NCBI GenBank assembly: GCA_963169235.1
Contig: CAUJCX010000058.1
Coordinates: forward strand, 1-38,073
Direction: 5' to 3'
DNA length: 38,073 nucleotides
From: Actinomycetota bacterium
GTDB lineage: Bacteria; Actinomycetota; Thermoleophilia; Miltoncostaeales; Miltoncostaeaceae
Below, piece by piece: positions 1-38,073 of this stretch. Position 1 is the stretch's first letter. The number at the start of each line of letters is the position of its first letter. Under the pieces are notes generated by a model. It was not told where the DNA came from, made no database searches, and saw nothing but the letters and a program-made list of their open reading frames with translations. Position numbers and translations under genes: made by a program.

Positions 1-163
1 CCATCACCGTCCCCGGCGCGCGGGTCGCACGCCGCCGGGTCCCGCCACACGGCCCCGCCAGGTCGTCGGCAGCCGGCCGTGCGCGTCGCGTACCGCACTC
101 AGCGCGCGGGATCAGGAAACTCTCACGAAACGCTGATCGTCCCCGGAGAAGCGCGCGGTACGA
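1..163. other. Left edge, no gene assigned
   Basis: No convincing coding sequence is seen here. The right part (from about 115) holds a candidate ECF-type promoter for the secreted protein at 164. A gene cut by the left edge cannot be excluded. Confidence 0.4.
115..141 (+). promoter_or_regulatory. Candidate ECF sigma promoter (GGAAAC-N17-CGTC)
   Basis: GGAAAC at 115-120 is followed after 17 bases by CGTC at 138-141. This matches the general ECF sigma-factor pattern (GGAAC at -35, CGTC/CGTT at -10). Transcription would start near 147-150, a short distance before the ATG at 164. ECF control would fit an envelope or secreted product. The match is by eye only and such short motifs occur by chance in GC-rich DNA. 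Confidence 0.35.
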
Positions 164-670
164 ATGGGTGGCATGCGCATCCCCCGCATCTTCGCCTCGC
201 TCCCGCTGACCGCCGTGCTGGCCACGCTGGCGTTCGTCGGCGTCGCGGACGCGGCCTCCGCCACGCGGGCCCAGTTCCGCGACCCGTACCTCGGCGGTCG
301 CGTCGCATTCACCAGCCCGGACCGCACGACGGGGTGCGTCGCCCGGCTCACCCGGGCGCGCGCGGTCACGTGCGACTCCCGTCCCGCGCCGGGCGATCCC
401 CGCCCGCCGTACTCGCGGCCCGGTACGCCGCCGTCCCCGTCGGGCTGCCGCCTGGGATGGGGAGTGCGCTACATGCTGCCGCGCAAGGGACGCCCGTTCG
501 GCGTCTGCGCGTCGACGTGGATCGGCACCGGCCACCGCACGCTTCGCCACGGCGAGCGCCTCCCCATGGGTGACGGCATCGTGTGCCGGGCGCGCGCCCG
601 CATGGTGCGCTGCGTCAACCGGAGCGGGCACGGCATGATGCTGTCGCCCCGCAGGGTGCGCCTGTTCTAG
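164..670 (+). CDS. Small secreted cysteine-containing protein, DUF6636-like
   Basis: This 168-aa protein starts with a clear Sec signal peptide: MRIPR, a hydrophobic stretch, then VADA-ASA as a probable signal peptidase I site near residue 31. The mature part has spaced cysteines, a GWGVRYML segment, a VCASTW segment and a C-terminal RCVNRSGHGMMLS stretch. These resemble the actinobacterial DUF6636 family of secreted proteins of unknown function (recognised from memory). The cysteines probably form disulfides outside the cell. The start could be the ATG at 164 or the one at 173; neither has a strong ribosome binding site. The stop codon overlaps that of the opposing MMPL gene in the palindrome CTAG at 667-670, so the two genes converge with no room for a terminator. 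No function is assigned. Confidence 0.7.
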   Translation: MGGMRIPRIFASLPLTAVLATLAFVGVADAASATRAQFRDPYLGGRVAFTSPDRTTGCVARLTRARAVTCDSRPAPGDPRPPYSRPGTPPSPSGCRLGWGVRYMLPRKGRPFGVCASTWIGTGHRTLRHGERLPMGDGIVCRARARMVRCVNRSGHGMMLSPRRVRLF

Positions 671-2835
671 GTGGAGCCGCGCGGCGGCAGCGGGGACGGC
701 GCCACCCGCACCAGGCGGGCCGCCCACCCGGGCAGCCACCAGTTCCACCGGTCCAAGAGCTTCATCAGCGAGGGCACCAGCAGGGCCCGGATGACCGTCG
801 CGTCGAAGATGATGCCGGCCGCCAGCCCGATGCCGAACTGCTTGATGTCGGTGCCCGGGCCCGTCGACAGCATGAAGAACGCGAACATCAGCACCAGCGC
901 CGCACTGGTGACCAGCTTGCCCGTGCGCGACAGGCCGAGCGCGATGGCATCGTCGGTGCGGCCGGTCTCGTCGAAGCCCTCCCGCATGCGGGTGAGCATG
1001 AACACCTCGTAGTCCATCGACAGGCCGAACAGGAACGCGAAGATCATCAGCGGGATCCACGAGATGATCGACCCCGTCGCCGGCACTCCCCAGAGGGCTT
1101 CGCTGCCGTGCCCCTTCTGGAAGATGATGACGATGATGCCGAACGCCGCCACCAGCGACACCAGGTTCAAGAGCACGGCCTTCAGCGGCAGCACGATGGA
1201 GCGGAACGCCCGCATCAGCAGCAGGAACGTCAGCAGCACCACGAACGCGAGCACCCACGGGAACGTGCCGTACGTGGACGAGATGAACGCCCGTTCCTGG
1301 GTGGGGGTGCCGGCGAGGGTCGCCCGCGATCCGGCGGCGAGGCGGTCGCGGATGGCCGGCATGGCGTCGTCCTGCAGGCGAGCGATCGTGTCGCGGGTGG
1401 GCTTGGCCGAGCCGTCCGTGGTCGCGAACGCCTCGATCAGCGCCAAGTCGCCCGCCCGGGACGCCGGCGGCACCGTCGCCCCCGCGATGCCCGGGGTGCC
1501 GGCCACGCGCGCGACGGCGTCCGTCAGGTCGCCCCGGGCCGCAGGGCCCTCCACGACCACCTGAAACGGCTTGGTGACGCCCGCCGGGATGCCGGCGTCC
1601 ATCAGCATCGCGTACCCGTCGTGCGCGTCGCCGGCGCCGGGAAGATCCTTCGCCTGCGCGTCGCTGGGGTTCAGCTGGACGCCGAAGTACACCAGCGAGG
1701 CCACGATGACGAGGCCCACCGCGGCGACCGCGACGGGACGCCGCAGCACCAGCTTGGCCCAGCGGTTCCAGAAGCCCGCGTCCATGTCGTCGCTGCCCTC
1801 GACGATCGCGCGGGGCATCACGCGCAGCGCGTTGATGCGCGGGCCGATGAGGTACAGCAGCGCCGGCAGCAGCGTGATCGCGGCGACCACGGACACCAGG
1901 GGGATGAGGATGCCGCCGATGCCGATGGAGCGGATGACCGGCAGTGGGATGATGACCATGCTCACCAGGCCCACGGCCACCGTGGTGCCCGACACGATCA
2001 CCGAGCGCCCGGCATGGCGCATGGTCTCGCGCAGCGCGGCGTCGCGGCCCGCCCCGTGCCGCAGCTCCTCGCGGAACCGGAAGATCATCAGCAGCGAGTA
2101 GTCGATGGCCACGCCCAGGCCCACCAGGGCGATGAGGAACTGGACGATCAGCGACACGTCGGTGAGGTACGTCAACAGCCATACCAGCGTGAACGTCTGG
2201 AAGATGGCGGCGGTGGCCACGAGCAACGGCAGCACCACGGCGGGCAGGGTCCCGAACGTGAACAGCAGGATCACCAGCGCGCCGAGGCCGCCGATCAGCG
2301 TCTCGATGAGGATGCTGGAATCGTCCGCGCCGCCGGCTCCCGCCTCGTTGTAGAGGGGGATGGTGCCGGTGAGGTGGGTCGTCACCCCCGGTGGCGCGGC
2401 CGTGGCCAGCGCGGCGCGCGCGGGCGCGTCCGGCAGCTCCCCGAACCCGGCCGCGCCGGGCGGGTAGATCAGCGCGAACGTGACGTGGCGGTCCCGCGAC
2501 ACGTACGCGTCGCTACCGGTCGTGAAGTACGACGACATCCGCGATCCGGGCACCGCCTTCTGCGCCGCGTCCAACGCCGCCTGCGCCCCGGCGACCTTCG
2601 TCACGTCGCCGCCCTCCGACCGCAGCACGGCGACGAACGGATCCACCTGACCGTTGCCCAGGCGCTCGAACGCGCGCTGGTCGGCCTCGTAGCCGGGATC
2701 GCCGGGGATCGAGAACGTCATCAGCCAGCGGTCGGACACGAGGCCGGTGGCGACGACGCCGAGGCCGGTGAGGGCGACCCAGCACGCGATCACCCACCAG
2801 GGGCGGCGCATCACGAAGTCGGCGAGACGGGTCAT
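667..2835 (-). CDS. MMPL/RND family transporter
   Basis: This 722-aa inner-membrane protein has the MMPL architecture. It has an N-terminal helix (about residues 12-32), a large extracytoplasmic loop, a block of helices containing GVAIDYSLLM followed by a charged FRFREEL, a second loop, and a second helix block with FGLSMDYEVFM and TRMREGF. The repeated (I/M)DY element after a helix is the proton-relay signature of MMPL proteins, which export lipids or other hydrophobic compounds using the proton gradient. The ATG at 2835 was preferred over one at 2877 because AAGGA lies 8 bases upstream. A weak TAGCGT (2881-2876) could be its -10, giving it transcription separate from the heme genes upstream. 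The substrate cannot be told; lipid export or drug efflux are both possible. Confidence 0.9.
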   Translation of the reverse strand: MTRLADFVMRRPWWVIACWVALTGLGVVATGLVSDRWLMTFSIPGDPGYEADQRAFERLGNGQVDPFVAVLRSEGGDVTKVAGAQAALDAAQKAVPGSRMSSYFTTGSDAYVSRDRHVTFALIYPPGAAGFGELPDAPARAALATAAPPGVTTHLTGTIPLYNEAGAGGADDSSILIETLIGGLGALVILLFTFGTLPAVVLPLLVATAAIFQTFTLVWLLTYLTDVSLIVQFLIALVGLGVAIDYSLLMIFRFREELRHGAGRDAALRETMRHAGRSVIVSGTTVAVGLVSMVIIPLPVIRSIGIGGILIPLVSVVAAITLLPALLYLIGPRINALRVMPRAIVEGSDDMDAGFWNRWAKLVLRRPVAVAAVGLVIVASLVYFGVQLNPSDAQAKDLPGAGDAHDGYAMLMDAGIPAGVTKPFQVVVEGPAARGDLTDAVARVAGTPGIAGATVPPASRAGDLALIEAFATTDGSAKPTRDTIARLQDDAMPAIRDRLAAGSRATLAGTPTQERAFISSTYGTFPWVLAFVVLLTFLLLMRAFRSIVLPLKAVLLNLVSLVAAFGIIVIIFQKGHGSEALWGVPATGSIISWIPLMIFAFLFGLSMDYEVFMLTRMREGFDETGRTDDAIALGLSRTGKLVTSAALVLMFAFFMLSTGPGTDIKQFGIGLAAGIIFDATVIRALLVPSLMKLLDRWNWWLPGWAARLVRVAPSPLPPRGST

Positions 2836-2910
2836 GGGGGTGTCCTTGCCATCGGCGGGGGTCACCGGCGCAGGCACGCTACTCCATCGGGAGCCGGCGG
2901 CGGAAGCCCT

Positions 2911-2938
2911 CCCGCGCGTGTGTCAGCTGCCGCGCGGG
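2911..2938 (-). terminator. GC-rich hairpin after the heme gene series
   Basis: CCCGCGCG (2911-2918) and CGCGCGGG (2931-2938) form a perfect 8-bp stem with a 12-base loop. It lies 4 bases past the stop of the SAM hydrolase gene, the last of the long minus-strand series, and before the MMPL start. There is no T-tract, so this would be a non-canonical terminator or a 3'-end stabiliser. Confidence 0.45.
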
Positions 2939-2942
2939 CCGG

Positions 2943-3782
2943 TCAGGCGGCGGGGGGGTCGAGCGTGATGCAGCACAGCTCACCCGGCGCGGCCGACAGG
3001 ACGGCCGCGGCCGAGCCCAGGTTGACCGCCACCGCCACCATCTGGTGGCTGTCGAGGTGCACGATCACGTCTCCGGGGTCGGCGTCGGCGAACGTGCGCG
3101 CCATCCGGGCGGTGTGACGGCCCGCCGGCACCTCCACGCGCACCGGGTCCCCCTGGGCCAGCCCGGCCGCGGCCAGGTCGCGGGCGCCGGCCAGCAGCGT
3201 GAGGTTGCCGTACGCGTCCGTCCCGGCGATCTCGGCGGCCAGGATGCCGTCCCCGGTGACGGCCTCCGGCACGCGCGGCCGCCGGAGGCTGTGCAGCGGC
3301 ACGCCGGCGCCCAGCGCGTCCAGCTCCTCGCCCGTGGCCAGCCGCGCCGCGGCGGGGGCGAACAGGTCGCGCCCGTGGAACGTCGCGCTCAGGGCCGATC
3401 GAGCGGGTGGGGTGAGCTCCACGGCGGCGACGACGCCGTGGTCGTCACACGTGATGCCCAGGAGGCCGTTGTCGGGCCCCACCACGTAGCCGCCCGTCGC
3501 CAGCTTCACCGCCACGGCCCGGCGCGCCGTGCCGACCCCCGGATCGACGACCGCCAGGTGCACGGCCTGGGGCAGGAGGCGCACGCAGCGCGACAGCTGC
3601 AGCGCGGCCCAGCGGACCTCGCCGGGCGCGATGTCGTGCGCGAAGTCCACCCGCACGATGCCGGGATCGTGCGCCACCAGCACGGCGTGCAGGGCCCCCA
3701 CGTGCTCGCCGGACGCCCCGAAGTCGGTGGTGAGGGTGACGACCCGCGGAGCGGGCCTACTGATCCCGTCGGGCATGCTCAA
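2943..3782 (-). CDS. S-adenosyl-L-methionine hydrolase (SAM hydroxide adenosyltransferase, DUF62)
   Basis: Members of this family hydrolyse SAM to adenosine and methionine; relatives are the SAM-dependent fluorinase and chlorinase. The 279-aa protein shows the family landmarks: TLTTDFG near residue 16 with Asp20, VDPGVGTARR (Asp80, Arg87/88), VGPDNGLLG, and FHGRDLFAPAAA with His136. The Asp-Arg-His triad assigned to the hydrolases is therefore present, arguing for a water-using enzyme rather than a halogenase. The start is either TTG 3782, with GAGG six bases upstream, or ATG 3776; both overlap the end of cobA-hemD by about 20 bases. It is the last gene of the heme/cytochrome series. Placement straight after a SAM-dependent methyltransferase is notable. 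A role in SAM or methionine balance is inference. Confidence 0.88.
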   Translation of the reverse strand: MSMPDGISRPAPRVVTLTTDFGASGEHVGALHAVLVAHDPGIVRVDFAHDIAPGEVRWAALQLSRCVRLLPQAVHLAVVDPGVGTARRAVAVKLATGGYVVGPDNGLLGITCDDHGVVAAVELTPPARSALSATFHGRDLFAPAAARLATGEELDALGAGVPLHSLRRPRVPEAVTGDGILAAEIAGTDAYGNLTLLAGARDLAAAGLAQGDPVRVEVPAGRHTARMARTFADADPGDVIVHLDSHQMVAVAVNLGSAAAVLSAAPGELCCITLDPPAA

Positions 3783-5265
3783 CGACAGCCTCGCACACGC
3801 CCGGGATGGTGAACACCTCGGCCTCGCTGTCGACGGGGATGTGGGCGTCGGCCAGCGTCTCGCTGGTGATCGGCCCGATGGACACGACGCAGCCGCGCAT
3901 GCGCTGCAGGCGGTCCCCCATCGCGGCGACGAAGTTGGTGACCGTGGACGACGACGTGAACGTGACGTAGTCGGCGGCGACGGCGCGGTCGATCTGGTCG
4001 GGGGGGACGGGCTCCGGCACCGTGCGGTACAGCGCCACCTCGTCCACCTGCGCGCCGCGGCCCCGCAGCGCGTCCACCAGCAGCGCGCGGGCCGTCTGCG
4101 CCCGGGCCACCAGCACGGGCACCCCGGCGAGGTCGTCGCCCTCCAGGGCCTCCAGGATACCCTCGGCGACGTGCCGTTCGGGCATGGTGTCCACCCGCAG
4201 GCCCCGCTCCTCGAGCGCGCGGGCCGTCGCGGGCCCGATGGCCACGATGCGGGCGTCGGGGTGGATCGCGCGGGCGTCCATCCCCCGCTCGGCCATGCGG
4301 GCGAACAGCTGCTCCGCGCCGTTGACGCTGGTCAGCACCAGGGCGCGGTACTCGCGCAGCCGGTCCAGCATCGCGCCGATGGCGTCGTCGGCGGGCAGCG
4401 GCTCGATGCGGATGACGGGCATCTCGATGACGTCGGCGCCGTGCGCGCGCAACGCCTCCGACAGCTGCGAGGCCTGGGCCCGGGCGCGGGTCACCACGAC
4501 GGTGCGCCCCGCGAGTACCTGCGGGGGACGCCACGCCAGGCGGTCCGACAGCCCGGCCACGTCGCCGATGACCACCACGGCGGGCGATCCGATGCCCCGC
4601 GCGCGCGCCACCTCGTGCAGCGTGGCCAGGGTGGCCACCACATGCCGCTGGCGGTGCGTAGTGCCCCACTGCACCGCGGCCGCGGGCTGGCCGGGATCGC
4701 GTCCCGCCGCGATGAGGCGCTCGGTGATCTGCGGCAGGCGCCCCATTCCCATCAGCACCACCAGCGTGCCGGGCACGCGCGCCAGCGCATCCCAATCGGT
4801 CTGCTCACCGGGCTTCGTCGGGTCCTCGTGGCCGGTGACCACCGTGAACGAGGTGGACACGGCCCGGTGGGTGATGGGGATGCCGGCGTACGCGGGGGCC
4901 GCGATGGCGCTGGTGACGCCCGGGACCACCTCGACGGGGATGCCGGCGTCGGCGAGGGCCAGGATCTCCTCCCCGCCGCGGCCGAACACGAACGGATCGC
5001 CGCCCTTCAGGCGCACGACGCGCAGGCCCTCGCCGGCCAGGTCCACGAGGGTGCGCCCGATCTCCTCCTGGGTCAGCGCGGCCCGCCCGGGAGCCTTGCC
5101 GGCGTCCACCAGTCGCGCGTCCGGCCGGCACAGGCCCATCAGGCGCTCGGTGCCCAGGCGGTCGTAGACCACGGCGTCGGCGGCGACCAGCAGCTCGCGG
5201 CCGCGCACGGTGAGGAGGCCGGGATCGCCGGGACCGGCACCGACCAGAGCGACGTGCGCGCTCAC
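3757..5265 (-). CDS. Fused uroporphyrinogen-III C-methyltransferase / uroporphyrinogen-III synthase
   Basis: This is a 502-aa bifunctional protein. Residues 1 to about 245 are a CobA/SUMT domain with GAGPGDPGLLTVRG at the N-terminus and RLKGGDPFVFGRGGEE. It methylates uroporphyrinogen III at C2 and C7 with SAM to give precorrin-2, the entry to siroheme and cobalamin. Residues from about 250 form a HemD domain, starting RTVVVTRA and with TSVNGAEQLF and TSSSTVTNF segments, which closes hydroxymethylbilane to uroporphyrinogen III. The start is GTG 5265, where GTGA overlaps the hemC stop by 4 bases; the open frame extends further upstream inside hemC, but that part is not homologous to the family. 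The product is cytoplasmic and acts directly after HemC. The fusion is common in actinobacteria and Firmicutes. Confidence 0.93.
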   Translation of the reverse strand: MSAHVALVGAGPGDPGLLTVRGRELLVAADAVVYDRLGTERLMGLCRPDARLVDAGKAPGRAALTQEEIGRTLVDLAGEGLRVVRLKGGDPFVFGRGGEEILALADAGIPVEVVPGVTSAIAAPAYAGIPITHRAVSTSFTVVTGHEDPTKPGEQTDWDALARVPGTLVVLMGMGRLPQITERLIAAGRDPGQPAAAVQWGTTHRQRHVVATLATLHEVARARGIGSPAVVVIGDVAGLSDRLAWRPPQVLAGRTVVVTRARAQASQLSEALRAHGADVIEMPVIRIEPLPADDAIGAMLDRLREYRALVLTSVNGAEQLFARMAERGMDARAIHPDARIVAIGPATARALEERGLRVDTMPERHVAEGILEALEGDDLAGVPVLVARAQTARALLVDALRGRGAQVDEVALYRTVPEPVPPDQIDRAVAADYVTFTSSSTVTNFVAAMGDRLQRMRGCVVSIGPITSETLADAHIPVDSEAEVFTIPGVCEAVVEHARRDQ

Positions 5266-6146
5266 CCGGCGCCGCCGAGCTGCTCGACGATGAGGGCGGC
5301 GGCCTGGGCCGGCGTGGGCGCGGTGACGTCGGCTCGCTGCGCGCCCGCTCCGGACGCGTCGACGGCCACGAACGCCAGCATCCGGACGCCGCCGTCCACC
5401 GGCACGCAATACGCGCCGACAGGCGCCATGCAGCCGCCACCGAGGCCCTCCAGCACGGCCCGCTCGGCGGCGAGGCAGCCGGTGGCCTCGTGGTCGGCCA
5501 GAACCGCGACGATGCCCGCCACGCGCGCGTCGCCCGCGCGGCCCTCGAGCGCCAGCGCGCCCTGCCCCGCCGCCGGGGTGCACACGTCGGGGGCCAGCGC
5601 GTGGGCGTCGTCCGGCGACAGCCCCAGGCGGGCGAGGCCCGCAGCGGCCAGCACCACGCCGTCGACGTCGGCCTCGTCGAGCCGCCCCAGGCGGGTGCCG
5701 ACGTTGCCGCGGACGGCGATCACCTCGACGCCGGGGAAGGCACTGCGCAGCTGCGCCTCCCTGCGGGGGCTGCCGGTGCCGATGCGCATGCCCGGCGTCA
5801 GCGCGTCCGCTCCTCCCGGGACGCCCACCAGCACGTCCCGCGCGTCCGCCCGGGCGGGCACGGCCAGCACCGCGAGCCCCTCGGGGAGCTCGGTGGGAAG
5901 GTCCTTCGCCGAATGGACGGCCAGGTCGGCGCGGCCGTCGAGCAGCGCCTGCTCGAGTTCCTTGACGAACATCCCCTTGTCGGCGGGCGTCGCCGCGCCG
6001 GACGCGCTCCAGCGGTCGCCCGTCGTGGTGAACGTCGCCAGCTCCACGCGGTGCCCGGCCGCGGTCAGCGCGTCGGCGACTCCCTGCGATTGGGCCAGCG
6101 CCAGAGGCGAGCGCCGGGTGGCGATGATGAGCGGCCGGTCAGGCAG
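5262..6146 (-). CDS. hemC: Porphobilinogen deaminase (hydroxymethylbilane synthase), apparent CTG start
   Basis: HemC joins four porphobilinogen molecules into hydroxymethylbilane. Visible features are the conserved N-terminal LIIATRRSPLALAQSQ, the VHSAKDLPTELP element, and GLGGGCMAPVG with the cysteine that binds the dipyrromethane cofactor. The conserved N-terminus lies upstream of the first GTG (6047), and no in-frame ATG, GTG or TTG occurs before it. The only plausible initiator is a CTG at 6146, giving MPDRPLIIATRRSP and a 294-aa protein of normal family length and overlapping the hemA stop by 8 bases. Starting at 6047 would give 261 aa and remove the first strand and helix of domain 1. 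It sits between hemA and cobA-hemD in pathway order. The function is secure; the start codon is inferred. Confidence 0.88.
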   Translation of the reverse strand: MPDRPLIIATRRSPLALAQSQGVADALTAAGHRVELATFTTTGDRWSASGAATPADKGMFVKELEQALLDGRADLAVHSAKDLPTELPEGLAVLAVPARADARDVLVGVPGGADALTPGMRIGTGSPRREAQLRSAFPGVEVIAVRGNVGTRLGRLDEADVDGVVLAAAGLARLGLSPDDAHALAPDVCTPAAGQGALALEGRAGDARVAGIVAVLADHEATGCLAAERAVLEGLGGGCMAPVGAYCVPVDGGVRMLAFVAVDASGAGAQRADVTAPTPAQAAALIVEQLGGAG

Positions 6147-7410
6147 AGCGCTCGAGCCCGAACAGATGCTGCAGGCTCTCCAGGTGGTGGATGCCCTCCG
6201 ACTCGCGGGCCGCGGCCCGGGCGCGCACGGTGGGCTCGTGCAGCAGCTTGTTGACGATCGCCTTGGTGAGGATGTCCAGGCGCTCGCGGTCGGCCGGCGA
6301 CAGCGAGTCCCAGCCCGATGCCACCCGGGCCAGCTCGGCCTGACGGATCTGCTCGGCCCGGTCGCGCAGGCTGCGGATGGCGGGCGCGGCGGCCAGGCCC
6401 GAACGCCACTCGGCGAACGCGTCCACCGCCTCGTTGACGACCTTCTCGCCCAGCATCGCCTCGCGGCGGCGGCCGTTCATGTTGGCCTCCACCACGCGCT
6501 CGAGGTCGTCGATGTCGTGTAGCACGACGCCCGGGATCTCGGCGATCTCGGGGTCGACGTCGCGCGGCACCGAGATGTCGATGACCACCATGGGCCGGTC
6601 GGGGCGGTGGGCCATGATGGGCGCCAGCTGGTCGTAGCCCAGCACCGTGTGCGGGGCGTTGGTGGACGCGATCACGATGTCGGCGCCCGCCAGCCCCTCC
6701 GCGAGGCGGTCGAAGCCGTCGCCGCGGCCGCCCACCCGGGCCGCCAGCTCGCGGGCGGTGGACACGGTGCGGTTGATGACCACCACCTCGTCGGCACCCC
6801 GGTCGACCAGGCTGATGGTGGTGCCCTCGGCCATCTTGCCGGCGCCCAGCACCAGCACGGAGCGGCTGGCGAGGTCGGCGAACTGGTCGCACGCGATGGA
6901 CGCGGCCACCGTCGACACCGACGCGGGCCCGGCCGAGATGCGGGTCTCGCTGCGAACGCGCTTGCCCACCTCGAGCGCGCGCCGGAACAGCTGGTTCAGC
7001 GTCGGGCCCGCCGTGCCCTCCTCGCGCGCCCGCTCCCACGCGGCCCGCACCTGACCCTGGATCTCGCTCTCGCCGACCACCATCGAGTCGAGGCTCGACA
7101 CCACCCGGAAAAGCTGCGCGGTGGCCCGCTCGTCGCGGCGGGTGTAGCGGGCGCACTCGAGCTCCGCGGACGAGATGCGCGTGTGCGACAGCAGCGCGTC
7201 CACCAGCACCGGCTCGGCGGCGAGGGGATCGTCGACCACCGCGTAGACCTCGGTGCGGTTGCACGTCGACAGGGCCGCCGCCTCGCTGATGTGCGGGTGC
7301 GCAACCAGGGCGCGCACCAGCTCCCGCGCCTCGCGGTCGCCAAGCGTCGCCTTCTCACGCTGTTCCACCGGAGCGGTCTTGTGCGAAAGCCCTACGACGG
7401 TGACGTGCAA
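6139..7410 (-). CDS. hemA: Glutamyl-tRNA reductase
   Basis: This 423-aa enzyme uses NADPH to reduce glutamyl-tRNA(Glu) to glutamate-1-semialdehyde, the committed step of C5-pathway tetrapyrrole synthesis. The N-terminal catalytic domain has GLSHKTAPVEQRE and LSTCNRTEVY, with Cys50 as the thioester nucleophile. A Rossmann NADPH domain follows (VLVLGAGKMAE, VVINRT), then a helical dimerisation tail (RERLDILTKAIVNKLLHEP). The start is TTG 7410, immediately after the TAG of the preceding gene, with GGGAG a few bases upstream; TTG gives the family-typical MHVTVVGLSHK. HemA is usually the regulated step, and the rare TTG start could lower its translation. Next in the pathway, hemL and hemB are not in the window. 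Confidence 0.96.
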   Translation of the reverse strand: MHVTVVGLSHKTAPVEQREKATLGDREARELVRALVAHPHISEAAALSTCNRTEVYAVVDDPLAAEPVLVDALLSHTRISSAELECARYTRRDERATAQLFRVVSSLDSMVVGESEIQGQVRAAWERAREEGTAGPTLNQLFRRALEVGKRVRSETRISAGPASVSTVAASIACDQFADLASRSVLVLGAGKMAEGTTISLVDRGADEVVVINRTVSTARELAARVGGRGDGFDRLAEGLAGADIVIASTNAPHTVLGYDQLAPIMAHRPDRPMVVIDISVPRDVDPEIAEIPGVVLHDIDDLERVVEANMNGRRREAMLGEKVVNEAVDAFAEWRSGLAAAPAIRSLRDRAEQIRQAELARVASGWDSLSPADRERLDILTKAIVNKLLHEPTVRARAAARESEGIHHLESLQHLFGLERSA

Positions 7411-8055
7411 CTAATCTCCCAGCTCCATCAGAGAACGTGCCCGGCGCTCGGCATCCTCCGTGCGCCCTCGAACGAGCATCTGCGCGACATCCGACTCGAG
7501 GACCGCCTGCACGCGCGCCGCCCGATCCGCAGGATCGGGGTGACGCACCCGTAGATCGTCGCGCAACCGGGCGAATATTGCCAGCATGTCTTCCCATTCA
7601 GGGCCGAAGGTCCCCTCGATGCGCCGGCGGACCACGGCGGTGACGGTGGGGCTGGCGCCGCCGGTGCTGATCGCGACGGTGAGGTCGCCGCGGCGCACGA
7701 CCGCGGGCACGATCACGTCGCCGGCGCGGGCGTCGGCGGCCGCGTTGCACAGAACGCCCCGCCGCTGGGCCTCCCGCGCGGCAGCGGCGTTCACGTCGGC
7801 GTCGTCGGTGGCGACGACCGCCAGCCGGCAGCCCTCGAGGTCGCCGTCGCGGTACTGCCGGGGCTCGTGCCGCACGCGGCCCGCCGCGACCGCGTCGGCG
7901 GCGGTGTCGCCCAGGCGCGGCGCGATCACGCGCACCCGCGCACCCGCGTCGGCCAGGCGCACGGCGCGGTCGCCCGCCACCCGGCCGCCCCCGACCACGA
8001 CGCAGTCCCAGCCCGACATGTCGAGCAGCACGGGGAAGTGGCGGTCGCCCGCCAT
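7411..8055 (-). CDS. Precorrin-2 dehydrogenase (siroheme synthase N-terminal domain type)
   Basis: This 214-aa protein resembles the CysG N-terminal domain, SirC and Met8p. It has an NAD-binding VVVGGGRVAGDRAVRLADAG near residue 20, VVATDDADVNAAAA and the VLCNAAADARAGDVIVPAVV segment, followed by AISTGGASPTVT, all typical of the family. It oxidises precorrin-2 to sirohydrochlorin with NAD+; some homologues also insert iron. Together with the CobA domain encoded two genes downstream it completes the siroheme branch up to sirohydrochlorin. It starts at ATG 8055, seven bases after ccmD, and ends directly against the hemA start. In some bacteria similar proteins are placed next to hemA as heme-pathway accessory factors, so that role is an alternative. 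Confidence 0.88.
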   Translation of the reverse strand: MAGDRHFPVLLDMSGWDCVVVGGGRVAGDRAVRLADAGARVRVIAPRLGDTAADAVAAGRVRHEPRQYRDGDLEGCRLAVVATDDADVNAAAAREAQRRGVLCNAAADARAGDVIVPAVVRRGDLTVAISTGGASPTVTAVVRRRIEGTFGPEWEDMLAIFARLRDDLRVRHPDPADRAARVQAVLESDVAQMLVRGRTEDAERRARSLMELGD

Positions 8056-8062
8056 GCCGGCG

Positions 8063-8215
8063 TCAGTCGCCCGCCGGGGAGGCGTCGTCCGGTGCCGCCA
8101 GCCGCGACAGCAGCTCGGCCTGGCGCGCCAGCCGGGACGTGCGCATCCCCAGGCTCACCACGTACAGCACCAAGAGCACCCACAGCACCGCGTACGCGGC
8201 GACGACGTACTCCAT
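8063..8215 (-). CDS. ccmD: CcmD-like heme exporter accessory protein (50 aa)
   Basis: A 50-aa protein with one N-terminal transmembrane helix (about residues 4-23, YVVAAYAVLWVLLVLYVVSL) and a charged cytoplasmic tail (MRTSRLARQAELLSRL). Size, topology and position straight after ccmC match CcmD, the small membrane protein that helps release heme-loaded CcmE from the CcmABC complex. Its ATG at 8215 overlaps the ccmC stop (TGATG), so translation is coupled. It is easily missed because it is so short. Sequence conservation in CcmD is poor, so the call rests on context and topology. Confidence 0.75.
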   Translation of the reverse strand: MEYVVAAYAVLWVLLVLYVVSLGMRTSRLARQAELLSRLAAPDDASPAGD

Positions 8216-8934
8216 CAGTGACCTCCCGTCGGGGTGGCGGACCGGGCTTCCAGGCGCCGCTTGACGTCCTCGAGGGCGCGGGCGGCTCGCCGCTGCTGCA
8301 CCTCGACCAGCAGCAGCGTGACGAACAGCGCGGTGAACGCGACGACGCTGATGAGGAACCACACCAGCATCGTGCCGGGCATGTCGGCGCCCTTCGACGT
8401 CACCACCACCGGATGGATGAACGAGCGGGCGGTGCGCACCGCGTAGAACGACAGCGGCACGGCGGCGAACGCGAAGATCGCGTACACGGCGCCGAACCGC
8501 GCCTGGCGGCTCTCGTCGGCCGAGCCCCTCAGCACGAAGTACGCCGCGTACAGCAGAATGATGAGCAGGAACGAGACCAGGCGCAGGTCGTCCCAGCGCC
8601 ACCAGAAGCCCCACGCGGCCTTCGCCCAGATGGACCCGGTGATGACCGTCAGCACGGCCAGCATCAGCCCGATCGCGATGGACGCCAGGCTCACGTCGTC
8701 GGACCCGTCGCCACCGCGGCGCAGGTGCACGATGCCCGCGATGCAGGCCACCATGAACGCCAGCATCGACACCAGGGCCACGCTGACGTGGAAGTAGAAG
8801 ATGCGCTGGATGACCCCGGACGCGGCGTCCTCGGGGGCCACCAGGAAGACGCCGAACGTGGCCACGGCCAGCAGCACGGCCGAGAGGGCCCCGAGGGCGG
8901 CGATGGCGCGTCCGGCGCGCGGCGTGTCAGTCAT
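8215..8934 (-). CDS. ccmC: Cytochrome c maturation heme-handling protein CcmC
   Basis: A roughly 239-aa protein with about six transmembrane helices. It contains the tryptophan-rich WGFWWRWDDLRL motif (the WWD heme-handling signature), ITGSIWAK before it, FYFHVSVALVS with a conserved histidine, and a later SFIHP histidine. CcmC presents heme to CcmE on the outer face of the membrane in System I cytochrome c maturation. The start is most likely ATG 8934, which overlaps the ccmB stop by 8 bases; an ATG at 8949 is an alternative. The gene order ccmA-ccmB-ccmC-ccmD is the classic one. ccmE, ccmF and ccmH are not in this window, so the remaining steps must be encoded elsewhere. Confidence 0.9.
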   Translation of the reverse strand: MTDTPRAGRAIAALGALSAVLLAVATFGVFLVAPEDAASGVIQRIFYFHVSVALVSMLAFMVACIAGIVHLRRGGDGSDDVSLASIAIGLMLAVLTVITGSIWAKAAWGFWWRWDDLRLVSFLLIILLYAAYFVLRGSADESRQARFGAVYAIFAFAAVPLSFYAVRTARSFIHPVVVTSKGADMPGTMLVWFLISVVAFTALFVTLLLVEVQQRRAARALEDVKRRLEARSATPTGGH

Positions 8935-9610
8935 CGAGAACGTGGTCATAGGTGGCGTAGGCGACGAGGGAGAACACCGCGGCGTACACGGCCAGGAATC
9001 TGCAGTAGCCAAGGTACTCGGCCAGTTGCGTGCCCGGCCCCAGAACCGCCTGGGTGGCACCCGACGCGGCGATCACCACCGGCACGAGGGCGGGCAGCAG
9101 AAGCACGGGGATGACGAGCTCGCGTGCCCGGGAGAATACGCTCATCGAGGCCAGCAGGGTGCCCGCGACGGCGATGCACAGGTTGGCCAGCACGCACACG
9201 CCCGCCATCAGCGCCAGGTCGGACGGTGCGATCTGGCGGGTGAAGAACACGATGCCCAAGGGCACGATGACCACTTCCACCGCCAACAGGAACAGGGTCA
9301 GCACGATGGCCCGGGCCATGAACATGGTCAGGCGCGCCACGGGGGCCGTCAGCAGGCCGTCCAGCACGCGCTGCTCGCGTTCGGGCACCCACGTGCGGCC
9401 CACGCCGAGCACGGCGGCCAGGCTGACCGTCGCCCAGATGATGCCGCCCGCGATCAGCGACGAGTCGCCCGCGCGCTGGCCGACGGCGAACTGGAAGATG
9501 ACCATGCTGACGAGGGCGAACAGCGCCATCGCCACGATCGTCTCCTTGGTGTGGGCCTCGAGCAGCACGTCCTTGCGCACGAGGGCCCGCAGCTGGCGGA
9601 CGCGGCTCAT
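8927..9610 (-). CDS. ccmB: Heme exporter permease CcmB
   Basis: A 227-aa polytopic membrane protein with about six hydrophobic segments, matching CcmB, the permease partner of CcmA. Characteristic stretches are RALVRKDVLLEAHTKE at the N-terminus, and the loop GRTWVPEREQRVLDGLLTAP, where the family has conserved acidic and arginine residues facing the ATPase. With CcmA and CcmC it forms the ABC-type complex needed to release holo-CcmE. ATG 9610 overlaps the ccmA stop as ATGA, so stoichiometry with CcmA is probably kept by translational coupling. The last helix region runs into the 8-base overlap with ccmC. Confidence 0.9.
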   Translation of the reverse strand: MSRVRQLRALVRKDVLLEAHTKETIVAMALFALVSMVIFQFAVGQRAGDSSLIAGGIIWATVSLAAVLGVGRTWVPEREQRVLDGLLTAPVARLTMFMARAIVLTLFLLAVEVVIVPLGIVFFTRQIAPSDLALMAGVCVLANLCIAVAGTLLASMSVFSRARELVIPVLLLPALVPVVIAASGATQAVLGPGTQLAEYLGYCRFLAVYAAVFSLVAYATYDHVLDD

Positions 9611-10296
9611 CCGGCCGACTCCGCGTACCGCTGGGCCAGCTGGTCGTGGCTGACGTCGGCCGTGCCGGCGTCCCACGCCAGGAGGCCGCGGGCGATCATC
9701 ACGACCCGGCCGCAGAGGGCGTGGGCGCGCGCCAGGTCGTGCGTCACCATCACCACCGCCGTGCCGGAGGAGGCGCCGGTCACGATGCCGTCCAGCAGCC
9801 GCGAGCCTTGCGCGTCGAGCCCCGTGTACGGCTCGTCCAGCAGCAGCACGTCGGGCGAGTGCAGCAGCATGCGGGCGATGCCGAGGCGCTGCGCCATGCC
9901 CCGGCTGAACGTGCGCACGTGGTCATGGGCGCGCGGCAGGAGGCCCACGCGGGCAAGCGCGTCCGGGACGGCGTCGTCCAGCCCGTCCACGCCGTACAGG
10001 TCGCCGAACAGGCGCAGGTTCTGCCAGGCGGTGAGGTCGAGGTACACCAGGGGGTCGTGCCCCAGGTAGCCGATGCGGCGACGGGCCGCGCGCACGCCCT
10101 CGGGATACGGGGTGCCGCCGACGGCCACCGTGCCCTCCCGCGGCGTCAGCAGCGTGGCCATGATGCGCAGGAGCGTGCTCTTGCCCGCCCCGTTCGGCCC
10201 GACCACCGCGACCCGCTCGCCCGCCGCCACGTCGAGGTCGACGCCCGCCAGCACGGGCCGCCCGGCGAACGCGTGGGCCACGCCGCGCACGCGCAC
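9607..10296 (-). CDS. ccmA: Heme exporter ATP-binding protein CcmA
   Basis: A 229-aa ABC ATPase with a Walker A (GPNGAGKST) about residue 33, a Q-loop region at GYLGHDPLVY, the signature FSRGMAQRLGIARM, Walker B DVLLLDEPYTGLD and the H-switch MVTHD. Length and gene neighbours identify it as CcmA rather than a general exporter ATPase. ATP hydrolysis drives release of heme-bound CcmE from CcmCD. The start is uncertain: the reading frame is open into the upstream ubiA gene, and GTG 10296 (alternatively GTG 10290) gives the normal N-terminus MRVRGVAHAF. No clear ribosome binding site is visible. Confidence 0.9.
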   Translation of the reverse strand: MRVRGVAHAFAGRPVLAGVDLDVAAGERVAVVGPNGAGKSTLLRIMATLLTPREGTVAVGGTPYPEGVRAARRRIGYLGHDPLVYLDLTAWQNLRLFGDLYGVDGLDDAVPDALARVGLLPRAHDHVRTFSRGMAQRLGIARMLLHSPDVLLLDEPYTGLDAQGSRLLDGIVTGASSGTAVVMVTHDLARAHALCGRVVMIARGLLAWDAGTADVSHDQLAQRYAESAG

Positions 10297-10319
10297 CAGG
10301 GCGGCTTGACCGGAGCCGG

Positions 10320-11204
10320 TTACGTGACCACCTCGGCGACCACGAACGCGAAGTACAGCACCGCCATCACCATGTTGGCGCTGCCGAACGCCCGGTTGAT
10401 GCGGGCCGGGTCGTCGGCCCGCACGATGGCGTTCTCGTACGCCAGCACCAGCGCGCAGGCCGCCACGCCCGCCTGGTACACCACGCCCGCGCCGGCGGCG
10501 GCCCCGCCCCACGCCAGCAGCGCGAGCGCCGCGACGTGGAGGGCGCGGGTGATCCACAGCGACGCCCCCGGCCCGAACCGCACCGGGATGGAGTTGACCC
10601 CCGCCGCGCGGTCGAAGTCGAGGTCGAGCAGGGCGTAGACCACGTCGAAACCCGCGATCCACGCGGCCACCCCGAGCCCCAGCAGCACCGGCGCGAGGGC
10701 GAACTCGCCCGTGACGGCCAGCCAGCCACCGACGGGCGCGAGGCCGATGGTGAGGCCCAGCACCAGGTGGCAGGCCCACGTGAAGCGCTTGGTGAACGGG
10801 TACAGCACGAACGCCGCCACGGGGACGGGCCACAGGTACCAGGTGATGCGCGGGAGCTGGCTGACGGCCACCAGCAGCGCCGCCAGGCTGGCCGCGGCGA
10901 ACACCAGCACCTGGGTGCGGGAGAGGCGGCCCGCGGGGATCTCGCGCCCCGCCGTGCGCGGGTTGCGGGCGTCGATGCGGGCGTCCACCAGGCGGTTGAT
11001 GGCCATCGCCAGCGAGCGCGCGCCCGCCATGGCCAGCACCACCCAGCCCACCACGGCCCACGACGGCACCCGCAGCTCGGCCAGCAACGCCCCCGCGAGT
11101 GCGAACGGCAGGGCGAAGACGGTGTGGGCGAAGCGCACCAGCCCGGCGAGCGCGGGCACGACGGCCAGGCCGGTGGCGCGGGTCGCGCGCGGCGGTGCCG
11201 TCAC
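10320..11204 (-). CDS. UbiA-family prenyltransferase (MqnP-like candidate)
   Basis: A 294-aa membrane enzyme with about eight to nine helices. It has both Asp-rich sites of UbiA enzymes: NRLVDARIDARNPRT (Asp74, Asp78) and YALLDLDFDRAAGVNSIPVRFG near residues 190-212. These bind the Mg-diphosphate of a polyprenyl donor. The protein looks like the UbiA-like polyprenyltransferases that act in menaquinone synthesis by the futalosine route (MqnP). A quinone-biosynthesis role would fit a respiratory gene series, but the acceptor cannot be proved from sequence. The start is GTG 11204, whose GTGA overlaps the preceding stop by 4 bases. It is distinct from CtaB, encoded at 18493-19404. Confidence 0.85.
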   Translation of the reverse strand: MTAPPRATRATGLAVVPALAGLVRFAHTVFALPFALAGALLAELRVPSWAVVGWVVLAMAGARSLAMAINRLVDARIDARNPRTAGREIPAGRLSRTQVLVFAAASLAALLVAVSQLPRITWYLWPVPVAAFVLYPFTKRFTWACHLVLGLTIGLAPVGGWLAVTGEFALAPVLLGLGVAAWIAGFDVVYALLDLDFDRAAGVNSIPVRFGPGASLWITRALHVAALALLAWGGAAAGAGVVYQAGVAACALVLAYENAIVRADDPARINRAFGSANMVMAVLYFAFVVAEVVT

Positions 11205-11905
11205 TCGGGCGCGTCCGTGGCGCCGTAGTACGCGGCGTTCCCCGTCACGACGCCCCAGAACTGGTTGCCGTGGTCGTAGTGCCACCACTCCTCGGCGTAG
11301 TTCGTGAAGCCCTCGTCGTGCATGGCCCAGTGCAGCAGCCGGCGCAGGTCACGCTGCGGTCCCGGCGCGTCCTCCAGCGCGTGCGCCTCGGCCTCGGGCA
11401 CGAACGCGTCGAACGGCGTCCCCAGATCGAGGGGCGTCCCCTCCGCGTCGCCCAGGGTGAGATCGACCGCGCCGCCGGTGAGGTGCGGCGGCGGGCACAG
11501 CACCGAGCGGGTCGGCCGGCTCACGTACCGCGTGGCGGCCTCCTCCAGGGCGTCCGCAGGCATCTCGGGGTGCACCGCGGCAAGCTCGTACAGGTAGTTG
11601 TCGAACAACCGGCCCTGCACCGCCAGGGGCCGGTAGCCGTCCCACACCACCAGCGTGAGCCCGGCCGGCAGCCCCGCCGCCACCCGGCCCAGCCGCTCGG
11701 CGACGCCGGCCCGCACCCAGGAGCGCGGCAGCGCCCCGTCCAGTCCCCAGCGGTGGTACTCGGCGCGGTCGACGATGCGTCCCCCCGCCTCGGTCACCGG
11801 CACCAGCGGCTCGTCGCGAGGCTCCAGGGGCACGTCCTGCCAGCCGTGGTTGGAGCGGGTCGGCGGGATGGGCTTCGCGGCGCGCGGGTCGTTCACCGTG
11901 TCCAC
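11201..11905 (-). CDS. D-alanyl-D-alanine dipeptidase (VanX/DdpX family, M15D)
   Basis: A 234-aa zinc peptidase of the VanX family, which cleaves D-Ala-D-Ala. Zinc and catalytic residues are visible: HLTGGAVD (His141, Asp148) and EEWWHYDHG (Glu206, His209), with the transition-state arginine in WDGYRP (Arg92). No signal peptide is seen, so it should act in the cytoplasm like VanX, lowering or recycling D-Ala-D-Ala. GTG 11905 is chosen because GGAGG lies 7 bases upstream; GTG 11896 (GTGA overlap) is the alternative. It overlaps the SDR gene by 13 bases. There are no vanH/vanA/vanRS neighbours, so a housekeeping wall-recycling or dipeptide role is more likely than glycopeptide resistance. Why it lies inside a cytochrome/heme series is unclear. 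Confidence 0.88.
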   Translation of the reverse strand: MDTVNDPRAAKPIPPTRSNHGWQDVPLEPRDEPLVPVTEAGGRIVDRAEYHRWGLDGALPRSWVRAGVAERLGRVAAGLPAGLTLVVWDGYRPLAVQGRLFDNYLYELAAVHPEMPADALEEAATRYVSRPTRSVLCPPPHLTGGAVDLTLGDAEGTPLDLGTPFDAFVPEAEAHALEDAPGPQRDLRRLLHWAMHDEGFTNYAEEWWHYDHGNQFWGVVTGNAAYYGATDAPE

Positions 11906-12591
11906 GTGCGGGCCTCCACGTACTCGCCGGGATCGTCCCCGGCGGCGATGGCGACGAACACCGGCACGATGCTCTCGGGCGAGGGCACCGTGGCAGGGTC
12001 CTCGTCAGGGTATGCGGCCGCGCGCATCTGCGTGCGGAGCCCTCCCGGGTTCACCCCGATCACGCGGATGCCCTCGGGGGCCAGCTCGGCGCGCAGCACG
12101 GTGGTGACGGCGTCCAGCGCCGCCTTGGAGACGGCGTAGGCGGCCCACCCCGGCCGCGCCGCCGCGCCCGACGTCACGTTCACGATCGCGCCACCAGACG
12201 GCACCGCCGGCCGCAGCGCCCGGATGAGCCGCAGCGTGCCGGTGATGTTGGCGGCCACGGTGTGCGCCACGTCGTCGGGGTCCACGTCCAGCAACGGCCC
12301 CGTTGCGCCCAGCGCCCCGGCGTTGTTGACCAGCAGGTCCACGCGCCCGAGCGTCCGGACGATGTCGGCCGCCGCGCGGTCGACCGAGTCCGCGTCGGCC
12401 AGCTCCAGCGCCACGGGGTGCACCCGCTCGCCGTGCTCCGCGACCAACGGGGCGAGGGCGGCGACGTCCCGTGCCGTGGTGGCCACCGACGCACCACGCG
12501 CGCACAGGCCGTCCACCACGGCACGCCCCAAACCGCGCGAGCCGCCGGTGACGACGGCTCGGAGCCCATCAAGGCGCGGCGTCACCGCCAC
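11893..12591 (-). CDS. Short-chain dehydrogenase/reductase
   Basis: A roughly 232-aa classical SDR. It has the cofactor motif TGGSRGLGRA near residue 15, NNAG near residue 88, the catalytic Ser in NVTSG and the YAVSK Tyr-Lys pair. An alanine-rich helix and VNPGGLRTQM follow. ARD after the second strand suggests NADP(H) is possible. The substrate is unknown. GTG 12591 (alternatively GTG 12585) is taken as the start; the frame is open upstream, into the cytochrome c gene, but that part does not resemble the family. No ribosome binding site is obvious. It lies between the cytochrome c and the VanX-like gene and is probably co-transcribed. Confidence 0.85.
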   Translation of the reverse strand: MAVTPRLDGLRAVVTGGSRGLGRAVVDGLCARGASVATTARDVAALAPLVAEHGERVHPVALELADADSVDRAAADIVRTLGRVDLLVNNAGALGATGPLLDVDPDDVAHTVAANITGTLRLIRALRPAVPSGGAIVNVTSGAAARPGWAAYAVSKAALDAVTTVLRAELAPEGIRVIGVNPGGLRTQMRAAAYPDEDPATVPSPESIVPVFVAIAAGDDPGEYVEARTWTR

Positions 12592-12598
12592 GCGCGGA

Positions 12599-13045
12599 TC
12601 AGGGGAGGAAGTCGACCGGGGTGACCGCCGGCGTCTCCTTGCCGGCCGGCACCACTGCGCTGTCGGGGCTCTTGCCCGCGACCGAGGCCACGTACGCGGC
12701 GACGTCCTTCGCGTCCTGCCCCGTGACCAGGTCGCGCGGCATCGGCGGCTGCGCCTCCTGGATCCAGCGGTGCACGACCCCGGCGAACTGGCTCTCCGGC
12801 ATGCCCGCCTGGCGTGCCTGGCGGAACGCGTCGTCGAGGTTGGGACCGCCCGTCGCCGGGTTGGACGAGCCGGTGGCGCCGGCGTCCTCCAGCGTGTGGC
12901 AGCCGGCGCAGGCGGCGAACTTCTTCTTGCCGGCCTCCGCGTCGCCACCGGAGCCTGCGCACCCCGCCAGGGTGACGCCGCAACCGAGCGCGATCGCGGC
13001 GAGGGCCACGCGGCCGCGCCGGGGGTGAGTGAAGCGAATGCTCAT
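12599..13045 (-). CDS. Lipoprotein class I cytochrome c
   Basis: A 148-aa exported protein with an N-terminal positively charged and hydrophobic signal ending in lipobox LAGC (Cys29 lipidated). One heme c site, CAGCH (Cys46, Cys49, His50), and a likely distal ligand Met102 in PPMPRD follow. The C-terminal helix (KDVAAYVASVAG) is typical of small class I cytochromes. Anchored on the outer face of the membrane, it probably carries electrons to the CuA site of the oxidase encoded just upstream. ATG 13045 overlaps the ctaE stop as ATGA. Its maturation would need the Ccm proteins encoded in the same series. Confidence 0.93.
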   Translation of the reverse strand: MSIRFTHPRRGRVALAAIALGCGVTLAGCAGSGGDAEAGKKKFAACAGCHTLEDAGATGSSNPATGGPNLDDAFRQARQAGMPESQFAGVVHRWIQEAQPPMPRDLVTGQDAKDVAAYVASVAGKSPDSAVVPAGKETPAVTPVDFLP

Positions 13046-13656
13046 ACGAGGTAAACCAGGATGTAGAGGGCCACCCAGACGACGTCGACGAAGTGCCAGT
13101 AGATCGAGGCCATCACCAGCGGCGTGGAGAACGTGGGCGTGAAGTCGCGCGCCCGCTTGACGCGCACGTAGCAGATGGTCAGCAGGATCAGGCCGACGAG
13201 CACGTGCAGGCCGTGGAAGCCGGTCAGCGTGTAGAACGTCGAGCCGAACGCCTTGTCGGCCGGGGTGAAGCCGAGGTGGGCGTACTCGTTGATCTGCGCG
13301 ACGAGGAACGTGATGCCCAGCAGGATCGTGACCAGCAGGCCGCGCTCGAGGCCTTTGCGGTCGTTGTGCTTCAGCCGGTGCTCAGCCCACCACACGGTGA
13401 AGCTCGAGAACACCAGGAACGCGGTGCTGACGCCCGTGCCCACCTTGGGCAGCTCGAACGGCTCGCCGTTCTGGTTCAGCGGCGGCCAGTGGTTCTCGGC
13501 CACGTTGTACCGCACCATGAAGTACGCGGTGAAGAAGGAGGCGAACAGCATCGCCTCCGACCCGATGAACAGAAGCATCGCCAGGACGCCCTGGCTGATG
13601 GGCTTCTTCTGCGGCACCGCCCCGGGGGGGTGCGCCAGTGCGTGATCGGTAGCCAT
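13042..13656 (-). CDS. ctaE: Cytochrome c oxidase subunit III
   Basis: A 204-aa membrane protein with about five transmembrane helices, the short bacterial form of subunit III. The first helix holds LLFIGSEAMLFASFF with the conserved glutamate, and later GFHGLHVLVGLILL contains the conserved histidines, ending with YWHFVDVVWVALY. Subunit III stabilises the active site of subunit I. The start ATG 13656 has AGGAGA five bases upstream; upstream in-frame codons are part of the ctaD 3' end and not homologous. There are 13 bases between ctaD and ctaE. Confidence 0.96.
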   Translation of the reverse strand: MATDHALAHPPGAVPQKKPISQGVLAMLLFIGSEAMLFASFFTAYFMVRYNVAENHWPPLNQNGEPFELPKVGTGVSTAFLVFSSFTVWWAEHRLKHNDRKGLERGLLVTILLGITFLVAQINEYAHLGFTPADKAFGSTFYTLTGFHGLHVLVGLILLTICYVRVKRARDFTPTFSTPLVMASIYWHFVDVVWVALYILVYLV

Positions 13657-13669
13657 TCTCTCCTGTGCC

Positions 13670-16411
13670 TTAGAGCGCGGGCGGGGCGGTTTCGACAAAC
13701 ACGTGCTCGACGGGCACCGGCGCCGCGGCCTGCGTGACCGTTTCGACGACGTCCGCGTCACCGCGACCGGCCACCGACGCCACCAGGATGGTGGTCGCGC
13801 GATAGCTGTCGCGCGCGATGCGGGCGGCCTCGGCCGGGTCGCCGTCGATCACCTCGCCGCGGGCCGGGATGCCGGCCTGCTGCAGGCGGGCGATGGCGTC
13901 GCGGGCGCGGCCCGCGGCCGCGTCGCGCACCGTCTCGGCGTCGTCGGTCCAGCCGGGCCCGTCCAGGCTCAGCGGGCACAGGATGACCGCAGCCACCGGG
14001 CCGCCGTCGGCGTGCCCCTGGACCGCGTTGATCACGCCGTCTCCGCTGAGGCCGTCGTTGGCGATCACCGCGACCGTGTTGACCGCCTTCGAGACGGCCG
14101 GACGACCGGCCTCGGCAGCCGAGATGACCACGTGGTTCACCGGCAGGTTGGTCGCCTTGCGCACCCGGTCGACCATGTCCTGGTTCAGCCATCGCGACTG
14201 ACCCAGGGGCTCGGTCACCAGCATGACCTCCGTGGGCTCGTCGTCGGCCACCGCGGCACGCACGGCCGACAGCGGGTCGCCGCTGACGACGGATCCGTTG
14301 GCGTCGACGCCCTCGGCCGCCAGCACGGACAGCGCCTGCTGCAGGCGGCGCTCCGCGGCGCGGACGTTGCCGTCCTCCACGGGCACCAGCATCGTGAAGC
14401 GCCAGTGGCCGTTGGCGCGCTCGCGGATGTGCTCCAGAAGCGCGGCCGACGAGACCGACTCGTTGGCGATCACCAGGATCGTCCGACGCTCGTGCTCGAC
14501 CAGCTCACCGCCACCGAGCTCCTCACCGGCGAACACCACGGCGTGGCGGGCACCGGGGATGCCGTACTGGTACGGGCCACCCACGACCTGCGGCACGGCG
14601 TCGAAGTTGAACAGGCTCGGCGGGGACGACACGAGCCACTCAAGGCTGCGCGCACGCCAGGGGTTCCACGGTGCCTGCGGGCCCTTCGCCCACGAGTGGA
14701 TCATGTTGTAGAAGAAGATCAGCGAGCCGATGACCATGCCGGACGTCGCCAGGCTGATGAACAGGTTGAGCGACGCGAAGCGCTCGTCGTAGTCGGCGAC
14801 GCGACGCGGCATGCCGACGGCTCCGAGCCAGTGCATCGGGAAGAACGTCGCGTTGAAGCCGACGAACGTCAGCCAGAAGTGGATCTGGCCCAGGCGCTCG
14901 TTGTACATGCGCCCGGTGATCTTGGGGAACCAGTAGTAGACCCCGGCGAACACGGTGAACACGCTGCCGCCGAAGAACACGTAGTGGATGTGCGCGACGA
15001 CGTAGTACGTGTCGGTCAGGTGGATGACCGCGGGCAGGACGCCCAGGAACACGCCGGACAGGCCACCGATGAGGAACGTGAACACGAAGCCCATCGCCCA
15101 CAGCATCGGTGTCTTCAGGTGCAGCCTGCCGCCCCACATGGTGCCGAGCCACGAGAACACCTTGACGCCCGTGGGGACGGCGATGACGACGGTCATGAAC
15201 ATCATGGGGAAGCGCAGCCAGGCGGGCATGCCGCTGACGAACATGTGGTGCGCCCAGACGCCGAAGCCCAGAAGCGCGATGGCGACAGTGGAGAACGCCA
15301 TGGCGCGATAGCCGAACAGGGGCTTGCGCGAGAACGCCGCGACGACCTCGGAGATGATGCCGAACCCGGGGATCATCATGATGTAGACGGCCGGGTGGGA
15401 GTAGAACCAGAAGACGTGCTGGTACATCAGCACGTCGCCGCCGCCGCCGACGTTGAAGAAGTTGGTGCCCATGACGCGGTCGAACCAGGTCATGAACTGC
15501 GACCCGGCGATGAACGGCGTGCCGAACACCACGAGGCCCGACGTGACGCCCTGCGCCCACGCCAGCATCGGCATGCGCCACACGGTCATCCCGGGCGCCC
15601 GCATGGTCATGATGGTGACCAAGAAGTTCAGCGCGGTCGCGATGGACGAGGCACCGGCGAACTGCACGGCGACCTCGAACAGCGTCGACCCGGTGGTGCC
15701 CTGCACCGACAGCGGCGCATACGCGGTCCAGCCCGACGAGAACGAGCCGACGAACGGGGCCAGCACCAGCATGACGCCCGCGGGGACCAGCAGCCAGAAC
15801 GACAACGCGTTCAGCCGCGGGAACGCCATGTCCTTCGCGCCCAGCATGATCGGCAGCACGTAGTTCGAGATGCCGCCGAAGACGGGGATCACGAACGCGA
15901 AGATCATGATGGTGGCGTGCGCACTGAAGAAGCCGTTGTACGTCTCGCCGTCCGCGATGGTGGCGCCCGGCACCGCGAGCTCCAACCGCACCAGCTCGGC
16001 CAGGATGCCGGCGACCACGAAGAAGAAGAACGTGGTGACCAGGTACTGGATGCCGATGACCTTGTGGTCGGTGTTCGGCCGGAAGTAGTCGGACCACTTC
16101 TGCGCGCCGTGCATGCTGTGGTCCTCGAGGTCCACCTGCTTGCCGCGCATGTAGGCCCACCACCAGTCGAAGCAACCGATACCGATGATGAAGCCGAGGC
16201 CGGCGAGCGACGCGCACACCGACCAGTAGACCTGGGGCACCCACAGGTTCTCGAAGTCGAAGATCCACCGCGCCAGGAACACGATGGCGAAGCCGGCGGC
16301 GACGCCCCCGACCGTCCAGACGATCGCCCGCTTCCAGTAGTCCCACGTGGACTTGGCCGCGCCGTGATGCGCGTGTCCCGGGTGTGCGTGTGTGGGCTGG
16401 TGCGTGGTCAT
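13670..16411 (-). CDS. ctaD: A2-type cytochrome c oxidase subunit I with C-terminal tandem USP-like domains
   Basis: A 913-aa protein. Residues about 115-590 are a heme-copper oxidase core: low-spin heme ligands His165 and His476, heme a3 ligand His474, CuB ligands His339, His388 and His389, and Tyr343 for the His-Tyr crosslink. K-channel Lys417 is in PTGVKVFSW. The motif at 337-342 is YSHPAV, lacking the D-channel glutamate, which marks the A2 class. Two extra hydrophobic helices (about 28-48 and 60-80) precede canonical helix I. After a linker (about 590-640), residues 641-913 form two similar alpha/beta units that resemble universal-stress-protein folds and carry no membrane helix, so they should lie in the cytoplasm. 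Typical subunit I has about 530-600 residues. ATG 16411 has GAGG eight bases upstream. The tail is open and intact, so it is not a frameshift artefact. Its function is unknown. Confidence 0.95.
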   Translation of the reverse strand: MTTHQPTHAHPGHAHHGAAKSTWDYWKRAIVWTVGGVAAGFAIVFLARWIFDFENLWVPQVYWSVCASLAGLGFIIGIGCFDWWWAYMRGKQVDLEDHSMHGAQKWSDYFRPNTDHKVIGIQYLVTTFFFFVVAGILAELVRLELAVPGATIADGETYNGFFSAHATIMIFAFVIPVFGGISNYVLPIMLGAKDMAFPRLNALSFWLLVPAGVMLVLAPFVGSFSSGWTAYAPLSVQGTTGSTLFEVAVQFAGASSIATALNFLVTIMTMRAPGMTVWRMPMLAWAQGVTSGLVVFGTPFIAGSQFMTWFDRVMGTNFFNVGGGGDVLMYQHVFWFYSHPAVYIMMIPGFGIISEVVAAFSRKPLFGYRAMAFSTVAIALLGFGVWAHHMFVSGMPAWLRFPMMFMTVVIAVPTGVKVFSWLGTMWGGRLHLKTPMLWAMGFVFTFLIGGLSGVFLGVLPAVIHLTDTYYVVAHIHYVFFGGSVFTVFAGVYYWFPKITGRMYNERLGQIHFWLTFVGFNATFFPMHWLGAVGMPRRVADYDERFASLNLFISLATSGMVIGSLIFFYNMIHSWAKGPQAPWNPWRARSLEWLVSSPPSLFNFDAVPQVVGGPYQYGIPGARHAVVFAGEELGGGELVEHERRTILVIANESVSSAALLEHIRERANGHWRFTMLVPVEDGNVRAAERRLQQALSVLAAEGVDANGSVVSGDPLSAVRAAVADDEPTEVMLVTEPLGQSRWLNQDMVDRVRKATNLPVNHVVISAAEAGRPAVSKAVNTVAVIANDGLSGDGVINAVQGHADGGPVAAVILCPLSLDGPGWTDDAETVRDAAAGRARDAIARLQQAGIPARGEVIDGDPAEAARIARDSYRATTILVASVAGRGDADVVETVTQAAAPVPVEHVFVETAPPAL

Positions 16412-16442
16412 GAGCGCGTCCTCACGTGGTCCTTCTGGTCCG

Positions 16443-17171
16443 TCACTTTCCCGCCTTCGTCACCTGCTGCTTGGCCTGCTGCAGCCAGGCGTCGTAGTCG
16501 GCCTGTTCCATGACGATCACGCGCGAGCGCATGACGCCGTGGCCCGCGCCGCACAGCTCGGCGCAGATGATGGGGTAGGTCCCCGGCTTGTCCGGGTTGA
16601 AGACCATGTGCGTGGTCTTGCCCGGCACGATGTCCTGCTTCAGCCGGAACTCCGGCACGAAGAAGCTGTGGATGACGTCGGGTGAGCGCATGTCAAGCCG
16701 CACCTGCGTGCCGACTGGCACCCGCAGGTCGCCGGTCTTGATGCCGGCCTTCGGGTCGGTGAACTCCCAGGCGAACTGCCGGGCGGTCACCGAGTACGCG
16801 TTCTGCGTCGACGCGACGGCCTCGTTCTCGACGATGGTGCGCACGGCCCACACCGCGGTGAAGGCCAGGATGAGCACCGGGATCAGCGTCCAGATGACCT
16901 CGAGCTTGGTGTGGCCGTGAAGCGGCGGGCCCTCGCTGGTGTCGTTGTCGTCGGACACCCGGAATCGCCATCCGCAGTAGATGAGCGTGCTGGTGACGCC
17001 GGTGAACACGATGGCGGACACGATCATCAGGAACCACATCAGGTGGTCGGTACGGGCCGCCTGCTCGGCGGCCTGGTCCGGGTACCAGTCGATCAGAAGC
17101 ATTGAGGCCGCGGTGAGGGCGCCGACCACGACGGTGATCAGCCCCAGCGGCAGGATGTGACGGCTTTTCAT
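16443..17171 (-). CDS. ctaC: Cytochrome c oxidase subunit II
   Basis: A 242-aa protein with an N-terminal hydrophobic segment (about 8-28) and two membrane helices (about 44-66 and 94-112). An exposed cupredoxin domain carries all CuA ligands: His168 (VIHSFFVPEF), Cys203, Glu205, Cys207, His211 and Met214 (CAELCGAGHGVM). It accepts electrons from cytochrome c. There is no fused cytochrome c domain, consistent with the separate lipoprotein cytochrome c in the same series. The ATG at 17171 is preferred to the GTG at 17177. TACGTT (17186-17181) is a possible -10 only 9 bases upstream. It is the first gene of the long minus-strand series. Confidence 0.95.
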   Translation of the reverse strand: MKSRHILPLGLITVVVGALTAASMLLIDWYPDQAAEQAARTDHLMWFLMIVSAIVFTGVTSTLIYCGWRFRVSDDNDTSEGPPLHGHTKLEVIWTLIPVLILAFTAVWAVRTIVENEAVASTQNAYSVTARQFAWEFTDPKAGIKTGDLRVPVGTQVRLDMRSPDVIHSFFVPEFRLKQDIVPGKTTHMVFNPDKPGTYPIICAELCGAGHGVMRSRVIVMEQADYDAWLQQAKQQVTKAGK

Positions 17172-17206
17172 GACCACCCGAACGTATCAGCCTTCCGTGG
17201 ACTGCG

Positions 17207-17226
17207 GACACCCCGCGAGGGGTGTC
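17207..17226 (-). repeat. Perfect inverted repeat upstream of ctaC
   Basis: GACACCCC (17207-17214) and GGGGTGTC (17219-17226) are an 8-bp perfect inverted repeat around a 4-base centre; read on the plus strand the loop is GCGA, a GNRA tetraloop. It lies 53 bases past the MFS stop and 36 bases before the ctaC ATG. It could be the terminator of the ctaB-MFS unit, without a T-tract, or an operator over the -35 region of a ctaC promoter. The sequence does not decide between them. Confidence 0.5.
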
Positions 17227-17278
17227 GAGTGTCCCGGGAAACTACTGAACGAGGCTTCCTGAAACCCGTTTTCGGCGA

Positions 17279-18496
17279 TCAGAGCGTGGGCGACGCCACG
17301 ACGGCCGGCCGGCGCACCGCCACCATGGCCACGACCGCGCACAACGCGGTGACGGCGGCGCCCACCCACATGGGCGCCCCGAACGACATGTCGAACAGTG
17401 CTCCGCCCGCCAGCGGCCCCACGATGCGGGCGGCCGCGGACGCCGACGCGGTGACGCCGAGCACGCCCCCCTGCTCGTTCTCGGCGGTGGCCCGGGAGAT
17501 CAGCGACGTCGCGGCCGCGAACGCGAGCCCCGAGAAGACGCCCAGGATCACCAGCGCCACAAGCAGCACGGACAGGTCGGTGGCGAACGCCAGCATCCCC
17601 AGCCCCAGGGCCGTGCCGATGAGCCCCACGATCAGCACGGAGCGCTCGCCGTGGCGGTCCACCAGCCTGCCCACCAGGAAGCCCTGTCCCACGGCCGCCG
17701 CGACGCCCACTACCACGAACAGCAGGGCCATCCGGGTCTCGTCGTAGCCGAAACGGTGCTTGCCCAGCAGCGCGAACGTCGCCTCCATCGCCGCGAACGC
17801 CGCGGTGGTCGCGAACGACAGCCAGATGAGCGGCGCCAGCGTGCGTCGCGCCAGGGCCTCCCGCACCAGCTCCATGCGGCTGCGCCGCGGCATCGTGGCG
17901 CTATCGGGGCGCAGCGACTCGGGCAGAAGGCGCCACGCCACGATCGCGTTGGCGGCCGCCAGGGCGGCGGCGGCGAGGAAGGGCGCCTCGGTCGAGATGA
18001 GGCTGAACCCGGCCCCCAGCGCCGGGCCCAGGATGAAGCCCAGGCCGAACGCCGCGCCGATCATGCCCATGCCACGGGCCCGGTCCTCCGGCGTGGTGAC
18101 GTCGGCCACGTACGCCTGCGCCGTGGAGTACGACGCGCCGGAGATGCCGTTGAGGGCGCGGGCCAGGAACAGCACCCACAGGGCCCCGGCGAAGCCGATG
18201 ATCAGCGCGCTGACGGCGCTGCCCACCAGGGTCACGATGATGATGGGGCGGCGTCCGACGCGGTCGGACAGGCGGCCCCAGAACGGCGCGAAGATGAACT
18301 GCATCAGCGAGTAGAGGGCGGTCAGCATGCCGACCTCGAGACCGGACGCACCGAACCGCTCAGCCCACAGCGGCAGGATGGGCAGCACGATGCCGAAGCC
18401 GATCAGATCGATCAGCACGGTCATGAAGACGATCATCAGGGGCGTGTTGTGGGGACGGGCGGCCCCGTCGCCGCCGCCCCTGCGACGCCGTGTCAC
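17279..18496 (-). CDS. MFS transporter, TetA-like (DHA1) drug/proton antiporter
   Basis: A 405-aa protein with about twelve transmembrane helices. FMTVLIDLIGFGIVLPILP in helix 1 and the loop 2-3 motif GRLSDRVGRRPII are typical of TetA-type exporters. GFILGPALGA in helix 5 is the antiporter motif C, so outward transport in exchange for protons is expected. Its substrate is unknown, and similarity to TetA does not imply tetracycline resistance. The GTG start at 18496 overlaps the ctaB stop as GTGA, so it is translated from the same message as ctaB. A lone exporter following heme O synthase is unusual but not informative by itself. Confidence 0.9.
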   Translation of the reverse strand: MTRRRRGGGDGAARPHNTPLMIVFMTVLIDLIGFGIVLPILPLWAERFGASGLEVGMLTALYSLMQFIFAPFWGRLSDRVGRRPIIIVTLVGSAVSALIIGFAGALWVLFLARALNGISGASYSTAQAYVADVTTPEDRARGMGMIGAAFGLGFILGPALGAGFSLISTEAPFLAAAALAAANAIVAWRLLPESLRPDSATMPRRSRMELVREALARRTLAPLIWLSFATTAAFAAMEATFALLGKHRFGYDETRMALLFVVVGVAAAVGQGFLVGRLVDRHGERSVLIVGLIGTALGLGMLAFATDLSVLLVALVILGVFSGLAFAAATSLISRATAENEQGGVLGVTASASAAARIVGPLAGGALFDMSFGAPMWVGAAVTALCAVVAMVAVRRPAVVASPTL

Positions 18497-19404
18497 GCGG
18501 CGTCCACCGCCATCGCGACGAACAGCAGGGCCAGGTAGAGCAGCGAATAGTGGAACGCGAACTTGGCCCGGCGGCGGGTGCCCTCACGCCACAGGCGCCA
18601 CGAGAAGTAGACGAACACGCCGCCCAGCACCAGGGCACTCACCAGGTAGGTGACGCCCGCCAGGCCGGCCGCGCACGGCATCACCGACACGCCCACCATG
18701 GCGATGGTCCACAAAAGCACCTGACGCTGCGTCGCCTGCTCGCCGTGCACGCTCGGCAGCATCGGCACGCCCGCGCGTGAGTAGTCGTCCTTGATCAGCA
18801 GCGCCAGCGCCCAGAAGTGGGGCGGCGTCCAGTAGAAGACGATCGCGAACAAGAGCCACGCGTACAGCGACAGGTCGCCGGTGACCGCCGCCCAGCCCAC
18901 CAGCGGCGGGAACGCGCCGGCGGCGCCGCCGATGACGATGTTGTGCACCGTGGTGCGCTTCAACCACAGGCTGTAGACGCCGACGTAGCCGATGATGCCG
19001 GCCAGCCCCATCGCGGCGGCCACCCAGTTGGACGACCAGGCCAGCACGGCCACCGACAGGATGCTGAGCACGATGCCGAATGCCAGCGCCCGGGCCGGGC
19101 TGATGCGCCCCTGCACCACGGGCCGGGCGTCGGTGCGCCCCATCTCCGCGTCCAGATCGCGATCGGTGAAGTGGTTCATGGCGTGCGCCCCACCGGCGGC
19201 CAGATAGCCCCCGAGCATGGTCCACGCGATCAACCAGCCGTCCGGGACGCCGTGCTCGGCGATGAACATCGCGCACAGCGTCGTGACCAGCAGCAACGAG
19301 ATGACGCGCGGCTTGGTGAGCTTGATGTAGTCGCCCACCACGGTGCCCGCGCGATGGCGCTCGAGCGGTGCGGTGGCGGTGCGCGTCGCGGTGCCGGTGG
19401 TCAT
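18493..19404 (-). CDS. ctaB: Protoheme IX farnesyltransferase (heme O synthase)
   Basis: A 303-aa UbiA-superfamily membrane enzyme that adds a farnesyl group to protoheme, giving heme O, the precursor of heme A for the oxidase encoded nearby. It has DYIKLTKPRVISLLLVTT at the N-terminus, the first Asp motif in NHFTDRDLDAEMGRT, and YWTPPHFWALALLIKDDY with the second, all characteristic of CtaB/CyoE. ATG 19404 overlaps the stop of the 69-aa gene upstream as ATGA. ctaA (heme A synthase) is not in the window, so the final heme could be O or A. Confidence 0.96.
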   Translation of the reverse strand: MTTGTATRTATAPLERHRAGTVVGDYIKLTKPRVISLLLVTTLCAMFIAEHGVPDGWLIAWTMLGGYLAAGGAHAMNHFTDRDLDAEMGRTDARPVVQGRISPARALAFGIVLSILSVAVLAWSSNWVAAAMGLAGIIGYVGVYSLWLKRTTVHNIVIGGAAGAFPPLVGWAAVTGDLSLYAWLLFAIVFYWTPPHFWALALLIKDDYSRAGVPMLPSVHGEQATQRQVLLWTIAMVGVSVMPCAAGLAGVTYLVSALVLGGVFVYFSWRLWREGTRRRAKFAFHYSLLYLALLFVAMAVDAA

Positions 19405-19610
19405 GCGCGCGCCACCAGGGTGAGCATCAGCACCATCACCACCAGCGGCACCACCAGCCAGATCTGGTCGAGCGCGCGCTCGCGGCGGGACGCCGTGGGC
19501 GTGGTGAGGCGGCCCATGGTGTGGAGGATGGCGAAGGCCGACGGGATCACCGCGACGGCCGCGATGATCAGCGCCGTCAGTCGCAGAGGCGACGAGGTGA
19601 GCGCGTCCAT
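19401..19610 (-). CDS. 69-aa two-helix membrane protein, COX2-hairpin-like
   Basis: A short protein with two predicted helices (about 11-30 and 49-68) joined by a basic loop (TASRRERALDQ). The start of the second helix, ALDQIWLVVPLVVMVLML, resembles the membrane hairpin of oxidase subunit II, where a W-x-x-x-P pattern opens helix 2; there is no CuA domain. Its stop overlaps the ctaB start as ATGA, which supports it being a real, translated gene. A possible -10 (TATCCT, 19624-19619) lies 8 bases before the ATG. It may be an oxidase-assembly or CtaB partner; that is inference. No family is recognised. Confidence 0.7.
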   Translation of the reverse strand: MDALTSSPLRLTALIIAAVAVIPSAFAILHTMGRLTTPTASRRERALDQIWLVVPLVVMVLMLTLVARA

Positions 19611-19618
19611 GTGTGCCG

Positions 19619-19624
19619 AGGATA
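19619..19624 (-). promoter_or_regulatory. Candidate -10 for the 69-aa gene and ctaB
   Basis: On the minus strand TATCCT ends 8 bases before the ATG at 19610, so the message would have almost no leader. No good -35 is seen. It lies in the 78-base divergent region shared with the FAD enzyme gene. Confidence 0.3.
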
Positions 19625-19652
19625 GCCCAGGTGCGGTGCCGATCGCCGTCGG

Positions 19653-19681
19653 TTGACCCGCCGGGGGACGGACGACAGTCT
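19653..19681 (+). promoter_or_regulatory. Candidate housekeeping promoter TTGACC-N17-CAGTCT, leaderless
   Basis: TTGACC (19653-19658) is separated by 17 bases from CAGTCT (19676-19681). The GTG start at 19689 follows 7 bases later, where transcription itself should begin, so the message would be leaderless. The -35 is a 5/6 match to consensus; the -10 keeps the A at position 2 and T at position 6. This supports choosing GTG 19689 as the start. Confidence 0.5.
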
Positions 19682-19688
19682 TCGGGGG

Positions 19689-20936
19689 GTGACGGACTTC
19701 GATCTGGTGGTGGTGGGCGGCGGCCCCGCGGGGCTCGGGGCGGCGCTGCGCGCCGCGCGCCGCGGGGCGCGCGTGACGCTCGTGGAAGCCGCGCCCGGTC
19801 CCGGGGGGCTGTGCCGCACGCTGTCGCGTGACGGCATGCGGTACGACCTGGGGGGACACATCCCGTTCGTCCGCGACGGCGAGCGCCTCGCGTGGATGCG
19901 CGAGCTGCTCGGCGACGACATGGCGTTCGTGCCGCTGCCGGTGGCGTCCACCGTCGGCGATGGCGACGTCCAGGCAGGCCGTTACCTCGATCAGCGACCG
20001 CCCCCCCGCCCGCTGGGCGACGGCCCGGTGCCCGCTCCCGTGCCGGGCGACGACGGCGCCGCGTACCTGGAGGGAGTCGTCGGCGGGGCGTTCCGCGACG
20101 TCGTGATGCGTGCGTACCTCGAGAAGGTGGACGGCGTGCCCTTGGAGCGGATCCCCGCGGAGAGGATCGCCCGGCTGATGCTCAACCAGGCCGCCCCCGA
20201 GGGCTTCTGGTTCCCGCGGTACGGCATCGGCGCGCTGATGGATGCCATGGCCGCGTCGGCGCGGGACGCGGGCGGAGACCTGCGCTTCGCCACGCCCGCC
20301 GTCGGCATCGACGCGGCCGGCGGACGCTTCCGCGCCGTGACGCTCGCCTCGGGTGAGCGCGTCACCGCGCCCGCGGCCGTCCTCGCCATCCCGGCGGCGC
20401 TCGCCGCCCGCCTGATCGCCGCAGGCGACGGGGGGCCGGAGCCCGCCGACATCCCGATGCGCGCGTGCGCCATCGTGTTCGTCCGGGTGGACGGCGCCGC
20501 CACGCTCACGCCCCACGCGTGGATTCAGTGCGACCACCCCGGCGTGCCGTTCACGCGCGTGATGGAGACGCGGCACTGGAGCGACGCCATGGTCACCGGC
20601 GACGCGACCGTGCTGGGCATGGAGTGCTACTGCTTCGCGTCCGGTGCCGACCCCGTGTGGCGCCTCGACGACGCGGCCCTGGGAGACGCGTGCATCGCCG
20701 CGCTGCGGGGCCCCCTGGGGTGGCTCGCAGCCGACCGGGCGGCGGAGCTCATCGAGGTGGTGCGCCTGCCGCGCGCGTACCCGGTGGCCGACGTGCGCAG
20801 CGCCCCCGCATGGCGGGCCGTCGCCCAGACGGTCGGCGCCGTCGCCGGGGTGGCCCACGCCCCGGGCTCGGAGGTGATCGCCGCGGTGGAGGCCGGAGAA
20901 CGGGCCGCCGATGCGCTGCTCACGTCCGGCGCGTGA
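19689..20936 (+). CDS. FAD-dependent amine-oxidase/protoporphyrinogen-oxidase-like flavoprotein
   Basis: A 415-aa flavoprotein starting VTDFDLVVVGGGPAGLGAA, the dinucleotide-binding GxGxxG of FAD enzymes. An acidic residue follows (TLVEA), then the GGLCRT and YDLGGHIPF segments that occur in the amine oxidase/UDP-galactopyranose mutase/protoporphyrinogen oxidase-like group. The C-terminal AHAPGSEVIAAVEAGERAADAL is the second FAD-contacting region. A heme-pathway role (protoporphyrinogen oxidation) is conceivable beside ctaB but not shown; such proteins also act on carotenoids or sugars. No membrane helix is clear. Its stop overlaps the next start as GTGA, so the two are coupled. GTG 19689 is preferred to the ATG-like codons farther upstream (19653), which would lie inside the promoter. 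Confidence 0.8.
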   Translation: MTDFDLVVVGGGPAGLGAALRAARRGARVTLVEAAPGPGGLCRTLSRDGMRYDLGGHIPFVRDGERLAWMRELLGDDMAFVPLPVASTVGDGDVQAGRYLDQRPPPRPLGDGPVPAPVPGDDGAAYLEGVVGGAFRDVVMRAYLEKVDGVPLERIPAERIARLMLNQAAPEGFWFPRYGIGALMDAMAASARDAGGDLRFATPAVGIDAAGGRFRAVTLASGERVTAPAAVLAIPAALAARLIAAGDGGPEPADIPMRACAIVFVRVDGAATLTPHAWIQCDHPGVPFTRVMETRHWSDAMVTGDATVLGMECYCFASGADPVWRLDDAALGDACIAALRGPLGWLAADRAAELIEVVRLPRAYPVADVRSAPAWRAVAQTVGAVAGVAHAPGSEVIAAVEAGERAADALLTSGA

Positions 20937-21919
20937 AGCTCTACGGGGACACGGCCGCCGCCTACCGGGACTTCGCCGCGTACACGCGGGAGGCGTCACC
21001 GTGCTTCGCCGCGTGGTCGTCCGGCGTCGCCGACGACCCGGACATGGTGGAGTGGATCGACGCGCTGCCGCCCGTCAAGCGGCAACCGAACCTGGTGTTC
21101 GCGGCGGCGCGCTGGCACGGCGTGCCCTCCCCGGGCCCGTACGCGGGGCTGCGCGCCCGCCTGCTGGGTGACGACGGCACCGTCCGCGCGACGATCCTTC
21201 ACCGCGCGACGCAGACCAACGAGGTGGGGCGGCTGGCCACGCTGGTGCCGGTGATGGCCACGCTGGGACCCCGCCTCAGCCTCGTCGAGGCCGGCGCGAG
21301 CGCGGGGCTGTGCCTGTATCCCGACCGCCATCGCTACCGATGGGCCACCGACGACGGCGGCGTGGTGGAGGCCGGCACGGGGCCGCCGCTTGAGTGCCGC
21401 GTGCGCGGCGCCGTGCCGCTCCCTGCCGAGGTCCCCGCCGTGGCGTGGCGGGGCGGCGTTGACGTGGCACCCGTCGACCTCCACGACGACGACGCCGTGC
21501 GCTGGCTCGAGAACCTGGTGTGGCCCGAGGACGACGCCCGGCGGGACCGCTTGCGGGCGGCCATCGCCCAGGCCCGCCGCGAGCCCGGCCGCGTGGAGAA
21601 GGCCGACGCACGGGAGGCGCTGCCCGAGATGGTCACGCGGGCCGCGGAGGCCGGGGCGCCCGTGGTGGTGTTCCACTCCGCGGTCGTCGCGTACATGGCT
21701 CCTGCCGTCCGCGACGAGTTCGCGGCCCTGATGACGGGGCTCGTGGACGCCGGCGCGTGCCACTGGATCAGCAACGAGGGTCCCGACGTACTGCCGGGGG
21801 TTACCGCCACGGCGCCTCGGCCGCCTCCCCAGGGCTTCTTCGTGACGGCGCTCGACGGCCGGGCCGTGGCGTGGTCGCGGGGGCATGGCGGCGAGATGCG
21901 CGCCGTCGAGGACGCGTGA
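20933..21919 (+). CDS. DUF2332 family protein
   Basis: A 328-aa protein. N-terminal YRDFAAYTREASPCFAAW, then PNLVFAAARWHG, an ATLHRAT-like segment followed by QTNEVGRLATL, then LVEAGASAGLCLYPDRHRY, are the hallmarks of DUF2332, an actinobacterial and proteobacterial family of unknown function. The glycine-rich LVEAGASAGL resembles the first motif of class I methyltransferases, and VVVFHSAVVAYM could be a later strand, so a Rossmann-like enzyme is plausible but unproven. The GTG at 20933 overlaps the stop of the FAD enzyme gene by 4 bases. Pairing with that flavoprotein suggests a shared pathway. Confidence 0.85.
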   Translation: MKLYGDTAAAYRDFAAYTREASPCFAAWSSGVADDPDMVEWIDALPPVKRQPNLVFAAARWHGVPSPGPYAGLRARLLGDDGTVRATILHRATQTNEVGRLATLVPVMATLGPRLSLVEAGASAGLCLYPDRHRYRWATDDGGVVEAGTGPPLECRVRGAVPLPAEVPAVAWRGGVDVAPVDLHDDDAVRWLENLVWPEDDARRDRLRAAIAQARREPGRVEKADAREALPEMVTRAAEAGAPVVVFHSAVVAYMAPAVRDEFAALMTGLVDAGACHWISNEGPDVLPGVTATAPRPPPQGFFVTALDGRAVAWSRGHGGEMRAVEDA

Positions 21920-21959
21920 CGGCGCCCGCGCGGGCCCGAAGCCCCGTCGGCGGTTCGTC

Positions 21960-21965
21960 TAGATT
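21960..21965 (+). promoter_or_regulatory. Candidate -10 (TAGATT) for leaderless glcD
   Basis: TAGATT is followed by six bases and then the ATG of glcD at 21972, with no ribosome binding site between. The arrangement fits a leaderless transcript starting at the ATG. No good -35 is visible at 16-18 bases. Confidence 0.45.
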
Positions 21966-21971
21966 GCCCCC

Positions 21972-23414
21972 ATGACCACGCTCGCCCCCGGGGCCGCCGA
22001 CGCGTTCCGCACCATCCTGGGGCCGGAGCGCGTGCTGGACGCCGCGACCGAGCGCATCATCTACGCGCGCGACGGGTCCATCGCCGACGGAGTGTGCGGG
22101 CTGGCCTTGCTGTGCGAGACCACCGACGAGGTGTCGCGCTGCATGGCCGCCGCGCACCGCATGGGCGTGCCGGTGGTGCCCCGCGGCTCGGGCACCGGCC
22201 TGTGCGGCGGGGCCGTGCCGCTGGACGGCGCCGTGGTGCTGTCGGTGGCGCGCATGCGGCGCATCCTCGAGATCGACCGCGACGTGCCGTGCGCGTGGGT
22301 GGAGCCGGGGGTGCTCAACCTCGACCTCACCGCCGCGGTCGCCCACCTGGGCCTGCACTACGCGCCCGACCCGTCCAGCCAGGCCGCGTGCAGCATCGGC
22401 GGCAACGTGGCGACCAACGCCGGGGGACCGCACTGCCTGGCGTCGGGCGTGACGGTGCAGCACGTGCTGGGCGTCGAGCTGGTGCTGCCGGACGGCGAGG
22501 TGCTGACCATCGGCGGCCCGGCGCCCGATCCCCCGGGGTGTGACCTGCGCGGCTTCATCGTGGGCGGCGAGGGCACGCTGGGCGTCGTGACCAAGGCGTG
22601 CGTGCGCCTCACCCGCAACCCGCCCGCGGTGAGGACGATGCTGTTCGACTTCACCACCACGCACGCCGCCGGGGCCTGCGTGGTCGACATCATCGGCCGG
22701 GGCGTCATCCCGGCGGCGATGGAGCTGATGGACAGCCGCATGATCGATGCGTGCGAGGGCTTCACCGGCGCGGGGCTGCCGGTGGACGCCGCCGCGGTGC
22801 TGCTGGTGGAGGTGGACGGCACCGAGGCGGACGTCGCCGCCCAGACCGACGTGGCCGTCGCCGTGGCGAGGGAGAGCGGCACCCGCTGCGTGCGCATCGC
22901 GCAGGACGAGGCCGAGCGGGCGCTGCTGTGGAAGGCCCGCAAGAGCGCATTCGGCGCCGTCGCGCGCGTGGCGCCCAACTACTACCTGCACGACTGCGTG
23001 GTGCCGCGCACGCGCCTGGTGGAGATCCTCGACGCCATCGGCGAGATCGCCCGCCGCCACGACCTGCTGGTGATGAACGTGTTCCACGCCGGCGACGGCA
23101 ACCTGCACCCTCTGATCGCGTTCGACCGGCGGGACGCGGCGCAGGTGGACCGGGTGATGGCGGCCGGCAAGGACATCGTGGAGGCGTGCGTCGCCGTCGG
23201 CGGCGTGCTCACCGGCGAGCACGGCATCGGGCTCGAGAAGCGCGACTACATGCCGCTGACGTTCGGCGCCGTCGACCTCGACGCCCAGGCGTGCGCGCGG
23301 GCGGCGTTCGACCCCGAGGGCCGCATGAACCCGCGCAAGGTGCTGCCGATGACCGCACGGTGCGGCGAGGCCGTGCTGGGCCCCGACAGCCTGCCGCCGG
23401 GCACATGGATCTGA
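21972..23414 (+). CDS. glcD: Glycolate oxidase FAD subunit GlcD
   Basis: A 480-aa FAD-linked oxidase of the vanillyl-alcohol-oxidase fold. The FAD-binding loop RGSGTGLCGGAVPLDGAVVL lies near residue 72, SIGGNVATNAGGPHC near 141, and the C-terminal catalytic region has NVFHAGDGNLHPLI and TGEHGIGLEKRDYM. It oxidises glycolate (or D-lactate or a similar 2-hydroxyacid) to the 2-oxoacid, passing electrons through GlcE and GlcF to the quinone pool. The stop overlaps the glcE start by 10 bases. D-lactate dehydrogenase is an alternative substrate assignment, but the three-gene glcDEF set favours glycolate oxidase. Confidence 0.93.
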   Translation: MTTLAPGAADAFRTILGPERVLDAATERIIYARDGSIADGVCGLALLCETTDEVSRCMAAAHRMGVPVVPRGSGTGLCGGAVPLDGAVVLSVARMRRILEIDRDVPCAWVEPGVLNLDLTAAVAHLGLHYAPDPSSQAACSIGGNVATNAGGPHCLASGVTVQHVLGVELVLPDGEVLTIGGPAPDPPGCDLRGFIVGGEGTLGVVTKACVRLTRNPPAVRTMLFDFTTTHAAGACVVDIIGRGVIPAAMELMDSRMIDACEGFTGAGLPVDAAAVLLVEVDGTEADVAAQTDVAVAVARESGTRCVRIAQDEAERALLWKARKSAFGAVARVAPNYYLHDCVVPRTRLVEILDAIGEIARRHDLLVMNVFHAGDGNLHPLIAFDRRDAAQVDRVMAAGKDIVEACVAVGGVLTGEHGIGLEKRDYMPLTFGAVDLDAQACARAAFDPEGRMNPRKVLPMTARCGEAVLGPDSLPPGTWI

Positions 23415-24472
23415 CGCCCGCCGTCACCCCCGGCGACCGCGACGAGTGCGCGGCGGCCCTCGCCGACGCGACGGGCGCCGGGCGTTCCACCCGCGTCGTC
23501 GGCGGCGGCAGCGCGTCCCACCGCGGCGTTCCCCTGACCGCCGACCAGGTGCTCGCCACCGCCGGGCTCGATCGGGTGGTCACGTACGAGCCCGCCGACC
23601 TGACGCTGACCGTCGAAGGCGGCGTCCCGGCTGCGCGGGTGACCGAGCTGCTCGCCGCGCACGACCAGGTGTGGCCGCAGGCGGCCTTCCGGCCCGGCGC
23701 GACCGTGGGCGGCCTGCTGGCCACCGCCGACAGCACGTTCAGCCGCCTGCGCTGGGGACCCATCCGCGACTCGCTGCTGGAGGTGGTGATCGCCACCGGC
23801 GACGGACGCCTGGTGCGCGCGGGCGGGCGCACCGTGAAGGGCGTCGCCGGCTACGACCTGCCGCGCCTGGTGGTGGGGGCGCACGGCACGCTGGGCGTAC
23901 TGGTGGAGGTCACGCTGAAGCTGTGGCCCGCGCCCGCCGCGAGCGGCTGGTACACGCTGGCCGGCGACGCGCCGACGCTGGTGCAGGCCGCGCGGACGGT
24001 GACGCGCGAGGTCTACCGCCCCGGGGCGGTGCTGCTGACCCCGGGGGCCCTGTGCGTGCACCTGCTGGGGGCCGCGGACGACGTCACGGCCCCGGCGGGG
24101 ATGGAGGCGACGCAGGGTCCCCCGTCGCCGCAGTGGGACGCCACGGTGCAGGTGGGCGTCAGCCCCGCGCACATCGGTGACCTGGTGACCCTGCTGGCCG
24201 GTCACGGCGACGAGTACGTGGCCCAGGCGGGCGTGGGCATCTGCCACGTCGCCGTGCACGACGCGGACGACGTCGACCGGGTGCGGGCGCTCGCGACAGG
24301 CCTCGGCGGTCACGCCTACGTCACGGCCGGCCCCCCGGAGGTGCGGCGCGATCCGTGGGGCGCTCCGCCCCCGGGCATCGACGTGATGCGGCGCATGCGG
24401 CGGGCGTTCGACCCGGCCGCGATCCTCAACCCGGGCCTCGCGGTGTGGGACGCCCCCGGCGACCGGGTGTAG
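23405..24472 (+). CDS. glcE: Glycolate oxidase FAD-binding subunit GlcE
   Basis: A 355-aa second FAD-binding subunit. It has RVVGGGSASHRG near residue 32, FRPGATVGGLLATADST, and a GRTVKGVAGYDLPRLVVGAHG segment, the well-conserved GlcE signature. It ends RRMRRAFDPAAILNPG, like GlcD. It starts at ATG 23405, inside the last codons of glcD, with no separate ribosome binding site, so translation is probably coupled. It forms the membrane-associated GlcDEF complex. Confidence 0.92.
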   Translation: MDLTPAVTPGDRDECAAALADATGAGRSTRVVGGGSASHRGVPLTADQVLATAGLDRVVTYEPADLTLTVEGGVPAARVTELLAAHDQVWPQAAFRPGATVGGLLATADSTFSRLRWGPIRDSLLEVVIATGDGRLVRAGGRTVKGVAGYDLPRLVVGAHGTLGVLVEVTLKLWPAPAASGWYTLAGDAPTLVQAARTVTREVYRPGAVLLTPGALCVHLLGAADDVTAPAGMEATQGPPSPQWDATVQVGVSPAHIGDLVTLLAGHGDEYVAQAGVGICHVAVHDADDVDRVRALATGLGGHAYVTAGPPEVRRDPWGAPPPGIDVMRRMRRAFDPAAILNPGLAVWDAPGDRV

Positions 24473-24481
24473 CGTCCGTCC

Positions 24482-25732
24482 ATGGCCGACTCCCCGCCTG
24501 CCGCCCCCGGACCTCCGGGCTGGAACCCCGCCCACCCGGCGCCCGCCGAGGACGACATCGTCAAGTGCGTCGCGTGCGGGTTGTGCCTTCCCCACTGCCC
24601 CACGTTCCGCCTGACCGGGCGTGAGACCGCCGCCCCGCGCGGCCGCATCGCCGCCATGCGGGCCGTGCAGGAGGGGCGCGCCGAGGTGGACGCCACGTTC
24701 ACCGTGATGATGGACGAGTGCCTCGCCTGCCGGGCCTGCGAGACGGCCTGCCCCAGCGGGGTGCCGTTCGGGCGCATGATCGAGGCCGCCCGCGCCCAGG
24801 TGGAGCCCACCCGCCCCATCCCGGTGCGCGGCGTCCGCCGCCTCGGCCTGACGTGGGTGATGTCCCGCCCGTGGGCGATGCGGCTGATGGGCCTCGGCCT
24901 GGGCCTGACTCAGGCGGTGCACGCCGACCGCCTGCTGCCCGCGCGCATGTCCGCCGGCGCACCCCGCGTGCGGCTGCGCGACCTGGCGCGGCCCGTTCCC
25001 CGCCGGCTGGGCAGCGGCCCCGTCGCCGGAGTGCTGCGGGGCTGCGTGATGGACGTGGCCTTCCGGCCGGTGCAGGCCGCCACCATGCGGGCGGTGGCCG
25101 CGTGCGGGCACACGGCCGTGATGCCCGAGGGCGGCTGCTGCGGGGCCCTGGCCATGCACTACGGGCAGCCCGAGGCGGCCAAGCGCATGGCGCGGCAGCG
25201 CATCGCCGAGTTCGAGGAGGCCGGCGCCGACGTGGTGGTGGTGAACTCCGCGGGCTGCAGCGGCCACATGAAGACGTGGGGACACCTGCTGGCCGACGAC
25301 CCGCAGTGGGCCGAGCGGGCCCAGCGCATCGCCGAGCGCGTGCGCGACGTGCTGGAGCTCGACGTGCCCGCGACCCCCTGCCGGGGCGACGCGGTGGCCG
25401 TGCACGACGCCTGCCACCACGTCAACGGCCAGGGCATCGTGACCGAGACCCGCCGCATGGTCGCCGCGTCGGGGGCGCGCCCCGTGGAGATCCCCGACGA
25501 CGGGCGCTGCTGCGGGGCCGCCGGCCTCTACAGCGTGCTGCAGCCCGAGATGTCGGCCGAGCTGCGGCTGCAGAAGGCGCGCGCCATCGCCACCACGGGC
25601 GTGTCGACCGTGGCGGTGGCGAACCCGGGCTGCGCGGCCCAGATCGCCGCGGGGCTGCGGGAGATCGGCGCCGACGTGACCGTCCGCCACCCGGTGGAGA
25701 TGCTGCGCCCCGTGGTTCCCCCCGGCCCGTGA
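24482..25732 (+). CDS. glcF: Glycolate oxidase iron-sulfur subunit GlcF
   Basis: A 416-aa protein with two [4Fe-4S] ferredoxin motifs, CVACGLCLPHC (Cys29, 32, 35, with Cys39) and CLACRACETAC (Cys80, 83, 86, with Cys90). Two cysteine-rich CCG domains follow: GGCCGALAMHYG and GRCCGAAGLYS, each preceded by a DACHH- or NSAGC-type segment. It moves electrons from the flavin subunits towards quinone. The ATG at 24482 has no ribosome binding site; TAGCGT (24470-24475), partly the glcE stop codon, lies six bases upstream, the same spacing as in the other leaderless candidates. The stop overlaps the next start as GTGA. Confidence 0.93.
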   Translation: MADSPPAAPGPPGWNPAHPAPAEDDIVKCVACGLCLPHCPTFRLTGRETAAPRGRIAAMRAVQEGRAEVDATFTVMMDECLACRACETACPSGVPFGRMIEAARAQVEPTRPIPVRGVRRLGLTWVMSRPWAMRLMGLGLGLTQAVHADRLLPARMSAGAPRVRLRDLARPVPRRLGSGPVAGVLRGCVMDVAFRPVQAATMRAVAACGHTAVMPEGGCCGALAMHYGQPEAAKRMARQRIAEFEEAGADVVVVNSAGCSGHMKTWGHLLADDPQWAERAQRIAERVRDVLELDVPATPCRGDAVAVHDACHHVNGQGIVTETRRMVAASGARPVEIPDDGRCCGAAGLYSVLQPEMSAELRLQKARAIATTGVSTVAVANPGCAAQIAAGLREIGADVTVRHPVEMLRPVVPPGP

Positions 25733-26664
25733 CGCCGCCACGCCCCCTCGGCATCGACGTCGGGGGCACGAAGTGCCTGGGGGTCGTGCTGGACGGCGAC
25801 GGCGCCGTGGCCGCCGAGGCGCGGCGCGAGACGCCCAAGAACGCCCCGGCGCTCGTCGACGCGCTGGCGGACATCGTGGGCGAGCTGGGATCCGCCCCCG
25901 CCGTGGGGGTGGGCCTGCCCGGCCTGATCGACCGCGACGGCACGCTGGTGGCGTCGGCGCACCTGGGCGCGATGGCCGGGCTGCGGCTGGCGGCGCGGCT
26001 GGAGGACCGCCTGGGCGTGCCGGTGCGCGTGGGCAACGACGCGACGTTCGCCACGTGGGCCGAACGGACGCTGGGGGCGGGCCGCGGCTGCGACGACATG
26101 GTGATGGTGACGCTGGGCACGGGCATCGGCGGCGGCATCGTGGCCGCGGGGCGGCTGGTGCTGGGCCGCAACGGGTTCGCGGGCGAGTTCGGGCACATGG
26201 TGGTCGATCCCGGCGGACCGCCCTGTCCGTGCGGTCGGCAGGGGTGCTGGGAGCGGTACGCGTCGGGGTCCGGCCTCGCCCGGCTCGCCCGCGACGCCGC
26301 GCTGGGCGGGCGCATCGGCCGGGTGGTGGAGCTGGCCGGCGGCGACGTTCACGCCGTGCGCGGCGAGCACGTGCAGCAGGCGGCCCGCGAGGGCGACGCG
26401 GGCGCGCGGGCGGTGGTCGACGCGTTCGCCCGCTGGGTCGCCATCGGCCTGGTGAACCTGACGAACGCGCTCGATCCCCAGGTCTTCGTGCTGGGAGGGG
26501 GCCTCGCCGAGGGCGCCGACCTGTACCTCGCCCCGATCGACCGCTGGTTCACCGAGCTCCTGTACGGCGGGTCGGTGCGGCCGCGGCCGACGCTGCGGTT
26601 CGCCGCCCTCGGCCCGTGCGCCGGCGCCGTCGGCGCCGCTCTGCTGGCAGCCGGGGACGGCTGA
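25729..26664 (+). CDS. ROK family sugar kinase (glucokinase-like)
   Basis: A 311-aa ROK kinase. The phosphate-binding DVGGTK is at residues 10-15, GVGLPGLID near 60, the catalytic aspartate is in GNDA (Asp104), TLGTGIGGG near 128, and the ROK zinc site is formed by His156 with Cys166, 168 and 173 (CPCGRQGCWE). There is no DNA-binding domain, so it is an enzyme rather than a ROK repressor. Glucose, N-acetylglucosamine or N-acetylmannosamine are typical substrates. GTG 25729 overlaps the glcF stop by 4 bases, tying it to the glycolate operon for reasons that are not obvious. Confidence 0.92.
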   Translation: MTPPRPLGIDVGGTKCLGVVLDGDGAVAAEARRETPKNAPALVDALADIVGELGSAPAVGVGLPGLIDRDGTLVASAHLGAMAGLRLAARLEDRLGVPVRVGNDATFATWAERTLGAGRGCDDMVMVTLGTGIGGGIVAAGRLVLGRNGFAGEFGHMVVDPGGPPCPCGRQGCWERYASGSGLARLARDAALGGRIGRVVELAGGDVHAVRGEHVQQAAREGDAGARAVVDAFARWVAIGLVNLTNALDPQVFVLGGGLAEGADLYLAPIDRWFTELLYGGSVRPRPTLRFAALGPCAGAVGAALLAAGDG

Positions 26665-26681
26665 CCCTCTGAACTCACGCG

Positions 26682-26710
26682 CGGCCTCGTCGTCAGGCGG
26701 GACGAGGCCG
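26682..26710. terminator. Bidirectional hairpin between convergent genes
   Basis: CGGCCTCGTC (26682-26691) and GACGAGGCCG (26701-26710) form a perfect 10-bp stem with a 9-base loop between the ROK gene (+) and the VWA gene (-), overlapping the last codons of the latter. It lacks a T-tract, as is usual in very GC-rich genomes. It can serve both directions. Confidence 0.6.
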
Positions 26711-27673
26711 GCGGGTGGCCTCCGGGATGCCCGCGAGGGCCGCGACCGCGAGGATCAGCAGTACCAGGGATGCGCTGGCCGGCACCCACGCGTACTGCCG
26801 GGTGTCGGGCTCCGGCGCCAGCACGCGGCCCATGTCGGCGAACACCGCCTGCAGGTCGCCGGCCGTCGCCGTCTGAGCGAACACGCCGCCCGTGGTGGAG
26901 GCGATCTGCGACAGCGTGTCGGGAGGCGCCGGCTGCCCGCGCACCCCGGGATCGTTGCCGATCATGATGGTGTACACCGGCACCCTGGCCGCGGCGGCCA
27001 TCTGCGCCCCCTCCGCGGGCTGCACGCTGCCGCCCACCTGGGCGCCGTCGGTGATCAGGAGGATGCGCCCCGCGGCGTCCTGGGGCCGGTCGGGCACCGT
27101 GTCGAGCGCGCCCGACGCGCGCAGCGCCGACAGCGACGTCGAGATGGCGTCGCCGATCACCGTGCCGTAGCGGGTCTTCGAGAAGCGCTCCCGCAGCGCG
27201 GTCAGGAGCTCCGTGCGGTCGGTGGTGGGGGCGGCCACCACGTCGGCGCTGCCCGCCATCGACACCAGGCCGATGCGGATGTCCTTCGGCGCGGTCTCGA
27301 TGAACCGCCGCGCGGCGTCCTGCGCGGCGGCCAGGCGGGTGGGGTTGATGTCGGTCTTGTTCATGGAGTCCGAGACGTCCATCGCCAGCATGATCGTGGC
27401 GCGGGACTTCTCCTCGTTCGTGACCTCGTACGGGCGCGCCAGCGCCACCACGCCCCCGGCCAGCGCCACCAGGGCCAGCGCGGCCGCCACCACCCGGCCG
27501 GGACGTCGCGCCGGCCGCAGCGACGCGCCCATCAGGCGGGGATCGGCGTAGCGCGCCGCCCCCCGGCCCCGGCGGCGGGACGCCCACAGCATGAGGACGG
27601 CCACCACGGGCACCAGCACCAGGCCCCACAGCAGGTGCGGAGCCTCCCATTCGAGCCACGACGGCATGCTCAT
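26693..27673 (-). CDS. VWA-domain membrane protein (BatA/BatB-like), second copy
   Basis: A 326-aa protein with N-terminal helices (about 10-30 and 58-78), a von Willebrand A domain beginning ATIMLAMDVSDSM with MIDAS residues DxSxS, a TDRTEL and LLITDGAQ element, and a final transmembrane helix (about residues 296-316). Such proteins occur with MoxR ATPases. The ATPase is thought to remodel VWA partners or metal-loaded client proteins; the exact function is unsettled. ATG 27673 overlaps the preceding stop as ATGA. It is a paralogue of the neighbouring gene at 27670-28605, which shares the same topology and motifs. Confidence 0.9.
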   Translation of the reverse strand: MSMPSWLEWEAPHLLWGLVLVPVVAVLMLWASRRRGRGAARYADPRLMGASLRPARRPGRVVAAALALVALAGGVVALARPYEVTNEEKSRATIMLAMDVSDSMNKTDINPTRLAAAQDAARRFIETAPKDIRIGLVSMAGSADVVAAPTTDRTELLTALRERFSKTRYGTVIGDAISTSLSALRASGALDTVPDRPQDAAGRILLITDGAQVGGSVQPAEGAQMAAAARVPVYTIMIGNDPGVRGQPAPPDTLSQIASTTGGVFAQTATAGDLQAVFADMGRVLAPEPDTRQYAWVPASASLVLLILAVAALAGIPEATRRPRPA

Positions 27674-28605
27674 CCCAGCCTCACCCCCCAGCGCCACCAC
27701 GCGAGCCCGGCCGCGGCGAACAGCGCCATCGCCAGGGCCACCGCCCAGTCGGTCACCTCGTGTTGCTCGCGCGTGGATCCGATGAACGACCCCAGGTCGT
27801 CGTAGACCTTCGACACCGATTCGGCGTCCTTGCTCTCGAACGCCTGACCACCCGTGCTGTCGGCGATCTGCTTCATCGTCTCGGGGCTCGGAGGCACGGC
27901 CCTGCCGGGGCCCAGCGTGCCGTCGGGCGTGCCCAGGGCGATCGCGTACACCGGCACCTTGGCGGCCGTCACCTCCTGCAGCGCGTCCGCCACAGGCCGG
28001 CCGGTGCGGTTGGCGCCGTCGGACAGCAGCAGGATGCGCGCCGACTCGGGCACGGCGGCGTCGCCCTGGGAGGCCTTGATGGCCTCCAGCGACGCGACCA
28101 GCGCGTCGCCGATGGCCGTGTCGCCCACCGCCACCAGGCTGTCGATGCCGCGCACCAGCTGGTCGCGGTCGGTCGTGGGAGGCACCACCACCGCGGCGCT
28201 GGTCGAGAACGCGACGAGGCCCACCTGGAACGTGCGGGGCATCTGCCGCGCGAAGCGGATGGCTGCGTCCTGGGCCGCCCGCAGACGGGTGGGGTCGACG
28301 TCGTCGGCCGCCATCGACCCGGACACGTCGATCGCCAGCATGATGGTGGCGCGGTCGCGCGGGACGCTGCGCTCGGCCTCGGGACGCGCGACGCCGACGG
28401 TCAACGCCAGCAGCGCCAGCAGGGCGAGCGCTACGGGGATGTGGCGGCGCCCGCGGGGGGCGACGGCGACCTCGTCGAACACGTCCAGGTCGGGATACGG
28501 CAGCCCGCCCCGGTGGCGGCGGCGGGCCGCCCACCATCCGGCGGCCACCACCAACCCGGCCACCAGCGGCACGAGCCACAGCGCATGCGGCCACACGAAG
28601 CTCAT
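27670..28605 (-). CDS. VWA-domain membrane protein (BatA-like), first copy
   Basis: A 311-aa protein of the same design as its downstream neighbour: two N-terminal hydrophobic segments, a VWA domain with ATIMLAIDVSGSM (MIDAS DxSxS), RILLLSDGAN and a C-terminal helix (about 286-305). MIDAS residues are intact, so divalent-metal-dependent ligand binding is expected. The VWA domain should face the outside or inner surface between the two hydrophobic ends. ATG 28605 overlaps the DUF58 gene stop as ATGA. The two VWA genes look like a tandem duplication that has diverged. Confidence 0.92.
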   Translation of the reverse strand: MSFVWPHALWLVPLVAGLVVAAGWWAARRRHRGGLPYPDLDVFDEVAVAPRGRRHIPVALALLALLALTVGVARPEAERSVPRDRATIMLAIDVSGSMAADDVDPTRLRAAQDAAIRFARQMPRTFQVGLVAFSTSAAVVVPPTTDRDQLVRGIDSLVAVGDTAIGDALVASLEAIKASQGDAAVPESARILLLSDGANRTGRPVADALQEVTAAKVPVYAIALGTPDGTLGPGRAVPPSPETMKQIADSTGGQAFESKDAESVSKVYDDLGSFIGSTREQHEVTDWAVALAMALFAAAGLAWWRWGVRLG

Positions 28606-29522
28606 GCCGCGCCCCGCGTGCGGCGTACCGACAGCGCCCGCGCCATCGCCAGCACCCAGTCGCCGCCCGTGTCGAGCACGATGCGGTCGGCCCGTGCCCG
28701 CCGCAGCATGGCGCCCGTGGCCTGGTCGCGCTGGGCGGCGACGTGGCGCAGGCGATCGCGGAAGCGGGGGTCGGCCGTGTCGATCAGGCGGGTGCCGCCG
28801 GTCTCCATGTCGCGCAGGCGCACCACGCCCAGGTCGGGCAGCTCACTCTCGCGTGGGTCGCGCACCTCCACCGCGAACACGTGGTGGCGCCGGCCCAGCG
28901 TCCCCAGCGCGTTCTCGAGCGCGTCGGACGCGGGGAAGTCGGAGATCACGAACACCGCACCGCGGTGGGTCGCCACCTTCCCCATCGCGGCGACGGCGGC
29001 GGCCAGGTCGGTGCGCCCGGGGGTCGCGGGCGGCTGCAGGCGGGACGCCGCCGCAAGCGAGGCCGACAGGCCGCGGCGGTCGCCGACGGGGGGACGCATC
29101 AGGTCGAGGCCGCCCGTGACGCTCGCGGCGACGCCCAGGCGGTCGCCCCGGCGCCGCAGCACCGTGCCGATGCCGGCCAGCGCCTCCAGCGCCAGGTCGG
29201 CCTTCGTCATCACGGCGCTGCCGAACTGCATCGACGGTGACCGGTCGACCAGCGCCCACGCGGTCAGCACGGGCTCGAGCTCCGGCACGCGCACCATCGC
29301 CTCGCCGGTGCGCGCGGTCAGCGGCCAGTCGATCCACCGCACGTCGTCGCCGGGCTCGTAGTGGCGGGTGAGCGACGTCTCGCCGCCCGGTCCCGGACGA
29401 CGGCCGCGACGCTCGCCCTGCAGCACCCCGTCGAGCCGGCGCGAGATGCGCAGCTCGACGCGCCGCAGCAGCGCGTCGGCGGGCCCGCGCCCGCGCGCCG
29501 GTGGTTCGAGCACGCTCGCCAT
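28602..29522 (-). CDS. DUF58 domain protein
   Basis: A 306-aa protein with the DUF58 signature YEPGDDVRWIDWPLTAR near residue 55, and a following VWA-like fold with a DRSPSM MIDAS element near 92. No membrane helix is seen. DUF58 proteins accompany MoxR ATPases in the common MoxR-DUF58-VWA arrangement, where they are likely clients or adaptors of the ATPase. ATG 29522 lies four bases past the MoxR stop. Confidence 0.92.
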   Translation of the reverse strand: MASVLEPPARGRGPADALLRRVELRISRRLDGVLQGERRGRRPGPGGETSLTRHYEPGDDVRWIDWPLTARTGEAMVRVPELEPVLTAWALVDRSPSMQFGSAVMTKADLALEALAGIGTVLRRRGDRLGVAASVTGGLDLMRPPVGDRRGLSASLAAASRLQPPATPGRTDLAAAVAAMGKVATHRGAVFVISDFPASDALENALGTLGRRHHVFAVEVRDPRESELPDLGVVRLRDMETGGTRLIDTADPRFRDRLRHVAAQRDQATGAMLRRARADRIVLDTGGDWVLAMARALSVRRTRGAA

Positions 29523-29526
29523 GCCG

Positions 29527-30648
29527 CTACGCCGCGGACTCGGCCGCGCCGTGGCCCAGGCTGACGTCGGGCATCTCGACGGCGTCGAGGATCGCGGTCA
29601 GCACCTGGTCGGGCTTCACGTCGCTCGCCAGCGCCTCGTAGCTGAGCACCACGCGGTGGCGCAGCACGTCGTGGAACAGCGAGTGGACGTCGTGTGGCGT
29701 GGCGAAGCTGCGGCCGCGCATCACCGCCAGCGCGCGCGCACCGCGGATGAGGTTCAGCGACGCGCGGGGCGAGCCGCCCACGTCGAGGTACGCGGCCAGG
29801 TCGGGCACGCCCTCGTCGGCCGGGTGGCGCGTGGCGTTGACCAGGCGCACCGCGTACGCCCGCACCCGGTGGTCGACGAACACCGCGTCGGCCGTCTGCT
29901 GCAGGTGCAGCAGGTCGTCGGTCGACAGGAGGGTGCGCGGCACCGGCGGGTCGGACGCCATGCGGCGCACGATCTCCTCCTCGTCGGCCACCGACGGGTA
30001 GCCCACCACCACCTTCATGGCGAACCGGTCCACCTGCGCCTCGGGCAGCGCGTACACGCCCTCGTTCTCGATGGGGTTCTGGGTGGCCATCACCAGGAAC
30101 GGCTTCGGCACCGGGTGGCTCTCGCCGGCGATGGTAACGTGCCCCTCGGCCATCACCTCCAGCAGCGCGCTCTGCACCTTGGCCGGGGCGCGGTTGATCT
30201 CGTCGGCCAGCACGAAGTTGGCGAACACGGGGCCGAGGCGGGTGCTGAACTCGCCGTGGCGGTTGAGCACCTGCGCGCCCACGACGTCGCTGGGCACCAG
30301 GTCGGGCGTGAACTGGATGCGCGAGAAGTCGCCGCCGACCACCTTCGCCACGGTCTCGAGCGTCAGCGTCTTGGCTAGGCCCGGGACGCCCTCCAGCAGG
30401 ATGTGCCCGCGGCCCACCAGCGCCACCAGCACGCGGTCCAGCAGGCGGTCCTGCCCCACGATCACGCGTCGCAGCTCGTACAGCACGTTCTCGAGGCGCT
30501 CGCGGGGGGTGCCGCCGCCGGTCGGAAGCGGACCGGGCTCCAGCGGGGGCGTCGGGGCCGAGGGCGCCAGCACCGGCCCCTGAGCGGTGACGGCGGGCGG
30601 CGCGGGCGGCGGGGAGCCGGGCGTGCGGTGTGGATCGGGCGTCGTCAT
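29527..30648 (-). CDS. MoxR family AAA+ ATPase
   Basis: A 373-aa cytoplasmic AAA+ ATPase. A proline-rich N-terminal stretch of about 45 residues precedes the MoxR core. Walker A is LLEGVPGLAKT, Walker B is VLADEINRAP, and sensor 1 is ATQNPIENEGVYALPEAQ with the MoxR-typical LPEAQVDRF. A lid domain follows. MoxR ATPases act as chaperones in maturation of protein complexes; the downstream DUF58 and two VWA genes are the typical partners. ATG 30648 has GAGGAA five bases upstream. The first gene of the set is the protease at 30658, nine bases away. Confidence 0.95.
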   Translation of the reverse strand: MTTPDPHRTPGSPPPAPPAVTAQGPVLAPSAPTPPLEPGPLPTGGGTPRERLENVLYELRRVIVGQDRLLDRVLVALVGRGHILLEGVPGLAKTLTLETVAKVVGGDFSRIQFTPDLVPSDVVGAQVLNRHGEFSTRLGPVFANFVLADEINRAPAKVQSALLEVMAEGHVTIAGESHPVPKPFLVMATQNPIENEGVYALPEAQVDRFAMKVVVGYPSVADEEEIVRRMASDPPVPRTLLSTDDLLHLQQTADAVFVDHRVRAYAVRLVNATRHPADEGVPDLAAYLDVGGSPRASLNLIRGARALAVMRGRSFATPHDVHSLFHDVLRHRVVLSYEALASDVKPDQVLTAILDAVEMPDVSLGHGAAESAA

Positions 30649-30657
30649 GCTGTTCCT

Positions 30658-31581
30658 CTAAGGGACGGAGTTCACGAGGGCGCTCACCCTCGACGCGGGT
30701 ACCGCGAAACCGATGCCGACGTTGCCGGTGATGGGTGCGCGGATGGATGTGGGGATGCCCACCAGGCGGCCCTCGAGGTCGAACAGGCCGCCCCCGGAGT
30801 TGCCGGGGTTGATGGGCGCGTCGGTCTGGATCATGGGGATGCCGCTCTCGCCGGGGCGGTTGAGCGCGCTGACGATGCCGGCGGTGACGGTGTTCTGAAG
30901 GCCGAACGGGCTGCCGATGGCGAAAACCTGGTCGCCGACCCGCAGCGGGTTGCTGGTGCCGTCGGCCAGTTGCACGCCGGTCGGCACCGTGGACGTGGGC
31001 CGGATGACCGCGAGGTCCTGGTCGGGGTCGTGGCGCACCACGCGCCCCACCTGGCGGCGCCCGTCGCTGGTGACGATCTGGACGACGTCGGCGCCGTCGA
31101 CCACGTGCTCGTTGGTCACGATGAGGCCGCGCGGAGCCAGCACCACGCCGCTGCCCATGCCGGAGCCGGTGCGGATGGTGACCACGCTGGGCGCCACCTG
31201 GGTGATGGCGTCCTCGAGCGTCGTCCCGGCCGAGACCGTGGTGGTGGGGGCCGGCGTCGGCGACGCGGTGGTCGCCACGGTCGACGACGGCGGGGCCGTC
31301 GACGCCGTGTCGGCCGGGAACACGCGGGTGGCCGTGACGCCGCCCACCGCTCCCGCGGCCACCAGGGCGACGGCGCCCAGCGCCACCGCGGCACCCCGTC
31401 GGCTGCGACGCACCGGCCGCTCGCGGGAAAGCTCGATCACGGGGGCCGGCGGCGTCCCGCCGTCACGCCGCAGCGGCGGCAGCGCCCCGGGCTGTGCCTG
31501 GGCGCGCGGGGGAAGCGGGGGCAGGCCGTCCCCGTGTGCGGGTCGCGGCGGCAGCGGCGGGAGGGACGAGGAGGAGGTCAC
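30658..31581 (-). CDS. Membrane-anchored trypsin-like serine protease (HtrA-like, no PDZ)
   Basis: A roughly 307-aa protein. Residues 1-60 are cytoplasmic and proline-rich, with PPLPPR twice and a third PPLRR. A transmembrane helix spans about 63-83, a Thr/Pro/Ser-rich linker runs to about 118, and a chymotrypsin-fold protease domain occupies about 120-307. The catalytic triad is intact: His159 (TNEHVVDGA), Asp189 (DPDQDLAVI) and Ser262 (INPGNSGGGLFD). The PDZ domain usual for HtrA/DegP is absent, as in HhoA-like or shorter actinobacterial forms. It probably acts outside the membrane on misfolded proteins. The start is GTG 31581; GTG 31611 would add ten residues. TACAAC lies six bases upstream of GTG 31581, so a leaderless start is possible. 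Confidence 0.9.
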   Translation of the reverse strand: MTSSSSLPPLPPRPAHGDGLPPLPPRAQAQPGALPPLRRDGGTPPAPVIELSRERPVRRSRRGAAVALGAVALVAAGAVGGVTATRVFPADTASTAPPSSTVATTASPTPAPTTTVSAGTTLEDAITQVAPSVVTIRTGSGMGSGVVLAPRGLIVTNEHVVDGADVVQIVTSDGRRQVGRVVRHDPDQDLAVIRPTSTVPTGVQLADGTSNPLRVGDQVFAIGSPFGLQNTVTAGIVSALNRPGESGIPMIQTDAPINPGNSGGGLFDLEGRLVGIPTSIRAPITGNVGIGFAVPASRVSALVNSVP

Positions 31582-31660
31582 GCCGATGTTGTACCGCGGA
31601 TGTGTGAACACGCGGTTGAGACGCCCTTAGGGATGAATCCGCGAGACCCTCAGCCTGTTC

Positions 31661-31912
31661 TCAGCAACGGCCGCGACGGCGGCTCGCCGCCGACACGCCG
31701 TCGGCCAGCGCGTCGGCCAGCTGCGCCCGTTCGACGGCCCGCGCCAGGCGCACGCGGGTGCGGTCCAGCTGCATGCGGTCGGCCTCGTCGAGCGTCCCGT
31801 CGTCGGCCACGCGCTGCATGTGCTCCACCCGTTGCGACAGCTCGCGCACCCGCTGCCAGAGGCCGTCCGCGACGGCGTCCGCCCCGGCGGCGCCTGCGCG
31901 GCCCGACGTCAC
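31661..31912 (-). CDS. 83-aa helical protein coupled to the helicase gene
   Basis: A small, charged, alanine- and arginine-rich protein (residues about 18-72 form heptad-like helices, e.g. RVRELSQRVEHMQRVADD) likely to be a coiled coil. It has no signal or membrane helix. GTG 31912 overlaps the helicase stop as GTGA, which is good evidence that it is a real gene translated from the same message. No family is recognised. Coiled-coil partners of helicases are common, but no function is claimed. Confidence 0.6.
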   Translation of the reverse strand: MTSGRAGAAGADAVADGLWQRVRELSQRVEHMQRVADDGTLDEADRMQLDRTRVRLARAVERAQLADALADGVSAASRRRGRC

Positions 31913-34428
31913 GTGTCCCCGGTCTCCGGGGCGGTTCCACCCTCGCCCGCGCCCGCGCTGCGCGAGCGGCGGCGACGGCGGCGACGGCGAGAACGCGCGG
32001 GCGGCGTCGCGTCATCCGGGGTGGGGGACGTAGACCCGTCCGTCTGCTCGGCGGCGGACGCCTCGACGGACGCGCCGTCGGTGGTGGCTCCCTGCGCCGC
32101 GCCGGTCGCCGGCGAGTGCATGCGGCGGCGGCGACGGCGCCGGGTGCGGCTTCCCCCGTCGTCGCCGTCCTTGCGCCGCGGCTCGCCGATGTCGAGGTCC
32201 TCGGCCGCGGGCAGGCGCGGGAACCGGGCGCGCAGCACGTTCCACGCCCGCTTGTTGGTGAGCGCCTTGGGGTGGGTGGCGCCGACGGCGGCGCGCAGCG
32301 CCCGGCGGGCGTCGGCCGTGGTGAAGTCGACGGCGTCGAGCACGCCGCGCAACTGCGCCCAGCCCCCGGCGGCGGCGGCGGCGCGCGACGCCAGGCGCAC
32401 CTGCTCGGGGCGCGTGGGCCAGTCGCCCGGTCCCAGCAGCACCATCAGGCGCGCCGCCTGGCCGATGCGCAGGGTGGTGTCGTCGGTGGGCGGCACGGGC
32501 TCGGGGGGCGGTCCCCCGGCGGCCCGCAGCCACGCCACCAGCAGCATCGGCTCGCCCCCGTTGGTGATGAGGTGGCGCGCCTCCCACGCGGCGATGCGCG
32601 TGGCGTCCTGGCTGCGTCCCGGGCGGTGCGTCTCGGCCAGCCCCCTGCTGACGTCCCAGGCCCACGCGGGCGCCCACGACGACGCCTCGTCCAGCGCGGT
32701 CCAACGCCGGCGGCGGTCGCTCGAGCGGCCGAGCTGCTCGAGGGCCGTGACGCGGTCCCACTTGCCCGCCGCGTCGGCGTAGTACCACAGGGCGCGCAGG
32801 CGCTCGCGGCCGGTCATCCGCAGGCGGTCGAGCACCTTGCGCGGCACGTCGTCGGGCAGCATCTGGCGCAGCTGCGGCTGCACCACCAGGGCCATGGCCC
32901 ACTCGCGCCACATCGCCTGGTCGCCGGCCCCGTTCGCCTTGCGCGCCAGCACGCCCGTGAGGCCCCACCACGCCAGGCCGGCCTCGGGGGCCAGACCCGC
33001 CGCGACGCGGTCGGCCACCTCCTGGCACGTCGCGTCCTTGGCGGCGGCGTCGATCCACTCCTCGAGGATGATGCCGCGCAGCACCGCCGCGTCGGCCTCG
33101 CGCCAGCCGCCGTCCCTGAAACCGGCGGCGATCTCGTGGTGGTTGGCCAGCGTGTTGACCAGCTCGGCCCCGCCCTCGCCGCTCTCGGCCAGCACCCGCG
33201 CGGCGCGCGCCAGCTTGGTGCGCTCGTCGCCCGTGTCGGGCGGGCCCGCGACCCGGCCCAGCGGCTTGTACCAGCCCACGCCGAACACGTCGTGGCTGGT
33301 TTGCACGCCCATGGGATCGCCCTTGGGCAGGAACTCGACGGACACCGCCTCCTTGTCGGGGGCGGGCCGCATCACCCGCCCCAGGCGCTGTACGAACACG
33401 CGCTCGCTGGTGGTGGGCGCCAGGTGCATCACCACGGACGCGCGGGTCTCGTCCCACCCTTCCGTGAGCAGGTCGGCGTTGCACAGCACGTCGATGATGC
33501 CGGCGCCGAACTCCTTGAGCGTGCGCTGAAGCTCCCGCGGAGGGGTCTGCCCCGACACGGCGGCGGCCTTCACGCCCCGCAGGCGCATCTCCTCGGCCAG
33601 CGCGTGCGCCTGCGCCACCGTGGCCGTGTACGCGACGCCCGCCAGCTCGAGCGGCGCGAAGTGCGTCGACCAGACGTCCGCGCACGCCTTGTGCCACAGC
33701 GCGCGGTCGAGGGCCCGGCCCAGGCTGCCCTGGTCGAAGTCGCCCCGCACCTTGGCCACGTCGGACAGGTCGACCGACTTCTCGACGCGCAACGAGCGCA
33801 GCGGGGCGAGGATGCCGCGCTCCATGGCCGATCCGCGGTCGAGCGTGGTGGCGACCGGGCCGAAGATCTGCTCGACGTGTCCCGTGGTGGTGGAGCCGGT
33901 CGCCGTGAACCCGACGATGACCGCCTCGGTGGCCCGGTCGAGCATGCGGCGCGTCTGGGCGCCCAGCGCGGTGTGCGCCTCGTCGCAGACCAGCAGGTCG
34001 ATGGCGGCCCAGTCGATGGTGTCCGCGTGCCGCAGCGCCGCCTGGTACGTCACCACCGTCGCGCCGGGGCGGCCGATGGACTCGACGCCGTCCTCGTGCA
34101 CCGTGACGCCGGGGAAGTGGCGGTGGAAGCCGGCCACGGTCTGCTCGGCGAGGTTGCGCCGGGGCACCAGCACGGTCACCGAGCCACCGACCGCCGCGGC
34201 CAGTGCGCAGAACATGACCGTCTTGCCGGACCCGGTGGGCGCGTCCACCCACGTGCGGCGCACGCCGTGGCTCAGGCGCACGGCCAGCTCGTCGAGCGCC
34301 TCGATCTGATGCGGACGCAGCACGACGTCGGGCCACGCCACGCCGGGTTCGGCGAGCGCAGCGTGCAACGCCGCGGACGGGTCCGGCGGGGCGCTGATGT
34401 CGGTCATGGGATGCAGGCCGTCAGGCAT
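31909..34428 (-). CDS. SF2 DEAH-type helicase with Arg-rich C-terminal tail
   Basis: A roughly 839-aa protein. Residues 38-70 carry a Q-motif-like LRPHQIEALDEL and Walker A APTGSGKT (63-70). DEAH follows at 149-152, GFTATG as motif III, then a second RecA fold ending in motif VI QRLGRVMRP. The order resembles RadD- or SSL2/XPB-like SF2 helicases that act on DNA or RNA. The rest (about 430-755) is helical with no recognised domain. The last 85 residues are low-complexity and hold two arginine runs: about 761-769 and about 812-823 (RSRRRRRRRR plus SR). Such tails often bind nucleic acid. The start is taken as ATG 34428 (alternative ATG 34407); the frame is open further upstream but that part is not homologous. 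Confidence 0.85.
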   Translation of the reverse strand: MPDGLHPMTDISAPPDPSAALHAALAEPGVAWPDVVLRPHQIEALDELAVRLSHGVRRTWVDAPTGSGKTVMFCALAAAVGGSVTVLVPRRNLAEQTVAGFHRHFPGVTVHEDGVESIGRPGATVVTYQAALRHADTIDWAAIDLLVCDEAHTALGAQTRRMLDRATEAVIVGFTATGSTTTGHVEQIFGPVATTLDRGSAMERGILAPLRSLRVEKSVDLSDVAKVRGDFDQGSLGRALDRALWHKACADVWSTHFAPLELAGVAYTATVAQAHALAEEMRLRGVKAAAVSGQTPPRELQRTLKEFGAGIIDVLCNADLLTEGWDETRASVVMHLAPTTSERVFVQRLGRVMRPAPDKEAVSVEFLPKGDPMGVQTSHDVFGVGWYKPLGRVAGPPDTGDERTKLARAARVLAESGEGGAELVNTLANHHEIAAGFRDGGWREADAAVLRGIILEEWIDAAAKDATCQEVADRVAAGLAPEAGLAWWGLTGVLARKANGAGDQAMWREWAMALVVQPQLRQMLPDDVPRKVLDRLRMTGRERLRALWYYADAAGKWDRVTALEQLGRSSDRRRRWTALDEASSWAPAWAWDVSRGLAETHRPGRSQDATRIAAWEARHLITNGGEPMLLVAWLRAAGGPPPEPVPPTDDTTLRIGQAARLMVLLGPGDWPTRPEQVRLASRAAAAAGGWAQLRGVLDAVDFTTADARRALRAAVGATHPKALTNKRAWNVLRARFPRLPAAEDLDIGEPRRKDGDDGGSRTRRRRRRRMHSPATGAAQGATTDGASVEASAAEQTDGSTSPTPDDATPPARSRRRRRRRRSRSAGAGEGGTAPETGDT

Positions 34429-34690
34429 CCACTCACAATCACCGTTCGCGGCGTTCGGACGGCGCCGATCACGGGTTCGGGTTGGGCGCAACGGGTGGCT
34501 CCGGCGCACGGGCGAGGCACGCGTGCACGTGGTTCGAGGGAGCGACCGCGTCAACCATAACATCCGCGCCGGACGATACGAAGGGGACCGGGATCGCGTT
34601 CGCCTCGCTGCACCCCCGGAACCCGGTGACGGCCGAGCGTTCGGTTAGCATCGCCCCGCCTTCTCGTCTCGACCTCGCCCTGGGATTCAG
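34429..34690. other. 262-base divergent intergenic region
   Basis: This is the largest gap in the window. It separates the helicase (-) from the LytR_C gene (+), so it must hold their promoters. TAGCAT at 34646-34651 is a possible -10 for the plus-strand gene. TATGGT (34559-34554, minus) is a possible -10 for the helicase, with only a weak -35 (TTCGTA). No tRNA or clear stem-loop was recognised. Confidence 0.4.
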
Positions 34691-35206
34691 GTGAACGACA
34701 CCCGCCCCTCACGCTCCGGTTCCATCGCGCTGTTCGCCGCGGGCGCGCTCGCGTGCATCGTCGCGGGCTTCCTTGTCGGCTGGTTCGTGCGCGGCAGCGG
34801 CGGCGATGTGGCCGTGCTGCCCCCGGTCTCCGCGCCCGCGACGTCCACGAGCCAGCACGCCACGACCACCACGGCCACCACCGCGACGCCCGCGGCTCCC
34901 GAGCTGCCCAAGCCGGCCGACATCAAGCTGGCGGTGCTGAACGGCACCACGATCGCGGGCTTCGCGGCCAAGACGGCGGGTCGCGCGCAGGGCCTCGGCT
35001 ACCCGGCGCCCACCGCGGGCAACACGCCCACCACCACCGATCCGACCACCGTCTACTTCCGCGAGGGCAAGCGCCCGGCGGCGCAGCGGGTGGCCAAGGA
35101 CCTGGGCTTCACCACCATCAAGGCGCTGCCCACGTCGGGGGCGGTCGCCACGTCGGCGCCCGCGACGGCCGACGTGGTCGTGGTGCTGGGTGCCACCGGC
35201 ACCTGA
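34691..35206 (+). CDS. Membrane-anchored LytR_C domain protein
   Basis: A 171-aa protein with one N-terminal membrane helix (about 12-31), a Thr/Ala/Pro-rich linker (about 45-70), and a C-terminal domain starting IKLAVLNGTTIAGFAAKTA. That NGT-xx-G-A motif is typical of the LytR_C (LytR/CpsA/Psr C-terminal) domain, found in actinobacterial wall proteins. There is no LCP catalytic domain, so it is a stand-alone LytR_C protein facing outward. It may bind wall polymer; its function is unknown. It starts at GTG 34691; no strong ribosome binding site is seen. Confidence 0.8.
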   Translation: MNDTRPSRSGSIALFAAGALACIVAGFLVGWFVRGSGGDVAVLPPVSAPATSTSQHATTTTATTATPAAPELPKPADIKLAVLNGTTIAGFAAKTAGRAQGLGYPAPTAGNTPTTTDPTTVYFREGKRPAAQRVAKDLGFTTIKALPTSGAVATSAPATADVVVVLGATGT

Positions 35207-35222
35207 CGAAACACCGCCGGAG

Positions 35223-35228
35223 TAGCCT
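35223..35228 (+). promoter_or_regulatory. Candidate -10 (TAGCCT) for leaderless fusion gene
   Basis: TAGCCT is followed by six bases and then the ATG of the LLM/CoA-ligase fusion at 35235. There is no ribosome binding site and no good -35. Same spacing as in front of glcD. Confidence 0.4.
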
Positions 35229-35234
35229 GCGGCC

Positions 35235-37655
35235 ATGCGCCTCGGCGTCCGGCTCCCCCAGTACGCGTCCGACTGGCACACGCTGCGGACCACCGCCGTC
35301 GCCCTGAACCGGCGCGGGGTCGATCACCTGTGGGTGAACGACCATCTGGAGTTCCCCGGCCGCCACGCCGAGGTCGACGCGTTCGAGGCGTACACCACGC
35401 TGGCGGCGGTCGCGGCGACGGTGCCGGAGGCGCGCCTGGGGGTGGTGGTCGCCTGCGCCGCGTACCGCCCGCCCGCGGTGGTGGCGAAGATGATGTCGAT
35501 CATCGACAACATCGGCGGGGGCGGGGTCATCCTGGGCCTCGGCGCGGGATCCAACCGGCGGGAGCACCAGCACTTCGGCGTGCCGTGGCGCGACCGCCGG
35601 GGCCGGACGGACGCGCTGAAGGAGGCCGTGGCGGTCGTGGCCGCGATGCGTGACCAGCCCACCGGGGCGACGGTCGCGGGAGCCGTCGACGGCGCCCCCA
35701 ACCTGCCGGCGCCCACCCGGTTCCCCATCTGGGTGGCCGCCCACCGTCCCGTGCTGCTGCGCTTCGCGGGCGCCCACGCCGACGGCGTCGTGGCGGCCTG
35801 GACGTCGCCGGCCGAGCTGCGCGCCCGTCTGGACGTCTGCGACGCGGCGGCCGCGGAGGCGGGCCGTGCGCGGCCGGCGGCGTGCGTCTACACGTTCTGT
35901 CTACCGGCGTCCTCCCCCGCCGAGATCGACGACTGGCTGGCCGCGGAGGCCGCGACCCTGGGGACGACGCCGCGCGCACTCGCCCGCTGGGTACGGTCCA
36001 CCGGCATCGTCGGATCGCCCGCGGACGTGCGCGCCCACCTGCGGGCGCTGGCCGACGGGGGGGCGACCGACTGCGTGCTGTGCCTGCCGAACCAGGTCCC
36101 ACTGGAGGCGTTCCTGGCGACGTCCGAGTGCCGGGTGGACGACCCCGACCCCCGCCCCGCGCCCACCGTTCCGGTGGACACCGGGCACGAACGCACGGAC
36201 GCGAGCCTGGTCTACACGCTGGTGGGCCGCCACGTGCGGGAGGGTCGCGGCGACTTCACGGCCGTGTGCGACGCGGCCGGTGAGCTCTCGTACGCCGAGC
36301 TGGCCCGGACGGTGAAGCGCGCGGCGGGCGCCCTCCACGAGCGCGGCATCGGCCCCGGCGACCGCGTGGTGGTGGCGCTCCCGGACGGGCGGGACTGGGT
36401 GGCGGCGTTTCTGGGCGCGGCGGCCGTCGGCGCCGTGGCGGTGCCGCTTGACCCCGCAGCGCCACCGGACGTCGTCGACTCGATCCTCGAGGACTGCGCG
36501 CCCCGGGTGGTGGTGGCCGGCCCCTCCGTCGCGGTCGGGGCGCACCCGCGCATGGAGCCCGCGCTGCTGGCCGAGGGCTACGAGCGCATGGCGCGCGCCG
36601 TGCACCCCGACGACCTCGCCTACATCATCTACTCGTCAGGGTCGACCGGGCGGCCCAAGGGCGCCATGCACGCCCACCGCGACATGGCGGTGTCGATCGA
36701 GGGCTACGCGCGCCAGGTGCTGGGCATGGCCCCCGGGGTGCGGTGCCACTCGGCGGCGCGCCTGTTCACCAGCCTCGGGTTCGGCAACGGTTTCTTCCGC
36801 CCGCTGGGGTGCGGGGCGACGGCGGTGTTCAGCGGCGTGCGGCCGAACCCGCGCGCCACGCTCGACCTGGTGCGACGCGAGCGCATCGAGGTGCTGACGG
36901 CGGTCCCGACGTTCTGGTCGCAGCTGGCGGCGTTCCTCGAGCGCCACCCCGCCGACGATCCCCTGGCCAGCGTGCGGCTGGCGGTGTCGTCCGGGGACTT
37001 CCTGCCGCCCGCCGTGTCGGACCGCGTGCGCAGGCTGACGGGCCACGAGCTGATGCAGGGGCTGGGCTGCTCGGAGTGCAGCAACGTGGTGCTGTCGACG
37101 CGGGCGGGCGAGCGCCCCCGCGACCTGGGCACGATCGTCCCCGGCGCCGAGGTGGAGCTGCGCGACCCCGACGGTCGCCCCGTGGGCGACGGCGAGCCGG
37201 GGCGGCTGTGGATCCGGTGCGCGTCGAACACCACCGGGTACTGGCGGCGGCGCGAGCTCACGCGCGAGCTGGTGCACGGCGAATGGCTGAGGATGGGCGA
37301 CATCCTGCTGTGCCGTGACGGCCGCTACCGCCACGTGGGACGCGCCGACGACCTGTTCAAGGTCGACGCGCGGTGGGTCGTGCCGTCGCGCGTGGAGGGG
37401 TGCCTGGTGGAGCTGCCCGAGGTGGCCGCGGCGGCCGTGGCGGGGGTTGACGACGAGGACGGCCTCACGCGCGTGCACGCCTGGGTGGTGGCGCGCGCCG
37501 GCGCCGACGTCGACCCCGTCGCGCTGCGTCGCCACGTCGCCCACCGCCTGGGCCCGCACCAGGCGCCGCAGTCGGTGTGGCTGCGCGACGCGCTCCCCAG
37601 CCTGCCGTCCGGCAAGCTTGACCGGCGCGCGCTCACCCCCGGCGAGACGCGCTAA
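35235..37655 (+). CDS. Fusion of LLM-class oxidoreductase and benzoate-CoA-ligase-like enzyme
   Basis: An 806-aa protein made of two enzymes. Residues 1-300 are an LLM-class (luciferase-like, F420- or FMN-dependent) oxidoreductase: MRLGVRLPQY, HLWVNDHLEF, then GLGAGSNRREHQHFGVPW (about 101-118). After a linker (300-325) comes an ANL adenylating enzyme: P-loop YSSGSTGRPKG (466-476), MGDILL (Asp689), GRADDLFKVDARWV (702-715) and the catalytic lysine Lys794 in PSGKLDRR. Details match benzoate-CoA ligases, so an aromatic or similar carboxylic acid is the likely substrate: activated to an acyl-AMP, then to the CoA thioester. No carrier-protein domain is present. Both parts look complete, so two activities in one chain are expected. 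The stop codon overlaps that of the opposing hydrolase gene (CTAA at 37652-37655). Confidence 0.9.
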   Translation: MRLGVRLPQYASDWHTLRTTAVALNRRGVDHLWVNDHLEFPGRHAEVDAFEAYTTLAAVAATVPEARLGVVVACAAYRPPAVVAKMMSIIDNIGGGGVILGLGAGSNRREHQHFGVPWRDRRGRTDALKEAVAVVAAMRDQPTGATVAGAVDGAPNLPAPTRFPIWVAAHRPVLLRFAGAHADGVVAAWTSPAELRARLDVCDAAAAEAGRARPAACVYTFCLPASSPAEIDDWLAAEAATLGTTPRALARWVRSTGIVGSPADVRAHLRALADGGATDCVLCLPNQVPLEAFLATSECRVDDPDPRPAPTVPVDTGHERTDASLVYTLVGRHVREGRGDFTAVCDAAGELSYAELARTVKRAAGALHERGIGPGDRVVVALPDGRDWVAAFLGAAAVGAVAVPLDPAAPPDVVDSILEDCAPRVVVAGPSVAVGAHPRMEPALLAEGYERMARAVHPDDLAYIIYSSGSTGRPKGAMHAHRDMAVSIEGYARQVLGMAPGVRCHSAARLFTSLGFGNGFFRPLGCGATAVFSGVRPNPRATLDLVRRERIEVLTAVPTFWSQLAAFLERHPADDPLASVRLAVSSGDFLPPAVSDRVRRLTGHELMQGLGCSECSNVVLSTRAGERPRDLGTIVPGAEVELRDPDGRPVGDGEPGRLWIRCASNTTGYWRRRELTRELVHGEWLRMGDILLCRDGRYRHVGRADDLFKVDARWVVPSRVEGCLVELPEVAAAAVAGVDDEDGLTRVHAWVVARAGADVDPVALRRHVAHRLGPHQAPQSVWLRDALPSLPSGKLDRRALTPGETR

Positions 37656-38073
37656 CGCTCGCGGCCCAGCCAGTCGACGAGCAGCGCGTTGACGGCGCCG
37701 GGCGCCTCCTGTTGCACCCAGTGGCTGACCCCCGGCAGCACCTCCACGCGCACGTCGCCCGTGCACTTGGCGACCGACCGCTCGCGCAGCTCGTCACCGA
37801 GGTACGCGTCGCCGTCGCCCCACACCACCATGGTGGGCACGGACACCGGCGGCAGCTGGGGTGGCTCGCGCAGCCAGGCCTCGGGAGGCATGTTGGCCCG
37901 GTAGTAGTTCAGCGCGGCGGTCAGGGCGCCCACCTCGCGGAACGCCGCCAGGAAGTGGTCGACGTCGGCGGGCGTGAACGTGCCGGGCGCCGCGTTGTCG
38001 AAGACCATCGCGCGCAGCTGCGCGTGGTCGTCCATGGTGAACCACTGCTCGGCGATGCCGGGGAACTGGAACA
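37652..38073 (-). CDS. Alpha/beta hydrolase, C-terminal part (cut by window edge)
   Basis: The 140-residue C-terminal part of an alpha/beta hydrolase; it continues past position 38073 with no start in the window. Visible are a cap-like helical region, VSVPTMVVWGDGDAYLG with the acidic catalytic residue of the triad, and LPGVSHWVQQEAPGAVNALL with the catalytic histidine. The pattern resembles epoxide hydrolases or haloalkane dehalogenase-like esterases. The nucleophile is outside the window, so the reaction cannot be chosen. It converges with the fusion gene. Confidence 0.8.
   Translation of the reverse strand, partial: FQFPGIAEQWFTMDDHAQLRAMVFDNAAPGTFTPADVDHFLAAFREVGALTAALNYYRANMPPEAWLREPPQLPPVSVPTMVVWGDGDAYLGDELRERSVAKCTGDVRVEVLPGVSHWVQQEAPGAVNALLVDWLGRER

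Follow-up and report, generated by a model that had tools for sequence, protein, structure and literature searches.

A luciferase-like F420-type domain fused to an acyl-adenylating ligase in Miltoncostaeales: a candidate bifunctional enzyme

Introduction

Do a luciferase-like (LLM) oxidoreductase domain and an acid-activating ligase domain that share one polypeptide also share a pathway? The question is raised by a gene in the window, by which we mean the whole 38,073-nt stretch of DNA analysed here, one contig of a 2.94-Mb, 65-contig metagenome-assembled genome (MAG) that is 96% complete. Gene fusions reveal which enzymes cooperate, and for most F420-type luciferase-like enzymes, to our knowledge, no substrate has been identified; finding one tied to an acid-activating partner narrows the substrate search to a carboxylic acid and a redox partner. 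The reading we favour, and to which we assign a probability of about one half, is a bifunctional enzyme fixed in one family, whose F420-type redox domain would oxidise a substrate and whose ANL domain would then activate the acid. If this is true, F420-coupled carboxylate activation would define a new class of bifunctional enzymes, one that serves as a signature of the Miltoncostaeales and derives from a once separate gene pair.

A single frame encodes two complete domains

The fusion is a single open frame of 806 aa (35235–37655, + strand) with an ATG start and no internal stops, and its assignment as one gene is supported by its Pfam domains and by full-length orthologues. Residues 9–278 match Bac_luciferase (PF00296) with 115 bits against a gathering score of 27.9, while residues 336–670 match AMP-binding (250 bits) and residues 720–794 match AMP-binding_C (48.5 bits), both far over their cut-offs; the Pfam scan found no carrier domain in the 806-aa protein. 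Together with an AlphaFold model, the first match delimits a luciferase-like, F420-type hydride transferase domain (residues 1–298; 35235–36128, +), and the other two, together with fold comparison, an acyl-adenylating/acyl-CoA ligase domain (residues 323–806; 36201–37652, +). Between them lies a variable, Pro/Ala-rich linker (residues about 299–322; 36129–36200, +), which is hypervariable in length and sequence in an alignment of 32 fusions and falls below a pLDDT of 50 at residues 303–321 of the full-length structure model. That model (pLDDT 75, pTM 0.55) leaves the relative placement of the two domains undefined.

The G+C content of the window is 74%. Since mononucleotide shuffles of this sequence produce stop-free runs of up to 884 codons, the length of the frame is no evidence in itself and we relied on homology and coding signal instead; a chance frame in such DNA is ruled out by homology, not by length. 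G+C is 0.95–0.97 at third and 0.51–0.57 at second codon positions, alike in the two halves and the linker between them, and this uniformity across the junction indicates that the halves are not joined by a frameshift. In many genomes assembled independently, full-length orthologues read through the junction without interruption; this, with the uniform codon-position G+C, rules out a sequencing or assembly join. An earlier reading of this DNA from its sequence only (hereafter the sequence-only reading) had described two complete-looking halves joined in one 806-aa frame with no frameshift or stop; the frame and its Pfam domains bear out the first point, and the orthologues and codon-position signal the second.

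The fusion is confined to one family among the genomes searched

A search of 101 relatives returned fused orthologues at 49–72% identity end to end throughout the family. Of 42 family (Miltoncostaeales) genomes, about 35 have the frame fused across the junction. The halves are encoded as separate genes in three (G005, G007 and G016), both are absent from three others (G002, G014 and G022), and in G024 a contig break hides whether they are fused or split. With the LLM half as query, matches at E <= 1e-40 appeared in 39 of the 42 family genomes, and the 357 class genomes from outside the family gave none. No full-length fusion was seen outside the family in a phylum sample of 396 genomes, which yielded separate LLM or ligase matches only; one apparent LLM-plus-ligase match (G436) was rejected, the 281-aa gene beside its ligase being no recognised LLM relative. 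Viral or plasmid carriage was likewise rejected, as searches found neither a viral relative nor a full-length plasmid match.

Fused family-wide and found nowhere else searched, the locus fits a lineage-specific gene fusion, that is, a "Rosetta stone" pair, and a pairing conserved to this extent probably reflects two linked steps on one compound. As nearly all members of this little-studied lineage have the pair and the 357 other class genomes lack it, the step itself is probably particular to the lineage. The sequence-only reading knew of no standard family with this architecture, and it is not a standard one in the libraries used here either; it would have been undermined had all close relatives been split, and about 35 are fused against three split. 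Both domain families are already known, and it is their free bifunctional combination without carrier domains that is undescribed in the literature we searched, where no account of an LLM-plus-ligase architecture was found.

The N-terminal half is closest to F420-dependent hydride transferases

The LLM motifs W.NDH...PGR, YR and GS...EH are conserved in the family. The first is the active-site loop, whose N35-D36-H37 (35337–35345, +) is conserved in the family alignment and whose D-H aligns with the D-H of Mer, and E110-H111 of the GSxxxEH motif (35562–35567, +) is invariant in 16 sequences. Modelled alone with AlphaFold the half reaches a pLDDT of 87, and the 14 solved structures closest to this predicted fold are all F420 enzymes (Z 28.4–30.2), headed by Mer, Fgd, Adf and FGD2; FMN monooxygenases rank next, at Z 28.2 and below, so that the margin is small. 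In sequence, the closest PDB entries are the F420-dependent Mer, Fgd and hydroxymycolate dehydrogenase, and the best NCBIfam models are F420-dependent classes, all of them below their cut-offs: the highest score is 114.2 bits against 231.4 (TIGR03560/named F420 LLM subfamilies), and the NRPS-type LLM model TIGR04020 gives 19.9 bits against 244.45. Since it falls below every NCBIfam subfamily cut-off, the LLM half represents a new subgroup, which by sequence and predicted fold lies nearest to the F420-dependent hydride transferases.

With Mer, Fgd, Adf and FGD2/HMAD the half has in common the LLM TIM-barrel fold and the D-H loop, and these are its nearest sequences and folds; unlike the fusion, Mer, Fgd, Adf and FGD2 are stand-alone enzymes. 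The mycobacterial PDIM/PGL locus likewise has an F420 hydride transferase, phthiodiolone ketoreductase, working with acyl-activating enzymes, presumably the FadD ligases that we take its gene to adjoin, but there the genes are separate and the context is polyketide synthesis. LLM domains embedded in NRPS/PKS systems (TIGR04020; the OX domain 6KET; the palmerolide LLM) also sit in megasynthases with adenylation domains (PMC8739492). The fusion differs from these in having no carrier, condensation or ketosynthase domains and in its N-terminal LLM domain.

Proposed reaction and its order

We propose that the N-terminal TIM-barrel acts as an F420-type hydride transferase that would oxidise (or reduce) a small organic molecule, presumably with F420, and that the C-terminal ANL domain would turn a carboxylic acid and ATP into an acyl-adenylate, which would most likely be passed on to CoA. 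In the order that we favour, admittedly a guess, the LLM domain would produce the acid by oxidising an alcohol, hemiacetal or aldehyde, and the ligase would then form the acyl-CoA. Oxidation is placed first because the known F420 hydride transferases include dehydrogenases of alcohols and sugars (Adf and Fgd; PMC8498797), which offer an analogy. Direct coupling of both steps is suggested by the fusion together with the split pairs. We claim only tentatively that hydride transfer with the deazaflavin F420 and activation of a carboxylate are coupled on a single chain, which would take, for example, an aldehyde or alcohol directly to an acyl-CoA. Counting against the bifunctional reading are the failure to find Cof genes in some hosts, the lack of pathway neighbours and the discordance of the half-trees, and an alanine at motif A8 of the ligase (KVDA) might weaken thioester formation.

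The ligase could instead act first, making an acyl-CoA (or acyl-AMP) as the substrate for reduction, desaturation or hydroxylation by the LLM domain. We regard this order as doubtful, though it has precedents: long acyl molecules are substrates of F420 hydride transferases such as phthiodiolone ketoreductase (PMC8498797), and tethered acyl chains are the proposed substrates of LLM domains in PKS/NRPS systems (PMC8739492), whereas the fusion has no carrier domain. The order of the domains along the polypeptide is uninformative on the order of the reactions.

F420 genes are patchy among the hosts

F420 genes are distributed patchily across the family, which raises the question of which cofactor the fusion really uses. 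CofD, CofG and CofE are found in most family genomes. They were not found in the 96%-complete MAG of the window, and all three are missing in G000, G001, G003, G004, G010, G012, G015 and G019, each of which bears the fusion. Two CofH matches in the MAG itself (312 and 289 bits) are below cut-off and were not counted as F420 genes; they could belong to menaquinone synthesis, which has related radical-SAM enzymes.

This pattern is what would be expected if the LLM half were an FMN-dependent (reduced-flavin) monooxygenase and not an F420 enzyme, a possibility that we consider unlikely. In its favour, the three genes were not found in the MAG, in its genus sister or in the single-contig genome G012, and the LLM halves of genomes lacking Cof genes are undecayed, retaining 55–62 of 62 columns invariant elsewhere in the six tested; furthermore, the FMN monooxygenases SfnG, SsuD and RutA trail the best fold matches by only a few Z units. 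The top fold and sequence neighbours are nevertheless F420 enzymes, and the genomes without CofD, CofG and CofE keep F420H2-type FDOR genes (PF04075). In addition, cofD, cofE and cofG of G025 lie together (C3:4316–11058, locus L143) on a 46.6-kb contig, off the 3.68-Mb chromosome, and encode proteins 66–82% identical to those of family members. As this cluster is not chromosomal, the absence of Cof genes elsewhere may mean a missing plasmid or other replicon, or else the use of another flavin. Of the two cofactors that the sequence-only reading had allowed, F420 or FMN, fold and sequence thus favour the first, while the failure to find F420 biosynthesis genes in the MAG weighs against it.

The ligase half keeps the adenylation motifs and has an altered acyl pocket

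The ligase half carries all the features looked for in the ANL superfamily, namely AMP-binding and AMP-binding_C domains, the P-loop and the SGK lysine. The ATP-binding P-loop YSSGSTGRPK (residues 466–475; 36630–36659, +) is conserved in the family. Lys794 (37614–37616, +), which from general knowledge of the ANL superfamily we take to be the adenylation lysine, lies in a C-terminal SGK in the fused proteins; the split proteins and most outgroup proteins read SGK or TGK there. Since the P-loop (YSSGSTGRPKG), GCSE, GRxDD (here GRADD) and SGK/TGK motifs are kept in split and fused forms, adenylation should work.

Benzoate- and anthranilate-CoA ligases have the folds most like that predicted for this half (Z about 37–38). 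The best sequence and fold matches are the benzoate-CoA ligases (TIGR02262; BadA, 4EAT/4RLF; BclM, 2V7B) and AuaEII (4WV3), and the core ANL motifs are all common to the fusion, BadA/BclM and AuaEII. The benzoate-CoA ligase model TIGR02262 gives 340.2 bits against a cut-off of 375.25. When the pocket is located by way of the BadA H333A/I334A structure (6M2O), H333/I334 of BadA become N617/V618 in the fusion, and FAYGLGN becomes TSLGFGN; the latter belongs to a family-specific stretch of the acyl-pocket region, TSLGFGNGFFR (residues 512–522; 36768–36800, +), where benzoate-CoA ligases have FAYGLGNALTF and where R522 of the fusion is conserved. With a score below the TIGR02262 cut-off and an altered acyl pocket, benzoate is no safe guess and is unlikely to be the substrate, and the aromatic acid proposed earlier loses its support for the same reasons.

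Nearly all fused proteins have alanine in place of the conserved glycine of motif A8 (KVDA), and it is because of this replacement that one may ask whether the acyl-AMP formed by the ligase half is delivered to an acceptor other than CoA. Bulky substitutions at this glycine reportedly block thioesterification in acetyl-CoA synthetase, and two of the split ligases, those of G005 and G016, keep KVDG. Alanine, however, is a mild change, and it also occurs in the split G007 protein and in an unfused ligase paralogue of the family, so that we hold transfer to another acceptor to be improbable. A second ligase of the family, an unfused benzoate-ligase-like paralogue (L081, L082, L101, L103 and L104), has conserved neighbours of about 140 and 250 aa.

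Split pairs and the origin of the fusion

Orthologues with the two genes as separate neighbours, which the sequence-only reading had proposed to look for, do exist: among the three split relatives the genes adjoin in two, G007 and G016, where the LLM gene immediately precedes the ligase gene in the same orientation. G005 has its LLM gene at the syntenic place of the fusion, adjoining the conserved helicase gene, and its ligase gene beyond the helicase and a small gene. In the tree of ligase halves all fused proteins form one clade with the split ones outside, whereas in that of LLM halves the split forms are nested among the fused with modest support; the two trees thus disagree, weakly, on where the split forms belong. 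In a concatenated tree G007/G016 take a basal position (84/88), and the hypothesis that the fusion arose once, with all fused forms in one clade, is not rejected on this tree (p-AU = 0.344). The simplest reading is one fusion event joining a pre-existing gene pair, and a later fission in G005 could still have occurred. Two neighbouring genes would then have given rise to the bifunctional enzyme now fixed in this family. That the fusion is a co-expression device only, with domains serving separate pathways, would suit a linker that varies in length and sequence and the sufficiency of separate genes in three relatives, but the genes are still adjacent in two of these three and the pair is retained or lost jointly across the family, which makes this explanation highly improbable.

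Genomic neighbourhood

Across the relatives we found no conserved catabolic or biosynthetic neighbour gene, and since no metabolic gene constantly adjoins the fusion, its context names no pathway. An alpha/beta hydrolase gene (37652–38073, – strand; PF12697), of which the contig end leaves the 3' part, converges on the fusion and occurs at this place in a subset of relatives only. Its opposite strand, convergent orientation and inconsistent presence rule it out as a pathway partner; it is probably unrelated to the fusion, and the earlier idea that it acts on the product is not upheld. On the other side, 28 bp upstream and on the same strand, lies a gene for a 171-aa membrane-anchored protein with a LytR_C domain (34691–35206, +; PF13399, 54.8 bits). 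This gene is found upstream of the fusion in most relatives, in many of them with a 4-nt overlap with the fusion start, and is a probable operon partner. A divergent DEAD/ResIII helicase gene (31909–34428), the LytR_C gene and the fusion make up a conserved block.

Two further observations concern individual genomes. The fusion locus also appears in public MAGs titled Bifidobacterium breve (L025 and L036), and these titles look misassigned. Finally, G011 holds a second, diverged copy of the fusion (L058; G011:C71:5752–8175), situated away from the helicase/LytR_C locus.
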